Shown here: positions 1 to 64,000 of the stretch, piece by piece
How positions within the stretch are numbered: position 1 is the first letter of the stretch
How the letters are laid out: each line of letters opens with the position of its first letter
DNA from: Methylibium sp.
Lineage (GTDB): Bacteria; Pseudomonadota; Gammaproteobacteria; Burkholderiales; Burkholderiaceae_C
Assembly (NCBI GenBank): GCA_013824165.1
Contig: PNNH01000067.1
Span: 62,001 to 126,000 of the forward strand
Length of the DNA stretch: 64,000 bases
Direction of reading: 5' to 3'
The notes under the pieces: model-generated
Seen by the model: only the letters and a program-made list of their open reading frames with translations
The model's database searches: none
Told to the model about the DNA's origin: nothing
Made by a program: the position numbers and the translations under genes

Positions 1-78
1 ATCCGAGATCTGGTCGGCCACCTTGTCGGGGTGTCCTTCGGAAACTGATTCGGAAGTAAAGAGAAAATCGCTCGCCAC
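1..78 (-). CDS. metK: S-adenosylmethionine synthase, N-terminal part (runs off window)
   Basis: Only the first 26 codons lie in the window, read leftward from a GTG start. They encode the typical MetK opening, with the ESVSEGHPDKVADQISD signature that lines the methionine/ATP site. The enzyme makes S-adenosylmethionine from ATP and methionine in the cytoplasm. AGGAG lies 6 nt before the GTG, which supports this start; no ATG is available at that place. The gene is divergent from the lipid A acyltransferase gene at 255 and is preceded by a structured leader. Confidence 0.93.
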   Translation of the reverse strand, partial: MASDFLFTSESVSEGHPDKVADQISD

Positions 79-175
79 TGGGTGCTCCTAAAAAGTCAGT
101 CGGTCGGCGTTGCCGGGCTGTCAGGAGACGCGGCGAACGCTTTAGCGGCATTTGTTGAGCTTGACAGCCCGGCGG
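79..175 (-). promoter_or_regulatory. metK 5' leader with long perfect inverted repeat
   Basis: On the metK-sense strand the leader contains a perfect 12-bp inverted repeat, GCCGGGCTGTCA (173-162) and TGACAGCCCGGC (123-112), enclosing 38 nt that can form a smaller CGCT/AGCG hairpin. A CTCCT at 127-123, at the edge of the big stem, is complementary to the metK Shine-Dalgarno AGGAG (89-85). Two exclusive folds, one hiding the ribosome-binding site, are therefore possible. I could not match it to a known SAM or SAH riboswitch consensus. The regulatory role is inferred. Confidence 0.5.
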
Positions 176-254
176 CGTTTCGATGACTCGATAAACAGCC
201 GCATCGCCCCGCAAGTTGTCCAAATTAACTCGGCGATGCGCCAATTATAGAAAC

Positions 255-1139
255 ATGATGTCGCTGTTGCGCCTGATGTCCCGCAGTCCCCTGTGGCTGC
301 TGCATGGTCTTGGAGCCCTCATTGGCTGGCTGACTTGGTGGGCCTCGCCCACTTACCGGCAGCGCTTTCGCGCCAATGTGCGGACCGCCGGCCTGGCCTG
401 GCCCCAGGCGCGCCCGGCCATTGCCCATGCCGGGCGCATGCTGGCCGAGCTGCCCTGGATGTGGCTGCGCCCCAAGGACCAGCCTTTGGGCCCGCGTGTG
501 CGCTGGGAGGACGAGGGACTGGTCGATGCCGCCTTGGCACAGGGGCGCGGGCTGGTGCTGCTGACGCCGCACCTGGGCTGCTTCGAAGTGACGGCACAGG
601 CCTATGCCGAGACCTTCGGCGCGCGTGCACCGATCACCGTGCTGTTCCGCCCGGCCCGCAAGGCCTGGATGCGCTCCCTGGTGGACGGCTCGCGCGAGCG
701 GCCGGGCCTGGCGACGGCGCCGGCCAACTTGGCGGGTGTGCGCCAGATGCTGCGCGCGCTGCGCCAGGGCCAGGCGATCGGGCTCTTGCCTGACCAGGTG
801 CCGCCGGAAGGGCTGGGCGTGTGGGCGCCGTTCTTCGGTCAACCAGCCTACACGATGACGCTGGCGGCCAAGCTCAGCCAGCAAAGCGGTGCGCCCATTC
901 TGCTGATCTGGGGTGAACGCCTGCCGCACGGCCGGGGCTATGTGGTGCGCGTACGACCCGGCCCGCAGGTGCCGGCCGATTCCACGCCAGAATCGGCCGC
1001 CACGCTCATCAATCAGGCCATGGAAGAACTGATCCGCTTGTCGCCCCAGCAGTATCTGTGGGGCTACCACCGCTACAAGAACCCGCGCGGCCTGGACCTG
1101 GGCCAGGGGGCGGGCGCGGCTGAGCGGCGGGAGCCCTGA
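255..1139 (+). CDS. LpxL/HtrB-family lipid A acyltransferase (first of tandem pair)
   Basis: This is a Kdo2-lipid IVA acyltransferase-type protein of 294 aa. Such enzymes transfer an acyl chain from acyl-ACP to the lipid A precursor at the inner membrane. A hydrophobic N-terminal anchor (WLLHGLGALIGWLTWWA) is followed by the family H-x4-E motif in TPHLGCFE (about residue 100) and by a downstream LLPDQVP segment typical of the family. The frame is open further upstream, but ATG 255 gives the usual N terminus. The next gene starts 2 nt after the stop, so the two are co-transcribed. Which acyl position it fills cannot be read from sequence. Confidence 0.88.
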   Translation: MMSLLRLMSRSPLWLLHGLGALIGWLTWWASPTYRQRFRANVRTAGLAWPQARPAIAHAGRMLAELPWMWLRPKDQPLGPRVRWEDEGLVDAALAQGRGLVLLTPHLGCFEVTAQAYAETFGARAPITVLFRPARKAWMRSLVDGSRERPGLATAPANLAGVRQMLRALRQGQAIGLLPDQVPPEGLGVWAPFFGQPAYTMTLAAKLSQQSGAPILLIWGERLPHGRGYVVRVRPGPQVPADSTPESAATLINQAMEELIRLSPQQYLWGYHRYKNPRGLDLGQGAGAAERREP

Positions 1140-1141
1140 AG

Positions 1142-2038
1142 GTGGGCGGGCTTCTGAAGCGCGGCGCGTCTCATCTATTCATCGGGCTGCTGTGGCTGCT
1201 GCACCTGCTGCCGATGTCGCTGCTGGCCGCGCTCGGCCGGGGCCTGGGGGCGCTGCTGTGGGTGCTGGCGCGGCGCCGCCGCCGCGTGGCCTTGCGCAAT
1301 ATCGAGCTGTGCTTTCCCGAGCAGCCGACGGCCTGGCGGCGTGCGCTGGCGCGCGAACACTTTGCCCTGCTGGGGCGCAGCCTGCTGGAGCGCAGCCTGC
1401 TGTGGTTTGCCCCGGCCGAGCGGCTGCAGCGGCTGATGCGCATTAAGGGCAATATCAAGCTGGCCGAGCAGAGCGAGGCGCCGGTGATGTGGCTGCTGCC
1501 GCATTTCCTCGGCCTCGAATGGTCGGCGCCGGCGACCATGCTCAACCAGTCACGCCCAGGTGTCGATGTCTACCAGGCGCAGAGCAATGCGGTGTTCGAC
1601 GCCCGCCTGCTGGCCGGGCGGGCACGTTTCGGCAAGACGGCATTTGTCGACCGGCACGACGGCATCCGGCCGGTGCTGCGCCTGATCAAGCAGGGCTATG
1701 CCTTCATGAATGCGCCGGACATGGATTTCGGCGAGAAGGACTCGGCCTTCGTGCCCTTCTTCGGCGTGCCCGCCTGCACGCTGCTGGCGCCGTCGCGCAT
1801 CGCCAGCACCATGGGCATGGTGGTGCAGCCGCTGGTCATCACGATGCTGCCGGGCGGGCAGGGCTATGAGATCGAGGCCTGTGAGCCGCTGGCCGGCTAT
1901 CCCAGCGGCGATCCGGTGGCGGACGCGGCATTGCTGAATCAGTGGCTGGAGGCCCGCGTCCGGGATCATCCGGCGCAGTACTTCTGGGTCCACAAACGCT
2001 TCAAGACCCGTCCGGCGGGCGAGCCCGCGGTGTACTGA
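1142..2038 (+). CDS. LpxL/HtrB-family lipid A acyltransferase (second of tandem pair)
   Basis: The second lipid A late acyltransferase is 298 aa. It has an N-terminal membrane segment (FIGLLWLLHLLPMSLLAALG), the H-x4-E motif in LPHFLGLEWS (about residue 120), and the conserved APDMDFGEKDS..FFGVPA region. The GTG start is preceded by GGGAG 8 nt away inside the end of the previous gene. The two paralogues are clearly diverged, which fits the two-acyltransferase arrangement of many Gram-negatives (LpxL plus a second enzyme). The last 38 bp overlap the 3' end of the convergent histidine kinase gene. Confidence 0.88.
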   Translation: MGGLLKRGASHLFIGLLWLLHLLPMSLLAALGRGLGALLWVLARRRRRVALRNIELCFPEQPTAWRRALAREHFALLGRSLLERSLLWFAPAERLQRLMRIKGNIKLAEQSEAPVMWLLPHFLGLEWSAPATMLNQSRPGVDVYQAQSNAVFDARLLAGRARFGKTAFVDRHDGIRPVLRLIKQGYAFMNAPDMDFGEKDSAFVPFFGVPACTLLAPSRIASTMGMVVQPLVITMLPGGQGYEIEACEPLAGYPSGDPVADAALLNQWLEARVRDHPAQYFWVHKRFKTRPAGEPAVY

Positions 2039-3713
2039 GATCAGGTCCGTCGTTCTGCGGTGCCTGCAAAGGCAGGGTCAGCGTGAAAGTGGAGCCGGCG
2101 CCGAGCGTGCTGCTGAGCTCGATCTGGCCGCCCAGCACGCTGGTCACGATGTTGTGCGTGATGTGCAGCCCCAGGCCCGAACCGCCGGTGCCCAGCCGGG
2201 TGGTGAAAAAAGGCTCGAAGACGTGGTTCAGGTCATCCGGTCGGATGCCGCGACCATCATCCTTCACGCTCAGGCGCAGGCTCTGCGCATCCAGTGCCTG
2301 CGCCTCGATGGTGATGGTGCCTGGCACCCCTTCGGCGAATCCATGCAGCATGGCGTTGTTGATCAGATTGGTCAGCGCCTGGCCGAGCGGACCGGGATAG
2401 CTGTCCAGGCGCAGCGTCGGGTCGATCTGCTGCACCACCTGGCAGCCTGACTTGCGCAGGCTGGGCGACAGCGTCAGCAGGATCTCGCCCACCAGCCCGG
2501 CAAGCAGGAACTGACGGCGCTGCGAGCTGGTCTGGTCCACGGCCACCTGCTTGAAGCTGGTGACGAGGTCGCTGGCCCGGGCCAGATTGCGCAGCAGGAT
2601 CTCGCTGCTCTGCGTGGCATCGTTCAGGAATTGAGTCAGCGTGCTGCGGCGCAGGCCCTGCTCGGCCTGCTGGGCGAGTTCCCGCACGCGGTGCTCCAAC
2701 GTGCTGGCGACGGTCAGCCCGTTGCCGATCGGGGTGTTCAGCTCATGCGCGACGCCAGCCACCAAGGCGCCGAGTGCGGCCAGCTTCTCCGACATCACCA
2801 GATGCTTCTGCGTCAGCCGCAGCTCGTTGAGTGCGCGGCTGAGTTCCTGGTTGGCGGTCTGCAGGTCGGCGGTGCGCTGTTCGACTCGCCGCTCCAACTG
2901 CGCATTCAGGTCCTGGATCTCACGCTGCACGCGCCGCATCTCGGTGACGTCGCGGGCCAGCACGATCAGGTAATGTTCGCCGCGGGCCTCGAAGCTGGCC
3001 GCATTCAGCAGCACCTCGCGCACCTGGCCCTGGCTCGAATTCAGCAGCATGAAGTGGTCGCTGGCGCCGCCGCTGGCCAGCACGTGCTGCACCAGGGATT
3101 CGCGCTGGCTGACGTCACGCCAGATGTTGAGCTCCAGCGAGGTTCGGCCGATGACCTGCTCCCGGCGCAGGCCCGTGATGCGCTCGAAGGCGTCGTTGAC
3201 CTCGATATAGCAGCCGTCGCTCAGGCGCGAGATCGACATCAGCTCGGGCATCAGCTTGAAGGCCACCCTGAATTGCTCGTGGATGGCGTTCTGCTCGGTC
3301 ATGTCGCGGGCGATCCAGACGGCGTGGTCGTTGCCGCGTCCGCTCAGCGCGATCAAGGTGCAGTTCACCATGCAGTCGCGGATACCGCCATCGCGGCGGC
3401 GCAGCTGCACCAGGCGGTCGCGCGCGGCACCGTCACGCATCATCTCGTCGATCAGCAACTGGCGCTGTTCGGCATGGACCCAGACCTTGAACTCGGACAT
3501 CGAGCGGCCGACCACCTCGGCAGGGGCATAGCCGCTGATGTTCTGGAAACCCTGATTGGCCTCGACGATCAGCCCGTCGCTCAGGCGCGTGATGACGATC
3601 CAGTCTGGGCTGGCGTGAAAGGCCCGGGCGAAGCGGTCGGCGCTCGAGTCGTCCAGCTGCGTCAGCAGCCAGCGTCGAAAGGAGGCAGGAAGGAGGCGGG
3701 CGAGCGCAGCCAT
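2001..3713 (-). CDS. Cytoplasmic PAS-PAS sensor histidine kinase (orphan)
   Basis: A 570-aa protein with no membrane segment. Two PAS domains (about residues 25-130 and 150-260; both show the D-G..I-x-x-N-x-x-F pattern) are followed by a coiled coil ([17 protein letters not shown]). A HisKA dimerisation helix carries the phospho-acceptor histidine in [13 protein letters not shown] HATPase domain follows, with N box (INNAMLHGF), G1 (DDGRGI) and G2 (GGSGLGLHI). No response regulator gene is adjacent, so the partner is unknown. The ATG at 3713 was chosen because the frame upstream runs into dapF antisense. The signal sensed is unknown. Confidence 0.85.
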
Positions 3714-3803
3714 TCGTTTGCGGTTCTCAGCGCGGTTTGCTTGATCGATGGTACTGCTGCAGCGCATCGCGGGCTGGCCATCGGAAGCCCCGATAATGGG
3801 GAC

Positions 3804-4661
3804 ATGAACCTGCGCTTCACCAAGATGCAAGGGGCGGGCAACGACTTCGTCGTGATCGACGCCACCGAGCAGCCCCTGAGCCTTAGCCCCGAGCAGATGC
3901 GCCAGCTGGGCGACCGCCGTTTCGGGGTGGGCTGCGACCAGATCCTGGTGATTGAGAAGAGTGCGGAACCGGGCGTGGACTTCGGCTACCGCATCTTCAA
4001 CAACGACGGCGACGAGGTCGAGCACTGCGGCAACGGCGCGCGCTGCTTTGTGCGCTATGTGGCCGACAAGGGCCTGTCAGCCAAGCGCAGCATCACTGTG
4101 CGCACCGTCAACGCATTGCTGGAACTGCATCTGCGCGACGACGGCCGCGTCACGGTGGACATGGGCGGGCCGGTCTTTGCGCTGGACAAGGTGCCGTTCG
4201 ACGCGCAAGGCCTGACCCCCAGGCTGGAGTATGGCTTCGAGCTGTGGCCGCTTGCCGATCTGCATTGCGAACTGGCCGTGCTGTCGATGGGCAATCCGCA
4301 TGCGGTGCAGCGCGTGGCCGATGTCGACACCGCACCGGTGCTGACGCTGGGGCCGCGCGTCGAGAACCACCCGCGCTTCGCGCGCCGCGTCAATGCCGGC
4401 TTTCTGCAGGTGCTGGACCGCGGCCATGTGAAGCTGCGCGTGTTCGAGCGCGGCGCTGGCGAAACCCTGGCCTGCGGCACCGGCGCCTGTGCGGCTGTGG
4501 TGGCCGGCATCCGCCTGGGCTGGCTGGACGAGCGCGTCGATGTGCAGGCGCGCGGCGGACTGTTGACGATCGAGTGGCCGGGCCTGAGCCGCGGCCTGGA
4601 CGCGCCGGTGCTGATGACTGGGCCGGCACAAACTGTTTTTGATGGAGAGATCACGCTGTGA
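3804..4661 (+). CDS. dapF: Diaminopimelate epimerase
   Basis: Converts LL- to meso-diaminopimelate for lysine and peptidoglycan synthesis, without cofactor. Both active-site cysteines are visible: [17 protein letters not shown] (about residue 72) and [16 protein letters not shown] (about residue 217). Length 285 aa is normal for the family. The start [15 protein letters not shown] is the canonical N terminus. Its stop overlaps the start of the DUF484 gene by 4 bp, beginning the dapF-DUF484-xerC operon that is conserved in many proteobacteria. Confidence 0.97.
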
Positions 4662-5365
4662 GCAATCAAGGCAACCCGGGTACCGAGGGCATCACCGAGC
4701 AGGACATTGCCGACTTCCTGCTCAACAACCCGAGCTTCTTCGAGCGCCATGCCGAGCTGCTGGCCAATGTGCAGCTGAGCCATCCGCACAACCAGCGCAC
4801 CGTGTCGCTGCAGGAGCGCCAGGCCGAGATGCTGCGCGAGAAAATCAAGGGACTGGAGTTCAAGATCATCGAGATGATCCGCAACGGCCAGGAGAACGTG
4901 GCCATCGCCGACCGCCTGCACCGCTGGACCCTGGCGCTGATGCTGACGCAGGATGCCGCCGCCGTGCCCGAGGTGCTGACGCGCGAGCTGCGCCACCAGT
5001 TCATGATCCCGGCCGCCGGCTTGCGCCTGTGGGGCGTGGGCGAGGCGCATGCGCAAGCCGATTTCGCGCAGGCCTGTAGCGCCGATGTGCGCAGCTTTGC
5101 CGGCAGCCTGTCGCAGCCCTATTGCGGCGTGAACTCGGGCTTCGAAGCGGCCAACTGGTTGGGCGGCGATCAGGACATGGCCTCGCTGGCGCTGATACCG
5201 CTCAAGCATCTCGGCAGCAGCTTCGGCCTGCTGGTGCTGGGCTCGCCGGACCCGACGCGCTACACCGCCGAGATGGGCACCGAGTTCCTGGCCCGCATCG
5301 GCGAGATCGCCAGCGCCGGCCTGGCGCGGCTGCTGCCGGGCGCAGGCGATGGCGCTGGTGCCTGA
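4658..5365 (+). CDS. DUF484 family protein (GAF-like)
   Basis: A 235-aa protein with the DUF484 hallmark N terminus ([34 protein letters not shown]), then a coiled region and a GAF-like domain. Function is unknown. The family lies between dapF and xerC in many proteobacteria, as it does here. GTG start, translationally coupled to dapF through a GTGA overlap. Its 3' end overlaps the xerC start by 17 bp. Confidence 0.92.
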
Positions 5366-6275
5366 GGGCGATCTCGCCCGCTACCTGGACTATCTGCGCG
5401 TGCAGCGCCGTCTGGCCGCGCGCACGCTGACGCTCTATACCGATGCACTGCTGCGCCTGCAGCAGCTGGCCGAGCGCGATGGCGTGGCGTTGCGCCAGCT
5501 GCAGGCCGCCCAGGCGCGCCGCTGGCTGGCGGCCACGCACGGCGAAGGCCTGGGGCCGCGCACGCTGGCGCTGCTGCTGTCTGCCTGGCGCGGCTTCTAT
5601 CAATGGCTGGGCCGCGAAGGCCTGGTGACGCAGAACCCGATCGCCGGCTTGCGCGCGCCCAAGGCGGCCAAGCCGCTGCCCAAAGCCCTGTCGGCTGATG
5701 ACGCGGTGCAGCTGGCTGATTTCAAGGACGACAGCGGCGACGCCCGCATCGAGGCGCGCGACCGCTGCATGGTCGAGCTGCTCTACGGCTGCGGCCTGCG
5801 GGTGGCCGAGCTGGTGGGCCTGGACGCGCAGTCCAGTGGCACGGCGCGCGGCTGGGTCGATCTGCCATCGGCCGAGGCCCAGGTGCTGGGCAAGGGCGGC
5901 AAGCGCCGCAGCGTGCCGGTGGGCTCGGCGGCACTGGCGGCGCTGCAGGCCTGGCTGGCGCTGCGGCGCGAGCTGGCGCAGGCCGACGAGCCGGCGCTAT
6001 TCGTCGGCGCGCGCGGCGCGCGCATCTCGGATGGGCAAGTGCGCGTGGCGCTGAAGCAGCGCGCGTTGCGGGCCGGCATGCCCAGCCATGTGCATCCGCA
6101 CATGCTGCGCCATTCCTTTGCCTCGCACCTGCTGCAATCCAGCGGCGACCTGCGCGGCGTGCAGGAGTTGCTGGGCCATGCGCATATCGCGACCACGCAG
6201 GTCTATACGAAGCTGGACTACCAGCATCTCGCCAAGGTCTACGACGCGGCCCATCCACGCGCCAAGAAGAAATAA
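5349..6275 (+). CDS. xerC: Tyrosine recombinase XerC
   Basis: Site-specific recombinase that, with XerD, resolves chromosome dimers at dif. Length is 308 aa. The SAM-like core-binding domain fills the first about 100 residues (YLDYLRVQRRLAARTLTLYTD). The catalytic residues are visible: Arg in YGCGLRVAELVGL, Lys in GKGGKRRSVPV, His/Arg in HPHMLRHSFASHLL, His in LGHAHIATTQ and nucleophile Tyr in VYTKLD. The context (after dapF and DUF484) is the standard chromosomal xerC locus, so this is not a phage integrase. Confidence 0.95.
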   Translation: MALVPEGDLARYLDYLRVQRRLAARTLTLYTDALLRLQQLAERDGVALRQLQAAQARRWLAATHGEGLGPRTLALLLSAWRGFYQWLGREGLVTQNPIAGLRAPKAAKPLPKALSADDAVQLADFKDDSGDARIEARDRCMVELLYGCGLRVAELVGLDAQSSGTARGWVDLPSAEAQVLGKGGKRRSVPVGSAALAALQAWLALRRELAQADEPALFVGARGARISDGQVRVALKQRALRAGMPSHVHPHMLRHSFASHLLQSSGDLRGVQELLGHAHIATTQVYTKLDYQHLAKVYDAAHPRAKKK

Positions 6276-6333
6276 ACCACGCCCGGCCTGCGCCTGCCTT
6301 GGCGGGGCCGCAAGACTGATAACCTCCGCGCCC

Positions 6334-7908
6334 ATGTCCAAGATTGATCTGAGCCTTGCCTGCCGCGCTGCGGGCGCGCTGACCTTGTCACTGCTGTACA
6401 CCACCGCGCAGGCGCAACGCGTCGAGCAGCGCGCCGAGGCTGCGGCGGCCTTGCCCCTGCCGGCCTTTCTGCAGGCCCAGCCCGCGGCATTCGAGGCGAA
6501 CTGGACGCCGTTGCGCATGCCCACCCAGGACCGCATCGCGCTGCTGGGCGCCAGCTATCTGGTGGCGATGAACGAGGACTGGGGCGTGGGCCCGAGCTTC
6601 TACGGCGCGGCGCAGGGCAACTATGGCGGCATCTTCACGGTCGGCTTCACCGCTCAGCGCCGTGGCCGCCTGAGCCCGAATCTACACTGGGCGGCCAGCC
6701 TGTACGCCGGCGCTGGCGGCGGCCTGAGTTCGGACCAGGTGCGCTTTGGCGGCGGGCTGATGCTGCGCCCCGAGTTGTCGCTGCGCGCCGAAGCCGGCAA
6801 CTGGTACTACGGCGTCTCGGCGGCGCACACGCGCTTCCCCAGCGGCAACGTCAAGGGCAGTTCGGTGGGGCTGGTGCTGGGCTATTCCGACGGCTTCATG
6901 AGCTACGCGCCGCGCGATGCCGGCCGGCGCGCCAGCAGCTACAAGCGAAGCGGCCTGGGCTTCGACGAGATTGCGCTGAGCGTGGGCCGCTACAAGCCGC
7001 ACAGCAGTGCGCGCAACCGCAGCGGCACGCCGTCCGCCAGCATGGGCAAGGCCGGTGCGGTGCTGCGCCAGTACGTCACCGACGGCGCTTGGTGGGGCCT
7101 GGAGGCCGCCGGCGCGGCTTCAGGTGGCGCTGATGGCTATATGGAAGTGCTGGGCACGCTGGGCGAGGACTTCGCGCTCGGCTCTCCGCGTCTGCGCGGC
7201 GGCTGGCATGTGGCCGCCGGCCTGGGCGGTGGTGGCGATGTGGACACTGGCAATGGCTGGTTGGTGAAGGCCGGCCCGACGCTGCGCTGGAAATCGCCCT
7301 GGGGCCCAAGCCTGCATCTGGATGCCGGCGTCATGGGTGCTGCAACGGGCAAGTTCAAGTCCACCTTTGCACGCTTCTCGCTGGCCCTGCCGCTGGATGA
7401 GGCGATTGGCCGCGAAGGCCCGTTCGCTGAGCGCGAGGGCCTGGTGCAGACGCAAGCCGTGTACGCCAGCCTGCAGCATCTACCCAAGGTACGCTTCAAG
7501 AACGGCCGCGAAGAGAGCATCGGCCATCTAGCGATGGTGCTGACGCGCGACCTGGGCCGTCATGTCTACGGCACGGCGCAGGCCGGCAGCGCTGCTTTCG
7601 GCAGCGCCGGGGCTTACTCCTTCGGTCTGTTCGGCCTGGGTGTGCAGACCCAGCCCTGGGCCAGCCTGCCGGGCCAACCGCGCGTCGGCGTTGAGGCGCT
7701 GGTGGGTGCCGCCGGCGGCGGCGGCGTGGCGGTGGCCGGCGGGGCGGTGGCGCAGGCCGAGGCCTGGGCGCAATGGTCGCTGGGCAGCGAGCAGCGCTGG
7801 CGCCTGCGCGCCGGCCTGGGCCAGTGGCGCAGCCTGCGCGGCGAGACGCAAGCGTCCTCGCTGGTGAATGTGTCGCTGGGCTACGCCTTCGGTACGCTGA
7901 CTCGCTGA
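6334..7908 (+). CDS. Secreted glycine-rich protein, probable outer-membrane beta-barrel
   Basis: A 524-aa protein with a signal peptide (AGALTLSLLYTTAQAQ, cleavage about residue 28). The rest is rich in Gly, Ala and aromatics in alternating patterns typical of transmembrane beta strands, with repeated short strands such as LHWAASLYAGAGGG and LSLRAEAGNWYYGVSA. ATG 6334 was chosen because it starts the signal peptide; the open frame extends upstream over the end of xerC. I do not recognise the family. Location in the outer membrane is inferred from composition. It appears to be monocistronic, with rlmI 77 bp downstream. Confidence 0.7.
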   Translation: MSKIDLSLACRAAGALTLSLLYTTAQAQRVEQRAEAAAALPLPAFLQAQPAAFEANWTPLRMPTQDRIALLGASYLVAMNEDWGVGPSFYGAAQGNYGGIFTVGFTAQRRGRLSPNLHWAASLYAGAGGGLSSDQVRFGGGLMLRPELSLRAEAGNWYYGVSAAHTRFPSGNVKGSSVGLVLGYSDGFMSYAPRDAGRRASSYKRSGLGFDEIALSVGRYKPHSSARNRSGTPSASMGKAGAVLRQYVTDGAWWGLEAAGAASGGADGYMEVLGTLGEDFALGSPRLRGGWHVAAGLGGGGDVDTGNGWLVKAGPTLRWKSPWGPSLHLDAGVMGAATGKFKSTFARFSLALPLDEAIGREGPFAEREGLVQTQAVYASLQHLPKVRFKNGREESIGHLAMVLTRDLGRHVYGTAQAGSAAFGSAGAYSFGLFGLGVQTQPWASLPGQPRVGVEALVGAAGGGGVAVAGGAVAQAEAWAQWSLGSEQRWRLRAGLGQWRSLRGETQASSLVNVSLGYAFGTLTR

Positions 7909-7985
7909 AGCGCTGTAATCGGCTTGTGGCCGCGTGCTGCACCTGAAGCGACAGCGCTCGCCGTGGCGCGGCGACAATCGCGGCC

Positions 7986-9167
7986 ATGAAAAGCATTCGT
8001 CTTCGCGCCGGCAAGGAGCGCTCGCTGCAGCGCCGCCATCCCTGGATCTTTCAAGGCTCGATCGAGAAAGGCCGGGCCGACGCCGGTGAGACCGTGCGCG
8101 TCGACTCTGCCGAGGGCGATTTCCTCTGTTGGGCCGCCTTCAGCCCCGAATCGCAGATCCGCGCGCGCGCCTGGAGCTTTGACGCCGCCGAGCGCATCGA
8201 CGCGGCCTTCTTCCAGCGCCGCATCGAATCAGCCGTGGCGGTGCGTGCAAGGCTGCCGATTGCCTCGGACGCGGTGCGGCTGATCCATGGCGAATCCGAC
8301 GGCCTGCCGGGCCTGATCGTCGACCGCTACGGTGACACCCTGGTGGCGCAGTTCGGCACCGCCGGCACCGAGCGCTGGAAGGAGGTGATCGCCGATGCGT
8401 TGCTGGCCGCCACCGGCCTTGCGCGCTTGTACGAGCGCAGCGATGCCAGCGTGCGCGGCCTCGAAGGCCTGCCCGAGGTGCGCGGCTGGCTGCGCGGCGA
8501 GGGCGGCACCGAGATCGTGATCCAGGAGCACGAGTGGCGCCTGAGCCTGGACGTGGCCGAGGGCCACAAGACCGGCTACTACCTGGACCAGCGCGACAGC
8601 CGCAAGAAGTTTGCCGAGGTGGTGCGCCATTACGGCGTGAAGTCGGTGCTCAACTGCTTCAGCTACACCGGCGGCTTCTCGGTGGCGGCGCTGGCCGGCG
8701 GCGCTGAAGAAGTGATCAGCGTCGATTCCTCCGGCCCGGCGCTTGCGCGCGCCTGCGCGCATGTGGCGCTGAACGGCTTCGATGCCGCGCGCCACACGGC
8801 GCTGGATGCCGATGTCAATCAGACCCTGCGCCGCTATCTGCAGGAAGGTCGCACCTTTGACGCCATCGTGCTCGACCCGCCCAAGTTTGCGCCCACCGCC
8901 GCCCATGCCGAGCGCGCCGCGCGCGCCTACAAGGACATCAACCGCCTGGGCCTGAAGCTGCTGGCACCGGGCGGCCTGCTGTTCACCTTCTCCTGCTCGG
9001 GCGGCATCCCGCCGGACCTGTTCCACAAGATCGTGGCCGGCGCGGGCCTGGACGCTGGCGTGGACGGCTTCATCCTCGACCGCGTCGGTGCGGCGCCCGA
9101 CCATCCGCAGACGATCAACTTCCCCGAGGGCGAATACCTTAAAGGCTTGCTGATCCTGAAGCGCTGA
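7986..9167 (+). CDS. rlmI: 23S rRNA (cytosine-5) methyltransferase, RlmI family
   Basis: 393 aa, the usual RlmI length. An N-terminal PUA domain (MKSIRLRAGKERSLQRRHPWIFQGSI) is followed by an EEHE-like central domain. The Rossmann-fold methyltransferase shows the SAM-binding NCFSYTGGFSVAALAGGAEEV motif, the acidic ISVDSS, and DAIVLDPPKF, plus a C-terminal LLFTFSCSGG motif. The E. coli orthologue methylates C1962 of 23S rRNA. The exact target here is inferred. Confidence 0.9.
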   Translation: MKSIRLRAGKERSLQRRHPWIFQGSIEKGRADAGETVRVDSAEGDFLCWAAFSPESQIRARAWSFDAAERIDAAFFQRRIESAVAVRARLPIASDAVRLIHGESDGLPGLIVDRYGDTLVAQFGTAGTERWKEVIADALLAATGLARLYERSDASVRGLEGLPEVRGWLRGEGGTEIVIQEHEWRLSLDVAEGHKTGYYLDQRDSRKKFAEVVRHYGVKSVLNCFSYTGGFSVAALAGGAEEVISVDSSGPALARACAHVALNGFDAARHTALDADVNQTLRRYLQEGRTFDAIVLDPPKFAPTAAHAERAARAYKDINRLGLKLLAPGGLLFTFSCSGGIPPDLFHKIVAGAGLDAGVDGFILDRVGAAPDHPQTINFPEGEYLKGLLILKR

Positions 9168-9182
9168 GGCGATACCCCGCCC

Positions 9183-9674
9183 TCAGCCGCGCGTCGGCAG
9201 CGCCAGCCGCGGATCGAATTTCACGCGCTGCAGGCTGAAGAAACTTTTGACATTGCGCACATTGGCCTGCTGTGTGAACAGGCGCTGAACCAGCGCGTTA
9301 TAGGCCGGCATGTCGGGCGTCTGCACCACCAGCACGAAATCCGGCCCTGGCGAGACGCGCCAGCACTGCTGCACGGCCGCATCGCCGACCACGGCCTGCT
9401 CGAAGGCCTGCAGATGCTCGGCGCCCTGGCGGTCCAGCGTAATTTCCACGATGGCCGACAGACCGGCGCCCACCTTGGCCGGCGACAGCAGCGCCACGCG
9501 CCTCTCGATGATGCCGCTCTCCACCAGGCGCTTCACCCGCCGCAGGCAGGTGGCCGGCGAGATGTGCGCGCGCTCGGCCAGCGCCTGGTTGGACAGCGCG
9601 GCATCCTGCTGCAAGAGGTCGAGCAAGCGCAGATCAGTGCCGTCGAGTCCGGAGTGAATGATTGATTCATTCAT
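9183..9674 (-). CDS. Lrp/AsnC family transcriptional regulator
   Basis: 163 aa. An N-terminal winged helix-turn-helix (LDLLQQDAALSNQALAERAHISPATCLRRVKRL) is followed by a RAM ligand-binding/oligomerisation domain (IVEITLDRQGAEHLQAFEQAV). Such proteins usually bind amino acids and often control themselves or a neighbour. It is divergent from glmS across an AT-rich 145-bp gap. There is no transporter next to it, so the target is unknown. Confidence 0.9.
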   Translation of the reverse strand: MNESIIHSGLDGTDLRLLDLLQQDAALSNQALAERAHISPATCLRRVKRLVESGIIERRVALLSPAKVGAGLSAIVEITLDRQGAEHLQAFEQAVVGDAAVQQCWRVSPGPDFVLVVQTPDMPAYNALVQRLFTQQANVRNVKSFFSLQRVKFDPRLALPTRG

Positions 9675-9819
9675 AAATCTGATTTTCGTGAAAGATTGTT
9701 GGGTAATTTATCACGCTCGGTTTTTGATTTCAAAACGTCTTCGAAATTGAAAGCATCTGTCTTGCGGGCCTGCCTACCATCGCCCTCGGCAACTTGGCCG
9801 CAACCCTGGGAGACAAGCT

Positions 9820-11691
9820 ATGTGTGGCATCGTCGGCGCCGTCAGTCAGCGCAACATCGTTCCGGTTCTGATCGAAGGCCTGAAGCGCCTGGAATACCGT
9901 GGCTATGACTCTTGCGGCGTGGCAGTGCACCAGGGCGGCGAACTCAAGCGTGCGCGCAGCACCTCGCGCGTGGCCGAACTCGACGCCTTGTCTGCCGAAG
10001 ACGGCATTGCCTCCGGCACTGGCATTGCACACACGCGCTGGGCCACGCATGGCGTGCCGGCGGTGCACAACGCCCACCCGCATTTTTCGCATGGCCCGAA
10101 TGCCGCTGCAGCCACGGCCGGCCGCATTGCGCTGGTGCACAACGGCATCATCGAGAACCACGACGAACTGCGCGCCGAGCTGAAAGGCCGCGGCTACGAA
10201 TTCCTCAGCCAGACCGACACCGAGGTGATCGCCCATCTGGTGGATCACCACTACCACGGCGACCTGCTGGAAGCCGTGCAGCAGGCGCTGACCCGCCTGC
10301 GCGGTGCCTATGCCATCGCGGTGTTCTGCCGCGACGAGCCGCACCGTGTGATCGGTGCACGCGAAGGCTCGCCGCTGGTGCTGGGCGTGGGCACCGACCC
10401 GGCGCAGGGTGAGCACTTCCTAGCCTCGGACGCGATGGCGCTGGCCGGCGTCACCGATCAGATCGTCTATCTGGAAGAGGGCGATGTGGTTGACCTGCAG
10501 CTGGGCCGTTACTGGATCAGCCAGCTCGATGCCGAAAGCGGCCGCTACCTGCCCGCTGAGCGCCAGGTGCGCACGGTGCACGCGCACAGCGGGGCTGCCG
10601 AACTGGGCCCGTATCGCCACTACATGCAGAAGGAAATCTTCGAGCAGCCCACGGCGATTGCCAACACGCTGGAGTCCATCACCAGCATCAGCCCCGAGCT
10701 GTTCGGCGACGGCGCCTTCCGCATCTTCAAGGAAGTGGATTCGGTGCTGATCCTGGCCTGCGGCACCAGCTACTACGCCGGCTCAACCGCCAAATATTGG
10801 CTGGAGAGCATCGCCAAGATCCCCACCAGCGTGGAGATCGCCAGCGAATACCGCTACCGCGACAGCGTGCCTAACCCGCGCACCCTGGTCGTCACCATCA
10901 GCCAGAGCGGCGAGACGGCCGACACGCTGGCGGCCCTCAAGCATGCGCGCAGCCTGGGCATGCTGCACACGCTGACGGTGTGCAATGTCTCCACCAGCGC
11001 GATGGTGCGCGAATGCGAGCTGGCCTACATCACCCGCGCCGGTGCCGAAATCGGCGTGGCCTCCACCAAGGCCTTCACGACCCAGCTGGTGGGCCTGTTT
11101 CTGCTGACACTGGCGCTGGCGCAAACTCGCGGCCATCTCAGCGAAGCGCAGGAGCATGAGCACCTGAAGGCGCTGCGCCACCTGCCGGTGGCCGTGCAGG
11201 CCGTGCTGGCGCTGGAGCCGCAGGTGATCGCCTGGAGCGAAGAGTTCGCCCGCAAGGAAAATGCGCTGTTCCTTGGCCGCGGCTTGCACTACCCGATTGC
11301 GCTGGAAGGCGCATTGAAGCTCAAGGAAATCTCCTACATCCACGCCGAGGCCTACCCGGCCGGCGAGTTGAAGCACGGCCCGTTGGCGCTGGTGACCGCC
11401 GAAATGCCGGTGGTGACGGTGGCGCCCAACGACGCGCTGCTGGAAAAGCTCAAGAGCAATATGCAGGAAGTGCGCGCCCGCGGCGGCCAGCTCTACGTGT
11501 TTGCCGACGGCGACACCAAGATCGAAAGCGAGCCCGGCCTGCACGTGATCCGCATGCCCGAGCACTACGGTGCCCTGAGTCCCATCCTGCACACCGTGCC
11601 GCTGCAACTGCTGGCCTATCACACCGCCTGCGCGCGCGGCACGGATGTGGATAAGCCCAGAAACTTGGCCAAATCCGTGACGGTCGAATGA
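9820..11691 (+). CDS. glmS: Glutamine-fructose-6-phosphate aminotransferase
   Basis: Makes glucosamine-6-phosphate for cell-wall and LPS sugars. Length is 623 aa. The N-terminal glutaminase begins MCGIVGAV, with Cys2 as nucleophile after Met removal. Two SIS domains follow ([63 protein letters not shown]). The C terminus [13 protein letters not shown] is the conserved TnsD/Tn7 target in many bacteria. GGGAGA lies 7 nt before the ATG. The gene is intact, but its terminator region has been invaded by a mobile element starting 17 nt after the stop. Confidence 0.97.
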
Positions 11692-11707
11692 CCGTCGTAG
11701 ATTGCTG

Positions 11708-11753
11708 TGACTCGAACAAATAAGGTCAGTCGGGGAAAAACAAAGTTGGTCGA
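11708..11753. repeat. Left terminal repeat and second end motif of the glmS-linked element
   Basis: The terminal repeat covers 11708-11733. A second, weaker copy of the core lies at 11740-11753 (ACAAAGTTGGTCGA against ATAAAGTCCGTCGG in the right end). Orientation is opposite to the copies at the right end, as expected for transposon termini. The 158 bp from 11754 to 11911 shows no gene. Confidence 0.55.
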
Positions 11754-11911
11754 AGGTTCGCCAGTTGCTGCTTCGAGGTTGATTCGATCCAGTCTGCGTG
11801 TTCAGGAGGATTCGTGCGACTGGACGTTTTCAACCAGACGTGCATCCGGACCGACGGTTAAGCAGCGGTTGCGTTCCTTCGCTTTGCCGAACTCGACGCC
11901 TGAAAGCGGTC

Positions 11912-12038
11912 GCTCAACGTAAAGCTGAGCCGACCGCTGAGGCAGGCTGTGGCTGGCCGCGGGGACAACGAGCGAAGCTCGCTTGGAGCTGCCCGCAGCG
12001 GCATGCCGGAGCGGGTCGCCTCGCGCGCAAGGTTAGGC
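11912..12038 (-). other. attC-like recombination site (integron cassette), 127 bp
   Basis: Read on the minus strand, the site begins GCCTAAC (matches R'' RYYYAAC) 1 nt after the stop codon of the DUF6624 gene and ends CGTTGAGC (matches R' GTTRRRY). Inner arms GAGGCGACCC and GGTCGGCTC are nearly complementary (L''/L'). The middle folds into further stems ending in a CGAGC-GAA-GCTCG tip on the plus strand. Position after a gene stop, box sequences and arm pairing all fit an attC in the gene's direction. No integrase gene is in the window. Confidence 0.6.
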
Positions 12039-12039
12039 C

Positions 12040-12699
12040 TCATTCCGCGGTGCGCGCTGAGCACTCGGCGGGCAGAGACGTCCGCATGCGCGACAAGTAC
12101 TCGTCCAGTGTTGGCAGGCCAACCGCCTTACGCCTAGCTTCGACCCTCTCGCGATCGTCCAGCAGGGCAAAACCGGTAACGCACCGGCCCGAGGCGGTGA
12201 ACTGGGTTCCGTAGAGTTGTGGCCTGCCTTCTGCGACGGAAAGTCGATCACTCAGATACGCCAAGTTGCTGCCGGTCACCTCACCTTGAGACACCAGATC
12301 CTCAAGGATTCCAAGTACCCTTTTCTGAAATGGCCGATCATGGTCGGCATGCTGTGCTAGGAGCCATGCATGGTGGCTTGCCTCTGCGCCATATCGGCTC
12401 CTCCTTGGCCAACCGCAAGACTCAATGTACGCGTTCAGTCGTTTTGTGTTCGTGGTGTCCACTACGTTCCCGAAACGAAGGATTCTCGGAACTTCTGAAG
12501 CTGGGGTACTGGGCGTGTTGCGCGGTGCTGTCATTAGGTATCGGCGCCACGCCTGATCAACGGACACCATGGTCTTAAGGTCTGTGGCGTAAGACGCGCA
12601 TACTGAGGCGGGCGCGGCCGGTACATCTGGCTTCGATTCAGCTCGCCCGATCAGCAGGCCGAGCGCCAGGGCTGCGAAGAGGTGGATGCGTCTGCTCAT
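12040..12699 (-). CDS. DUF6624 domain protein with signal peptide (cassette gene)
   Basis: A 219-aa predicted exported protein: MSRRIHLFAALALGLLIGRAES is a signal peptide. The mature part carries the DUF6624 pattern: NTKRLNAYIESCGWP, HAWLLAQHADHD.PFQ, NLAYLSDRLSVAEGRPQLYGTQ and RRKAVGLPTLDEY. No activity has been established for the family as far as I know. The start codon lies 5 nt after the putative upstream attC box, and the stop is 1 nt before the downstream attC, so gene and attC form a compact cassette of about 0.8 kb. The gene runs against glmS. Promoter and export are inferred. Confidence 0.75.
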   Translation of the reverse strand: MSRRIHLFAALALGLLIGRAESKPDVPAAPASVCASYATDLKTMVSVDQAWRRYLMTAPRNTPSTPASEVPRILRFGNVVDTTNTKRLNAYIESCGWPRRSRYGAEASHHAWLLAQHADHDRPFQKRVLGILEDLVSQGEVTGSNLAYLSDRLSVAEGRPQLYGTQFTASGRCVTGFALLDDRERVEARRKAVGLPTLDEYLSRMRTSLPAECSARTAE

Positions 12700-12703
12700 G
12701 AGG

Positions 12704-12787
12704 CCTCAACGGATAGCGTCTATCTGTCGAGCGCCAGCGCAACGGATGCGCGCCGCGGTATGCCGAGGCAGATAAACCGTGTTGAAC
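12704..12787 (-). other. Second attC-like site upstream of the DUF6624 gene, 84 bp
   Basis: On the minus strand it runs from GTTCAAC (R'' match) to CGTTGAGG (R', one mismatch at the last base). Inner arms TATCTG and CAGATA pair. A GC-rich apex (GGCGCGC / GCGCTGGCGC) lies between. It would be the attC of the preceding cassette or a remnant attI. It is weaker than the 11912-12038 site because of the imperfect R' box and short arms. Confidence 0.4.
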
Positions 12788-13110
12788 AGAACCATCGCAC
12801 CGTCCCTGGCCACGCTGGCCTTTGTGGTTTGCGGTCTTGGGGGATTGGATCGACCCGAGCCGCTATTTCAGCTGATTATGTGGCCGCGCATGCGGGCGTG
12901 AAGCCCATGCTTTCTCAGTGGGCAGTTGCTGCGGGTGCAGCCGCGCCTTGCGTCTCGAGGCGCTGAGGCTGGCTTCCTGCACTGCCTCCCGGTCTTGTGC
13001 CCGCTGGCGCAGGGCAGTCATGAACTAGGCCCGGAACACACGGCTGCCAAGTGCAAGCAGGCGGCGGGCCGACCGGCTACGCGCACCATGCTGCAGTCCG
13101 CGCCGGCGTG
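12788..13110. other. Non-coding cargo stretch inside the element
   Basis: I see no gene I can support. The open frames here lack ribosome-binding sites, recognisable domains and consistent codon bias. The stretch lies between the upstream attC-like site and the right end of the element and may be the remnant of a lost cassette. Confidence 0.4.
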
Positions 13111-13249
13111 TCCGACGGACTTCATTTGTAGCCCTGTCGTGAAGATCGCCAAACCCAGGATCCCCGACGGACTTTCAAGCATTTCGCGCTTGTCAACGAA
13201 TCAACGACTTACCGACGCCGTTTCCGACGGACTTTATTTGTTGGAGTCA
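13111..13249. repeat. Right end of the element: three direct end motifs
   Basis: Three direct copies share the core CCGACGGACTT: TCCGACGGACTTCATTTGT at 13111, CCGACGGACTTTCAAGC at 13164, and TCCGACGGACTTTATTTGTT at 13223. They are spaced about 52 and 60 bp apart. The outermost copy continues to GGAGTCA at 13249 and is the inverted partner of the left end. Repeated transposase-binding sites at an end are typical of Tn7-like elements. Confidence 0.55.
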
Positions 13250-13268
13250 GCTGGCGCGAAGCGCCAGC
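13250..13268 (+). terminator. Original glmS terminator hairpin, separated from glmS by the insertion
   Basis: GCTGGCGC-GAA-GCGCCAGC forms an 8-bp stem with a 3-nt loop. Removing the 11708-13249 insertion and one GCTG rejoins glmS TGA, 12 nt, and this hairpin. The element therefore appears to have landed inside the glmS terminator stem, as Tn7 does. No U-tract follows. Confidence 0.5.
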
Positions 13269-13334
13269 GCCTCAGGCGTGCCAAGTGACTGGGCTTGGAC
13301 GCCGCTCATTTGCCGCAAGCAAGTGAGGCGGCGG

Positions 13335-13400
13335 CACAAACCGAGATACCTCGCGAAGTCGGTCACTGTTGAGTGAGCGACTTGGGCGCGGAGCGCCAAG
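13335..13400 (+). pseudogene. glmS: Second, diverged copy of the glmS 3' end plus hairpin
   Basis: Codons 13335-13376 read [13 protein letters not shown]-stop, against [13 protein letters not shown]-stop at the real glmS end. Most nucleotide differences fall at third codon positions, so this tail evolved as coding sequence in some other glmS. It is followed after 4 nt by its own hairpin (CTTGGGCGC-GGA-GCGCCAAG, 13381-13400). No upstream glmS sequence accompanies it. Confidence 0.6.
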
Positions 13401-13416
13401 CGGCGCAGACGCGCGA

Positions 13417-13473
13417 GGCTCTCGGATTAGCGCCTACTCACATCGCTTTAGCGATGTGAAGGCGCGAAGAGCC
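13417..13473. repeat. 57-nt imperfect stem-loop between the two glmS-tail copies
   Basis: Three nested arm pairs, GGCTCT/AGAGCC, GCGCCT/AGGCGC and TCACATCGC/GCGATGTGA, close on a TTTA loop. Two small bulges interrupt the stem. It could be a transcription terminator or a recombination hairpin. Confidence 0.5.
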
Positions 13474-13483
13474 GTGTAGGCAC

Positions 13484-13525
13484 CACAAGCTTTGCAATTT
13501 GGCCCAATCCGTTACTGTCAAGTGA
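13484..13525 (+). pseudogene. glmS: Third copy of the glmS 3' end
   Basis: The frame reads HKLCNLAQSVTVK-stop, aligned to [13 protein letters not shown]-stop of glmS. It is more decayed at the protein level than the 13335 copy, but NLA-SVTV is kept. Like the other copies it is followed by GCG and a GCGC-GAA-GCGC hairpin (near 13543-13553). The stop codons of the second and third copies are 149 bp apart. Confidence 0.5.
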
Positions 13526-13589
13526 GCGTCGCCGATTTGTGGCGCGAAGCGCAAGCGGTGCAGGCGCGCCAGCCGGAACCACAAGCCCG

Positions 13590-13721
13590 GTAGGTTGGAG
13601 TGAGCCCGCGAGCTCCAACGATCGTCGGCCGCCTATGGAGCTGGATGTGGCGGCCTTCATTGGCGCACGAATGCCGAGGCCTAGCTTTGCGTTGGAGTTC
13701 GCTGGGCTCACTCCAACCTAC
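13590..13721. repeat. Palindromic repeat copy A (132 bp)
   Basis: Outer arms GTAGGTTGGAGTGAGCCC (13590-13607) and GGGCTCACTCCAACCTAC (13704-13721) are perfectly complementary. Inner arms CGAGCTCCAACG / CGTTGGAGTTCG and a GGCCGCC/GGCGGCC pair continue the fold. It is similar in direct orientation to copy B at 14412. It ends 3 bp before the stop codon of the universal stress protein gene. It looks like a MITE or REP-type element. Confidence 0.75.
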
Positions 13722-13724
13722 GGG

Positions 13725-14321
13725 CTATGGCGCCGCAGGTGCCCGCACGACGAGTATGGAGCCGTGGGCATTTTGGATAACCTGCTGCGCGACGGAGCCG
13801 AGCAACAGACCGTCGAAGGCCGAAAGCCCGCGCGCGCCGATCACAATGCCGCGAGCACCGAGCAGTTCGCTCAGCTCGACGAGGCGTTGTGCGGGCTCCC
13901 CCATGAGTGCATGCAGCCGCCATGCAAAACCCCGCGAGTCGAGCAAGGCGCGCGCGTCCGCACTCGTGGCCAAACCACGGACCGCAAGTTCCGTCTCGGC
14001 GGCTTCGGTGCTCAGCCAATGATGCACGGTGGCGATGTCGAGCGTGTTGGCACCGCTCTCAGCCGCCAATTGCATGGCCTGGGTCAGCGCATGCATCGAA
14101 TGTGCTGAGCCGTCGATGGCAACGCACCAGCATTTCGCAGGCGGCGCGACAGGCCGCACGCGGGCGGATTCAAAGGTCAGCGCGATGCGTCGGCCATGTT
14201 CGTCACGCCGCTCGCCGGAGGGCGCAGCATGAGAATCCGCATCGGATAGGGAGGCTGCAGTGCTTGATAGTGTTGACATGGCAACGGCCCTGTTCATTGT
14301 GGAAACTGTCGTCACGTTCAT
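13725..14321 (-). CDS. Universal stress protein (UspA family)
   Basis: A 198-aa protein. The Usp fold starts near residue 60 (CWCVAIDGSAHSMHALTQAMQLA) and ends with the ATP-binding G-x2-G-x9-G-S/T signature (IVIGARGLSAFDGLLLGSVAQQVIQNAHGSILVV). The about 60-residue N-terminal stretch is of unknown role. The ATG at 14321 was chosen because GAGGGG lies 7 nt upstream; the open frame continues into palindromic repeat B, where coding is unlikely. The gene is sandwiched between repeats A and B and is probably part of the same mobile cassette. The stress role is inferred from the family. Confidence 0.8.
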   Translation of the reverse strand: MNVTTVSTMNRAVAMSTLSSTAASLSDADSHAAPSGERRDEHGRRIALTFESARVRPVAPPAKCWCVAIDGSAHSMHALTQAMQLAAESGANTLDIATVHHWLSTEAAETELAVRGLATSADARALLDSRGFAWRLHALMGEPAQRLVELSELLGARGIVIGARGLSAFDGLLLGSVAQQVIQNAHGSILVVRAPAAP

Positions 14322-14411
14322 TCTGGCGCCCCTCAATGCCTCAAACAACTCGAATATGGTTCGGTGATTGTTCGAAAAAACGGATGCCTCGATCAAACGA
14401 TCCTGAGCAAG

Positions 14412-14542
14412 GTAGGTTGGAGTGAGCTTGGGAACTCCAACGATCTTTGGCCGGCTTTTTGGGCTGGATGCACTGAGTCTTTTTCTAGCCAATGTCTGCG
14501 CCTGGCCTTGCGTTTGGTTTCGGGGGGCTCACTCCGACCTAC
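14412..14542. repeat. Palindromic repeat copy B (131 bp)
   Basis: Begins GTAGGTTGGAGTGAGC and ends GCTCACTCCGACCTAC, the arms pairing with one mismatch. The interior aligns with copy A in direct orientation (shared CTCCAACGATC, GGCTGGATG, GCCT-GCTTTGCGTT) but is more diverged. The 90 bp from 14322 to 14411 and the 30 bp after the repeat hold no gene. Confidence 0.75.
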
Positions 14543-14572
14543 AAGCCGCGCTGAACGAGAGCCCAAGCAGCC

Positions 14573-15412
14573 TCAATTCCCCAGGAAGCGGTCGGTTTTG
14601 AGGACGTTTTCAGGGATGTGCGGCTCGTGGGCCTTGCGGAAAGAGCCGTCACGTGCGGCTTTGCCTAGGGCGTCGCGCAGCAGCTCCCGATCTTGGGGTG
14701 GCAGGGAGCGCAGTGAGAGATAGGCGCCTGAGCGAATAGGGCTCAGGCCGCGCAACTCGTGATAGCGGAATTCGCCGGCGCCTTGCGCGGCCTGGCCATC
14801 CAGCAAGGCGGAATACATGAGCGAGGCCGGCAGGATGCTGAATTCCACCCTGCCGCTGCGCAGCATGCGTTCCACGGTCTCAAGATCGCTGACAAAGTCC
14901 ACCCGACCGGTCGCCTCCAGCTCACGCAGCAAGGCCTGATATTCATCGCCAAAGCTGTAGCGGCGCACAAGGGCAGCGCGCCACTTCGTGTCGGTCAGCA
15001 GCGCAGTCACGTCGCGGGGAACCTCTCCACGCACACTCTGGTGCGTGATCAGCGCCGGCGTCAGGCCGTAGAAGTGGACGAACTCGGCCCGGGTATCGCG
15101 CTCCCGCGTTTGCGATGCAGGGGTGAGGATGTCGGCGCTGTGCTGCTCAAAAAACATCTGGTCGGCCCGGGCCCGCGGCACGACTGGAAACTCGAAGGTG
15201 CATCCAATGCGCCGGCCCACGGCTCTCAACCAGTCGGGGTAGATGCCGCGCACGAGCCCGGACTCGACCACGACGCTGAAGCCTGTGGGTGCAGCCGGGA
15301 CCACGATGGGGCGTGAACACTGCGCCCAGCCCTGTGCCGGGGCAAACAGTACATGCACCCCAAACAAGGAAGCGGCAATTCGTCGGAATCCGAGCTTGCG
15401 GTGAGCCTGCAT
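14573..15412 (-). CDS. Periplasmic solute-binding protein family 3-like
   Basis: A 279-aa protein with a signal peptide (FRRIAASLFGVHVLFAPAQGWAQ) and an SBP_bac_3-like fold: GLVRGIYPDWLRAVGRRIGCTFEFPVVPRARADQMFFEQHSADILTPA. There is no ABC permease or ATPase nearby. Stand-alone proteins of this kind often act as sensors or scavengers, or have lost transport function. ATG 15412 gives the signal peptide; a TTG at 15442 is an alternative. Ligand unknown. Confidence 0.75.
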   Translation of the reverse strand: MQAHRKLGFRRIAASLFGVHVLFAPAQGWAQCSRPIVVPAAPTGFSVVVESGLVRGIYPDWLRAVGRRIGCTFEFPVVPRARADQMFFEQHSADILTPASQTRERDTRAEFVHFYGLTPALITHQSVRGEVPRDVTALLTDTKWRAALVRRYSFGDEYQALLRELEATGRVDFVSDLETVERMLRSGRVEFSILPASLMYSALLDGQAAQGAGEFRYHELRGLSPIRSGAYLSLRSLPPQDRELLRDALGKAARDGSFRKAHEPHIPENVLKTDRFLGN

Positions 15413-15580
15413 GCGGTCACTGTACTGAAGTCGCGTACGCAAGTCACGGAGGAAGTCCAGGAGTCACCTGCCTGCATGAGTCGCTCGCAGCAAGCTAGGT
15501 CTTTGGGAAGGCCGCGGGAAGGGGAACGGTGTGCCAGGAGCAGGGTTTTGTGCACCCTTCAACCCGAGGTCAGGACGCCG

Positions 15581-16612
15581 TCATTCCACAGCCGCAGACT
15601 CGTTGTTCTCGATGTGCCGCTCAGGCTCCGCGGTGCGGAGAATTTCGTTCAGAACGGACGTGGCGTAATTGCCGGCCGGCAAAGAGAAGGTCAGCACCAG
15701 CTGATTGGCTTGCGGCCATTCCCATGACAGGTCCAACGGGCTCGCCACCAGGGCGCGGCGCTCCTGATCCAGACCGGCGTGCTCCATGCCGTCGCACAAG
15801 CTGGCGTGACGTGCAGCCACGCCGTTCTCCAAGGCCTGGGCCTGATCGGTGGTGCTCACGCGGCCCCGTCCCCAGAGCGGTCCGGTGGGCCGGCCCGCGT
15901 CGTCCTTGTCCATCACATCACCGGGCAGGGTCTGGCCCCAGAGCCCCTGCTGAATGCGCAGCGCCAGCACTTCATTGAAGACGAAAGAGCGCACCGCCGA
16001 CAGATAGATGCCCTTCTTCTTCGGGTTGCGCACGCGGATTTCGCGCGCCAGCATGGCCCGGCCCTGTTCGACGTTGCCGCCCTCAAAGCCGAAACGCTGC
16101 GCACCGAAGTAGTTGGGCACGCCCTGTGATGCAACGGCCTTCAGATTGGCCTCAATCGCGTCGCGATCGCCAGTCACCTCACGCAGCACGATGCGGAATC
16201 GGTTGCCCTGCAGATCACCGGGGCGCAGCTTCTTCACATGGCGGCTCTGGCTCAGCACCTTGAATTCCGGGTTCTGAAGCTGGGTCAGGTCGGGCGTATC
16301 GCCCTTCGGAAAATAGATGCTGAACCACTGACGGGTAATGGCGTAACGGTCCTTGAGGCCGGCATAGCCCACGTCTCGTTCCTGCACGCCGGCGGCCTCA
16401 GCCAGCTGCTGGGCGACGAAGGCGGTGTTGGCGCCGTTCTTCTCGACGTCCAGCCAGAGGTGTTCGCCCGCCCCGGATGGCAGCTGCAGCGGCAGTTCGG
16501 TCACGATGAAATCCTCGTTGAGGAGTTTCAGCGTGGCGCTGGCGCCGCTGGCCGGATAAGCCTTGGGCCACTGCGGCAGGGTCGTGTATTGAGGAGGTTG
16601 AGCGTCGGTCAT
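15581..16612 (-). CDS. truD: tRNA pseudouridine(13) synthase
   Basis: Isomerises U13 of certain tRNAs to pseudouridine. Length is 343 aa. The catalytic Asp lies in VGYAGLKDRYAITRQWFS (about residue 85). The NRFRIVLREV and NYFGAQRFG motifs typical of TruD follow. The gene is on the minus strand, with a 185-bp gap before the next gene. Confidence 0.95.
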   Translation of the reverse strand: MTDAQPPQYTTLPQWPKAYPASGASATLKLLNEDFIVTELPLQLPSGAGEHLWLDVEKNGANTAFVAQQLAEAAGVQERDVGYAGLKDRYAITRQWFSIYFPKGDTPDLTQLQNPEFKVLSQSRHVKKLRPGDLQGNRFRIVLREVTGDRDAIEANLKAVASQGVPNYFGAQRFGFEGGNVEQGRAMLAREIRVRNPKKKGIYLSAVRSFVFNEVLALRIQQGLWGQTLPGDVMDKDDAGRPTGPLWGRGRVSTTDQAQALENGVAARHASLCDGMEHAGLDQERRALVASPLDLSWEWPQANQLVLTFSLPAGNYATSVLNEILRTAEPERHIENNESAAVE

Positions 16613-16797
16613 GAGGGGGGCTGGCAGCAGCAGCTGTAGATCGTGGCAGGTTGTCTGGCCACCTGGAGCTGTGCAAACAGCGATTGTCTCCCCACCCGCA
16701 GGCTCCTGTTTATCAGGTGTGGCTGCAGTGGGGCCCGTGCGCGCGACTCCGGCGTCGCAAGCGATTCAAGTCGCAGGACTTCTTGGTCTGCTTTCGA

Positions 16798-17016
16798 TCA
16801 ATGCCCATCCACGCCGCCAGCATCCAGCGCCGGCGGCCGCAACAGGTCTGCGTCGATGCCCATCACCACGCTGGCGCGTTCAACCGCCTGCCACAGCGCA
16901 GCGGGCATCTGCAGGATTTCATCGGGCGAGTCGGCCCGCGCAATCCAGGCGCTGATCTGGTGGTGCTGCTCGGGCGTCAGCAGCGCCAGGTTGAGCATCT
17001 CGTCAATGGTTTTCAT
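16798..17016 (-). CDS. Small hypothetical protein (72 aa)
   Basis: A 72-aa acidic, helical protein (LLTPEQHHQISAWIARADSPDEILQMPAALWQAVERAS). I do not recognise it. It has no signal peptide or membrane segment. Codon composition resembles neighbours, but no strong ribosome-binding site is seen. It lies 114 bp downstream of the membrane protein gene at 17131 on the same strand, possibly one transcript. Confidence 0.5.
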   Translation of the reverse strand: MKTIDEMLNLALLTPEQHHQISAWIARADSPDEILQMPAALWQAVERASVVMGIDADLLRPPALDAGGVDGH

Positions 17017-17130
17017 CGTTCGTCAATCCGGCTCGCAAGCCTGTGGCGCTGCGGGTGTGGGTCTGTCCGTCCGTCCCCATGCTGCAGGGGCGCGGAATCG
17101 GTGCGGGTGGCTCGGATAGCCCTGGGGCCA

Positions 17131-17607
17131 TCAGCGTGCCGTGAGCCGGGCATACAAAAAACCGCCGATCACGGCGCCGGCGGCCATGGCCAGCAGGCCG
17201 GTCAGGTGTCGGGTGGCATCGATGAACACCGGCATGGGTGCTAGCGCGTCGATGGCGCGCACGGCGGCCACCATGCCAAAGCCGGCGGCTACCGCCAGAA
17301 GCGCGCTGCGCCAGGCCGGCCAGCGGCGCGCCAAGAAGGCGGCCACCGGCAGCGCCGGCAGCCAGCCTGCGGCCAGGATGCCGGCATAGACGGGCGCGAA
17401 GCCGATCAGGTCTTGCCAGGTGGCGCGAGCGCGTTCGCTGGCTGGGATGTCCACCCCTAGGCCCACCAGCGCCTGCAGGTTCCATTGCGTCTGCACCACC
17501 GAGCCCCAGGCGGCTGCCAGGAGGCAGGCCAGCAGCAGCGGCGCCAGATGCCGCGTCCAATGGGCGGACGGTGAACTGCGTGTGGGGATCACTCTCATAA
17601 TGTTCAT
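17131..17607 (-). CDS. Four-helix membrane protein of unknown function
   Basis: 158 aa with four hydrophobic segments (LLLACLLAAAWGSVVQ; FAPVYAGILAAGWLPALPVAAFL; ALLAVAAGFGMVAAVRAI; GLLAMAAGAVIGGFLYARL). Family not recognised. Two in-frame ATG codons (17607 and 17598) are possible. Both lie in the palindrome shared with the start of the divergent aldose dehydrogenase gene, so the two 5' ends touch head to head. Confidence 0.65.
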   Translation of the reverse strand: MNIMRVIPTRSSPSAHWTRHLAPLLLACLLAAAWGSVVQTQWNLQALVGLGVDIPASERARATWQDLIGFAPVYAGILAAGWLPALPVAAFLARRWPAWRSALLAVAAGFGMVAAVRAIDALAPMPVFIDATRHLTGLLAMAAGAVIGGFLYARLTAR

Positions 17608-17611
17608 TATG
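17596..17611. promoter_or_regulatory. Palindrome containing the start codons of two divergent genes
   Basis: CATAATG-TT-CATTATG is a perfect 7-bp inverted repeat. Its arms supply start codons in both directions: ATG 17607 or 17598 leftward, ATG 17609 or 17600 rightward. There is no room for a separate leader. Each gene's promoter must lie within the coding part of the other gene or the mRNAs are nearly leaderless. An operator function is possible. Confidence 0.45.
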
Positions 17612-18715
17612 AAATACGTGCTCGCTTTGCTCGTGGGTGTGCTGGCCTTGCTCTCTTCGGCGCAGGCGGCCGGCTACCGGATCGAGACCGTCGCCACGGG
17701 GCTGGTGCATCCCTGGTCGCTGGCCTTTCTGCCCGGTGGCGCCCTGCTGGTGACCGAGCGGCCGGGCCGGCTGCGCCTGATCGAGCCCGGGCCTGATGGC
17801 CGACTGCAACTGCGCGCCGAGCCCGTGGCGGGTGTGCCGCCGGTGCTGGCGCGGGGGCAGGCCGGTCTGTTCGATGTGGTGCCGGACCCGGACTTTGCGA
17901 ACAACCGCCGCGTGCTGCTGTCGTTTGCGCATGGCACGCCCGAGGCCAACCATCTGCGCGTGATCAGTGCCCGCTTCGATGGCCGTCAGCTGCAGCAGGT
18001 GGAAGCAATCTTCACCTCGCAGCCTGCCAAGTCAGACACGCAGCATTTCGGCGGCCGCATGGCCTGGCTGCCGGACGGAAGCCTGCTGTTCGGCATGGGC
18101 GACGGCAATCTGGAGCGCACCGATGCGCAGCGCCTGCACACCCATCTGGGCAAGCTGATGCGGATCAAGCCCGATGGCAGTGTGCCGGCGGATAACCCGT
18201 TCGTGAAGCGCCCCGAGGCCCGGCCCGAGATCTACACCATCGGGCATCGCAATCCGCAGGGCATGGTGGTGGTGGACGGTGTGCCGTACGCACACGAGCA
18301 TGGCGCGCGTGGCGGCGATGAGCTCAACCGCATCCAGCCCGGCGCCAACTACGGATGGCCCGTCACCACCGGCGGTGTCGACTACACCTACGCGCGCATC
18401 ACGCCTTACCTCAGCCGGCCCGGCATGCAGCCGCCCTTGGTGGAATGGACGCCCTCGATCGCCCCGGCCGGCATGGCCTGGTACGACGGCGCCTTGTTCC
18501 CCGCCTGGCGCGGCAGCCTGCTGGTCTCGGCGCTGGTGGAGCGCAGCGTGCGCCGCGTGCCGATGATCAATGGCGTGCCGGGGCCGCAAGAGCTGCTGTT
18601 CCAGGAACTGGGCGAGCGCCTGCGCGACGTGCGCGCCGGGCCTGACGGCGCGATCTATCTGCTGACGGACAGCCCCGAGGGGCGCGTGCTGCGGGTGGTG
18701 CCAGCGGCGCCCTGA
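17609..18715 (+). CDS. PQQ-dependent aldose sugar dehydrogenase (YliI/Asd-like)
   Basis: 368 aa. Signal peptide MKYVLALLVGVLALLSSAQA is followed by a six-bladed beta-propeller of the GSDH/sorbosone dehydrogenase family. Signatures are TGLVHPWSLAFLPGGALLVTERPGRL, LLSFAHGTPEANHLRV, GMGDGNLERTDAQRLHTHLGKLMRI, YTIGHRNPQGMVV and GDELNRIQPGANYGWP. The family oxidises aldoses in the periplasm using PQQ. Substrate here is unknown, and no PQQ biosynthesis genes lie in the window. Confidence 0.88.
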   Translation: MKYVLALLVGVLALLSSAQAAGYRIETVATGLVHPWSLAFLPGGALLVTERPGRLRLIEPGPDGRLQLRAEPVAGVPPVLARGQAGLFDVVPDPDFANNRRVLLSFAHGTPEANHLRVISARFDGRQLQQVEAIFTSQPAKSDTQHFGGRMAWLPDGSLLFGMGDGNLERTDAQRLHTHLGKLMRIKPDGSVPADNPFVKRPEARPEIYTIGHRNPQGMVVVDGVPYAHEHGARGGDELNRIQPGANYGWPVTTGGVDYTYARITPYLSRPGMQPPLVEWTPSIAPAGMAWYDGALFPAWRGSLLVSALVERSVRRVPMINGVPGPQELLFQELGERLRDVRAGPDGAIYLLTDSPEGRVLRVVPAAP

Positions 18716-18727
18716 GCAGCGCGGCCC

Positions 18728-19759
18728 TCAGCGCGCCGCCGCCAGCCGGGCCGCCACAGCGGCGTTGAACTGGCCGAGGCCTTCGATCAGGCGGCGCTTG
18801 TACTGTTCGGGCTCGGCGCTCACCTCATATTCCACCGTCTCGTGGCCGCCGCCGACGCCAGCCGCAAAGCGCAGCAGCGCGCCGGCCACATTGGCGGTCT
18901 TGGTGGCGCTGCTGGTGGCTTCGCGCGTGCCGTTGAATGTGTCTTCGGGCAGCAGCAGCGGGCGGGCCAGCTGCAGCGTGGCGCCTTGCGTGGCCGGGGT
19001 CATGAAGCGCACTTGAGCGCCGGCAGCGATGGAGGGCTGGGCCTTGCCCGACACCTCGGCCTTGCCGCTCATGCGCTGCAGTAGGCCGCGCTTGGCGCCA
19101 ACCTGCGAGAAGTCCACCGCCAGATGCAGCTGCAGCACGGTGGCGTCCAGGCCGCGCGCCATCTCCTGAGTGTCGAAACCGCCGCTGATCGCCGAGCTCA
19201 CGGCGCTGAAGGTCTGCAGGGTCTTGAGCGCGCCGCCGAGGGCGCCGCCGTCGCTGCGCTGGCCCACCGTGCCCAGGGGCATCACCAGCATGCCGGCAGG
19301 CGCCATCGCCAGGCCGGCGCCGGTGGCGTGGCCGCTGGGCTTGCCCTGGGTCTGCATCTTGGAAAAAGCCGGATGAGCCCGCATCGTCTCTGCGCCCACC
19401 ACGTCGAAGCCGGCGGCCTGCAGCGTGGCCAGCAGCTGGGCATAGGCAGCGTCGGTGATGGCCTGGAACTCGGCTGGCCCCACGCCTTCGAGCCGCCATT
19501 GCTGCGCCACCGAGGCTTTGCCTGCGCTGCTGCCGGCGGCATTGCCCTGCAGGAACTCGATGCTGAACTCTGGCACTACGATGCGGCGCACGCCCTTGAA
19601 CGCTGCGCTGTTGCTCCAATCGAGCGTGCTGTCTGCGCCTGCCGTCAGCTCGGTGCCGGGCTGCAGCGCAAAGGGCTCGGGGGCATCCTTGGCCTGGGCG
19701 GCGGCCGAGATCAGCAGGCAGGCGGCAGCCAGGGCGAAGCGGGTGGAGAAGGCAGGCAT
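18728..19759 (-). CDS. Exported hypothetical protein
   Basis: A 343-aa protein with a signal peptide (TRFALAAACLLISAAAQA). The start at 19759 is supported by AGAGGA 8 nt upstream; the frame is open further up. The mature part is rich in Ala, Gly and Gln and has two blocks: one near residues 60-130 (RRIVVPEFSIEFLQ, FQAITDAAYAQLLATLQAAGFDVVG) and a C-terminal helix. The first block is reminiscent of lipoproteins that gather numbered alleles of surface polysaccharide export, but I do not recognise the family. Function unknown. Confidence 0.7.
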   Translation of the reverse strand: MPAFSTRFALAAACLLISAAAQAKDAPEPFALQPGTELTAGADSTLDWSNSAAFKGVRRIVVPEFSIEFLQGNAAGSSAGKASVAQQWRLEGVGPAEFQAITDAAYAQLLATLQAAGFDVVGAETMRAHPAFSKMQTQGKPSGHATGAGLAMAPAGMLVMPLGTVGQRSDGGALGGALKTLQTFSAVSSAISGGFDTQEMARGLDATVLQLHLAVDFSQVGAKRGLLQRMSGKAEVSGKAQPSIAAGAQVRFMTPATQGATLQLARPLLLPEDTFNGTREATSSATKTANVAGALLRFAAGVGGGHETVEYEVSAEPEQYKRRLIEGLGQFNAAVAARLAAAR

Positions 19760-19873
19760 GGCAGTGTTCCTCTGGGCGGGGTGGGGTGTCTCTTGCTTGC
19801 TTTTTTGTTTACGCAGCAAGCACCGCCACAAAGGCTCACGCACCCGGGGCAAACACAGCCCCAGCTTGGCCCC

Positions 19874-20101
19874 TCAGGGTTGGCCCTTGCGCCACTGCCG
19901 CCACAGCTTGATCAGCACCACCAGCAGCGGCGTGGCATGCATCAACAAATCGAAGATGTCGAGCGGGCGCACCAGCGTGCCCTGGCTCAGCATGCGCAGC
20001 TTCTCCACCAGATGGGGTTCGGGCGTGATCGGGGCAATGGCCAGCCAGGCGGCCAGCAGCAGCAACCAGGTCCACGGCAGGCGGTCGATCCAGTTCAGCA
20101 T
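19874..20101 (-). CDS. Small inner-membrane protein (75 aa)
   Basis: 75 aa with two hydrophobic helices (LPWTWLLLLAAWLAIAPI; IFDLLMHATPLLVVLIKLW) around a conserved-looking loop HLVEKLRMLSQGTLVRPLDIFDLL. Similar short proteins are found in proteobacteria, sometimes labelled RND-associated, but function is not established. ATG 20101 is preferred over the longer open frame. Confidence 0.6.
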   Translation of the reverse strand: MLNWIDRLPWTWLLLLAAWLAIAPITPEPHLVEKLRMLSQGTLVRPLDIFDLLMHATPLLVVLIKLWRQWRKGQP

Positions 20102-20249
20102 GGCTGGGCAAGCGCAAGGTGGCAGAGGCGGTTCAGGCGGGCGGCCTGTCGGGCGCAAGTGGTTTTGATCGGCATGGGCGTTTCCGGGTCAGCTTGTCTT
20201 GGGGCAGATGCGCAAAATGTCTAGGGGCGGTCACTGCGAAGTCTCTTCT

Positions 20250-21350
20250 TCAGAGGGAGACGCTTTCCCCTCGCAGGCGGGCCCGCAGGGCGGTCGGCGT
20301 GAGGCCGAACCAGCGCCTGACGGTGCGGCTGAAGTTGGAAGTGTCCTCGAAGCCCAGCGCTGCGGCGATATGTTCAACTGAGTCCTTGCCTTGGCGCAGC
20401 GCGCGCAAGGCCTGTTCTTGGCGCACGCCGTCCAGCACTGCTTGATAGCTGCCGCCTTCCAGGCGCAGGTGCCGGATCAAAGTCCGCACCGACACATGGC
20501 AGTGCGCGGCCGCCTCGGCCACGCCGGCGAAGGGCTCGCCCGGCGCGCGCTGCAGCAGCAGCCGCTGCACCCGCAAGGTCCAGGGCCCCGGCACGCCACG
20601 CGCCTGCGCCAGCTCGCGTTCACAATCCTGCCGAGCCGCCTCGTAGGCGCGTGGATCGGCCGTCAGGCAGGGCAGGTTCAGCATCGCCGGCGTCAGATGA
20701 AAGGCCAGCATCGGCGCGTCAAAGCTGAGCGGGCCGTCGAACTGCTGGCGCAGCTGCGCCAGCCAGCGTGGGTCCGCGGATTGAGCGAAAGGCAGCTCGA
20801 TGCGCAAGCCCGGCACGCGATGCCCCACCACCGATTCCATCAGGCGCAGTGCCGTGCCCAGCACCATCTCCAGCACAAAGCCGCGCGCCTGGCCGAGATC
20901 GCAGCACTCATGTACTCGCAGCACGGCCTGCGCTGCGTCTTCCTGCAGCTCGAAGCGCAGCAAGCCGTTGCGCAGGCTGGCGAATCGAGCCACCGTCTCC
21001 AAAGCCTGGCGCAGATCGCGGCTCGCCACCATCGAATACCCCAGCGCGCCATGGGCTGAGATCTGCGCCATCTGGCCCAGGTCCAGACCCAGCGCCGGCC
21101 GCTCGCTGGCCGCCAGCGCCGCCAGCACCAGCTGATGCACGACGGCGAAGTCCAGCATCTGCTCCCGCACCGCCAATTCGTTCCAGCTCAGGCCAGCCGC
21201 CGCCAGGCTGTGCTCCACATCAGCCCCCAGGTTGCGCAACAACATGCACAGCAGGCGCGCATAGGTGGGGTGAACCTTGGCCGCCGTCACGCGCAGTGCT
21301 GCCTCAGGGGCTGTGTCGGCTGGCGTGGGAGGTCGTTGGGAGGATGGCAT
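20250..21350 (-). CDS. AraC-family regulator (ArabR_bd N-terminal domain), divergent to alkB
   Basis: 366 aa. The N-terminal ligand-binding domain is of the OruR/ArgR-type AraC class (LGADVEHSLAAAGLSWNEL..ISAHGALGYSMVASRDLRQALETVARFASLRN). The C-terminal double HTH is SVRTLIRHLRLEGGSYQAVLDGVRQEQALRAL..AAALGFEDTSNFSRTVRRWFGLTPTALR. Its start is 93 bp from alkB on the opposite strand. AlkR of Acinetobacter is also an AraC-type activator of an alkane hydroxylase, so control of alkB by alkanes is a reasonable inference. Confidence 0.88.
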   Translation of the reverse strand: MPSSQRPPTPADTAPEAALRVTAAKVHPTYARLLCMLLRNLGADVEHSLAAAGLSWNELAVREQMLDFAVVHQLVLAALAASERPALGLDLGQMAQISAHGALGYSMVASRDLRQALETVARFASLRNGLLRFELQEDAAQAVLRVHECCDLGQARGFVLEMVLGTALRLMESVVGHRVPGLRIELPFAQSADPRWLAQLRQQFDGPLSFDAPMLAFHLTPAMLNLPCLTADPRAYEAARQDCERELAQARGVPGPWTLRVQRLLLQRAPGEPFAGVAEAAAHCHVSVRTLIRHLRLEGGSYQAVLDGVRQEQALRALRQGKDSVEHIAAALGFEDTSNFSRTVRRWFGLTPTALRARLRGESVSL

Positions 21351-21443
21351 TGCTTGTCACTTTATGACGATAGCTTGCCACTTGCCTCGGTGTTTGCGCG
21401 CAGCCGGTGCGCCCAGACTGCGGCAAACATAAGGAGACAAGCC

Positions 21444-22652
21444 ATGAGCCTCGCGATGCCATCGCCCGAGACCAAGCCGCCCGAGCAGGTGGTGCCCTAC
21501 CGCGACCGCAAGCGCTACGCCTGGCTGCTGAGCTTGCTGGTGCCAGCCTCGGTGACCCTCGGCCCCGCGCTGCTGATCTGGAGCGGCGACCCGCGGCTGC
21601 TGTGGCTGCCGGTGGCCTTTCTCTACGGCTTCGTGCCCTTGCTGGACTGGCTGCTAGGCACCGATCGCAGCAACCCGCCCGAATCCGCCGTGCCGGCGCT
21701 GGATGCAGACCGCTATTACCGCCGCATCACCTATGCCCTGGTGCCCATCCTCTGGCTGGCCTTCATCTTCTGCGTCTGGTTCGTGTCCGCGTACCCGCTG
21801 CCCTGGCATGGCATGCTGGCGATGGTGATCATCACCGGCTCGGTCGGCGGCTTCTGCATCAACCTGGGCCATGAACTGGGCCACAAGCAGACGGCGCTGG
21901 AACGCTGGCTTGCCAAGCTGGTGCTGGCTACCACCGCTTACGGCCACTTCTACATCGAGCACAACCGCGGCCATCACCGCGATGTCGCCACGCCGCTGGA
22001 CCCGGCATCCTCACGCATGGGCGAGTCGATCTATCGCTTCGTGCTGCGTGAGATGCCGGGCGCCTTCCGGCGCGCCTGGGGACTTGAACGTGCGCGCTTG
22101 CAGAAGGCGGGCCTGCCCGTCTGGTCGCTGAAGAATGAGATCCTTCAGCCAGCGCTGATCACGCTGGCGCTGTGGGGCGGCCTGATGATCTGGCTCGGGC
22201 CGCAGGTGCTGCCCTTCATCCTGGCGACCGCCTTCTGGGCCAATTTCCAGCTCAGTTCGGCCAACTACATCGAGCACTACGGCTTGCTGCGCCAGCAGTT
22301 GCCCAATGGCCGCTACGAGCCCTGCCAGCCGCACCATTCCTGGAACAGCAACCACATCTTCTCCAACTGGGCGGTGTTCCATCTGCAGCGCCACTCGGAC
22401 CACCATGCACACCCGCTCCGGCGCTACCAGTCGCTGCGCCACTTTGAGAACCTGCCGCAGCTGCCCAGTGGCTATTTCGGCATGTTTACCATCGCCTATA
22501 TCCCGCCCTTGTGGTTCAAGCTGATGGATGAGCGCCTGCTGGCCGTGGTCGGGCGCGACCCGCAGCGCATCAACTTCCAGGCCAGCCAGCGCGAGCGCCT
22601 GATGGCCAAGCACCGGCTGGGCCATCAGGTGCGCGCTCAGTCGGCAAAGTAG
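21444..22652 (+). CDS. alkB: Alkane 1-monooxygenase
   Basis: Integral-membrane di-iron hydroxylase that oxidises alkane termini with electrons from rubredoxin. Length is 402 aa. Six hydrophobic helices and the histidine boxes HELGHK, EHNRGHHRD and LQRHSDHHAHP are visible, plus the NYIEHYGL motif of true AlkB enzymes. AAGGAGA lies 6 nt before the ATG. There is no rubredoxin or rubredoxin reductase gene within this window, so electrons must come from elsewhere. The last 16 bp overlap the convergent ACP gene. Confidence 0.95.
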   Translation: MSLAMPSPETKPPEQVVPYRDRKRYAWLLSLLVPASVTLGPALLIWSGDPRLLWLPVAFLYGFVPLLDWLLGTDRSNPPESAVPALDADRYYRRITYALVPILWLAFIFCVWFVSAYPLPWHGMLAMVIITGSVGGFCINLGHELGHKQTALERWLAKLVLATTAYGHFYIEHNRGHHRDVATPLDPASSRMGESIYRFVLREMPGAFRRAWGLERARLQKAGLPVWSLKNEILQPALITLALWGGLMIWLGPQVLPFILATAFWANFQLSSANYIEHYGLLRQQLPNGRYEPCQPHHSWNSNHIFSNWAVFHLQRHSDHHAHPLRRYQSLRHFENLPQLPSGYFGMFTIAYIPPLWFKLMDERLLAVVGRDPQRINFQASQRERLMAKHRLGHQVRAQSAK

Positions 22653-22873
22653 GCCAGCAGGCCCCGGCGCGTGGCCAGCCGGGGTGCATCGGCATCCGGG
22701 ATCTCGCGGCCGCTCTTCTGATGCAGGCCGATCACGAAGTTCATGAAGTCCATCGAGTCGAGGTCCAGCGCCTCGCGCAGGTCTTCGTTGTCGCCCACCG
22801 TGGCCAGATCGGCCTCGGGCGCGATGCCGGCCAGCACTTCGGCGGCCATGGCAAGGATGTCAGCAGGGCTCAT
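22637..22873 (-). CDS. Acyl carrier protein-like protein
   Basis: 78 aa. The phosphopantetheine site is the Ser of REALDLDSMDFMNFVIGL (about residue 38), in the usual acidic helical context. GGAGA lies upstream of ATG 22873. It is last in the acs-E1alpha-E1beta-E2-ACP operon, 16 bp after E2. A carrier protein in a 2-oxoacid dehydrogenase operon is unusual and suggests that the acyl group made is used on a carrier rather than only as CoA ester (inference). Confidence 0.85.
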   Translation of the reverse strand: MSPADILAMAAEVLAGIAPEADLATVGDNEDLREALDLDSMDFMNFVIGLHQKSGREIPDADAPRLATRRGLLAYFAD

Positions 22874-22889
22874 CAGTGGGTCTCCGGAA

Positions 22890-24089
22890 TCAAAGGGAAT
22901 CAGGCGCCTGTAGCGCCTCATCGATCAGGGCCAGGGCCTGGCCGCCCAGATGGCCGTCGCTGGCGCGGTGGTCTGCAGCCAGGCTGAGGTTCAGCAGCGG
23001 GCGCGCCAGTACCTGGCCGTCCACCACCCAGGGGCGCAGCAGAACGCGGCCGAAGCCGATGATGGCCACCTGCGGCGGGTAGATCACGCCCAGCACGCTC
23101 TCCGCGCCGCGCTCCCCCAGGCTGGTGACGGTGATGGTCGGGTCGCTCAGCTCCGAGCTGCGCAGGCCGCCGCTGCGCGCGCGTTGCACCAGATCGCGCA
23201 GCGCCGTCATCAGCTCGGCCAGGCTCAGACGGTCGGCGTTGTGGATGGCCGGCGCCACCAGGCCGCCGCCGCGCAAGGCAATGGCCCAGCCGATGTGAAC
23301 GCCTGGCCCGGGGCGGAATCCCGCCCCCTCGTAGAAGCCGTTGAGCTGCGGCCAGCGCCGCAGCGCCAGCGCCACCGCCTTCAGCAGCAGCACGGCGGGC
23401 AGCAGGCGCTGCTCAGGCGGCTGACCGGCGTTGTAACGCTCAAGCCAGGCCTGTGCCGCCGTGAAGTCCACCGTGGTCGACAGGTAGTAGTGCGGGATCT
23501 CGCGCTTGGAGCGGCTCATCGCCGCCGCAATCGCCTGGCGCATCTGCGCCGGGTCGAAGCCGGCGCGTGTTGCGCGCGGCGCAGGCGCCGCCAGCGCGGC
23601 CGCCTCGACATCCGCCAGCGTCACCGCGCCGTCGGCGCCATGTCCGGCCAGCGTGTCAGGCACCAGGCCGAGCTCGCGCGCCCGCCGCCGCGCGGCCGGG
23701 CTGATGCGTTTGCGCGCCTCGGATGCAGGCGGCGGCGCAGCAGGGGGAACCGGACGCTCAACGGCGGCGGAAGGTGCGGCCTTCAGTGGCGCAGCCGTGG
23801 GCGTTGAAGCAGGCGCTGAAGCGGGCGGGGCAGCAGGACGGGTGGCGTCCATGCCGGCCGCGCCGCGAACGCGCGCCAGCACCGCGCCCACCGGCAGCGC
23901 GGTGTCCAGCGGCACCAGGGCCTCGATCACGCCGTCCAGAAAGCACTCGACGTCTATGGCGCCCTTGTGCGTTTCCACGACGGCCACCACATCGCCCGAC
24001 TTGATGCGGTCGCCGGCCTGCACCAGCCATTGCACCACCTTGCCGGTCTCCATATCGGCGCCCAGCGCGGGCATCAGGAAGTCAGCCAT
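22890..24089 (-). CDS. 2-oxoacid dehydrogenase E2 (dihydrolipoyl acyltransferase)
   Basis: 399 aa. An N-terminal lipoyl domain carries the lipoylated Lys in VVETHKGAIDVE. An Ala/Pro-rich linker leads to the peripheral subunit-binding domain (KRISPAARRRARELGLVPDTLAGHGADGAVTLADVE) and the catalytic domain with HRASDG near the C terminus (the HxxxDG motif). It transfers the acyl group from E1 to CoA. No E3 gene is in the operon, so it must share one. The linker is low-complexity. Confidence 0.9.
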   Translation of the reverse strand: MADFLMPALGADMETGKVVQWLVQAGDRIKSGDVVAVVETHKGAIDVECFLDGVIEALVPLDTALPVGAVLARVRGAAGMDATRPAAPPASAPASTPTAAPLKAAPSAAVERPVPPAAPPPASEARKRISPAARRRARELGLVPDTLAGHGADGAVTLADVEAAALAAPAPRATRAGFDPAQMRQAIAAAMSRSKREIPHYYLSTTVDFTAAQAWLERYNAGQPPEQRLLPAVLLLKAVALALRRWPQLNGFYEGAGFRPGPGVHIGWAIALRGGGLVAPAIHNADRLSLAELMTALRDLVQRARSGGLRSSELSDPTITVTSLGERGAESVLGVIYPPQVAIIGFGRVLLRPWVVDGQVLARPLLNLSLAADHRASDGHLGGQALALIDEALQAPDSL

Positions 24090-24095
24090 CGCGCT

Positions 24096-25088
24096 TCAGC
24101 CCCGGCCTGGCAGCAGCGCGCGTGCGGCGGCCACGATGTCGTCGACACGCGGCAGCGCTGCTTCTTCCATATGGGCGGCATAGGGCACCGGCACCTCGCG
24201 GCTGCACACGCGCCGGATTGGCGCGTCCAGCTCGTACAGCGCATCCTCGGCCAGCCGGGCCGCGATCTCGGCCGAGATCGAGCCGCTCTTCCAGCCTTCA
24301 TCGACGATCACGACGCGCCGCGTGCGTGTGACGGATTCGATGATTGTCGGCAGGTCCAGCGGCCGCAGCACGCGCAGATCGATCACCTCAGCCTGGATGC
24401 CATCGCGCGCCAGCGCCTCGGCGGCAGCCAGGCATTTCGGCAGGCTGTTGCCATAGGTGATCAGGCTCAAGTCCCGCCCGGTGTGGCGCACTTTGGCATG
24501 CGCGATATCGACCGCCGTCACGGCTGGGTCCAGCTCGCTTTCGCCGTTGTAGAGCACCACATGCTCGAAGATCAGCACCGGGTTCGGGTCGGCCAGAGCG
24601 GCCGCCAGCATGAAACGCGCATCCTCCACCGTGGCCGGCGTCAGCACCTTCAGCCCTGGGATATGGGCGAACCAGCCTTCCAGGCTGTGCGAATGCTGCG
24701 CCGCCAGCTGGCGGCCGCCGCCGGTGGCCATGCGGATCACCAGCGGCACCGCGAACTGGCCGCCGGTCATGTGCGGCAGCGTGGCAGCGTTGTTCATGAT
24801 CTGGTCCAGCGCCAGCAGGCTGAAGTTGCAGGTCATGATCTCGACGATGGGCCGCAGGCCGGCCAGCGCCGCACCGATGCCGATGCCGGTGAAGGCGTTC
24901 TCGGCCAAGGGCGTGTCGACGATGCGCGCCGGGCCGAACTCCTCCAGCAGCCCCTTGGTGACCGCATAGCAGCCACCGTACTTGCCCACGTCCTCGCCCA
25001 TCACGAAGCAGCGCGGGTCGGCGATCAAGGCGTCGCGGATGGCCTGGCGGCAGGCCTCGCGGTAGCTGATGCGTAGCTGCGCGCTCAT
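24096..25088 (-). CDS. 2-oxoacid dehydrogenase E1 beta subunit
   Basis: 330 aa with the typical transketolase-like beta subunit: [74 protein letters not shown] and a C-terminal domain [11 protein letters not shown]. The ATG overlaps the E1 alpha stop by 4 bp (ATGA), so the two subunits are translated together. The acetoin or pyruvate dehydrogenase class is likely; substrate is not settled. Confidence 0.9.
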
Positions 25089-26101
25089 GCGGCCACCCCG
25101 GCATCGTCCTGCACCACGCGGTCCATCAGCACGAAGCGCTCCAGCTCCTGCACCGGCTCCAGCGTGCCGGCCTCGGCGAAGGCCACCGCGCTGGCGATCT
25201 CGGCCGCCACCTCGGCCTCGATGGCAGCGGCCTCGGCGTCGCTGAGCTGGTGGTTGGCCACCATCCATGCGCGCAGCCGCTCCAGCGGGTCCAGCGGCTT
25301 CCAACCTTCCACCTCGCTGCGCGCCCGGTAGGCCTGGGTGTCGAACATCGAGTGCGCGCGGAAGCGGTAGGTGCGCGCTTCCAGGAAGAAGGGTCCTCCA
25401 CCGGCGCGGATCTGCGCCACCGCGCGCCGCGCCGCGGCTTCCATCTGCACCGGGTCCATGCCGTCAACGCGCTCGGCCGGCATGCGGTAGGCGCTGGCCT
25501 TGCGCCAGATTTCGGTCTCCACCTCGCTGTCTTCCAGCGGCACGCCCATCGCGTAGAGGTTGTTCTCGCAGACGAACAGCACCGGCAGCTTCCACAGCTC
25601 GGCCAGGTTCATGGTTTCGTGGAACACGCCTTCGCCGACCGCGCCTTCGCCAAAGAAGCAGGCGGTCACCGCGCCGCGGCCCAGGCGCTGGTCGGCCATC
25701 GCGATGCCGGCAGCCAGCGGCAGTCCGCCGCCGACGATGGCATTGCCGCCGAAGAAGCGCTGCGCGCGGCTGAACAAATGCATGGAGCCGCCGCGGCCGC
25801 GGCAGCAGCCTTCCAGCTTGCCCAGCATCTCTGCCATGAGTGGCGCCATCGGCACGCCATGCGCCAGCGCCTGGCCATGTTCGCGGTAGGTGGCCACCAC
25901 CGCATCGCGCGCCGGGTCCAGCGCACTGCACACGCCCACCGCCACCGCCTCTTCGCCGTCGTAGAGATGCAGAAAGCCGCGGATCTGCTGCGCCTGGTAG
26001 AGCTCCACGCACTTGGCCTCGAAGCGGCGGATGCGCAGCATCTGGCGCCACAGATGCTGCAGATGTGCGCGGTCGAGATGGATCTTGGTGTGCTCGGTCA
26101 T
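25085..26101 (-). CDS. 2-oxoacid dehydrogenase E1 alpha subunit
   Basis: 338 aa. The thiamine diphosphate motif GDG-N is represented by [63 protein letters not shown] at the N terminus and [22 protein letters not shown] are family hallmarks of PDH E1 alpha/AcoA. The phosphorylation-loop region ([14 protein letters not shown]) is kept. It lies 16 bp after the acyl-CoA synthetase gene. Confidence 0.9.
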
Positions 26102-26117
26102 GCTGCGCTCCCGCGGT

Positions 26118-27914
<1,797 letters not shown>

Positions 27915-28071
27915 CGAATCACCTCCCGCTGGGCATTGACGCCGGCCACCGCCCCGGGGCGGGCGGCGGCGAATGCTCCGCATGATGAGCACTCGCACCG
28001 AGGCTGTGTTGACCTCGGTCAAGCTTGCGTGCCGGCCTCAGGGTGTGCCCCAAGTGCCGCGCTGGGCCTCG

Positions 28072-29931
28072 TCAGTACAGCCGTATCGCCATGTCGAAGC
28101 TCCAGGTGCGGCGGATCTCGACCACATCGAAGTCTCGCGCCAGCGCGGGCGAGAAGGCCGGGTAGTTGGCCTGGCTGTTGACCACGCGGCGTATCGCTTC
28201 GTCGAGCAGAGGGTTGCCGCTGGAGCGCACGAAGCTGATCGACTCGACCGAGCCGTCGCTGCGGATCGCCACGGTCACCACCGGATCGGTGTAGGGCGGG
28301 TGGGCCAGCTCGCGCACCATCTCGAAGGTCTGGTTGAGCTGGATCTTGCGGCCCCAGGCTTCGGCATAGAGCACGAGCTCGGCATTGCTGTCGATGCGCC
28401 CGAACAGACGTCCGCGTCGCAGCGGGCTGGCCGAAGGCCCCTGCGATTGGCGCGCGGCGGCGGCGTCGCGCCGCGCTGCTTCCTCGTCCAGCTGCCGGCC
28501 GATGGCGCGCAGGCGGGCCTCACGGCTTTCAGCAGTGGCTTGTGCAGCCGCTTGCGCCGCAGCCTGCACTCCGGCCAGCCGCGCGGACTCGGCCTGTGCC
28601 GCAGCGGCCGCCTGTGCTGCTGCTTGTGCAGCGGCCTGTGCTGCCGCTTGGCGTGCCGCCTCCTGAGCCGCAGCAGCCTGGCGCGCTGCCGCTTGCCGTT
28701 CGGCTTCGAGGCGCTCTGCCTCGGCCCGCGCGGCCTGCTGGCGCGCGGCTTCCTGCCGGGCTGCGTCCTGACGCGCGGCCGCTGCTGCTGCCTGTCGGGC
28801 GGCTTCCAGGCGTTCGGCCTCAAGGCGCGCTGCTTCTCGCCTTGCAGCTTCCTGACGCGCAATTTCCTGTCTAGCGGCTTCTTGCTTGGCGGCGGCCTGG
28901 CGCGCTGTCTCCTGGCGCTCAGCCTCCAGCCTGGCTGCTTCCTGCCGGGCCATTTCTTGCCGCACCGCTTCCTGCCTGGCGGCCTCCTGCTTGGCTGCAG
29001 CCTGGCGCACCGCTTCAAGGCGCTCGGCTTCCATGCGGGACGCCTCGGCACGCGCGGCGTCCTGACGCTGCGCTTCCTGCTTCAAGCTGTCCTGTCGGGC
29101 GGCCTCCAGTCTGTCTGCGGCCTGTTGCGTTGCGACCAGGCGATCTGCTTCTGCCCGTGCTGCTTCCTGCCTGGCGGCCTCTTGTCGGGCTGCGGCCTGG
29201 CGGGCCAGTTCACGCTGTTGCTCGGCTTGCTGTTGGGCCAACTGCTGGGCCAGCTTCTGGGACTCCTGGCGTTGGCGCTCGAGTTCGGCTGCGGCCGGAT
29301 CGGGCTTGGGCTCGCTCGGTGCCGAGGCTGCTGCGGCCGGCGCGGGTGCCGAAGCCGGGGTCGGCGCTTCCGCGGTGGCTCGCACGGTCCACAGCGCATC
29401 CCTGGCCGGCGCGATGGCGATCACGGCGGGCTCGGCTGGGGCGGCTGGGCTGCTGTCCGCCGTCGCATCGGACTGCGCTGGCGCTGCAGCAGCAGCGTCG
29501 GCAGCAAGCTCCGGCACCGCCAGGGCGCTGGGCGCTAGCCACGCGGTGGCGCCCATGCCCTCAGCGGGCAGGGCGGGGGCAGCTTCGTCTGCCGAGGCCA
29601 GCACGGCTGACGCAGCCGCGGCAGGTTCACTCGCCGCTGGCTCGGGCTCCGGTGCTGCCGCAGGGGGCAGCGCGGGCGTTGGCAGGATCACCGCACGCAA
29701 CTCCGGCACTTCAACCCTCCGGTCCTTCCATGGCAGGTTCAGACCGGGCAGCCCCAGTTCGTCGCCGCCTAAGCTCAGGCTCAGCAGTAGGGCATGGATC
29801 AGCAGCGAGACCAGCAGGGCCAACAGCGGCGGCCTGGGCTTGGCTTCATTGGCTTCGGCGGGATGCGCGGTCGCGGCAGCCGTCCCATCGCTGGCGGGCG
29901 CTGACTGTGCGTGCAAGTCGGGCGCGCTCAA
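28072..29931 (-). CDS. TonB/TolA-like energy transducer with very long coiled coil
   Basis: 619 aa. A short cytoplasmic N terminus is followed by one membrane helix (LLALLVSLLIHALLLSLSLG, about residues 35-55) and an Ala/Pro-rich stretch. Residues about 215-500 form an almost uninterrupted helix built of EAARQEAARxEAxRLEAERQ-type units. The C-terminal TonB-like domain is TFEMVRELAHPPYTDPVVTVAIRSDGSVESISFVRSSGNPLLDEAIRRVV. A TTG start with GGAG 6 nt upstream is chosen; no ATG fits. The layout resembles TolA more than TonB. No exbB/exbD or tol genes are adjacent. Confidence 0.78.
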   Translation of the reverse strand: MSAPDLHAQSAPASDGTAAATAHPAEANEAKPRPPLLALLVSLLIHALLLSLSLGGDELGLPGLNLPWKDRRVEVPELRAVILPTPALPPAAAPEPEPAASEPAAAASAVLASADEAAPALPAEGMGATAWLAPSALAVPELAADAAAAAPAQSDATADSSPAAPAEPAVIAIAPARDALWTVRATAEAPTPASAPAPAAAASAPSEPKPDPAAAELERQRQESQKLAQQLAQQQAEQQRELARQAAARQEAARQEAARAEADRLVATQQAADRLEAARQDSLKQEAQRQDAARAEASRMEAERLEAVRQAAAKQEAARQEAVRQEMARQEAARLEAERQETARQAAAKQEAARQEIARQEAARREAARLEAERLEAARQAAAAAARQDAARQEAARQQAARAEAERLEAERQAAARQAAAAQEAARQAAAQAAAQAAAQAAAAAQAESARLAGVQAAAQAAAQATAESREARLRAIGRQLDEEAARRDAAAARQSQGPSASPLRRGRLFGRIDSNAELVLYAEAWGRKIQLNQTFEMVRELAHPPYTDPVVTVAIRSDGSVESISFVRSSGNPLLDEAIRRVVNSQANYPAFSPALARDFDVVEIRRTWSFDMAIRLY

Positions 29932-30212
29932 GCGGGCTCCGCCTGCAAGTCACGCAGGCTGGGCTCCGCCCACGGTGCAGCGATGGGCGCGGGTTTTCGG
30001 AACAGCAGCGTCGGGAGTTTCACGGCCGGCATGCTGGCTATTGTCTTATCCAATCTGCGCGATCCGAGCCGGGTGCACCCCGAGGTCGCGGGAGGGCCTG
30101 GATCGGGTCCTGTTGCGCATATCCGCCACTTCGGCTGCGCTGTGTCTTTTCATGGCCGCGTCACACGTGGCGGCGAGCATGGCCTTCCAGGACATCACGG
30201 GAGCATGCCCCC

Positions 30213-31064
30213 ATGAACCAGGAACCCAGCACACATGTCATCAAGGTCCGCACGGTCTGGATCTCGGACCTGCACCTCGGCACACCAGGTTGCCAGGCCG
30301 CGGCCCTGCTCGACTTCCTGCGCGACGTGGAGTGCGACACGCTCTACCTGGTCGGGGACATCGTCGACGGCTGGCAGCTCAAGCGCAGCTGGTACTGGCC
30401 GCAATCGCACAACGATGTGGTGCAGAAGATTATGCGCAAGGCGCGCAAGGGCACCCGCGTGGTGTTTGTGCCCGGTAACCATGATGAGTTTGCACGGCGC
30501 TATGTCTCGCACAATTTCGGTGGTGTCGATGTGGTGGAAGACTGCATCCACCTCACCGCCGACGGCCGCAAGCTCTGGGTCACGCATGGCGATCTGTTCG
30601 ACGGCGTGATCCAGTGCGCCAAGTGGCTGGCCTATGTGGGCGACGCGGCCTATGAGTTCACGCTGCGGGCCAACCGCCACTTCAACCGCATGCGCGCGCG
30701 GCTGGGGCTGCCGTACTGGAGCTTGTCGCGCTACTTGAAGCTCAAGGTCAAGCGCGCGGTTTCCTATGTCTCTGATTTCGAGGAAGCGGTGGCCCGCGAG
30801 GCGCGCAAGCGCGGCGTGCATGGTGTGGTCTGTGGCCACATCCACCATGCCGAGATGCGCGACATCGACGGCATCCTCTACTGCAACGATGGCGACTGGG
30901 TGGAGAGCCTCACCGCACTGGTGGAACATGCCGACGGCCGGCTGGAGATCCTCGACTACAGCGCGCATCTGTTGGCCCAGCATGCGCTGACGCGAGCCAA
31001 GGCATCGAGCGCGTCGGCGCCGGCACCGGCGCCGCTGCCGCAAGGCGTGGTCGCGAAGCGCTGA
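30213..31064 (+). CDS. plcP: PlcP-type metallophosphoesterase (LpxH-related)
   Basis: 283 aa. Calcineurin-like metal-binding motifs are complete: ISDLHLG, VGDIVDGW, PGNHDE, THGDLFD and GHIHHAEM. KRSWYWPQSHNDVVQKIMRKARKGTRVV and LGLPYWSLSRYLK are features of the PlcP branch, whose rhizobial member breaks membrane phospholipids down to diacylglycerol in phosphate starvation. Members are often mislabelled UDP-diacylglucosamine diphosphatase. The neighbourhood (Ugd, glycosyltransferases, Psd) supports the lipid-remodelling reading. LpxH-like activity cannot be excluded. Confidence 0.75.
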   Translation: MNQEPSTHVIKVRTVWISDLHLGTPGCQAAALLDFLRDVECDTLYLVGDIVDGWQLKRSWYWPQSHNDVVQKIMRKARKGTRVVFVPGNHDEFARRYVSHNFGGVDVVEDCIHLTADGRKLWVTHGDLFDGVIQCAKWLAYVGDAAYEFTLRANRHFNRMRARLGLPYWSLSRYLKLKVKRAVSYVSDFEEAVAREARKRGVHGVVCGHIHHAEMRDIDGILYCNDGDWVESLTALVEHADGRLEILDYSAHLLAQHALTRAKASSASAPAPAPLPQGVVAKR

Positions 31065-31391
31065 ACTATTGGGGACGGGTCGAGCGACTGGTGCGGCACA
31101 TCGCACGCCAGTGGCCTGGCCTGGGGCTGGGCGCCTATGCGGGGCTGGGGAGCGCAGTGCTCGGACGCAGCGTCTGCGTGAGCGCGCGCCTCGTGATCTG
31201 ACTGGGCGCGGTTGTCTGAGCGCAGCGAACCGCAGGTGAAAGAAGCGACTTCTGCGCCCGCGCCCGGCCGCGAGCACCGCAAGGAAGTCAGGCCTTTGGC
31301 CCGGCTCCCTTGCCGAAGCTCGGCCCCAGGCCAGGCCAGGCTGCTGCTGTGCCGCTGAGCCCGGTTCAGCTCGCCGAAGTCAGTTCCAAGT
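31065..31391. other. Intergenic stretch without a recognisable gene
   Basis: About 327 bp between the convergent plcP and ugd genes. The open frames here have no ribosome-binding site or recognisable domain. It holds short GC-rich inverted motifs (for example GGACGCAGCGTCTGCG) but no clear terminator. Confidence 0.4.
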
Positions 31392-32783
31392 TCAAGCCAC
31401 CAGCGCCTGCCCCAGCGGCGAGTCCAGCAGCGCCTCCACCCGCGCCGCAGTCGGGGGCAGCGCGCCACGGCCGATGCCCACATGCTCGAAGCCCTGCGCG
31501 CGCATCCAGGCCGGGTCGTAGAGATTGCGGCCGTCCAGCAGCAGCGGTGTCTGCATCGCCTCGCGCAGGCGCGAGAAGTCAGGGCTGCGGAATTCGCGCC
31601 ATTCGGTCACCAGCAGCAAGGCCGAAGCGCCCTGGGCGGCGTCATACGGGTCGGCGCACAGCGTCAGCCCGGCACGATCGGGCCAGCGCGCGGCTACCGC
31701 CGGCATCGCCACCGGATCGAATGCGCGCACCTTGGCCCCGCGCGTCAGCAGCGCGTCGATGATCTTGAGGCTGGGCGCCTCGCGCAGATCGTCGGTGCCG
31801 GGCTTGAAGGCCAGGCCCCACAGAGTGAACGTCTGGCCATCGAGGCGCTCACCGAAGCGCTCCACCACGCGGTCCACCAGCAGCAGGCGCTGGCGTTCGT
31901 TGATCTGCTGCACCTCGTCAAGCAGGCCCAGACGCAGGCCCGTGCCTTCGGCCATGTGGCGCAGTGCCTTCACATCCTTGGGCAGGCAAGAGCCGCCCCA
32001 GCCGCAGCCGGCGTAGAGGAACTGGCTGCCGATGCGCGGGTCGCTGCCGATGCCCAGGCGCACCTGCTCGATGTCGGCGCCCAGGCGTTCGGCCAGCATC
32101 GCCATTTCGTTCATGAAGCTGATGCGCGAAGCCAGCATCGCGTTGGCCACGTACTTGCACAGCTCGGCACTGCGGCGGTCCATCACCAGCATGCGGTCGC
32201 GGTTGCGCAGGAAGGGCGCATAGATCGCGCGCATCAGGAGCGTGGCCTGCTCATCATCCGAGCCCAGCACCACACGGTCTGGGCGCATGAAGTCCTCGAT
32301 GGCCACGCCTTCCTTGAGGAACTCGGGGTTGGACACCACCGCAAAAGGCAGCACCGCAGCCCGCGCGCGCAGCTGCTCGGCCACGGCCTGCTGCACCTGC
32401 TCGGCCGTGCCCACCGGCACGGTGCTCTTGTCGACGATCACCTTGTAGTCGAGCATGTGGCGGCCGATGCTGCGCGCGGCCGCCAGCACATGTTCGATGT
32501 CGGCCGAGCCGTCCTCGCTGGCTGGCGTGCCGACCGCGATGAAGACGATGGTGCCGTGGTTGACACCGCTTGCGGCGTCTAGCGTGAAGTGCAGGCGGCC
32601 CGCGGCGGCGTTGCGGCGGATCAGCTCGTCGAGGCCCGGTTCGTGGATCGGCACGCCGCCCGAGTTGAGCAGGTCCACACGCACCGGATCGACATCCACG
32701 CAGACCACGCTATTGCCCATATCAGCCAGACAGGCCGCGGTGACAAGGCCGACATAGCCGGCACCAAAGACGGAGACTTTCAT
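31392..32783 (-). CDS. ugd: UDP-glucose 6-dehydrogenase
   Basis: 463 aa. Oxidises UDP-glucose to UDP-glucuronate with NAD. N-terminal Rossmann motif MKVSVFGAGYVGLVTAACLADMG; catalytic Cys in YAGCGWGGSCLPKDVKAL; central helix and C-terminal UDP-binding domain (FKPGTDDLREAPSLKIIDAL) present. The start overlaps the stop of the upstream glycosyltransferase gene by 4 bp (ATGA), which ties UDP-glucuronate supply to that transferase. Confidence 0.95.
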   Translation of the reverse strand: MKVSVFGAGYVGLVTAACLADMGNSVVCVDVDPVRVDLLNSGGVPIHEPGLDELIRRNAAAGRLHFTLDAASGVNHGTIVFIAVGTPASEDGSADIEHVLAAARSIGRHMLDYKVIVDKSTVPVGTAEQVQQAVAEQLRARAAVLPFAVVSNPEFLKEGVAIEDFMRPDRVVLGSDDEQATLLMRAIYAPFLRNRDRMLVMDRRSAELCKYVANAMLASRISFMNEMAMLAERLGADIEQVRLGIGSDPRIGSQFLYAGCGWGGSCLPKDVKALRHMAEGTGLRLGLLDEVQQINERQRLLLVDRVVERFGERLDGQTFTLWGLAFKPGTDDLREAPSLKIIDALLTRGAKVRAFDPVAMPAVAARWPDRAGLTLCADPYDAAQGASALLLVTEWREFRSPDFSRLREAMQTPLLLDGRNLYDPAWMRAQGFEHVGIGRGALPPTAARVEALLDSPLGQALVA

Positions 32784-34036
32784 GGGCGTTTCACCTGCAG
32801 GCGGTTGGCAAGGGGGAGGGGGCGGGCCAGCGGCGGCGCGGCCAGGGGCGGCTGGCCCTCCAGCGCGGGACGGTCGACCTGGCGGGGCGCTTCTTGCAAG
32901 ATGCGTTCAAGGATGTCGGGCACCTCGAAGACGGCGCGGTTGTCGAGGCGCGCAACGCGCTGGCGGAATTGCGGCAGCTCGGCCAGCAGCAGGTCCAGGC
33001 CGTCGCGGATCTCGGCCACTGAACGGATCAGCACGCCCAGGCCTTCATCGCGCAGCCATTGGGCGTTGTAGCGCTCCTGGGGCATCACGCTGGGGCCATC
33101 GAAACTGATCACCGGCAGTCCGCAGTGCAGCGCCTCGCTGATGCTGCCGGGGCCAGGCTTGCCGATGAAGTAGTCGCCCAGGCGCAGCAGCCTGGCCATC
33201 TCTTCGGTGTAGCCCAGCGCCACCTGGCGTCGGCCGGAAGAAGGGTTGCGCGCCAGGCGCTGGCGCAGGATTTCATTGCGGCCGCACAGCAGGATCAGCT
33301 GCTCTTCCGGCAGCGCGCGGGCGATGCGCAGCATCTGCATCGAGCCCTGGCCGCCAAAGGCCACGACGCCCACCGGTAGCGCCGGGTCCAGCCCCAGTGC
33401 GCGCAAGGCTTCCGCCCGCTCGGCGCTTGAAGGCGAGGGCGCATAGAAGTCAGGATGCAGCAGCATGCCCGACACGCGTGAGATCAATCCGTCGGCATAG
33501 CCGGCATCACGCGCCTGCTGATGGGCTTTCGCGCTGCCGACGATGATGTGCTGCTCCTGGCCTCGTTCGATCCAGAAGCTCGGCGGCGTGTCGGCGATAT
33601 CGGTCAGCAGCGTGGCGAAGGGCACGCCCGGCAAGGTGCTGGCCAGCGACTCATGCAGGCAGCGGTTGAAATTGGGAATCAGCGACAGCACCAGCTGCGG
33701 CCGGGTGGCACGCCAGTGCTGCTGCAGCGCGCGCAGCAGCGGGCGGTGCGCGACGCGGATCAGCAGCTGCAGCAGGCGCAGCTCCTGGCTCATGCCATAG
33801 GTCCAGCCGCGTGCCAGCCGGCGGTTGTAGAAGTCCTCAGGCGCGCAGCCCAGGGTGCGCTGGAAGCGCTGGCTGGGGTCGATCGCTTCGAACAGATTCA
33901 CCAGCCGCACCGACCAGGGGCGCTGCTGCTGCTGGATCACGCGCTGCAAGGCACGCGCCGCGGCCCGGTGGCCTCCGCCGGCGTCGAAGTAGACCAGGGT
34001 GATGCGCGTGGCCAGATCGTCCATGCCCAGCAGCAT
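32780..34036 (-). CDS. MGDG synthase-like (GT28-type) glycosyltransferase
   Basis: 418 aa. The N-terminal domain has the GGGHRAAARAL motif of monogalactosyldiacylglycerol-synthase-type enzymes (ITLVYFDAGGGHRAAARALQRVI). The C-terminal donor domain is GVVAFGGQGSMQMLRIARAL..DYFIGKPGPGSISEALHCGLPVI. Such enzymes put a sugar from a UDP donor onto diacylglycerol at the membrane. Coupling to ugd suggests UDP-glucuronate as donor (inference). Alternative ATG at 34024; neither has a strong ribosome-binding site. Confidence 0.8.
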   Translation of the reverse strand: MLLGMDDLATRITLVYFDAGGGHRAAARALQRVIQQQQRPWSVRLVNLFEAIDPSQRFQRTLGCAPEDFYNRRLARGWTYGMSQELRLLQLLIRVAHRPLLRALQQHWRATRPQLVLSLIPNFNRCLHESLASTLPGVPFATLLTDIADTPPSFWIERGQEQHIIVGSAKAHQQARDAGYADGLISRVSGMLLHPDFYAPSPSSAERAEALRALGLDPALPVGVVAFGGQGSMQMLRIARALPEEQLILLCGRNEILRQRLARNPSSGRRQVALGYTEEMARLLRLGDYFIGKPGPGSISEALHCGLPVISFDGPSVMPQERYNAQWLRDEGLGVLIRSVAEIRDGLDLLLAELPQFRQRVARLDNRAVFEVPDILERILQEAPRQVDRPALEGQPPLAAPPLARPLPLANRLQVKRP

Positions 34037-34090
34037 CGGCGGCCGCGATGACTGTGGCGTGACGCAGCCCCGACAGTTTCGTGACGTGGC

Positions 34091-34954
34091 TCAGTCGGGC
34101 AGACGCATCAGCGCCTGGCCGGCCTTGACGCGCGCACCGCACTCGATGCCGTCCAGCAGCGCGAAGCCCTTGGGCGCGAACAGCAGGATGGTGGAACCAT
34201 GCTGGAACCAGCCCAGCTCATCGCCCTTGCGCATCGCGGCGTCACAGGGCATCTCGTTGGGGCCGCGCCAGCGCAGGTGCAGCAGCACGTCAAGACAGTG
34301 CAGGCGGATGCTGGCCACCAGGATGGCCGCCACCGGCACCAGTGCCACCTGATGGCCGCCGCGCGTCAGCCGCGTGCGCAGCACGGCGCGTTCATTGCGG
34401 CAGAACAGGCGCTCCACGCGTTTGAGCGCGATCGGGTTGACGTTCCAGGTATCGCCGCTGAGGTAGGTGACATGCTCCAGCCGTCCGTCATGCGGGGCGT
34501 GGAAGCGGTGGTACATGCTGGAGGTCAGGCGCAGCGTGATGAAGACGCCGTCCTTGAAGGGCGTGATGTCCTGGCTGGGCCCGAACAGCTCGGCCAGCTG
34601 ATAGGGATAGCCCTTGGCCTGGAACACCGTCGTGCCCTCGACCCGGCCGCAGGCGCCGACGATGCCGTCGCTGGGGCTGACCAGCAGCGCCGGATCGGGG
34701 TCGGCCGGGCGTGCGCCGTCCACCAGCGCGCGGGTGAAGCAGGCGTGCAGGCTGTCGAAGTGATGTTCGCGCGCGTCGCTCAGGTCCAGATCGGTGAACA
34801 GGCGCCAGATGCGGATCGACAGCCGGGCCAGCCAGGGACTTCGCAGCTGGCTGAACCAGCCCATCCAGCGCGTCAGCAGCGCGCGCGGCACGCGATTGGT
34901 CAGTAGGAAGTTCAGATCCTCCTGCAGCAGCAGCTGGCGCAGCATTCTCTTCAT
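34091..34954 (-). CDS. psd: Phosphatidylserine decarboxylase
   Basis: 287 aa proenzyme. The self-cleavage site that yields the pyruvoyl group is visible near the C terminus: LGWFQHGSTILLFAPKGF (cleavage at Gly-Ser). The catalytic Asp and His of the self-processing triad fit SPSDGIVG and YHRFHAP. Produces phosphatidylethanolamine at the inner membrane. First gene of the psd-glycosyltransferase-ugd run on the minus strand, divergent from the aminotransferase gene with a 64-bp gap. Confidence 0.88.
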   Translation of the reverse strand: MKRMLRQLLLQEDLNFLLTNRVPRALLTRWMGWFSQLRSPWLARLSIRIWRLFTDLDLSDAREHHFDSLHACFTRALVDGARPADPDPALLVSPSDGIVGACGRVEGTTVFQAKGYPYQLAELFGPSQDITPFKDGVFITLRLTSSMYHRFHAPHDGRLEHVTYLSGDTWNVNPIALKRVERLFCRNERAVLRTRLTRGGHQVALVPVAAILVASIRLHCLDVLLHLRWRGPNEMPCDAAMRKGDELGWFQHGSTILLFAPKGFALLDGIECGARVKAGQALMRLPD

Positions 34955-34958
34955 GGGG

Positions 34959-34976
34959 TGGTCATCCGCTTGTCAA
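34959..34976 (+). promoter_or_regulatory. Candidate Pho box between psd and the aminotransferase gene
   Basis: TGGTCAT-CCGC-TTGTCAA has two 7-nt direct repeats with an 11-nt period, as in the PhoB site CTGTCAT-N4-CTGTCAT; each half matches 5 of 7. It is 42 nt upstream of the aminotransferase start and directly upstream of psd. It fits a phosphate-starvation lipid block but is only a pattern match by eye. Confidence 0.35.
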
Positions 34977-35018
34977 AGCAACTTGGTAAATACGCGGCAT
35001 CGTCAACCGGCCGCACTC

Positions 35019-36671
35019 ATGGAACATCAAACGCTTGCACTGATCACTCTTGGCGCCGCGCTGAGCCTGGCGCTGCCGCGCCTGCATCGGCGGCTGCAGC
35101 TGTCGCGCGCCAAGCACCGCTCGCTGGCCGGGCATTCGCGCATGGCCAAGCGCGTGGCCGGCCTGCTGCCGGGCTATGCCTACGACGAGGTGCGCTTCTT
35201 CGGCGCCGATGGCGCACCGCCAGAGCTGCAGGCACGCCGCCGTGCCGCCTTTGATCGCCTGTGTTCCCAGTTCGCCGAGCGCTACGCCCGCGGTGCCGAG
35301 ATGAGCGCGGCAGCGCGCGGCCTGCTGCCGGATCTGCAGTTCACCAGCCGCTACCGCGTGCCCTTCCAGTTCAGCCCCTATTTGCGCGAACGGCTCAAGC
35401 TCAGCGCTTTCGTCGACAGCAGCAGCGGCGTGAAGATCAAGGATGTGGACGGCAACGAGGCCTATGACCTGGCGGGCTCCTACGGCGTCAATCTGTTCGG
35501 CTACGACTTCTACAAGGCCTGCATCGCCGAAGGCGCGGCGCTGGTGGGCGAGCTGGGGCCGGTGCTGGGCAGCTACCACCCCTGCGTGCTGGACAATGTG
35601 CGGCGCCTGGCGCGCATCTCGGGCCAAGACCAGGTGTCCTTCCACATGTCGGGCACCGAGGCGGTGATGCAGGCTGTGCGGCTGGCGCGTTATCACACGC
35701 GGCGTTCGCACCTGGTGCGCTTCTGCGGCGCCTATCACGGCTGGTGGGAAGACGTGCAGCCCGGCCCCGGAAACCCGCTGCCGCCGCGCGATGTCTACAC
35801 GCTGCAGGATATGAGCGAGCGCGCGCTGCAGGTGCTGCGCACGCGCCGCGACATCGCCTGCGTGCTGATCAACCCGCTGCAGGCTCTGCACCCCAATGCC
35901 TCGGCGCCGGGCGACTCCTCGCTGGTGGACAGCGGCCGGCGCGCCGGCTTCGACCGTGCGGCCTACACCCAGTGGCTGCAGCGCCTGCGCGAGGTGTGCA
36001 GCGAGCGTGGCATCGTGCTGATCTTCGACGAGGTGTTTCTGGGCTTCCGGCTGGCGCCGGGCGGTGCACAGGAATACTTCGGCGTGCGTGCCGATATGGT
36101 CACCTATGGCAAGACCCTGGGCGGCGGGCTTCCGGTGGGCGTGGTCTGCGGTCGCGCCGACCTGATGCAGCGCTATCGCGACGAACGGCCGGCCGACATC
36201 TGCTTCGCGCGCGGCACCTTCAATAGTCATCCCTATGTGATGGGTGCGATGAAGGCCTTTCTCGACCGGCTGGAATCGCCCGAGGTGCGTGCGATCTACG
36301 AGGGCATGGACGAGCGCTGGAACGCACGCGCTGACCGTTTGAACGAGCGCCTGACGAGCGTCGGCCTGCCGGTGCGCGTCGCCAATATGAGCACGGTTTG
36401 GACCGTGCTCTACACCCAGCCCTCGCGCTACAACTGGATGCTGCAGTTCTATCTGCGCCGCCATGGCCTGGGCTTGAGCTGGGTAGGCAGCGGACGCTTC
36501 ATCTTCAGTCTGAACTACACGGATGAGGATTTCGAGCAGGTGGCGCAGCGCTTTGTTGCCGCCGCGCAAGACATGCAGGGCGATGGCTGGTGGTGGTGCG
36601 ATGAGAAGGCCAGCAACCGCAGCATCCGCCGCAGCATTCTCAAGGAGGTGCTGCAGCGGATCAGAGGCTAG
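35019..36671 (+). CDS. Class III aminotransferase with N-terminal membrane anchor
   Basis: 550 aa. A hydrophobic N-terminal helix (TLALITLGAALSLALPRL) and about 90 extra residues precede a glutamate-1-semialdehyde-aminomutase-like fold: DLAGSYGVNLFGYDFY, GSYHPCVLDNVRRLA, SFHMSGTEAVMQAVRLAR, FCGAYHGWWEDVQ, FDEVFLGFRLAPGG, and PLP Lys in VTYGKTLGGGLPVGVVCGR. It is longer than HemL (about 430 aa) and membrane-linked, so it is not the haem enzyme. Its place in the lipid block suggests amination of a lipid-linked or lipid-precursor ketone/aldehyde (inference). Confidence 0.8.
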   Translation: MEHQTLALITLGAALSLALPRLHRRLQLSRAKHRSLAGHSRMAKRVAGLLPGYAYDEVRFFGADGAPPELQARRRAAFDRLCSQFAERYARGAEMSAAARGLLPDLQFTSRYRVPFQFSPYLRERLKLSAFVDSSSGVKIKDVDGNEAYDLAGSYGVNLFGYDFYKACIAEGAALVGELGPVLGSYHPCVLDNVRRLARISGQDQVSFHMSGTEAVMQAVRLARYHTRRSHLVRFCGAYHGWWEDVQPGPGNPLPPRDVYTLQDMSERALQVLRTRRDIACVLINPLQALHPNASAPGDSSLVDSGRRAGFDRAAYTQWLQRLREVCSERGIVLIFDEVFLGFRLAPGGAQEYFGVRADMVTYGKTLGGGLPVGVVCGRADLMQRYRDERPADICFARGTFNSHPYVMGAMKAFLDRLESPEVRAIYEGMDERWNARADRLNERLTSVGLPVRVANMSTVWTVLYTQPSRYNWMLQFYLRRHGLGLSWVGSGRFIFSLNYTDEDFEQVAQRFVAAAQDMQGDGWWWCDEKASNRSIRRSILKEVLQRIRG

Positions 36672-36696
36672 GCAAAGTCGCCGAAGGGCCGAGGGT

Positions 36697-37308
36697 TTAT
36701 CCCCGACGCACTTCGGGCATGGGGTCAAGCAACTCGCCCTTCAGCAGATAGAAGGGTGCCTTGTAGTACTGCAGGATGTCCCACACCGGGTCGGTGATGA
36801 TCTTGGTGGCCCAGGCGATGCCGGGCACCAGGCTGCGTTCCTTCACCCACAGTTGCAGCACACGCAGCAGCACGGCGGTGACGCCCAAGGACAGCCAGGC
36901 CATGCCCACGTCGTGCAGCCAGCCCTTGGTATCGGTGGCCGGTTCGATCAGGCCGCCCATCGAGGGGAAGAACCACAAGGCCAGCGGCAGTAGCCCCCAC
37001 ACGCTCAGAAGCACCACCTTGCGGCGCATGTTGTAGCCCACCTTCACTTCTTCCTTGTACTCGTCGCTGACCTGGTTGATCTGGTCGAAGCCGCGCGGCT
37101 CGAAGAAGAAGTGGCCGGCCTGGCGCGTGGTCATCGACACGCCCCAGGCGACCAGCGCTGCCGTCGCCGGATCGACGAACAGCAGCGCATAGGCACACAG
37201 AAAGGAGATCGCACTGATCAGATGCAGGGTCTGGTTGATGCGGCTCTGGTGGTAGAAGCGATGGTCGTCCCAGCGCTGGATCGCGAGCAGTTCAAGGAAG
37301 TTCTTCAC
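36697..37308 (-). CDS. Multi-pass membrane protein with conserved histidines (Mpo1-like)
   Basis: 203 aa with four or more hydrophobic helices. Several His residues sit at helix ends: WDDHRFYHQSRINQTLHLISAISFLCAY and RQAGHFFFEPRGF. The spacing recalls YGL010w/Mpo1 fatty-acid alpha-oxidation proteins, but the match is loose. GTG 37308 was chosen because AGAGGA lies 6 nt upstream and the sequence then begins MKNFLELLAIQRWDDH. Convergent with the aminotransferase gene and divergent from the GT4 gene. Lipid-related role is inferred. Confidence 0.6.
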   Translation of the reverse strand: MKNFLELLAIQRWDDHRFYHQSRINQTLHLISAISFLCAYALLFVDPATAALVAWGVSMTTRQAGHFFFEPRGFDQINQVSDEYKEEVKVGYNMRRKVVLLSVWGLLPLALWFFPSMGGLIEPATDTKGWLHDVGMAWLSLGVTAVLLRVLQLWVKERSLVPGIAWATKIITDPVWDILQYYKAPFYLLKGELLDPMPEVRRG

Positions 37309-37505
37309 GGGCGTCCTCTTTGTGTCGGTCGTGGATGGGTCGCCGGAGTTCCAGTGCAGGCCGCACGAGGGCTGAGTCGCTGAGACGGAGCCGGCGCGGG
37401 CCCGATGCTGCGCAGCTTGAGTGACCACGGCGTGACAGATCCATGTCCGATCGCTGTCAGCCGGCTTGTCACGCAATCGTCGCTTGCGGCGGGCAGCATC
37501 CGGGT

Positions 37506-38750
37506 ATGCAAGACAGCAGCGCCGCCCATATCGTCGTCGACCATCTGCCCGCAAGGCGCCGCAGTCTGCGTGTGGCGGTGGTCACCGAAACCTATCCGCC
37601 CGAGGTGAACGGCGTGGCCCTGACCCTGGCCCGCGTGGTGCAGGGCTTGAGCGATATTGACCACGATGTGCAGCTGATCCGGCCGCGCCAGCCGTCCGAG
37701 GGCGGTGTGGCTGACGCTACGGATGAGTCCAGCCTGCAGCAGGTGCTGATGCGCGGCATCCCGATCCCGCGCTATCCCAATCTGCGCATGGGCATGCCGG
37801 CCCGGCGGTATCTGAAGACACTGTGGTCGCACCAGCGGCCGGATGTGGTGCATATCGCCACCGAGGGGCCGCTGGGCTGGTCAGCGCTGCAAGCGGCCTC
37901 ACAGCTGCACCTGCCCATCAGCTCGGACTTCCGCACCAACTTCCACAGCTACAGCAAGCACTACGGCGTGGGATGGCTGCAGCGCCCTATCATGGCCTAT
38001 CTGCGCAAGTTCCATAACCGCACGCACTGCACCATGGTGCCCACCGAGGCGCTGCGCGCCGATCTGCAGCGGCATGGTTTTCACAGCCTGCAGGTGGTGT
38101 CGCGCGGCGTGGACCTCAGCCAGTTCGACCCCGCCCACCGCAGCCCGGCGCTGCGTGAGAGCTGGGGTGCCGGTCCGCAAGACCCGGTGCTGCTCTGCGT
38201 CGGTCGGCTGGCCTCGGAAAAGAACCTGGACACCTTAATTGAGGCCTACCAGCGCATCCGCACTCAACGGGCTGGCACCAGGTTGCTGCTGGTGGGCGAC
38301 GGGCCGCTGCGCGGCGCGCTGCAGCAGCAGTGCCCGGATGCGGTGTTCGCCGGCCAGCGCAGCGGCCTGGACCTGGCGGCGCATTACGCTTCGGCGGATC
38401 TCTTCATGTTCCCCAGTGTGACCGAGACCTTCGGCAATGTCACCGTCGAAGCGATGGCCAGCGGCCTGCCGGTGCTGGCCTTCGACTACGCCGCCGCGGC
38501 CGAGCTGATCCGCGAAGGCGTGGAGGGGCGGCTGGTTGCGCTGGGCGACAACGCGGCTTTTGTGCGCGCCGCGCTGGCCTTGGCGACCGAGCCGCGCGCG
38601 CAATGGCAGGGCTACGGCATGGCGGCGCGCCAGCGCGCGCTGTCGCTGGACTGGCGCCAGATCGTCGCGCAGTTCGAGTCGGTGCTGTGCGGGGTGATCA
38701 GCCACGCCCAGGGGGGTGTTGTCAGCCCGACCCGGGTCAGGATGGCCTGA
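37506..38750 (+). CDS. GT4-family glycosyltransferase (Agt-like)
   Basis: 414 aa. An N-terminal GT4 acceptor domain (RVAVVTETYPPEVNGVALTLARVVQGL) and a C-terminal donor domain (LCVGRLASEKNLDTLIEAYQRI..LVGDGPLRGALQQQCPDAVFAG) with the EX7E region FPSVTETFGNVTVEAMASGLPVLAF. The family includes the Agt diacylglycerol glycosyltransferases found beside plcP in phosphate-starved bacteria. ATG 37506 is preferred; an upstream ATG at 37443 is possible. CTGTCAG and TTGTCAC repeats lie about 40 nt upstream with a 12-nt period, one too many for a Pho box. Confidence 0.82.
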   Translation: MQDSSAAHIVVDHLPARRRSLRVAVVTETYPPEVNGVALTLARVVQGLSDIDHDVQLIRPRQPSEGGVADATDESSLQQVLMRGIPIPRYPNLRMGMPARRYLKTLWSHQRPDVVHIATEGPLGWSALQAASQLHLPISSDFRTNFHSYSKHYGVGWLQRPIMAYLRKFHNRTHCTMVPTEALRADLQRHGFHSLQVVSRGVDLSQFDPAHRSPALRESWGAGPQDPVLLCVGRLASEKNLDTLIEAYQRIRTQRAGTRLLLVGDGPLRGALQQQCPDAVFAGQRSGLDLAAHYASADLFMFPSVTETFGNVTVEAMASGLPVLAFDYAAAAELIREGVEGRLVALGDNAAFVRAALALATEPRAQWQGYGMAARQRALSLDWRQIVAQFESVLCGVISHAQGGVVSPTRVRMA

Positions 38751-38760
38751 AGCCCGACGC

Positions 38761-39228
38761 TCAGCTGGCGTAGGGGTCGGAAGCTGGCTTGCCGTTCAGG
38801 TCGGTCCAGATGTCTTCAGGCTGCGAGCGGTCGCGGTGCAGCAGCCGGTCATGGTCGGGGTAGGTGACCCGATCCTTTTGCGCACGTGTGCCGATCACCA
38901 GGCATCGGGCCGGAAGCAGGCCCCGGTTCCACAGGAAGTGCCCGATCGGTGTGCCGGCCTTGAAGGTCGCCGCATCGCCGGCGCGCAAGAGGGTTTGCTG
39001 CTCGCCTTCGACCACCGTGATCTCGCCGTCGAGCACATAGACCAGCTCATCCTCATCGCTGTGCCAGTGCTTGATCGATGAGCGGGTATCGGGCTGCAGC
39101 AGCTGCACGAAGGCGCCGAACTGTGTCAGGCCACCTGGCTGGCTGATCCAGCACTCGAGATTGGGGGCCTTGTCCTGGAAGTAGGTGATCTCTTCGATGT
39201 GCTGCTGGGACGGCGTGATGATGGGCAT
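38761..39228 (-). CDS. Cupin domain protein
   Basis: 155 aa with a single cupin barrel. Metal ligands are apparent in KHWHSDEDELVYVLDGEITVVEGEQQTLLRAGDAATFKAGTPIGHFLWN (His, His, Glu, His). Small sugar- or acid-binding enzymes and regulators share the fold. Convergent with the GT4 gene. Function not assigned. Confidence 0.8.
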   Translation of the reverse strand: MPIITPSQQHIEEITYFQDKAPNLECWISQPGGLTQFGAFVQLLQPDTRSSIKHWHSDEDELVYVLDGEITVVEGEQQTLLRAGDAATFKAGTPIGHFLWNRGLLPARCLVIGTRAQKDRVTYPDHDRLLHRDRSQPEDIWTDLNGKPASDPYAS

Positions 39229-39297
39229 GGTGCTCTCCGGTGGGGCCTGTGCCGCGCCGATTCTGCATGAGGCCAGACCTCGGGCTGGCCCTGCAGT

Positions 39298-40290
39298 TCA
39301 CTTCGACTCGACGAGCGCAGCCTCATTGCGCGTCTTCCACAGCGACCACAGCACGCCGCCAGCGATCAGACCGAAGGTGACGCTGAGCGAGATCACGGCA
39401 GGAATCTTGCCGATGATGCCGACCAGGAAGATCTTCGATCCGATGAACACCAGCACCAGGGCCAGGGCGTACTTCAGGTACTTGAAGCGATGGATCATCG
39501 CAGCCAGTGCGAAGTACAGCGCCCGCAGTCCCAGGATCGCGAAGATGTTGCTGGTGTAGACGATGAAGGGGTCGGTGGTGATGGCGAAGATGGCCGGCAC
39601 CGAATCGACCGCGAACACCAGGTCGACAAACTCGATCAGCACCAGCGCTAGGAACAGCGGCGTGGCGAAGCGCACGACCTTGCCGGTGGCTGGGTCGGTC
39701 TCATGCACCCAGAAGGCATTGCCGCGCAGGCCGTCGGTGACCCGCAAGTGGCGCTTCAGGTACTTCAGCAGCGGGTTGTTGGCGATGTCGGGCATGTGGT
39801 CGGCAATGATCCACATCTTGATGCCGGTGAAGACCAGGAATGCGCCGAACAGGTAGAGCACCCAGCTGAACTGGCTGACCAGGGTGGCACCCAGGCCGAT
39901 CATGATGGCGCGCATCACGATGACGCCGAGGATGCCCCAGAACAGTACGCGGTGCTGGTACTGCCTCGGGATGGCGAAGAAGCTGAAGATCAGCGCGATG
40001 ACGAAGACGTTGTCCATGGACAGCGACTTCTCGATCATGAAGCCGGTGTAGTAGTCCATGCCGCTCTGAGCGCCCATGTACCACCAGACCCAGGCGCCGA
40101 AGATCAGCGCGGCGCTGATGTAGCCGGCCGAGAGCAGCAGGCTCTCGCGCACGCCGATCTCGTGGTCGTCCTTGTGCAGGACGCCCAGATCGAAGACCAG
40201 CAGCGCGATGACGATGCCGATGAAGGTCAGCCAGACCCAGGTCGGTGTGCCAAGGAACTCGGCGGCAAACAATGTGCTCAGGGCTTCCAT
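39298..40290 (-). CDS. TerC/Alx family integral membrane protein
   Basis: 330 aa, about eight transmembrane helices. The paired acidic motifs of the family are present: EKSLSMDNVFVIALIFSFF and LIEFVDLVFAVDSVPAIFAITTDPFIVYTSNIFAILGLRALYF. Alx/TerC proteins are linked to metal (Mn) handling and tellurite or pH stress. I found no yybP-ykoY-like element in the 190 bp upstream. Confidence 0.93.
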   Translation of the reverse strand: MEALSTLFAAEFLGTPTWVWLTFIGIVIALLVFDLGVLHKDDHEIGVRESLLLSAGYISAALIFGAWVWWYMGAQSGMDYYTGFMIEKSLSMDNVFVIALIFSFFAIPRQYQHRVLFWGILGVIVMRAIMIGLGATLVSQFSWVLYLFGAFLVFTGIKMWIIADHMPDIANNPLLKYLKRHLRVTDGLRGNAFWVHETDPATGKVVRFATPLFLALVLIEFVDLVFAVDSVPAIFAITTDPFIVYTSNIFAILGLRALYFALAAMIHRFKYLKYALALVLVFIGSKIFLVGIIGKIPAVISLSVTFGLIAGGVLWSLWKTRNEAALVESK

Positions 40291-40477
40291 GCGCTTGGTT
40301 CAAGTGATGATGAGGATGGCGCAGTGTGGCCAGTCTGGCGCGTCAGATGAACCAGCCCAGGCATGAGTTCAGCTTCGGAGTTTCCGAACCGGGCTGCGGG
40401 CCGGCGCGCCCGGCGTTCGACACCCTGCGATCGTGTCAGCAGGCCCTAGACTGAGGTCAAGCCGAATGAAGGACTCC

Positions 40478-41359
40478 ATGCTGAACTACCGCCACCTGTA
40501 CTACTTCTGGGTCGTCACCAAGGAAGGCGGATTCGCGCGGGCCGCGCAACGGCTGGACATGGCGGTGCAGACCATCAGCGCCCAGGTGCGTGAGTTGGAG
40601 AAGGCGCTGGGCCACCAACTGCTCAAGCCGGCCGGCCGGGGCGTGACCTTGAGCGAGGCGGGACAGGCGGCGTTTGCCCGCGCCGAGGAGATCTTCCAAC
40701 TGGGCCAGATGATTCCTGAGGAGGTGCGTGAGGCGGCCAGCGGCAAGGTGGCGCGTCTGGCTGTCGGCATGTCGGATGGCATTTCCAAGCTGGCGGCCCA
40801 TGCGTTGCTGGAGCCGGTGCTGCAAACACCCTCGCTGCGCCTGGTGTGCCACGAAGGCGAGTTCGAGCAGTTGCTGGCCGAACTGGCGCTGCATCACCTG
40901 GACGTGGTGCTGGCCGGGCAGCCCGCGCCGCGCAACCCGAACCTGCGTCTGACGAGCGAACGGCTGGTTGAATCGCCGGTCGAGTGGTACGGGCCATCCG
41001 CCCTGGTGCGCAAGGCGGAGGTGGATCAGTTCCCGCAATGCCTGAACCGGCTGCCGGTGCTGCTGCCGACGGGGCACTCAGCCTTGCGGCCCGCGCTGGA
41101 CCGCTGGTTTGACAGCCAGGGATTGCGGCCCGCCATCGTGGGCGAGTTTGAGGACAGCGCGTTGCTGGCGGTGTTCGCGGCGCGCGGGCTGGGGGTGTTC
41201 CCGGTCAGCCGGCTCGGCGCCAGCGATGTGGGCCTGATGCGTGGCCTGCGCTTGCTCGGGCGCTGCGATGACGTGAAGGAAGAGATCCACGCCATCCGAT
41301 CACGCCGCGGTCAGCACCACCCCTTGGTGCTGCAGCTGATGGCCGCGGCCCACGCCTGA
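40478..41359 (+). CDS. nhaR: LysR-type transcriptional activator NhaR
   Basis: 293 aa. The start LNYRHLYYFWVVTKEGGFARAAQRLDMAVQTISAQVRELEKALGHQLLKPAGRGVTLSEAG is the distinctive NhaR-type winged HTH. The effector domain follows (LAVGMSDGISKLAAHALLEP). AAGGA precedes ATG 40478; an in-frame ATG at 40466 is an alternative. In E. coli NhaR responds to Na+ and activates nhaA. No antiporter gene is adjacent here, so the target is unknown. Confidence 0.88.
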   Translation: MLNYRHLYYFWVVTKEGGFARAAQRLDMAVQTISAQVRELEKALGHQLLKPAGRGVTLSEAGQAAFARAEEIFQLGQMIPEEVREAASGKVARLAVGMSDGISKLAAHALLEPVLQTPSLRLVCHEGEFEQLLAELALHHLDVVLAGQPAPRNPNLRLTSERLVESPVEWYGPSALVRKAEVDQFPQCLNRLPVLLPTGHSALRPALDRWFDSQGLRPAIVGEFEDSALLAVFAARGLGVFPVSRLGASDVGLMRGLRLLGRCDDVKEEIHAIRSRRGQHHPLVLQLMAAAHA

Positions 41360-41369
41360 AAGGCCGGCT

Positions 41370-41804
41370 TCAGGCCGCGCGTGCGTCGTTGACGTGCCGA
41401 TGCGCGCCGAGGTCGAAACCCCCGAGGCCCCAATGGCGCCGAGCGGCGTCGAGAACCAGGGCTTCGCCATCGGCGACATGGCGGTCTCCATGCGCGGCTG
41501 CGAGCGCCAGCCGGAACACCCGCCGCTGCAGCGCGGGCTCGTCCACCTCGGCCATCAGCGCGCTCAGTGCGCTGGCATCCACGCCGCCCAGCATCGAGCT
41601 GCTGCCGGGGTCGCCCATCAGCAGGTCTTCGCACAGCGTCTGCACGATGCGCGGCAGGCCATCGGCCGGCAGGCCCAGCTCGCCGGGCGCGTCCAGATCG
41701 GTCAGCGCGTCGAACTCCGAGCGGCAGACATGGCCGTCGGCGATCAGGACCAGGGCCACGATGCGGGCGGCGGCTTCGGGGCTGTTGCGAGGGTAGGAGC
41801 GCAT
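41370..41804 (-). CDS. TerB-like domain protein
   Basis: 144 aa, all helical, with the acidic pattern of TerB/TerB-like domains: VALVLIADGHVCRSEFDALTDL and ALAAAHGDRHVADGEALVLDAARRHWGL, each recalling D-G-x-V-x-x-x-E metal sites. Convergent with nhaR. Role unknown; related domains bind metal and accompany stress proteins. Confidence 0.72.
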   Translation of the reverse strand: MRSYPRNSPEAAARIVALVLIADGHVCRSEFDALTDLDAPGELGLPADGLPRIVQTLCEDLLMGDPGSSSMLGGVDASALSALMAEVDEPALQRRVFRLALAAAHGDRHVADGEALVLDAARRHWGLGGFDLGAHRHVNDARAA

Positions 41805-41898
41805 GGCAGATTTCTTTCGTGAGGGAGCCGGTGTTGCTGTGGCCCGCAGCTGGAGGGCTAGCGGGCCGTGTAGGGGCGTGGTCAGCCGTCGGGCGCCG

Positions 41899-42108
41899 TC
41901 AATCGCGCCAGTCGTGCCGGCTCGGGCGCTGCTGGCGGCGCGCGTGATGCGTGGGCTCAGTCCGGATCGGGATGGGCCGCAGCACCGCAGTGCGCGGGCC
42001 GCCCGCCAGCGTCTGCTGCAGTTGCTGCCAGGCCTGCTGCAGGCCTTCGGCGACGCGCTGCAGCCAGCCCATGCGACGGGAGTCTTGGCGATTGAAACGA
42101 GCATTCAT
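41899..42108 (-). CDS. Small basic hypothetical protein (69 aa)
   Basis: 69 aa, rich in Arg and Gln (LQRVAEGLQQAWQQLQQTLAGG..RRQQRPSRHDWRD). AAGG lies 8 nt upstream of ATG 42108. It may share a transcript with the TerB-like gene 94 bp downstream. I do not recognise it. The 150 bp upstream to 42258 holds no gene. Confidence 0.5.
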   Translation of the reverse strand: MNARFNRQDSRRMGWLQRVAEGLQQAWQQLQQTLAGGPRTAVLRPIPIRTEPTHHARRQQRPSRHDWRD

Positions 42109-42258
42109 GCTCAGGCCTTCAGAGAGTTGCGACAAGCTGGAATGTGGACTCGAAAGGCAGTAGGAAAAAGCAGTGAATCAGTGATGGAAGATTCGGCAAA
42201 TGCGAACCTTTTGCCCGGGGGCTGTTGCCGACGCGTTAACAGGCCAGCATCACGCGGC

Positions 42259-43062
42259 TCAGGCTCGCGAAGGCCGGACTTCCGTGACCCGCATGCGGAC
42301 AAAGGCCTGCTCGGCGGCCGAGAAGTCCCACTGCTCGATCTGGCAGCAGCCCGGGCTGGTGCAGCTCTCGCCCCAGCGCAGCAGGTTCACCGAGTTGGGC
42401 ACGCCCCTGCGCAGGCGTGATGACATGGCCGTGCCGGCCTGAACCGCCCACATCGGCCGCGACAGATCGTGGTCCAGCCGGGCGACAAAGGGCAGGTGAA
42501 TATGCCCGCCCATGACGAGGTCGGCACCGGCAGCGGCCCAGTGCCTGAGAGCCTCGGCGTGGCCGCGCAGCAGGTTCGGCGCATCGGCGGCGCGCGTGAC
42601 GGCCACCGGCTGGTGCACCACCACCACGCGCAGCTGCCCGGGCCGGGCACCGGCCAGGGCCTGGGCCACGCGCTCGATCTGCGGGCGGGAGACCTCGCCA
42701 TGCTTGTGCCGCCAGGGCCGCGTCGTGTTGACGCCCAGCACCATCAGCCCGGCCGACGCGTGCGTGGTTTCCAGATCGGCACCGAATGCGGCGCGATGGC
42801 GCGCATAGGGGCGGCGCAGGCGCGCCCACAGGTCGAACAGCGGGATGTCGTGGTTGCCGGGAATCGCCAGCAGCGGTGCCGCCAGCTGCTCGGTGAAGGC
42901 CCGGGCCGCCAAGAACTGGGCGGGCCGCGCGCGCTGCGTGATGTCGCCGGAGAGCACGACCAGTTCGGGCCGCTGCTGCCGCGCCAGCGCCAGCAGCGCG
43001 GCCACGACGGGCGGTTGCTCGGTGCCGAAGTGCGTATCCGAGATCTGCAGCAAGACGCTCAT
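42259..43062 (-). CDS. Calcineurin-like phosphoesterase (CpdA-like)
   Basis: 267 aa. Metal-site motifs in order: ISDTHFG, LSGDITQ, PGNHDIP, VHQPV and GGHIHLPF. The arrangement is that of class III cyclic nucleotide phosphodiesterases/CpdA and close relatives. Its ATG overlaps the stop of the upstream diacylglycerol kinase-like gene (ATGA), so the two are coupled, which may mean a lipid-phosphate substrate rather than cAMP. Confidence 0.82.
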   Translation of the reverse strand: MSVLLQISDTHFGTEQPPVVAALLALARQQRPELVVLSGDITQRARPAQFLAARAFTEQLAAPLLAIPGNHDIPLFDLWARLRRPYARHRAAFGADLETTHASAGLMVLGVNTTRPWRHKHGEVSRPQIERVAQALAGARPGQLRVVVVHQPVAVTRAADAPNLLRGHAEALRHWAAAGADLVMGGHIHLPFVARLDHDLSRPMWAVQAGTAMSSRLRRGVPNSVNLLRWGESCTSPGCCQIEQWDFSAAEQAFVRMRVTEVRPSRA

Positions 43063-44045
43063 TCGGCGATCCTGTCGGTGCTGTTGGGCTGCGGCATCAG
43101 CAGGTACAGCGGCCGTTCAAGCACGCGGAAGTCGAGCGGTGCGCGCATGCGAGTTACCTCGCCATCGAAGGCCACCTTGACGCCTCGGCGGCCATGGGCG
43201 AGCGTCGGCCGCACCACCATGTGCCTGAACTCGAAGCGCTGCACGCTCTGCGCCTCGCCGAGCGTGCCCATCGCCCCATGCAGCATCAGCCGCAGCATCG
43301 ACAGCATGCCGATCGGGCGCAGCATCACGGCGGTGATGCAGTCGTCTTCAGGCCCCTGCGCGGCGTCGCTGAGCGGATGGACCAGCGGCTGCACACCCAG
43401 CTGTTCCAGCTGCAGCCGGTTGTTGCCCACGAACAGGGTCAGCGTGCGCACATCCTGCACCGAGCTGCCTTGCTCGATGTGCAGGCGCAGCTGCCTTTGC
43501 GCGCGCAGCAGGGTTACCGCGGCCGACCACAGCGCCACCCAGCGGCTGCGTCCGAAGCGTGCCTTGTAGGCCTCGCGGTCTTCCAGCAGGTCCGGGTAGA
43601 GCCCCACGCTGGCGTTGACAAGGAAGACGCGCTCGTTGATCGCCGCCACCCGCACCGGCAGCGGCGTCCAGCCCAGCAGGCCGCGCGCCGCCTCGGCCGG
43701 GTCGCCAGGGATGCCATGCGTGCGGGCGAAGTAGTTGAATGTGCCCTGCGGCACCACGCCCATCGCGCAGCCCGCCGCATGCGCGGCTTGCGCCACGGTG
43801 TTGAGCGTGCCGTCGCCGCCGACGGCCACCACGGCGGTGCGCTCGGCGCTGGCGCTGGCCGCCGCCTGCTGCGCGACCTGGGCCAGCTCGGCCGGCTGGC
43901 TGAAGCGCAAGGTGCCGCGCCGCCCGGCAGCCTGCAGCGCCTGCTCGATGATCTCGCCCTTGCGATGGGCGTCATGGCTGCCCGAGGCCGAGTTGATGAC
44001 GAACTGCAGCGGCGCCGCGGGGTCGATGGCGGGGCAGGCAGACAT
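43059..44045 (-). CDS. Diacylglycerol/sphingosine kinase-family protein
   Basis: 328 aa. ATP-binding GGDGT motif in TAVVAVGGDGTLNTVAQAAHAAG; N-terminal INSASGS phosphate loop; QGTFNYFART (usually P-x-GT-x-NDFAR); C-terminal lid. The family phosphorylates diacylglycerol or related lipids to feed phosphatidate synthesis. Coupled to the phosphoesterase gene downstream. Confidence 0.85.
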   Translation of the reverse strand: MSACPAIDPAAPLQFVINSASGSHDAHRKGEIIEQALQAAGRRGTLRFSQPAELAQVAQQAAASASAERTAVVAVGGDGTLNTVAQAAHAAGCAMGVVPQGTFNYFARTHGIPGDPAEAARGLLGWTPLPVRVAAINERVFLVNASVGLYPDLLEDREAYKARFGRSRWVALWSAAVTLLRAQRQLRLHIEQGSSVQDVRTLTLFVGNNRLQLEQLGVQPLVHPLSDAAQGPEDDCITAVMLRPIGMLSMLRLMLHGAMGTLGEAQSVQRFEFRHMVVRPTLAHGRRGVKVAFDGEVTRMRAPLDFRVLERPLYLLMPQPNSTDRIAE

Positions 44046-44090
44046 GGTCCTTGCAGGGCGGGCCGATCGGGCGGGTCGGGCTGAGCGAGC

Positions 44091-45179
44091 TCAGGCGTGG
44101 CGCAGCAGGTCGCCAAAGACTGTGTATTCGCCATCCTTGCGATCCGCCCCCGGCGCGTCGTAAAGCACCAGCCAGTTCGGCTGGCCGCCCGACCACTGCG
44201 GCGGTACATCGCAGATTGCCTCGGCACGGTTGCTGCCGCGCCCGTGGGGCAGCGAGACCGATTCGGTCAGGGCCGCTTCGAAACGCACCGGCTCGCGGTT
44301 GGCCGCCAGCAGGGCTTTGGCTGCCGGCCATTTGAAGACGCGGATTTCTCCGTTGAGCACCATCGTCGGTCCGGCCAGGATGTAGAGGTCGTCACCGGAG
44401 AAGTGCAGGTCGCGGATGCCCAGGCCGTCGAGCTGGAGGAAGTGCTTGCGCACCAGCGTGCCGGCTTCGTCCAGCGCCACCAGGCGCAGTTGGTCGCCGC
44501 GGGTCTCCACCTCGATTTCGAGCAGCGCCGACCAGCCGCGCAGCACCGGGCCTCGCAGGCCCAGCAGCAGGCGGCGGCCATCGACCGCCAGGCCTTCGAT
44601 GTCGAAGCCGTTGTCCTTGCCTGGGATCGCCATATAGGGCCCGAAGTGCGGATCGTCAGCCAGCGCGCGGGTGAGCTGATTGGTCTGCGCATCCCCTTTG
44701 AGGCGCAGCGCCCGGCGGCCATCGGCAGCCTGACGCACCAGGCAGGGCGCTCCCTTGGCGTCGTTCTCGATCGGCAGGCAGGCCAGCAGGCGGCGGTTGC
44801 GGTCGAGCGTCACCTTGGCCAGCCGCTTGGCGTTCTCGGCATGGTCGCGGTCCGGCTTGGCGTTCTTGCGCTTCAGACCATGCGATCCGACCACCCACAG
44901 GAATCCGTCCGTCACGGCCATGCCCTCCAGGTCGGCCTCTTCCTCGGCCGTGCCGGGCAGCTCCAGCAGTTCGGACAAGGGGAAGTCCTGCACCTCGCCG
45001 AAGCGCAGGGTTTCCTGCCCCACCGGTTCGAGCCGGCGCAGCCGGTCCAGGCCGCAGGCTTCGTCGCCCGCCACCCAGAGCCAGTCACCGGTGAAGGCAG
45101 CGCCGGACAGGTTGGCGTGAACCAGCGAGCCGGCTGTGAATTCAAGGCGGACGGCATTGGCGCTTCGGGTCTTTGGCAT
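44091..45179 (-). CDS. DUF3616 family protein
   Basis: 362 aa, predicted beta-propeller-like (repeated WLWVAGDEACGLDRL, GLAVDGRRLLLGLRGPVLRGWSALLEIEV, DLHFSGDDLYILAGPT). A DLEGMAVTDGFLWVVGSHG motif matches DUF3616. No signal peptide is present if ATG 45179 is used. Function not known. Divergent from the HPF-like gene. Confidence 0.82.
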   Translation of the reverse strand: MPKTRSANAVRLEFTAGSLVHANLSGAAFTGDWLWVAGDEACGLDRLRRLEPVGQETLRFGEVQDFPLSELLELPGTAEEEADLEGMAVTDGFLWVVGSHGLKRKNAKPDRDHAENAKRLAKVTLDRNRRLLACLPIENDAKGAPCLVRQAADGRRALRLKGDAQTNQLTRALADDPHFGPYMAIPGKDNGFDIEGLAVDGRRLLLGLRGPVLRGWSALLEIEVETRGDQLRLVALDEAGTLVRKHFLQLDGLGIRDLHFSGDDLYILAGPTMVLNGEIRVFKWPAAKALLAANREPVRFEAALTESVSLPHGRGSNRAEAICDVPPQWSGGQPNWLVLYDAPGADRKDGEYTVFGDLLRHA

Positions 45180-45389
45180 GGGTGGCAGTCTCGGCAAGGC
45201 GGCATGTGAAACAGGAAAAGGCGGCCGCTTCGCAGCGGCTGCAAAGCGTTGCCTCAAGACAGGCCAGTGTGCCGCCGGAAGCATGTTCCATGTTCAGCTT
45301 TTTCGGATGCTGAAGTTCACGAAAGGCTGCTTTTTAGGAAGCTCAGCGAGCCCCACATTGAAATGGTTGTCAACCGCTGGAGACCTGTG

Positions 45390-45731
45390 ATGCAAGTCCT
45401 GTTCAAGTCGCGTGATCCGCAAGCCTCTGAGCTGCGAGAGTTGGCCGAACGCCGCGTGCGTTTCGCACTGCGGCGCCTGCGCTGGCTGGTGCCGCGTGCC
45501 GAAGTGCAGATGTCGGACGTGAACGGCCCGCGTGGCGGCATCGACAAGCGCTGCCAGCTGGAGTTCCGCACCGATGGCGCCGGCTCGGTGGTGGTGGCCG
45601 CCGTGGCCCGCGATTGGCGCTCCGCGCTGGACAGCGCCCTGGATCGTGCCGCCCGTCTGCTGTTGCGGCTGTGGCGTCGCAGCCATGACGCGCGCCGGTT
45701 GCGCCAGCGCCTGCTGAGTCAGGACTTCTGA
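45390..45731 (+). CDS. HPF/RaiA-like ribosome-associated protein
   Basis: 113 aa. The beta-alpha-beta-beta-beta-alpha pattern and the long basic C-terminal helix (ALDSALDRAARLLLRLWRRS) fit the hibernation-factor S30AE fold (LRELAERRVRFALRRLRWLVPRAEVQMSDVNGPRGGIDKRCQLEFRT). GGAG lies 7 nt upstream of ATG. A separate dedicated hpf normally lies near rpoN; this is an extra paralogue. Ribosome binding is inferred. Confidence 0.75.
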   Translation: MQVLFKSRDPQASELRELAERRVRFALRRLRWLVPRAEVQMSDVNGPRGGIDKRCQLEFRTDGAGSVVVAAVARDWRSALDSALDRAARLLLRLWRRSHDARRLRQRLLSQDF

Positions 45732-45812
45732 ACTCGGGCCAGCGCCGCAGCCCGCGGCCTGCCGGTCAAGCCGGCTTTTCCACACTCAACCCAACACCCT
45801 CAGGAGCACCCG

Positions 45813-46082
45813 ATGAAATGTCCCAGCTGTAGTGATGCTGTCCTCGTGATGAGCGATCGCCAAGGCGTCGAGATCGACTATTGCCCGCAATGTCGCGGCG
45901 TGTGGCTGGACCGCGGCGAGCTCGACAAGCTGATCGCGCGCTCGGCCGAACAGGCGCCGCCACCCGTGCAGGAGCATCGGGGCGAGCGCTCGAAACCCCA
46001 GTTTGTTGACTCCGACTACGAGCACGGCCGAAGCCCCCACGGCAAGCGCCACAAGTCATGGCTGAGCAATATCTTCGACTGA
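45813..46082 (+). CDS. TFIIB-type zinc-ribbon protein
   Basis: 89 aa. Zinc knuckle MKCPSCSDAVLVMSDRQGVEIDYCPQCRGVWLDRGELDKLI has CxxC-x18-CxxC spacing, as in the zf-TFIIB family of small bacterial proteins. The C-terminal tail is basic and probably disordered. AGGAG lies upstream of the ATG. Function unknown. Confidence 0.88.
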   Translation: MKCPSCSDAVLVMSDRQGVEIDYCPQCRGVWLDRGELDKLIARSAEQAPPPVQEHRGERSKPQFVDSDYEHGRSPHGKRHKSWLSNIFD

Positions 46083-46101
46083 CACGGCGCGGACGGTTGT
46101 T

Positions 46102-47418
46102 TCACCGGGTCTGTCGCTGCCGCCACATCAAGCCCGCCATGCCCAGCGCAATCGCGCCGCCGAAACCGCTCATCAGCAGGACGATGCTGACGCCTTCGCG
46201 CAGCAGCAGCGCGTAGACCGCCAGCATGGCCAGCACGCTGGCGTTTTCATAGAAGCCCTGCACGGCGATGGAGCAGCCGGCGCTGAGTAGCACATGGCCG
46301 CGGTGCTGCAGCAGCGCATTCATCGGCACCACCAGCAGGCCGCCGACCGCGCCCACCAGAACCAGCAGTGGCAGCGAGGCGGCCACGCTGTGGGTCAGGC
46401 CGATCAGCGGAATCAGCAGACCCAAGGCGACGCCAAAGCCGAGCATGCGCCGCGCCTGGCTGAGCGGCACCCAGCGACCGGCCGCGCTCGCGCCCAGCAC
46501 AACGCCCACCGCCACCGCCACCTGCAGCAGCGTGGCCTCGGCCAGCGGCAGGCCCAACCGGTCTTCGGCCCAGCGCAGCACGGCGAACTGCAGCGTGGCG
46601 CCCAGGCCCCAGAACACCGTCGTCACGGCCAGCGACAGCCCGCCTTCGGCATCGCGCCAGAGGGTGCGCTGCTGGACGGCGAAGCCACGCAGCAAGGCCA
46701 GGGGATGGAAGCTGCGTCGGGCATAGCGCACGCCGCTATCGGGCACGCGCAGGTTCAGCGCGCTGGCCGCAGCATAGAGGCCCAGGATCAGCAGCAGCGA
46801 GGGCAGGTAGCGCGTCGCCGCCAGCAGCAAGGCCGGGTCGGACAACGCGGCCATCAGCCCCATCGACAGCGCGCTGTCCAGCCAGAACAGCGCCACCAGC
46901 AGGCCGCCCAGCACCGCACCCGCCAGCGCCGCCCCGACCACTGAGACCTCCAGCCAGCCATTGGCCGCCACCAGCGCTTGCGGCCGCACCAGCTCGGTCA
47001 GCAGACCGTATTTGGCCGGCGCATAAGCGGCAGCGCCCAGGCCCACGATGGCAAAGGCGGCCACCGGGTGCAGGCCCAGCATCAGGGCCAGCAGGCCGAG
47101 CATCTTCAGCGCATTCATCCAGCGCATCAGGCGGTGCTTGGGCACGGCATCGGCCAGCGCGCCGATGAAGGGCGCCAGCAGCACATAGGCCAGCGTGAAG
47201 CCGAACTTCAGCAGCGGCGCCAGCCAGGGCGCCTCACCACGCTCGATCAGCAGCGCGATGGTGACGATCAGCAAGGCGTTGTCGGCCAGCGACGACAGGA
47301 ACTGCGTGCCGATCAGGGCATGGAAGCCGCGCGGCAGGCGCGGCCTTGCAGCCGCGGGAAGCGCAGGCTCGCCGGGCGTTTGATCGCAGTCCTGATGCCG
47401 CCATGCGCGCTGGGCCAT
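46102..47418 (-). CDS. lplT: Lysophospholipid transporter LplT (MFS)
   Basis: 438 aa, 12 predicted helices. LplT features: GFHALIGTQFLSSLADNALLIVTIALL, PFIGALADAVPKHRLM and AAYAPAKYGLLTELV. Flips lysophospholipids inward for re-acylation. Usually next to aas (acyltransferase-ACP synthetase), which is not in this window. The N terminus is about 30 residues longer than typical, so a later start is possible. Confidence 0.85.
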   Translation of the reverse strand: MAQRAWRHQDCDQTPGEPALPAAARPRLPRGFHALIGTQFLSSLADNALLIVTIALLIERGEAPWLAPLLKFGFTLAYVLLAPFIGALADAVPKHRLMRWMNALKMLGLLALMLGLHPVAAFAIVGLGAAAYAPAKYGLLTELVRPQALVAANGWLEVSVVGAALAGAVLGGLLVALFWLDSALSMGLMAALSDPALLLAATRYLPSLLLILGLYAAASALNLRVPDSGVRYARRSFHPLALLRGFAVQQRTLWRDAEGGLSLAVTTVFWGLGATLQFAVLRWAEDRLGLPLAEATLLQVAVAVGVVLGASAAGRWVPLSQARRMLGFGVALGLLIPLIGLTHSVAASLPLLVLVGAVGGLLVVPMNALLQHRGHVLLSAGCSIAVQGFYENASVLAMLAVYALLLREGVSIVLLMSGFGGAIALGMAGLMWRQRQTR

Positions 47419-47489
47419 GGGGGTGCAGCATCGCCGCCTCGGATGAAGGCCGCGTGAAGAACTGGTGACAGGGTGGTGTCGGCGGGGAA

Positions 47490-48551
47490 CTAGGAATTGC
47501 GGTGCATGCGGTGCCAGATCAGCCAGCCCAGCAGGGCGGTGATGCTGACCACGACCAAGACCATCCAGACGAAACCATGCGGATGCTCGGCCAGCGGGAT
47601 GCCGCCCACATTCATGCCCATCAGGCCGGCAATCAGATTTATGGGCAGTGCCATCACCGTGACGGTGCTGAGCATGAACAGGCTGCGGTTGTTCTCCACC
47701 GCCACGCGCGCGGCCGCCTCGTCCTGCAGCAGGCGGATGCGTTCCTGCAGCGCCGCGATGTCCCGCAGCACCAGCGCGAAGTCCTCACCTGCCTGGCGCA
47801 GGCGCTCGGCATCGCCGGATGAGACAAACGGCGGCGGGTTGGCCAGCATGCGCATCAGGGCGCCAGGCTCGGGCGCCAGCCAGCGCTGCAGGCGCACCGC
47901 CAGCCGGCGCAGGCGCGACAACTCGGCGCTGTGGCCGCCGGTCGTGCCGGCCAGCACCGCATCCTCGATATCGTCGATGCGCTCGGTGGCGCTGCGCACG
48001 ATGCGCTGCAGCTCGTCGGCCTGGTCGCGCAGCAGGTTGTCCAGCAGGGCCACCGGTGTGGCCAGGCGTTCGCCGCGCTTGACGTCGGCGCGCAGCCGGT
48101 CGATCGAGCGCAGCGGCTGTCGCCGCGCGCTGACCACCAGGCCGCCGCGCAGATGCACCCACAGCGTGGAGACATCGTTGGCATCGAAGCTGAAATCGAA
48201 CAGCACATCGTTGATGACGGCAAACAGCGCATCGCCCTCACGCTCGATGCGCGAGGAGCGCGAGCCGGCGTGCGGCGCTTCGAAGAACTCGTCGCCCAGC
48301 GCCGCCAGGCTGCGCAGCCACTGCTCGCAGCGCGCATGTGAGAGGTTGAAGTGCAGCCAGACGAAGCTGCCATCAGCGGCCGCCTGCGCCGCACCGCCCG
48401 CGCGCAGCCAGGCTGCGGCCTCGTCAGAATCGATCGGCTCGCCCGCGGCGTCAGGGCGGAAGCGGTAGCCGCAGATCAGTCCGTTCGCGTCCGCGCCGTA
48501 GTTGGGCGTGGTCAGCGCGGGCCGGGCGGACGGGGAGCTTGGGTCAGGCAT
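47490..48551 (-). CDS. zntB: CorA/ZntB-family divalent cation transporter
   Basis: 353 aa. Large N-terminal cytoplasmic domain, long stalk helices (DDIEDAVLAGTTGGHSAELSRLRRLAVRLQRWL), then two C-terminal helices with the pore motif LIAGLMGMNVGGIPLAEHPHGF. GMNVGGIP is characteristic of the ZntB branch (zinc) rather than CorA (GMNF). ATG 48551 is preferred to the longer frame. Confidence 0.85.
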   Translation of the reverse strand: MPDPSSPSARPALTTPNYGADANGLICGYRFRPDAAGEPIDSDEAAAWLRAGGAAQAAADGSFVWLHFNLSHARCEQWLRSLAALGDEFFEAPHAGSRSSRIEREGDALFAVINDVLFDFSFDANDVSTLWVHLRGGLVVSARRQPLRSIDRLRADVKRGERLATPVALLDNLLRDQADELQRIVRSATERIDDIEDAVLAGTTGGHSAELSRLRRLAVRLQRWLAPEPGALMRMLANPPPFVSSGDAERLRQAGEDFALVLRDIAALQERIRLLQDEAAARVAVENNRSLFMLSTVTVMALPINLIAGLMGMNVGGIPLAEHPHGFVWMVLVVVSITALLGWLIWHRMHRNS

Positions 48552-48672
48552 CGGTGGTGGGTGAGGGCAGCGCTCAGTCTCGGCGACAGCAAGACCGCGG
48601 GCCAAGCAGCGATGCTAGAGCGGCTTCATGTCGGTTTGATGTCAGGCTCTTGTGTTGCTTGTCTTGAATGGT

Positions 48673-48694
48673 ATAAACGGTATATACAGTTTAT
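48673..48694. promoter_or_regulatory. Near-perfect 22-bp palindrome before the H1-like gene
   Basis: ATAAAC-G-GTATATAC-A-GTTTAT: both outer arms pair and the centre GTATATAC is itself self-complementary; only one symmetric position mismatches. It is a sharply AT-rich island in GC-rich DNA, 13 nt before the likely start codon. Spacing does not fit a LexA box. Likely an operator or core promoter. Confidence 0.45.
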
Positions 48695-48707
48695 GGAGAC
48701 CCTTGAC

Positions 48708-49319
48708 ATGATCGCTTCTGAAGCCAGCACCCAAGCCGCACCGGCCGCAGCCCCAGCTACGGCCAAGCCGCTTGCGAAGAAGGCGGCGGCCAGCAAGCCC
48801 GCTGCCAAAGCGGCCGCCAAGCCCGCTGCCAAGCCAGCCGCCAAGCCTGTGGCCAAGCCTGTGGCCAAGCCTGTGGCCAAGCCCGCTGCCAAGACTGCTG
48901 CCAAGCCAGCCGCCAAAGCCGCAGCGGCAGCCAAGCCTGCCGCCAAGAAGGCCGCCAAGCCTGCGGCAAAGACGCCGGTGAAGACGCCGGTCAAGGCTGC
49001 AGGGGCCAAGCCGGTGAAGAAGGCCGTGGTCCCCAAGGCGGCCAAGCCTGCCAAGGCCCAGAAGGCGGCCAAGCCGGCCAAGGCTGCGGAGAAGCCGCGC
49101 GCCAAGCTGGTACGCGACAGCTTCACGATGCCAGAGATGGACTTCGCGCTGCTCGATCAGCTCAAGGCTCGTGCGCTGGAACTGAAGCGCCAGGCCAAGA
49201 AGAGCGAGCTGCTGCGTGCCGGCCTGCAGGCGCTGGCCGCGCTGGCGCCAACCCAGCTGCTGCAGGCGCTGGAGCGCCTGGCCCCGGTCAAGACCGGTCG
49301 GCCCAAGAAGGGCAACTAA
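48708..49319 (+). CDS. Histone H1-like Ala/Lys-rich DNA-binding protein
   Basis: 203 aa. Residues about 15-125 are nearly pure AAKPAAK repeats, as in eukaryotic H1 tails and bacterial H1-like proteins. The C-terminal 70 residues are a folded module (RDSFTMPEMDFALLDQLKARALELKRQAKKSELLRAGLQALAAL). Expected to coat or bend DNA or granules; the C-terminal module also occurs in proteins linked to PHA granules, and phaC is next door. GGAG is 9 nt before ATG 48708; ATG 48693 is an alternative. Confidence 0.82.
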   Translation: MIASEASTQAAPAAAPATAKPLAKKAAASKPAAKAAAKPAAKPAAKPVAKPVAKPVAKPAAKTAAKPAAKAAAAAKPAAKKAAKPAAKTPVKTPVKAAGAKPVKKAVVPKAAKPAKAQKAAKPAKAAEKPRAKLVRDSFTMPEMDFALLDQLKARALELKRQAKKSELLRAGLQALAALAPTQLLQALERLAPVKTGRPKKGN

Positions 49320-49326
49320 GCCGCGT

Positions 49327-49347
49327 TCCAGCCCCATTAGGGCTGGA
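49327..49347 (+). terminator. Hairpin directly after the H1-like gene
   Basis: TCCAGCCC-CATTA-GGGCTGGA, 8-bp stem with a 5-nt loop, starts 7 nt after the stop. No long U-tract follows. Confidence 0.55.
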
Positions 49348-49354
49348 TTGCGGA

Positions 49355-49498
49355 TTCAGCCAAGCAGCTTGTAGCGCTGCTTGGCCTTCGCCAGCCGATG
49401 AGGTCCTTCCGGACCTCATGCCCAGGCTCAGCCATGCGGCTTGTATCGCCGCCTGGCCTTCGCCGGCCGACGAGGTCTTGCCGGACCTCGTGTGCAGG
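49355..49498. repeat. Two tandem 72-bp units downstream of phaC
   Basis: Units 49355-49426 and 49427-49498 align end to end. Each contains a GAGGTC(C)-loop-GGACCTC hairpin and a TTGTA(G/T)CGC segment that resembles the last codons of phaC (a third partial unit at 49499-49520). On the minus strand both units read RSG(R/K)TSSAGEGQAA(L/I)QAAWL in one frame, with mainly third-position differences. They may be phaC terminators or part of a longer, lost reading frame. Confidence 0.6.
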
Positions 49499-49499
49499 C

Positions 49500-51287
49500 T
49501 CAGTCGTTGTAGCGCTGCATCACGTAGTGGCCGGGCGCGCTGCCGAGTTCCGGCAGATGCGTCGGCAGCCGCGCCGCCACGGTCTCGCCGCTGCCCTGTG
49601 CGATCAGCCAGTCTGACCAAGCCGGCCACCACGAGCCTTCGTGGCTGGGCGCGTGCTGGCGCCATTGCTCGGGCGTCAGCCGCGGCGCGTCGGCGGCCAG
49701 TGTCAGGGCCTGGTAGCTGCGTCGCGGATGGCCGGGTTCGGACAGGATGCCGGCGTTGTGCCCGCCGCGGGTCAGCACAAAGTGCAGCGGCGCCTGGGTC
49801 AGCTGGTGGATCTTGTAGACCGAGGTCCAGGGCGAGACATGGTCGGTGACTGTGCCCACCGCGAACACCGGCAGGCGCAAATCGTGCAGCGACACCGGCT
49901 CGCCGGCCACCGGGTAGCGGCCTTGCGCCAGGTCATTGCGCAGGTAGAGGCTGTGCAGGTATTCGCTGTGCATGGTGGCCGGCATGCGGGTGAGATCAGC
50001 ATTCCAGCTCATCAGGTCATTGCCGCTGTCGCGTTCGCCCAGCAGGTATTCGCGGATCGCGCGCTGCCAGATCAGCTCGCGCGAGTGCAGGAACTGGAAG
50101 GACTCGCCCATCTGCCGGCCGCTCAGATAGCCGCGCTCGGCCATCATGTCTTCGAGCCACTGCACCTGGTGCGCGTCGATCAGCGCACCCAGCTCGCCGG
50201 GCTCGGTGAAGTCCACCTGCGCGGCCAGCAGGGTCAGGCTGCGCAGCTCGGGCATCGCCTCCAGGCCGGGGCGGCGCTCCGCTGCGGCCAGCGCGGCAGC
50301 AGCAATTGCCAGCAGCGTGCCGCCCAGGCAATAGCCCATCGCATGCACCGGCTCGCCGGTGATCGCGTGTACCTCGGCCAGCGGCTCGAACACGCCCAGC
50401 TGCAGATAGTCGTCCATGCCCAGCAGCGCGTCCGAAGCATCCGGGTTGCGCCAGGAGGTGATGAAGACCGTGTGCCCCTGCGACACCAGATAGCGCACCA
50501 GCGAGTTGTGCGGCGACAGGTCCAGGATGTAGTACTTCATGATCCAGGACGGCACGATGAAGACCGGCTCGCGATGAACTCTGGGCGTGCTGGGCGCGTA
50601 CTGGATCAGCTCCACCAGATCATTGCGGAACACGACCTCGCCGGGCGTGGTCGCCAGGCCCTGGCCGGGCGCCAGCGGCGGGGTGGCTGCTTCGGCCTCA
50701 GCCGGCGCGGGCAGCGGCTCCAGGCCGTGGCGCAGGCGCCAGTCGTTCAGCTTGTTGCGGGCACCGCGCAGCAGACTCTGGCCCTGGCTGCTCACCGCGG
50801 TCTGCAGCACCTCGGGCTGGGTCAGCGGCCAGCTCGCGGCGGCCATGAAGTTGCTGGCCTGGCTGCTCAGCAGCCGCATCACCTCGCGGTGGTGCGGGCT
50901 CACGCCCGGCAGGGCCAGCGACTGCTGCCACCAGGCCTGGCTGCCATCGAGCAGGGCCTGGCTCAGCTGGCGCAGCGGCTCAGCGGGCTGGGCACCGGCA
51001 CCTGACTCAGGCGCTGCATCAGCCTGGGTGGCCGACCAGGCCTCCAGCACCGCGGCCGGCCACTGCAGCAGGCGCGTCGCGGCGGTGGCCGGAGAGTTGG
51101 CCCAGTTGAGGCTCCAGTCCATGGCGGCCAGGCTGATCGACACCGGCGACCAGCCGGCGCCGGCTCGCGCCTGCAAAGCATGCCACTGGCGATCCAGCCG
51201 GGAGGCCGCCTGCAGCGCATCGGCCTGTGCATCTGGCGCATCGTCGAGTTCGGATGGGGCAGGGGAGACGGGCCAGGGAGCGCGCAT
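49500..51287 (-). CDS. phaC: Polyhydroxyalkanoate synthase
   Basis: 595 aa, class I type. Polymerises hydroxyacyl-CoA into storage polyester on granules. Lipase-like box with catalytic Cys: HAMGYCLGGTLLAIA (about residue 330). The catalytic Asp (VGTVTDHVSPWTSVYK) and His (LTRGGHNAGIL) follow. N-terminal residues about 1-100 are Ala/Gln-rich and poorly conserved. FIVPSWIMKYYILDLSPHNSLV and SWRNPDAS are PhaC signatures. AGGA lies 8 nt before ATG 51287. No phaA/phaB adjacent. Confidence 0.93.
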   Translation of the reverse strand: MRAPWPVSPAPSELDDAPDAQADALQAASRLDRQWHALQARAGAGWSPVSISLAAMDWSLNWANSPATAATRLLQWPAAVLEAWSATQADAAPESGAGAQPAEPLRQLSQALLDGSQAWWQQSLALPGVSPHHREVMRLLSSQASNFMAAASWPLTQPEVLQTAVSSQGQSLLRGARNKLNDWRLRHGLEPLPAPAEAEAATPPLAPGQGLATTPGEVVFRNDLVELIQYAPSTPRVHREPVFIVPSWIMKYYILDLSPHNSLVRYLVSQGHTVFITSWRNPDASDALLGMDDYLQLGVFEPLAEVHAITGEPVHAMGYCLGGTLLAIAAAALAAAERRPGLEAMPELRSLTLLAAQVDFTEPGELGALIDAHQVQWLEDMMAERGYLSGRQMGESFQFLHSRELIWQRAIREYLLGERDSGNDLMSWNADLTRMPATMHSEYLHSLYLRNDLAQGRYPVAGEPVSLHDLRLPVFAVGTVTDHVSPWTSVYKIHQLTQAPLHFVLTRGGHNAGILSEPGHPRRSYQALTLAADAPRLTPEQWRQHAPSHEGSWWPAWSDWLIAQGSGETVAARLPTHLPELGSAPGHYVMQRYND

Positions 51288-51404
51288 GTTCGAGTCCTGA
51301 GCAGGCAAAGATGAGGCTTGCAGGTGTACCGCATCAACAAGTAGCCGATGTGGCAATGCGGCTGAATCTTGAGCCAGATCAGGTCGCGTTGACGGCCGCA
51401 GGCG

Positions 51405-51422
51405 CTGTCAACAGCGCGTCAC
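51405..51422. promoter_or_regulatory. Candidate Pho box between phaC and the divergent gene
   Basis: CTGTCAA-CAGC-GCGTCAC has an 11-nt period. The first half matches CTGTCAT in 6 of 7 positions, the second in 4. It lies 118 bp upstream of phaC and 62 bp upstream of the divergent gene. Weak evidence, but it would link storage polymer and the neighbouring operon to phosphate supply. Confidence 0.3.
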
Positions 51423-51483
51423 ACAGCGCTGCCCACACTGACCGTCCCTAGCGACTCTGGCGTGCCCCGCGGGCACGAGCCAC

Positions 51484-53442
51484 ATGGAAAAGACGGGTGC
51501 AATCGCTTCTCTCGGTCAGCAAAGCCTGCTGCTGCCGGCCTGGGTCAATGCGGCGCTGGGCGCCAACGACCGGCTCAAGCTGGTGCTGACCGTGCTGCAG
51601 GCGGCCGCCGCCCATGCGCTGGCGCCGCAGCAGGCGCTGCCGGATCTGCGCCACGAGATGGCGGCAGCGGGCCTGGACGCGCCCTGGCTGCGCGAGCTGG
51701 CCGCCAGTGCCAGCCGCGATGCCGAGGATGTGCTGCTGCCCGAGCTGCCGCGCCTGTGCGCGCAGCTGGCCCAGGACCTGGCCATCATGGCGCGGCCGCT
51801 GCTGGAGACCGAGACCGATGCGGCCACGCGCCAGCGCTGCGAGCGCTGGCTGGGTCGGCTGGCGTCGGTGCAGGACGATGTGCTGAGCCCGGCCCTGCTG
51901 CTGGCGCTGACGCATGGCCATCGCCCCAAGCATGGCGCCGCAGCCAAGCCTGAGGATGACAGCCTGCACCTGCTGGTGATGGATCTGCACAAGCAGCTCA
52001 ACCAGCTGTCGGCCAGCCTGAGCAGCGAACTCATCGATGGCGCGCATGTCTGGCAGCTCGACGAGGCGGATCGCCCGCGTGTGGCTGCCTTCATGCGCGG
52101 CCTGCACAGCACGGCCGCGCTGAAGTTCAAGCACCCCGGGCTGGACACGGCCGCCACGCGCGATGGCGAGCGGCTTCTGATCCAGAACGACATCGGCACC
52201 AACGACGCCCATGTGCTGGTGATCCAGGTCAGCGGCCTGCAGATCTCGTTGACCTACTCGGACCTGCATCGCGGCCGCTTCCAGTTCTTCCAGCAGCAGC
52301 TTGTGCAGGTGGGCGCGCAGTGGTCGTCGGCCGAATCGCATGTCGATGCGACGCTCAACCATGGCGAGGCCTACCAACTGGGCACCGCGCGCTTCGAGGC
52401 TGCCGATGAAGCGGCGCTGCAGCAGCAGCTTGAAGGCATCGGCGCGCGCATCGTGTTCCTGATCGACTGGAACCGCGCGCGCAAGCGCCTGCTGAACTTC
52501 GTCAGCAAGGAAGGCGCGGTGGCCGTGCTGGCCGAGGCGGCACGCTTGAAGATCGGCCATATGGGCTGGCTTCTCAGCGGGGGCGAGCGCCTGGTCTTCG
52601 ATGCGATGCAGGCGCTGGGTGACGATGCCTTTCGTATTGGCGACCGGTTGGATGTGGTGCTGGGCGAGAACGGCGCGCGCGCCTACCTGCTGGAGCTGAT
52701 GCACCTGGCCACCGCCGCGATGCGCCAGCAGCAGCCCGCCGCGCTGGTGGCCGACGAGGCCCGCCTGCTGCTGGCGCGCCAGCTGCAGCAGCGCCGTCCG
52801 GAGTTCGATCTGCTGGGTGAGCATGCTGCCTACTGTGAGGCGCTGGCCGCCATGATCAGCGAGGCCCTCAGCCACGCGCCCGGCCATAGCGACGCGGCCG
52901 CACAGCGGGCCCAGCAGGCCAAGAACTGGGAACGCCAGGCCGACCACCTGGTGATGCAGGCGCGTGAGCGCGCGCTGCACCAGCCGCGCTGGCGGGTGTT
53001 CGCGCGCCTGGCCGAGCAGTCGGACGATGCTGCCGATGCGCTGGAGGAATGCGCCTTCGTGCTGAGCCTGATCGCCAGCCATCACAAGGGTTGGAGCAAG
53101 GAGCTGCGCGCGACGCTGGCTCAGCTGGCCGATACCGTGCTGCAGGCCACGCAGGAGCAGGTCAAGGCGCTCGCGATCGCCCGCGGCCTGGGCGCGGCCA
53201 GCGAGGCCGAGGACCACGACGCCTTCATCGCCGCCACCTGGAAGGTGCTGCGTGCCGAGCGCCAATGCGACGAGCTGCTGCGCGAGGCCAAGCGCCATAT
53301 GCTGGACTGCATCAGCGATCCGGCCTCGCTGATGCTGGCCAATGATCTGGCCACGCAGCTGGAGCTTGCCTCGGACCGCCTGCTGGCCAGCGCCTATGGC
53401 TTGCGCGAGCTGGCCTTCAGCAAGAGCGGGGTGAAGGCATGA
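51484..53442 (+). CDS. Large helical protein with PhoU/DUF47-like C terminus
   Basis: 652 aa, no signal peptide or membrane segment. The N-terminal half has mixed alpha/beta structure (LLIQNDIGTNDAHVLVIQVSGLQISLTYSDLHRGRFQFFQQQL); the C-terminal about 220 residues form long amphipathic helices (NWERQADHLVMQARERAL, LEECAFVLSLIASHHKGWSKEL, LRAERQCDELLREAKRHMLDCI) reminiscent of the PhoU/DUF47 fold. That match is loose. It overlaps the next gene by 4 bp (ATGA), so it is a partner of the PPDK-like protein. Exact role unknown. Confidence 0.7.
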   Translation: MEKTGAIASLGQQSLLLPAWVNAALGANDRLKLVLTVLQAAAAHALAPQQALPDLRHEMAAAGLDAPWLRELAASASRDAEDVLLPELPRLCAQLAQDLAIMARPLLETETDAATRQRCERWLGRLASVQDDVLSPALLLALTHGHRPKHGAAAKPEDDSLHLLVMDLHKQLNQLSASLSSELIDGAHVWQLDEADRPRVAAFMRGLHSTAALKFKHPGLDTAATRDGERLLIQNDIGTNDAHVLVIQVSGLQISLTYSDLHRGRFQFFQQQLVQVGAQWSSAESHVDATLNHGEAYQLGTARFEAADEAALQQQLEGIGARIVFLIDWNRARKRLLNFVSKEGAVAVLAEAARLKIGHMGWLLSGGERLVFDAMQALGDDAFRIGDRLDVVLGENGARAYLLELMHLATAAMRQQQPAALVADEARLLLARQLQQRRPEFDLLGEHAAYCEALAAMISEALSHAPGHSDAAAQRAQQAKNWERQADHLVMQARERALHQPRWRVFARLAEQSDDAADALEECAFVLSLIASHHKGWSKELRATLAQLADTVLQATQEQVKALAIARGLGAASEAEDHDAFIAATWKVLRAERQCDELLREAKRHMLDCISDPASLMLANDLATQLELASDRLLASAYGLRELAFSKSGVKA

Positions 53443-55085
53443 ACCGGCCGGCTGAATTGAACGAGCTGCTGCGTGCCGAGGCGCCTGTCTCGGCCTGGCA
53501 TCCGGATCTGTTCTGCTTTGGCTGCGAGGCGCCCGGTCCCTTGGTAGAACCAAGCCCCGAGCGGCTGGGTTTCAAGGCCTTCAACCTGCAGCGCATGGCC
53601 CTGCTGGGCCTGCCGGTGCCGCCGGGCTTTGTGCTGGGCACCGGCTTCTGCGCCAGTGCGAATGCGCAGGCCGAGGGCGCTTCGGAAGCGGTCTGGCGCC
53701 CGGCGCTGCAAGCGCTGCAGCAAGCCAGTGGCCTGCAGCTCGGCGATGCGCGCCGGCCGCTCCTGCTGTCGGTGCGCTCCGGCGCTCCGGTGTCTATGCC
53801 CGGCATGATGGAAACCTTGCTGAACATCGGTCTGAGCGATTCCACGCTGGACGGTTTTGTGCGCCTGACCGGCCAGCCGCGCCTGGCCTGGGATGCCTAC
53901 CGGCGACTGGTGGCGGGTTTCGGCGAGGTGGTGGCCGGCCTGCCGGCCGCAGTTTTCGAAGGCGAGCTGCAGGCGCTGGCCGGCGGTCGCAGTGAGCGCG
54001 AGCTGGACTTTGCCGAGCTGCGCGCGCTGACCCGGCGCTTTCTGGCGGTGTACGCGGACGTCGCCGGCCAGCACTTTCCGCAAGACGCCTGCGAGCAGCT
54101 GCGCCAGGCCATCGCCGCGGTGTTCAAGTCCTGGCAGAGCGACAAGGCCTGCGCCTATCGCGCGGCGCATGGCATCGCGGACACGTTAGGCACGGCGGTG
54201 ACGGTGCAGTCCATGGTGTTCGGCAATGCCGGCGCGCATTCGGGTGCGGGGGTGGGCTTCACGCGCGACCCCTCCAGCGGCGCGCCGCAGCTGTGGGTGG
54301 ATTTTCTGTTCAACGCCCAGGGCGAGGATGTGGTTTCGGGCCGCCGCAGCGCACATGGCCATGCGGTGCTGGCCGAGATCCTGCCTGAGGTGTGGTCGCA
54401 GCTGCAAACCGCGGCTGCGCTGCTGGAGCGCGCCTTTGGCGATATGCAGGATTTCGAGTTCACCGTGCAGGACGGCCGGCTCTACCTGCTGCAGACGCGC
54501 AGCGGCAAGCGCATGCCGCGCGCGGCGGCGCGCATCGCGCTGGATCTGCTGGCGCAGGGCGTTATCGATGCGGGCACGGCACAGGCCCGCACCGCCGCGC
54601 TGGACGCGCAGTCGCTGCGTCTGCAGGTGGTGCTGGCGGCCGATGGCGAGGCGCTGCAGCCGCTGGCCCAGGCCGCCAGCGCCAGCGCCGGCGTGGCGGT
54701 GGGCGAGATCGCGCTGGATGAGGCGCGGGCGCGGGCACGCCACGAGGCAGGCGCCCCGGTGATCCTGGTGCGGCGCGATGCCGAGACCTCGGACATGGCC
54801 GCGCTCGAACATGCGGCCGGGCTGCTGACGCAACATGGCGCGCGCACCTCGCATGCCGCGGTGGTGGCACGCCAGATGGGCCGCGTCTGCCTGGTGGGAT
54901 GCGAGAGCCTGCAGATCGATGAGGCGCGGCGCGAGCTGCAGCTGGCCGGCCAGGTGCTGGCGGAAGGCGATCTGCTAACGCTGGACGGCAATGAGGGGCT
55001 GATCTATGCAGGCGCCGCACGCACCGAGTGGCGCGATGACACCGCGCTGCTGCAGGCGCTGGAGCGACTGCGCAGCACGGGCTGA
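53439..55085 (+). CDS. PPDK-like protein lacking the PEP/pyruvate domain
   Basis: 548 aa. An ATP-grasp domain of pyruvate phosphate dikinase type (LGFKAFNLQRMALLGLPVPPGFVLGTGFC; LLSVRSGAPVSMPGMMETLLNIGL; GNAGAHSGAGVGFTRDPSSG; LYLLQTRSGKRMPRAA) is followed by the phosphohistidine swivelling domain with its His in LLTQHGARTSHAAVVARQMGRVCLVG. The protein ends there; the C-terminal TIM-barrel of PPDK (about 350 residues) is absent. It may autophosphorylate its His from ATP and pass phosphate to an unknown acceptor, perhaps through the protein encoded just upstream. Confidence 0.85.
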   Translation: MNRPAELNELLRAEAPVSAWHPDLFCFGCEAPGPLVEPSPERLGFKAFNLQRMALLGLPVPPGFVLGTGFCASANAQAEGASEAVWRPALQALQQASGLQLGDARRPLLLSVRSGAPVSMPGMMETLLNIGLSDSTLDGFVRLTGQPRLAWDAYRRLVAGFGEVVAGLPAAVFEGELQALAGGRSERELDFAELRALTRRFLAVYADVAGQHFPQDACEQLRQAIAAVFKSWQSDKACAYRAAHGIADTLGTAVTVQSMVFGNAGAHSGAGVGFTRDPSSGAPQLWVDFLFNAQGEDVVSGRRSAHGHAVLAEILPEVWSQLQTAAALLERAFGDMQDFEFTVQDGRLYLLQTRSGKRMPRAAARIALDLLAQGVIDAGTAQARTAALDAQSLRLQVVLAADGEALQPLAQAASASAGVAVGEIALDEARARARHEAGAPVILVRRDAETSDMAALEHAAGLLTQHGARTSHAAVVARQMGRVCLVGCESLQIDEARRELQLAGQVLAEGDLLTLDGNEGLIYAGAARTEWRDDTALLQALERLRSTG

Positions 55086-55114
55086 GGCTTGGCGGGCGGC
55101 GGCCGCGCCGCCCT

Positions 55115-56524
55115 TCAGTCGCGCGCCTGCGCTGCCGCCGCCACTGCCGCCAGCGCGGCCGAAGCCATGCGCGAGTGCGCGCCGTCGGCCCGGCTGGTCA
55201 GCGCGATCGGCACGCGCGCGCCCATCACCACGCCACAGGTCGAGGCGCCGGCCATGTACTCCAGCAGCTTGGCCAGCATATTGCCGGATTCGAGATCGGG
55301 CACCATCAGCACGTCGGCGTCACCGGCCACCGGTGAGCTGATGCCCTTGATGCGCGCCGCCTCCAGCGAGATCGCGTTGTCGAAGGCCAGCGGCCCGTCA
55401 AGCAGGCCGCCGACGATCTGGCCGCGATCGGCCATCTTGCACAGCGCGGCGGCGTCCAGCGTGGAGGCGATTTTCTCGGTGACTGTCTCCAGCGCCGACA
55501 GCAGCGCCACCTTAGGCTGCGGCACGCCCAGCGCATGCGCCAGTTGCAGCGCGTTGCGGATGATGTCGGCTTTCTCTTCCAGCCCCGGCGCGATGTTGAT
55601 CGCGGCATCGGTCAGCAGCAGCGGCTTGGGATAGCTGGGGATGTCGAAGCGGAACACATGCGACAGACGCCGGCCGGTGCGCAGCGCGGGCTGGCTCAGC
55701 ACGGCGTGCATCAGCTCGTCGGTGTGCAGGCTGCCCTTCATCAGCATCTGCACCTGCCCCTCGGCGGCCAGCGCGGCGGCACGGTCGGCGGCGGAATGGC
55801 TGTGCGGCACGGCCTCGATGCGGGCCCTGCTCAGATCCAGTCCATGCTGCTCGGCCAGCGCGCGGATGCGGTGCTCGGGGCCGATCAGCCAGGGTGCGAT
55901 CAGGCCGCGCTCGGCCGCCATCAGCGCGCCTTGCAAAGACTCCAGATCGCAGGGGTGGACAACGGCGCAGGCCAGCGGCTCCGGCAGTTGCAGGCTTGCC
56001 ATCCAGGCGTCCAGCCTGGCCTTGGGGTCGAACAGATGCATGGCCGGCAGGCTGGGGCGCGGACGCTCGATCCTGTGGCGCGGGGCCAGAACGGTGGCCA
56101 CGCCGCTGATGACCTGCTCGCCCTTCTGGTTGATGGCTTCGCAGTCGAGCTTGACGCGGCCGGCGGCGTCGTCCTTCTCGGCCACGGTCAGCACCACGGT
56201 CAGCGTGTCGCCGATACGCACCGGGCGCGAGAAGCGCAGCGTCTGCTCCAGATAGATGGTGCCGGGGCCGGGGAACTCGGTGCCCAGCACCGAGGAGATC
56301 AGCGCGCCACCCCACATGCCATGCGCGATCACGCCGTGGAAGCGGGTGCCTTGCGCGTATTCGTCGTCCAGGTGCGCCGGGTTGACGTCGCCCGAGACCC
56401 AGGCGAAGGCCTGGATGTCCTGCTGAGTCAGCGTGCGCGTCAGGCGCGCGCTCTGGCCCAGGCTCAGCTCGTCATAGGTGTGGTTGCGCAGCCATTCTTG
56501 TGAAATCGGTTCCGGGGCGTTCAT
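55115..56524 (-). CDS. MaoC hydratase-phosphate acyltransferase fusion
   Basis: 469 aa. Residues 1-150 form a MaoC-type hot-dog hydratase with the catalytic Asp/His (AWVSGDVNPAHLDDEYAQGTRFHGVIAHGMWGGALIS). Residues 170-469 form a phosphate acetyl/butyryltransferase (MLMKGSLHTDELMHAVL..LLTDAAINIAPGLEEKADIIRNAL..VLMVPDLESGNMLAKLLEYMAGA). The fusion converts enoyl- or 3-hydroxyacyl-CoA and acyl phosphates. It is usually accompanied by acetate kinase and FabI near PHA genes; here FabI is present 10 bp upstream, but no ackA. Confidence 0.9.
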   Translation of the reverse strand: MNAPEPISQEWLRNHTYDELSLGQSARLTRTLTQQDIQAFAWVSGDVNPAHLDDEYAQGTRFHGVIAHGMWGGALISSVLGTEFPGPGTIYLEQTLRFSRPVRIGDTLTVVLTVAEKDDAAGRVKLDCEAINQKGEQVISGVATVLAPRHRIERPRPSLPAMHLFDPKARLDAWMASLQLPEPLACAVVHPCDLESLQGALMAAERGLIAPWLIGPEHRIRALAEQHGLDLSRARIEAVPHSHSAADRAAALAAEGQVQMLMKGSLHTDELMHAVLSQPALRTGRRLSHVFRFDIPSYPKPLLLTDAAINIAPGLEEKADIIRNALQLAHALGVPQPKVALLSALETVTEKIASTLDAAALCKMADRGQIVGGLLDGPLAFDNAISLEAARIKGISSPVAGDADVLMVPDLESGNMLAKLLEYMAGASTCGVVMGARVPIALTSRADGAHSRMASAALAAVAAAAQARD

Positions 56525-56534
56525 CGGGGTGTCC

Positions 56535-57347
56535 TCAGTGGCAGGCGTGGTGGCCGGCGTCGACGAACAGGGTCTGGCCCGTCATGCCGGAGGAAGCCGG
56601 GCTGGCCAGGAAGGTGGCCAGCGCGCCGATCTCCTGCAGCGTGACCAGGCGGCGCAGCGGCGAACGCTGCTGGGCGTCCAGCATCAGTTCGTCGAAGGAC
56701 TCCAGCCCCGATGCCGCGCGTGTCGGGATCGGTCCCGGCGACACGGCATGGACGCGGATGTTCGAGGGGCCGAGTTCGACAGCCAGATAGCGCACCATCG
56801 ATTCCAGCGCGGCCTTGATCGGCCCCATCATTCCGTAGTGCGGCACGGCCTGCTGGGCGCCGACGTAGCTCATCGTGATCAGGCTGCCGCCGCGCTCGCG
56901 CATCAGCGGCTCGGTGCAGCGCGCCAAGCGGGCGAAGGAGTGGCAGGAGATTTCCATCGCGCGCTGGAAGCCGGCGGCCGAGCTGTCGGCCACGCGGCCA
57001 TGCAGATCGGCCAGCGGGGCCCAGGCGATCGAATGGATGACGAAATCCAGACCGCCGAGATGTTCGGCTGCCTGCTGCACCAGTTGTTCCAGCGCGCCCT
57101 CCGCCTCGACATTGCAGGTCAGCAGCGGCGCCTGCAGCCCGTCGGCCAGCGGCAGCACGGCCGCATGCGCCTTGTCGTTGACGCAGGACAGCACCAGCTC
57201 GGCGCCCGCGGCCTTGGCGGCTGTCGCACAGCCATAGGCAATGCTGTGCGCGTCGGCCAGGCCCAGCACCAGGCCGCGCAGGCCGGCCAGAGGCAGGCTG
57301 GCGCCAGCGGAAGAGGTGGGCAGGGGGTGGGGCAGATCAGCTTTCAT
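56535..57347 (-). CDS. fabI: Enoyl-ACP reductase, FabI type
   Basis: 270 aa short-chain dehydrogenase. The cofactor motif GLRGLVLGLADAHSIAYGCATAAKAAGAEL is the FabI variant (G-x-A-x5-S-I-A). The catalytic pair Y-x6-K occurs in MSYVGAQQAVPHYGMMGPIKAALES. The reaction reduces enoyl-ACP with NAD(P)H. The N terminus is about 20 residues longer than usual. Transcribed with the MaoC-Pta fusion and divergent from the XRE-cupin regulator, so it may be an extra FabI for a special pathway rather than the house-keeping one. Confidence 0.85.
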   Translation of the reverse strand: MKADLPHPLPTSSAGASLPLAGLRGLVLGLADAHSIAYGCATAAKAAGAELVLSCVNDKAHAAVLPLADGLQAPLLTCNVEAEGALEQLVQQAAEHLGGLDFVIHSIAWAPLADLHGRVADSSAAGFQRAMEISCHSFARLARCTEPLMRERGGSLITMSYVGAQQAVPHYGMMGPIKAALESMVRYLAVELGPSNIRVHAVSPGPIPTRAASGLESFDELMLDAQQRSPLRRLVTLQEIGALATFLASPASSGMTGQTLFVDAGHHACH

Positions 57348-57415
57348 GTGCGAAGCATCGGCCGCCAGCGTGTCAAGGCCGTGACGTGCCCATTTCCAGA
57401 GTAATGGATGGAATA

Positions 57416-57429
57416 TCCAGTAAACTGGA
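57416..57429. promoter_or_regulatory. Operator-like palindrome before the XRE-cupin regulator
   Basis: TCCAGT-AA-ACTGGA is a perfect inverted repeat 3 bp before the regulator's ATG, and a related TCCAGAGTAATGGA lies 20 bp upstream. Both sit between the regulator and divergent fabI, where an autoregulatory site is expected. Confidence 0.45.
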
Positions 57430-57432
57430 CGC

Positions 57433-58029
57433 ATGGATATCAATCTTCTCATTGCCCGACGGATGCGTGAATTGCGCGAGGCCCAGGGCTTCTCGCTCGA
57501 TGCGCTGGCCGAACGCAGCGGTGTAAGCCGTTCCAATATCTCGTTGATCGAGCGCGGCCAGAGCAGCCCGACGGCCACGGTGCTGGACAAGCTGTCCACC
57601 GGGTTGGGCGTCACCGTGGCTTCCTTGTTCGAGGATGGCCGCGCGGGCGCAGCCGCCGCCGCACCATCGCCGCTCGCCCGCGTAGACGAGCAGCCGGTCT
57701 GGACCGATCCGGCCTCGGGCTATGTGCGCCGCAATGTCTCGCCGAGCAGTCCGCGCTCGCCGCTGCAACTGGTGGACGTGCTGTTTCCCGCCGGGCAGCG
57801 TGTGGCATTCGAGACCTCGGCGCGTGATGCCGATGTCTACCAGCAGGTCTGGATGATCGAGGGCCAGATGGAGCTTACCGTGGACGGCACGCCCTGGCTG
57901 CTCGAGCAGGGCGACTGTCTGTCGATGCGGCTGAACTGCCCCATCGTCTACCGCAATCCGAGCCGGCAGGCCGCGCGTTATCTGGTGGCCCTGGCCAGTC
58001 TGCCCTTCAGCCCTGAAAGGAGTTTCTGA
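57433..58029 (+). CDS. XRE-family regulator with C-terminal cupin
   Basis: 198 aa. N-terminal HTH_3 (LIARRMRELREAQGFSLDALAERSGVSRSNISLIERGQSSPTATVLDKLSTGLGV) is followed by a cupin sensor domain (VDVLFPAGQRVAFETSARDADVYQQVWMIEGQMELTVDGTPWLLEQGDCLSMRL). Regulators of this build often sense a small acid or amino compound. It overlaps the GNAT gene by one base (TGATG), so the two form an operon and may control fabI and the MaoC-Pta gene. Confidence 0.9.
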   Translation: MDINLLIARRMRELREAQGFSLDALAERSGVSRSNISLIERGQSSPTATVLDKLSTGLGVTVASLFEDGRAGAAAAAPSPLARVDEQPVWTDPASGYVRRNVSPSSPRSPLQLVDVLFPAGQRVAFETSARDADVYQQVWMIEGQMELTVDGTPWLLEQGDCLSMRLNCPIVYRNPSRQAARYLVALASLPFSPERSF

Positions 58030-58556
58030 TGCAAGAGTCTGTGACGATCGCCCGCCTGGATGCGGCCCAGACACAGGCTGCGCTGCCGCAACTCGCCGAG
58101 GTGCTGCTGGACTGCGTGCATGGCGGCGCCTCGGTCAGTTTCATGGCGCCCTTGTCTGACGAAAAGGCGCTGGCCTTCTGGCAGGGTGTGGCCGACGGCG
58201 TGGGGCGCGGCGAACGCGTGCTGCTGGTGGCGCAAGACGAGGGCGGCGCCATCCTCGGCACCGTGCAGCTGGTGGTCGCCCAACCCGACAACCAGCCGCA
58301 CCGCGCCGATGTGGCCAAGATGCTGGTGCACCGCCGGGCGCGGCGGCGCGGCATTGCGCAGCGCCTGATGGCGGCGGTTGAGATTGCGGCGCGCCAGGCC
58401 GGCAAGACCGTGCTGGTGCTGGACACCGTCACCGGCGGCGATGCCGAGCGCCTCTACGAGCGTGCCGGCTGGCAGCGCGTCGGCGTGGTGCCCAACTACG
58501 CGCTGATGCCCGATGGCTCGCCTTGTGGCACCACCTTCTTTCACAAGCAACTGTAG
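58029..58556 (+). CDS. GNAT family N-acetyltransferase
   Basis: 175 aa. Acetyl-CoA-binding motif A is KMLVHRRARRRGIAQRLMAAVEIAARQAGKTVLVLDTVTGGDAERLYERAGWQRVGVVPNYAL. AAAGGAG precedes its start. Substrate unknown; coupling to the cupin regulator suggests a small-molecule substrate sensed by that regulator. Confidence 0.88.
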   Translation: MQESVTIARLDAAQTQAALPQLAEVLLDCVHGGASVSFMAPLSDEKALAFWQGVADGVGRGERVLLVAQDEGGAILGTVQLVVAQPDNQPHRADVAKMLVHRRARRRGIAQRLMAAVEIAARQAGKTVLVLDTVTGGDAERLYERAGWQRVGVVPNYALMPDGSPCGTTFFHKQL

Positions 58557-58566
58557 AAGACGGAGT

Positions 58567-59925
58567 TCAGAGGCCCAGCTGCTTGATGATGAAGTTCAGC
58601 GTTTCGCGCTGCTCGAAGTAGTTGGTGTGGTGCACCTCGGCATTGCGGCCGAAGTCGTGGCGCGCGGCGATGGCCGTCGGCCCCTCGCTCATCGATTCGG
58701 TGTCCACCACCAGGTCGTTGGAACCAGGGAACACTTTGTCGGCCACCGCGTTGCTGAAGCGCTTGCCGCGGAACCATTGCCAGAAGCGCCAGCCCGGCTC
58801 GGTCGGCTCGAAGTCGCTGGTGATGGCGCAGTACTGCACCTGGGCAGCGGCCGGCAGGCGGTGCAGGCGGATCAGTTCGGGGTTGTTGGAGATGCGCGAT
58901 TGCGCGGCCAGCCCCGGGATCATGGCAATGGTGCCGTCCAGCACCGGCGTCTTTGCGACCACGCCGGCCACGCTGGTGGCCACCTTCATGATGGCAAGCG
59001 GCGCCACCAGCAAGGGCAGATAGGCGGTGGCCAGACCGCCGGCCGCCTTGACCGCGCTGCCGAAGTTGGACAGCAGGCCCAGCGTGGCCTTCAGCCGCGG
59101 CGGCGAGGCCAGGCTGGTACCGCCCAGCGGCGAGCCCACCAGCACTGCGCGCACGCTGGCTCCCGGCAGGCCGAAGGCTTCCAGCGCCCAGCGCGTCACT
59201 AGGCCGCCGCGGCTGTGGGCAATGATGTCCAGCGTGCCCTGGATGCCGATCAGTTCGCGCTGCAGGTCGAGTGCGTTCATCACCGGGCTGACCGCCAGCG
59301 TCGGGTGTTCGAAGGCCAGCACCTCGTCATAGGTGGCGAACACGCGGGTCCAGAATTGCGCACCATTGGGCGCCTTGCTGATCCCGTCCAGAAAGGCCTG
59401 CGATTTGCTGAAGGTGCCGTGCACCAGCAGCAGCCGGCGCTTGGCGCCCTGCGGCGGTGCATCCAGCGGCACGGCTATCAGGCCCGCGCCGGCATCGGCC
59501 GGCAGCAGCCGCCACAGCCGCGCGGCTTCGGTTAGACGCGGGTTCAGGCGCTCGTCGACGCGCTGCAGAAAGGCGCCGACCGAGTTGGCGCCAATGGTCT
59601 CGAACTCGAACACGTCGACCAGTTCGCCGTCCGGTAGTTCGAAGTCGTCGTTGTTGAACAAGCCGCGGCGTCCGCCGGACTTGGCGGGGGCGCCGTCCAG
59701 CGCGGCGTCCAGGTGCCACTCCAGCACGCCATCGGCGTTGAGAAACAGCGAGGCGCGATGCAACGGATCGGGCTCACCGCGGCGGGTGGCGCGGCGGCGC
59801 TGGCTGGCGGTGGGCAGGCCGGGCGCGGCGGCATCGCTGCCAAACATATCCAGCGCAGCGGCGTCGGCCGAGACTTCGGCCAGGGCCCGGCGCACGGAAT
59901 CCAGGGTGGGGGCGGCGGTCGTCAT
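58567..59925 (-). CDS. Alpha/beta serine hydrolase (lipase-like), partner of CHAT protein
   Basis: 452 aa, no signal peptide. The hydrolase domain has an oxyanion strand LLLVHGTFSKSQAF, nucleophile elbow DIIAHSRGGLVTRWALEAFG (G-x-S-x-G with Ala in first place) and a likely His in EVHHTNYFEQ at the C terminus. A central hydrophobic stretch (LATAYLPLLVAPLAIMKVATSVAGVVA) could touch membranes. It starts 1 nt after the CHAT gene stop, with GGGGAG upstream, so the two are one unit. Confidence 0.8.
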   Translation of the reverse strand: MTTAAPTLDSVRRALAEVSADAAALDMFGSDAAAPGLPTASQRRRATRRGEPDPLHRASLFLNADGVLEWHLDAALDGAPAKSGGRRGLFNNDDFELPDGELVDVFEFETIGANSVGAFLQRVDERLNPRLTEAARLWRLLPADAGAGLIAVPLDAPPQGAKRRLLLVHGTFSKSQAFLDGISKAPNGAQFWTRVFATYDEVLAFEHPTLAVSPVMNALDLQRELIGIQGTLDIIAHSRGGLVTRWALEAFGLPGASVRAVLVGSPLGGTSLASPPRLKATLGLLSNFGSAVKAAGGLATAYLPLLVAPLAIMKVATSVAGVVAKTPVLDGTIAMIPGLAAQSRISNNPELIRLHRLPAAAQVQYCAITSDFEPTEPGWRFWQWFRGKRFSNAVADKVFPGSNDLVVDTESMSEGPTAIAARHDFGRNAEVHHTNYFEQRETLNFIIKQLGL

Positions 59926-59926
59926 C

Positions 59927-62245
59927 TCAGTTCTCCCCACGCAGCATGGGCAGGGGCGTCACCGCCGCGTCTTCGTCGATGCGCGCGGCCCGGATGTCCA
60001 GCATCGAATCGAAACGGCTGCGCCGCGCCAGATTGCTGCGGCCCTGCTCGGCAGCTTGCGCGAAGCTGTTGCGCCAGCACAGGCAGGTGGCTTCCAGCGG
60101 CACCAGGCGGCCGGCAGCGATCTCGCCCATGATTTCGCGGAAGTGGTCCTTGACGAAATACCAGCTGTCGGGCTGCAGCGGCGCCGCGGGTGCGCCGGCC
60201 TGGTCAGGCGCGACGACACGGCCGACGCTGTCGGAATGTGCCAGTGCGAAATCGTTGAAGTGCTCGGCGGCGCGCCAGTAGCAGGGGAAGGCATGGTCCT
60301 GCAGCAGCACGATGGTCGGATAGATGTCGACGTACTCGAGGCAGGAAGCCAGCAGCAGCGCCAGGTCGATGCAGGTGCCACGGCGGCCGTCTACCACCTC
60401 GGAGGGCGAGCGCAGGCGCTGCGAGGCGTCGGTAAAGGTGGGCGGCGGGTTGATGTAGGACAGCGGCAGCTCGTAGAGCAGCGCGCACCAGATCGCCTGC
60501 ACCTGGCGGTCCACGCCGCTGCAGTCGAAGCGCCGGCGTTTCTTGTCGTCCTCGATCAGCACGCTCTGGTAGCCGTCGAAGCCGGCGGTGGGGTCGTCGC
60601 GCAGCGCCTGCAGATAGCGCTGCGCGGCGTCGATCACGCGCGCCACCGCCGGGTCGCGCGGCAGCACGAAGGAGGGCAGCCACTTGCGGTTGGCGTCCGA
60701 GTCTTCCCATTCGTCGATCGGCAGCAGCGTCACTCGGCGCGTCTCGCGGAACAGCACGGTGTCCTGGAAGCTGACCTCGATCAGCAAGCTGGTGTGGATG
60801 CTCTCGCGCACCGCGCGGCTCAGCGTCGAGGCCAGCGAGACGCGGATGCGGTCGGCGATGTCGATGCTGGGCAGGGTGTCGGGAATCTCCACCTGTAGGC
60901 GGTAGGGATAGCTGTCGCGGCCCACATGCAGTTCCACATTGACCTCGATGCCGTGCACGGCGCCGATGTCGTCGCCGCGCTTGGCGATGCGGAAGGTGTT
61001 GAACAGCGGCCGGTTGTTGTGAAGCATCGAATAGTTCAGCTGCTTGACCTCGTCCACCGTCACGCGCAGATCGTTGCGGGCGGTCTCCGGCGTGACGCGG
61101 CTGGCGCTGCCCTCGCGCCAGCGCTGCGCGATGGTGGCCACCGCATCCGGCACGGCAGCTGTCCGGCCCGCGGCAGAAGCGATCGACTCGGCATTCCACA
61201 GCACCAGGCCGGTGCCGGTGATGCGCCGGCCCTGTTCGCGCAGCTGCTGCCAGGCATAGCGGAAGGCCGAGGTGACGTCATGCTGGGCCAGGTTCCAGGC
61301 GCGGTAGAGGGTGGAAAAAAACAGCTCGGCCAGCGCATCGTCGAAGCTGTCCTGGAAGCCGATAGCCGCGCCCGCCCCCTCGGCCACGCACAGCGCCGCC
61401 ATGCGCGCCGCCGAGTTGTAGAGGTTGAAGCACACCAGCTCCGGCCGTGTGCCGTCGGCGCACAGCGCCCGCGCCAGCTCGACCGCGCCGACCTCGACGG
61501 CCGCGCCGCGGCCGTCGCGCCGGTCATTGCGCATGTAGTAGCCGTCTACCGCGGTGGCCGCGCTGTCGTCGCCGCTCTGGTGGCGCATCGCGCGGGCCTG
61601 GTGGTTGTCGACACCGGCCAGGTGGATGATGCGCGGCCGCAGGCGGGCGACGGTCTCGGCCAGCTCGCTGAGCAGCGGGTTGGGCAGCGAGACGAACTCC
61701 AGCCCCGCGCTCTCGGCCGCGCTGCGTGCCAGTCGGCGCTCGTCCGCGAAGTCATAGCGTTCGGCCACGGTACCAGGTGGCGCACTCTCGACGTAAAGAA
61801 ACCGGTCCTGGCAGCGGTCCTTGGGCTGCTTGCCGCGATCCAGATGGCGCACCACCGTCAGCTCGCTCTGCAGCGCCATGCGGCGCGAGCGCGTGGCGGT
61901 GGCCAGCACATATTCCCAGGGGAAGATGCGGAACTCCCAGCCCTCGTCCTCGCGCTGGAAGGGCACTGACACCTCGACCAGGCCGCTGTCGACGATGCGC
62001 GTCAATGCGGCGTCAGTCAGCCCCAGCTGCGTGACCAGTTCGCGCACCTCGTCGCGCTGGCGCTTGGCGGCTTCGCCACGACTGGCCCAGCGCGAGCGGT
62101 TCTGCAGCGCGTAGTTCCAGCGCCAGGCCAACGCCTTCAGCGCAGGCACCGCCCGCAGCTTGATCGGCATGGCGTCGCCCGGCAGACGCAGCTCCACGGC
62201 CGTTGCGGGCCGTGCGGCCTTGGGTTTCCTTGTCGATGTGGCCAT
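59927..62245 (-). CDS. CHAT-like protein with C-terminal transglutaminase-like domain
   Basis: 772 aa, cytoplasmic. Residues about 150-360 align with CHAT caspase-like proteases (PRIIHLAGVDNHQAR ... RPELVCFNLYNSAARMAALCVAEGAGAAIGFQDSFDDALAELFFSTLYRAW). The usual GHG His is not at its normal place, and the catalytic Cys position (LNxC) is Tyr, so protease activity is doubtful. Near residue 650 a transglutaminase-like core has Cys and His (DGRRGTCIDLALLLASCLEYVDIYPTIVLLQDHAFPCYW). GGGAG is 7 nt before ATG 62245. Joined to the hydrolase gene; conflict-system role is inferred. Confidence 0.78.
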   Translation of the reverse strand: MATSTRKPKAARPATAVELRLPGDAMPIKLRAVPALKALAWRWNYALQNRSRWASRGEAAKRQRDEVRELVTQLGLTDAALTRIVDSGLVEVSVPFQREDEGWEFRIFPWEYVLATATRSRRMALQSELTVVRHLDRGKQPKDRCQDRFLYVESAPPGTVAERYDFADERRLARSAAESAGLEFVSLPNPLLSELAETVARLRPRIIHLAGVDNHQARAMRHQSGDDSAATAVDGYYMRNDRRDGRGAAVEVGAVELARALCADGTRPELVCFNLYNSAARMAALCVAEGAGAAIGFQDSFDDALAELFFSTLYRAWNLAQHDVTSAFRYAWQQLREQGRRITGTGLVLWNAESIASAAGRTAAVPDAVATIAQRWREGSASRVTPETARNDLRVTVDEVKQLNYSMLHNNRPLFNTFRIAKRGDDIGAVHGIEVNVELHVGRDSYPYRLQVEIPDTLPSIDIADRIRVSLASTLSRAVRESIHTSLLIEVSFQDTVLFRETRRVTLLPIDEWEDSDANRKWLPSFVLPRDPAVARVIDAAQRYLQALRDDPTAGFDGYQSVLIEDDKKRRRFDCSGVDRQVQAIWCALLYELPLSYINPPPTFTDASQRLRSPSEVVDGRRGTCIDLALLLASCLEYVDIYPTIVLLQDHAFPCYWRAAEHFNDFALAHSDSVGRVVAPDQAGAPAAPLQPDSWYFVKDHFREIMGEIAAGRLVPLEATCLCWRNSFAQAAEQGRSNLARRSRFDSMLDIRAARIDEDAAVTPLPMLRGEN

Positions 62246-62333
62246 GCCGAGCTCCCTGAGGCGATGGATTGTTGTGCTGCAGTGTGGCGCTGCATTTGGC
62301 CGATGGTCAATCCAAAGCAGAGTGGATCTCTGG

Positions 62334-62353
62334 TACTGTATATACAATCAGTA
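62334..62353. promoter_or_regulatory. LexA (SOS) box
   Basis: TACTGTATATACAATCAGTA matches the E. coli LexA consensus TACTG(TA)5CAGTA at 17 of 20 positions, with both CTG/CAG ends intact at the right spacing. It is 25 nt before the nuclease gene and 88 nt upstream of the divergent CHAT gene, so it could repress both directions. Confidence 0.75.
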
Positions 62354-62378
62354 CTTCGTCCAGTTTGTCTGAGAACCC

Positions 62379-63194
62379 ATGGCGGAGCCTTCCCTGTCCC
62401 GAGTCCATCGCAGCCGCCTGATGCAGGTTTGGCGCTCGGCCGGCTGGCCTTGCAAGGACGAGGTCGAGCTGGAGCTGTTGGCCGCCGGGCTGCTGCAGTT
62501 GCAGCTGGACGCCGGCGGGCGCGAGACGCTCAGGCTCAGTGATAACGGCATTGCCGCGCTGGCCCAGGCCCGCCAACGCCATGCCCGTGCGGCCAGCTCG
62601 CACGACCGGTTGGCGCAGCGCTTTGCCGAGCAGGTGCTGCTGGGTGCTGGCCGCATCGTCTGGCGCGAGCTGGCGCTGCGGGCGCAGCTGGAGGCGCCGG
62701 GCACTGAAGCACTGTCCCTGCCCGTGCTGCCGTTGCTGGACGATCAGCCGGCGCCGGCCGCGCCGATGCCGCATATCTGGCGCATGGCGCGGCCCGATCT
62801 GTTCTCGGTGCGCCACACCTCGGTGGAGGCCTATCTGCAGCCCATGGTGCACGAGGTCAAGTTCAGCCGCGCCGACCTGCTGTCCGACTTGCGCCATGCC
62901 GCCAAGCGCCAGGCCTATGAGTGGCTGTGCAGCGAGTGCTACTACCTGTTCCCGGCGGGGGTGGCCAAGCCCAACGAGATTCCCGAGCAGTTCGGCATCT
63001 GGCTGCTGCACGGCAGCGTGGACAGTGGCGAATTCGAGCTGGCCCGGCCGGCGCGCCACCAGCCCTGCAAGCTGCCCTTTGCGGTCTGGCTGGCGTTGGC
63101 CAAGGCCACGCCGCTGCGCAGCGAACCCGATGACGCGGCGGCGCCGGCCGCCGCGCAAGCGCAGCTGGGTGAGCCGCTGCAGGATGCCGCTTGA
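62379..63194 (+). CDS. MmcB-like PD-(D/E)XK DNA repair nuclease
   Basis: 271 aa. The nuclease core is ARPDLFSVRHTSVEAYLQPMVHEVKFSRADLLSDLRHAAKRQAYEWLCSECYYLFPAGV: Asp then E-x-K with an SRAD..SD helix, as in the SOS-induced MmcB family. The first 130 residues look like an extra helical (winged-helix-like) domain. LexA box directly upstream. Overlaps the helicase gene by 4 bp. Confidence 0.75.
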   Translation: MAEPSLSRVHRSRLMQVWRSAGWPCKDEVELELLAAGLLQLQLDAGGRETLRLSDNGIAALAQARQRHARAASSHDRLAQRFAEQVLLGAGRIVWRELALRAQLEAPGTEALSLPVLPLLDDQPAPAAPMPHIWRMARPDLFSVRHTSVEAYLQPMVHEVKFSRADLLSDLRHAAKRQAYEWLCSECYYLFPAGVAKPNEIPEQFGIWLLHGSVDSGEFELARPARHQPCKLPFAVWLALAKATPLRSEPDDAAAPAAAQAQLGEPLQDAA

Positions 63195-64000
63195 ACGAAG
63201 CTGCCGCGCCGCCCGACACGGCTGACATCGCACGCTATGCGGTGGCGGTGCGCGAGCTCTGCGAGTTCAGCGCCAAATCGGGCGATCTCGATCTGCGCTT
63301 CACCCCAGCGCCCAGCGCGCAGGAAGGCATGGCCGGCCACGCGCTGGTGGCCTCACGGCGAGGCGCCGGCTACCAGGCTGAGCTGCGCCTGAGCGGCGTC
63401 TACAAGTGTCTGCGCGTCAGCGGCCGCGCCGATGGCTACGACCCGCAGCGCCATCGGCTGGAGGAGATCAAGACCTACAAGGGCCGGCTCGAGCGCCAGC
63501 CCGAGTCGCACCGCTGCCTGCACTGGGCGCAGGCCAAGGTCTATGCTTGGTTGCTGTGCGAGCAAGAAGGGCTGGAGGCGCTGGAGGTGGCGCTGGTCTA
63601 TCTGGACATCGGCAGCCAGCAGGAAACCGTGTTCAGCGAGCACTGCAGCGCGCAGGCCTTGCAGCAGCATTTCGAGATCCACTGCGAGCGCTTCCTTGGC
63701 TGGGCCGAGCAGCAGCTGGTGCACAGAAAGCAGCGCGATGTGGCGCTGCGCGCGCTGGGCTTCCCCTTCGGCGAGTTTCGCGCCAGCCAGCGGCCGCTCT
63801 CGGAAGGCGTCTACAAGGCCGCGCTGAGCAGCCGCTGCCTGCTGGCCCAGGCGCCTACGGGCATCGGCAAGACCATGGGCACGCTGTTCCCGCTGCTGAA
63901 GGCGGCGCCGGCCGAGCGCCTGGACAAGGTCTTCTTTCTCGCGGCCAAGACCTCCGGCCGGCAGACGGCGCTGGATGCGCTGACGCACTTGAGCAGCAGC
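63191..64000 (+). CDS. PD-(D/E)XK nuclease fused to DinG/Rad3-type helicase (partial)
   Basis: First 270 codons of a protein cut by the window edge. Residues about 60-200 hold a Cas4/RecB-like nuclease motif (SGRADGYDPQRHRLEEIKTYKG with D and E-x-K, then a Q-motif-like helix HWAQAKVYAWLLC). Walker A lies in LLAQAPTGIGKTMGTLFPLLKA, preceded by the helicase Q-region FRASQRPL. TTG start with AGGA 6 nt upstream, coupled to the MmcB-like gene (TTGA overlap). A DNA-damage-induced nuclease-helicase is inferred. Confidence 0.83.
   Translation, partial: MNEAAAPPDTADIARYAVAVRELCEFSAKSGDLDLRFTPAPSAQEGMAGHALVASRRGAGYQAELRLSGVYKCLRVSGRADGYDPQRHRLEEIKTYKGRLERQPESHRCLHWAQAKVYAWLLCEQEGLEALEVALVYLDIGSQQETVFSEHCSAQALQQHFEIHCERFLGWAEQQLVHRKQRDVALRALGFPFGEFRASQRPLSEGVYKAALSSRCLLAQAPTGIGKTMGTLFPLLKAAPAERLDKVFFLAAKTSGRQTALDALTHLSSS

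Follow-up and report, generated by a model that had tools for sequence, protein, structure and literature searches.

The glmS gene in the 64,000-nucleotide stretch of Methylibium sp. DNA analysed here (the window) is followed by two orphan copies of a glmS 3' end, and each orphan tail is preceded by a strongly folded unit of about 110-156 bp whose start lies inside the gene. We read the locus, at about even odds, as two gene-tail units stacked behind glmS, the first of which was later split by a Tn7-like mini-element. Units of the same type stand behind metK in related genomes, and their occurrence behind a second housekeeping gene suggests a tiny element for which the replacement of gene ends is the way of spreading. 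Our preferred explanation, with a probability of roughly 0.5, is that the units arrive by recombination between genomes, whereby the gene end is swapped, the old end is displaced as an orphan and the stack grows.

Two units behind glmS and the insertion in the first

glmS, its tails and the parts of the two units are located as follows.

9820-11691, plus strand: glmS coding sequence (SIS and glutamine amidotransferase domains; read from the letters)
11651-11691, plus strand: tail 1, the true glmS end (last 41 bases), left part of unit 1 (letters)
11651-11707, plus strand: left part of unit 1, comprising tail 1 and 16 bases past the stop (letters; fold of the joined flanks)
13250-13268, plus strand: side hairpin of unit 1, separated from glmS by the mini-element (fold; joined-flank fold)
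13289-13297, plus strand: inverted arm X' of unit 1, CTGGGCTTG, complement of the start of the glmS tail (pairing count; fold)
13299-13335, plus strand: distal stem-loop of unit 1 (folds; aligned to the stem-loops of genomes G006, G014, G173 and G001)
13336-13376, plus strand: tail 2, the first orphan glmS end and start of unit 2 (consensus search, codon comparison, letters; also in the congener G001)
13377-13484, plus strand: remainder of unit 2 with hairpins, arm (13419-13429) and stem-loop (13430-13465) (fold)
13485-13525, plus strand: tail 3, the second orphan glmS end, KLCNLAQSVTVK followed by the stop (codon comparison, letters)

A sequence-only reading of the window had reported three glmS tails in a row, two of them orphan, and the consensus and codon-pattern searches confirmed that they are real. 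The 36-base consensus of tails 1 and 2 matched only these two tails in the window at up to 3 mismatches (0 matches in 100 shuffles). A degenerate codon pattern without mismatches found exactly the three tails in the own genome, compared with 0 matches of the backward control, whereas with 2 mismatches pattern and control each matched 4 places, which makes the looser search uninformative. The orphans do lie where they had been placed (13335-13376 and 13484-13525), except that both left edges were one base too wide and are corrected to 13336 and 13485. The GC hairpin said to follow every tail is also present 3' of all three, the one belonging to the true glmS (13250-13268) now standing beyond the transposon. 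Compared with the glmS tail, tail 2 differs at 12 nucleotides (10 synonymous codons, 1 non-synonymous) and tail 3 at 10 nucleotides (3 synonymous, 4 non-synonymous).

Each unit runs from the last codons through the stop to the complement of those codons, which comes with a side hairpin, and then to a second stem-loop, after which the next tail begins. The units fold into a cloverleaf with a z-score of about -7; for unit 2 (13338-13485), the fold reaches -83 kcal/mol (z -7.2). In the joined-flank fold of unit 1, the end of tail 1 and the post-stop bases form a 7-bp stem (GACGGTC / GACCGTC), the stop sitting in the loop. Arm X' of unit 1 makes 10 Watson-Crick pairs with its own glmS tail and 9 with tail 2, and the arm of unit 2 makes 6 with tail 2 and 3 with tail 3. 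In the own genome, the unit region matches only itself and one 37-bp partial sequence.

The sequence that interrupts unit 1 has the following parts, none with an assigned strand except the ORF.

11704-11707: GCTG adjoining the left end of the mini-element, a possible target-site duplication (letters; partner 13250-13253)
11708-13249: non-autonomous Tn7-like mini-element, 1542 bp (inverted repeats; like ends in relatives; absent in G001)
11912-12038: attC-like palindrome beside the DUF6624 stop (5 of 7 bases shared by core and inverse core; folding energy -60.9 kcal/mol; own heuristic)
12040-12699, minus strand: DUF6624 ORF, the sole recognised gene of the element (PF20329, E 3.8e-19)
13101-13129: second copy of the end motif within the right end (86% to 13213-13241)

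The inverted repeats of the mini-element are 26 nt long (11708-11733 and 13224-13249, 88%); together with the additional end-motif copy they have the layout of Tn7-like transposon ends, and ends of the same type were found behind glmS in genomes G029 and G160 and around tnsD/tniQ genes in G016. It begins 16 bases past the glmS stop, i.e. directly behind glmS as a Tn7-like insertion does, and its two edges have the 4 bases GCTG in common; the target-site duplication of Tn7 is 5 bp long. No tns genes of its own were found in the element, whose longest ORF (219 aa) is the DUF6624 gene covered by the domain scan, and we therefore call it a non-autonomous Tn7-like element rather than a full transposon; TniQ genes are present elsewhere in the own genome. 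The attC-like palindrome, as modelled by our heuristic, suggests an integron cassette as cargo. In the congener G001 the mini-element is absent between glmS and tail 2, yet tail 2 is present; the mini-element is an insertion separate from the units and lies inside unit 1. Tn7-like elements behind glmS, as outlined in PMC10293859, account for this 1.54 kb insert, but explain neither the tails nor the metK units.

Units behind metK and glmS in related genomes

The core of the stem-loop gave 23 matches, among them 11 loci behind metK and 5 behind glmS with the same build. The metK units hardly vary in size, all 12 of the 12 loci measuring 111-115 bp, and contain no gene, and tails can be stacked further than in the window, with six metK tails in an Acidovorax locus (L138) and three in L149. 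The helices are conserved, as 11 of 28 base pairs were changed on both sides, a number reached in 0 of 500 shuffles, and fold z-scores lay between -6.8 and -7.2 in a set of four units that excludes a fifth sequence taken in the wrong frame (z -3.1). In 20 of 21 loci the inverted arm forms more Watson-Crick pairs with the current gene tail than with the orphan, the exception being L150, where the arm fits the orphan better.

A unit follows 6 of the 69 glmS genes read (70 of 130 matched loci, including L257, which has no recognisable tail); loci with a helix and no second tail (L211, L222, L250) or with a poor second tail and no helix (L230) were not counted. The window genome's own metK is without a unit. 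A search for tail copies at other genes, covering 3191 ORF ends in 698 kb enriched for metK and glmS loci, gave 31 matches, of which those representing gene tails belonged to metK and glmS; on visual inspection, the remaining ones seem to be repeats of tandem, antisense or chance origin.

Origin of the tails and movement of the units

Judged from their codons, the orphan tails look like former working gene ends. The stop was kept in register in all 26 orphans compared. The glmS orphans showed 57 synonymous and 7 non-synonymous codon differences, with 83% non-synonymous expected by chance, and the metK orphans 55 and 29 (expectation 76%); this comparison favours intact tails, since it left out those orphans that had decayed or been cut short, namely the ones of G014 (L143), L136, L150 and G173. 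The coding constraint that had been proposed for the second copy is borne out by the codon differences of the tails; partial decay is seen in the orphans of L217 and L248.

The direction of replacement could be followed at metK of G001. Up to a point about 22 nt short of the unit, this gene agrees with that of the congener G000, and from there on with that of a unit-bearing Rubrivivax (L144), with 12 mismatches in 60 nt to G000 and 1 to L144. Because the proximal metK tail is foreign in this one congeneric pair, the units seem to bring a new tail and to displace the old one. The idea that a glmS tail had been brought in from elsewhere holds in part: a gene end was exchanged between genomes at the sister site metK, but the foreign tail there is the proximal one and not the orphan.

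The start of a unit lies about 12-13 codons ahead of the stop, and three parts follow one another: (a) a working 3' gene end, (b) a post-stop sequence complementary to this end which, with a side hairpin, closes the cloverleaf, and (c) a stem-loop with CCA or GCA at its end. We propose that an arriving unit would supply its own 3' end to the gene, and that the previous end would be pushed downstream and stay as an orphan tail; through repeated arrivals a stack would build up in which the newest unit adjoins the gene. The units would most likely be brought in by recombination on DNA from other strains or species, for which the gene body may offer homology on the left and the duplicated tail on the right. 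A bolder reading, which we put forward only tentatively, regards the units as a family of mobile cassettes, about 110-156 bp long and coding for no protein, whose target would be the last dozen codons of housekeeping genes (metK, glmS). Their right end would be an attC-like folded site and their left end a working gene end, and their stacks, newest first as in integron cassettes, would record the successive gene ends of a lineage.

Recombination between genomes fits best as the mover of the units, but several observations speak against it. Just one import is resolved, and its right end lies away from the orphan, with about 1.27 kb extra between metK and the common flank. Own tails and orphans were equally close, in both directions, to 63 unit-free glmS tails chosen without regard to serine-codon pattern or orphan likeness (an earlier comparison was dropped since its reference tails had been picked by these features). 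The corresponding metK comparison was mixed, with no clear direction at any locus except G001, and no identity jump was found at the left unit edge over 11 metK loci. Homologous recombination also leaves unexplained why two unrelated genes should be followed by a shared core, and the tandem-like units of L141 and L266, the arm of L150 and the decayed orphans of L217 and L248 do not fit easily.

An integron-like reaction is possible, if rather unlikely. Stem-loop and arms would then form an attC-like folded single-strand site, and a circular unit would join a gene sequence of the GACAARGCC type, always at the front, the carried gene end saving the gene and a tyrosine recombinase acting in trans. 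In integron cassettes, by definition, the arm is complementary to the beginning of the cassette that carries it and not to its neighbour, and here, too, the arm fits the unit's own left end, as if the site were whole only in the circular unit; the right edge is fixed and insertion would be at the front. The succession of stem, 5-nt unpaired spacers, stem and variable tip resembles the attC parts as described in PMC2727003, and the folded end site, the arm and the apparently front-growing array are likewise features of the cassettes outlined there and in PMC3053210. However, the RYYYAAC/GTTRRRY cores are absent from the unit, in contrast to the attC sites of an Ottowia integron (G170), and compared with those outlines the units have neither attI nor an adjoining integrase, their front site being the end of a protein gene. 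Of the 30 genomes searched, 16 had an integron integrase that scored above the cut-off, 11 of 17 unit-bearing and 5 of 13 unit-free ones (p 0.27). The G001 import opens within the gene rather than at the edge of the unit, which also argues against this reaction, and no circular form was seen.

Local template switching competes with both, and we consider it improbable to a similar degree. The inverted arm would arise when the gene end folds back and is copied, and the further copies through unequal exchange, while template switching would keep the arms matched, the orphans being fossils of earlier gene ends of the lineage itself. The order tail, inverted tail, tail fits this origin, as do arms that track their own gene and the units of L141 (exact tandem) and L266 (near-copies), both of which resemble plain tandem copies; template switching is reported to make and mend hairpins (PMC8794818). 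Orphans free to decay ought, however, to differ mainly non-synonymously, and the data show the opposite; the foreign tail in G001 and the single core behind two genes in several genera also count against it.

The repeated integration of islands at the glmS attachment site, by which the sequence-only reading had explained the tails, was not supported. Displaced gene fragments do mark islands at tRNA genes (PMC4383910), and Tn7-like elements do occur behind glmS in the family. Scars of large islands, left via an integrase or Tn7-like elements, are nevertheless very improbable and were rejected, since units stand behind metK as well, constant in length and without cargo, and since comparison of the locus in related genomes revealed glmS with tail 2 and no island in G001; the sole island-like element sits inside a unit as a separate insertion. 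A functional RNA structure at the 3' end of the transcript, acting in stability or termination with the copies as by-product, is hardly credible either: strong fold and covariation where two housekeeping genes end would suit it, but the unit is present behind so few glmS genes, is absent from the window genome's metK, and the orphan tails stay unexplained. For intron-like splicing, the units seem too short.

Relation to known elements

In gene-restoring islands, which integrate at the ends of tRNA and other genes as outlined for Islander (PMC4383910), the gene receives a restored end from the arriving DNA while the old one is shifted away, and both a restored and a displaced end were likewise found here (26 orphans compared, import in one pair). 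The units differ from the islands of that outline in that no integrase and no cargo lie between the two ends, and in being so short, strongly folded, stacked and hosted by metK and glmS. Neither the eight loci nor the window region gave an Rfam match to a unit above the gathering score (best: MH_s15, 38.1 bits, cut-off 123), and we found no description of such gene-tail hairpin units in the literature searched; the unit is apparently an undescribed tiny element.

If the units spread by gene-end swapping, they would be very small hitch-hikers that can do without genes of their own, probably bring no benefit to the host and illustrate a harmless way for an element into an essential gene. Stacks would preserve former gene ends as fossils and thereby make the movement of palindromic repeats directly testable, and the strong fold over the last metK or glmS codons would limit codon choice there.

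REPs, too, are small palindromic repeats behind genes, described as 20-40 bp long and high-copy (PMC3733652). The units, in contrast, include coding codons, are tied to gene tails and are low in copy number in the own genome. Rickettsia palindromic elements also join protein genes, but they add a peptide inside genes, whereas a unit seems to exchange the existing end for an equivalent one.

Gene ends repeated behind glmS and the units that join them

The three glmS ends that the sequence-only reading had described were confirmed at their positions, the second and third being orphan tails downstream of the gene. These tails were read from the sequence letters and the element ends between the first two were located by a repeat search:

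11651-11691, end of glmS (tail 1)
13336-13376, orphan glmS tail 2
13485-13525, orphan glmS tail 3
11708-11733 and 13224-13249, 26-nt inverted repeats of a mini-element
13101-13129, further copy of the mini-element end motif

A consensus of tails 1 and 2 matched the window at two sites and gave no match in 100 shuffles, and a mismatch-free codon pattern matched exactly the three tails in the 4.7 Mb of the own genome (control pattern: 0). Consecutive tails are joined by what we call a unit. Read outwards from the gene, it opens with the last codons from Lys (X) and the stop codon. These are followed by a stretch complementary to the tail's second half, by a side hairpin and by an arm, X', that is the complement of the start of X. 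A stem-loop flanked by GGGGCGGA on the gene side and GNAGACCA on the far side, or by variants of these, then leads to the next tail (Y). Similar units stand behind metK, where they measure 111-115 bp in 12/12 loci, while those behind glmS reach about 138-156 bp (window, genome G006, locus L266). Four in-frame units gave fold z values of -6.8 to -7.2, and the X:X' helix of L266 extends over 17 bp with 0 mismatches. Across three helices of 12 metK units, 11 of 28 pairs were changed on both sides, a figure that no shuffled or slid version came near; the core-based metK set was selected on the letters of the stem-loop, the conservation of which is therefore partly a sampling effect.

The stop is in register in all of the 26 orphans compared. 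Codon differences between orphan and own tail, with four decayed orphans omitted and hence a bias towards intact ones, were 57 synonymous and 7 non-synonymous for glmS (random change expects 83% non-synonymous) and 55 and 29 for metK (76% expected). The five orphans of L138, an Acidovorax MAG locus with six consecutive metK ends, encode KA[AQ]ALRAAAGL*. Overall, the orphans look like former working gene ends.

Occurrence behind glmS and metK

Second glmS tails follow glmS in G006, G325 and the congener G001, and G014 and G173 have degenerate ones, in G173 on the far side of a Tn7-like island of about 26 kb. Used as a DNA query, the G006 unit retrieved a stem-loop of the same type behind metK of G111, followed by a second metK end. 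The core pattern, i.e. the stem-loop sequence common to units of both genes, is present in 9/399 genomes of the family; in two of these, G013 and G026, it lies within unrelated sequence. In a collection of 84,980 genomes it occurs in 23 stretches, which, read singly, fall behind metK (12, at 11 loci), behind glmS (5), in a partial tRNA-Ser copy (1) or in Comamonas without a gene tail (4), with one chance-like match. Burkholderiales names stand on 19/23 records, whose genera we take to belong to this order; the others are titled Vitreoscilla, Betaproteobacteria and Proteobacteria, and the chance-like one Gammaproteobacteria. Three consecutive metK ends were found in Ottowia (L149).

In a glmS sample spread over the family, 6/69 tail-bearing loci carry the unit (G000, the window genome, and G006, G014, G100, G096, G144), G000 and G014 being known beforehand. 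Helices to X that were 9 bp or longer occurred in 6/69 loci and in 0/69 shuffled controls, three of these six lacking a second tail and thus being excluded from the unit count. By eye, a unit was recognisable in 8/30 metK loci (G174, G017, G011, G031, G022, G026, G035, G068), which is not a rate, since the loci were ranked with a unit-bearing query.

At L124 (G090) and L130, the core forms a 58 bp insert in the anticodon loop of a partial tRNA-Ser copy, with an intact tRNA-Ser immediately downstream. The tail-less Comamonas copies (L132, L134, L140, L142) are intergenic and lie behind a long palindrome. In the window genome, metK lies just left of the window (G000:C5:60896-61235), and xerC (window 5349-6275) is located between the two unit-hosting genes.

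No unit matched an Rfam family at or above its gathering score; the metK units of L138 (1122-1351) are weakly similar to the Mesorhizobium RNA MH_s15, below its cut-off (38.1 bits, cut-off 123, E 3.5e-6). Literature searches, which covered mainly open-access papers, showed no description. Integron cassettes, integrase-bearing islands and REPs each have defining features that the units lack. We place the units among the small palindromic mobile repeats and give a lower probability to a class of their own. Separately, two diverged copies of paired inverted repeats (GTAGGTTGGAGTGAGC..), about 820 bp apart at window 13584-13724 and 14406-14542 (repeat search), resemble REP/BIME pairs.

Origin of the proximal tail and proposed spread of the units

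A unit stands behind metK of G001 and none behind that of the window genome. The two genes differ at 21/570 nt and then at 12/60 nt around the left edge of the unit (p 1.4e-5), while over the same 60 nt G001 shows one difference to the unit-bearing Rubrivivax locus L144. From this jump and the near-identity to L144 we conclude that in G001 the proximal metK tail, together with the roughly 22 nt that precede it, is of outside origin, which settles the direction in this one case. The G001 orphan AAGGCGGCCGCG is similar to the resident tail AAGGCGGCTGCG of G000, and the shared flank restarts 110 nt behind the metK stop in G000 and 1378 nt behind it in G001. For glmS, a foreign proximal tail is suggested in G325, the region of which is 95.8% identical to its congener G022 over 313 nt: in the first 18 nt, the own tail has six differences to G022 and the orphan one. 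Own tails and orphans were about equally close to 63 reference glmS tails, which lack a counted unit and were not chosen by tail.

In 20/21 loci, not all of them independent (G000 and G001; L136 and L151), Watson-Crick pairing of X' is more extensive with the own tail than with the orphan next to it; including G-U pairs, the own tail is favoured in 17 and the orphan in 2, with 2 ties. For the arm of the second window unit, tails 2 and 3 offer 6 and 3 Watson-Crick pairs, a preference that is reversed with G-U pairs (7 and 9). The second-unit arm ATCGGTCTTC of L138 is complementary to GAAGACCGAT, which would represent the codons once preceding this unit's own tail when it was gene-adjacent, and this pairing fits a newest-first stacking.

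We prefer the reading that the units spread by recombination between genomes, in which the gene body would provide the left arm and the duplicated tail the right one, so that every transfer would swap the gene end and leave the old one behind. This accounts for the coding orphans, their order, the own-tail pairing and the G001 tract, but does not cover the first origin and the common core at two genes. Template switching, which is reported to create and mend hairpins (PMC8794818), may preserve the match between the arms and account for tandem copies, for example in L141 and L266. An integron-like reaction would account for the first origin, the common core at two genes and the geometry; however, the core is not attC, and the presence of integrase shows no clear association with that of the unit (11/17 unit-bearing vs 5/13 unit-free genomes).

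A Tn7-like mini-element inside the first unit

The mini-element (11708-13249) splits the unit between tails 1 and 2. Its left end lies 16 bases 3' of the glmS stop, and GCTG abuts both outer edges. Ends of this type also occur behind glmS in G029 and G160, and border a stretch of G016 encoding TnsD and TniQ, in which three further long ORFs had no Pfam match; we therefore term it a non-autonomous Tn7-like element. After removal of the element and one GCTG, the first unit folds as a cloverleaf (-82.6 kcal/mol), and the element therefore seems to have landed within an already existing unit. G001 lacks the element, and its tail 2 stands 112 bp behind the glmS tail, but, as neither the side hairpin nor tail 3 is present in G001, this is not a clean empty site.

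The one recognised ORF of the element encodes DUF6624 and is adjoined by an attC-like palindrome according to our own heuristic; together (window 11912-12699) they resemble an integron cassette that the element has as cargo. A stretch of about 240 bp upstream of DUF6624 (window 12693-12936) has further copies in the own genome (C3, C10, C56; 75-81%) as well as in G001 and G014 (75-82%). The island separating glmS from the orphan tail in G173 (G173:C1:764112-791960; L106, L099, L078) holds TniQ genes and an integron integrase. In G160 (L255), two different Tn7-like ends, one of the window type, stand in tandem directly behind glmS.
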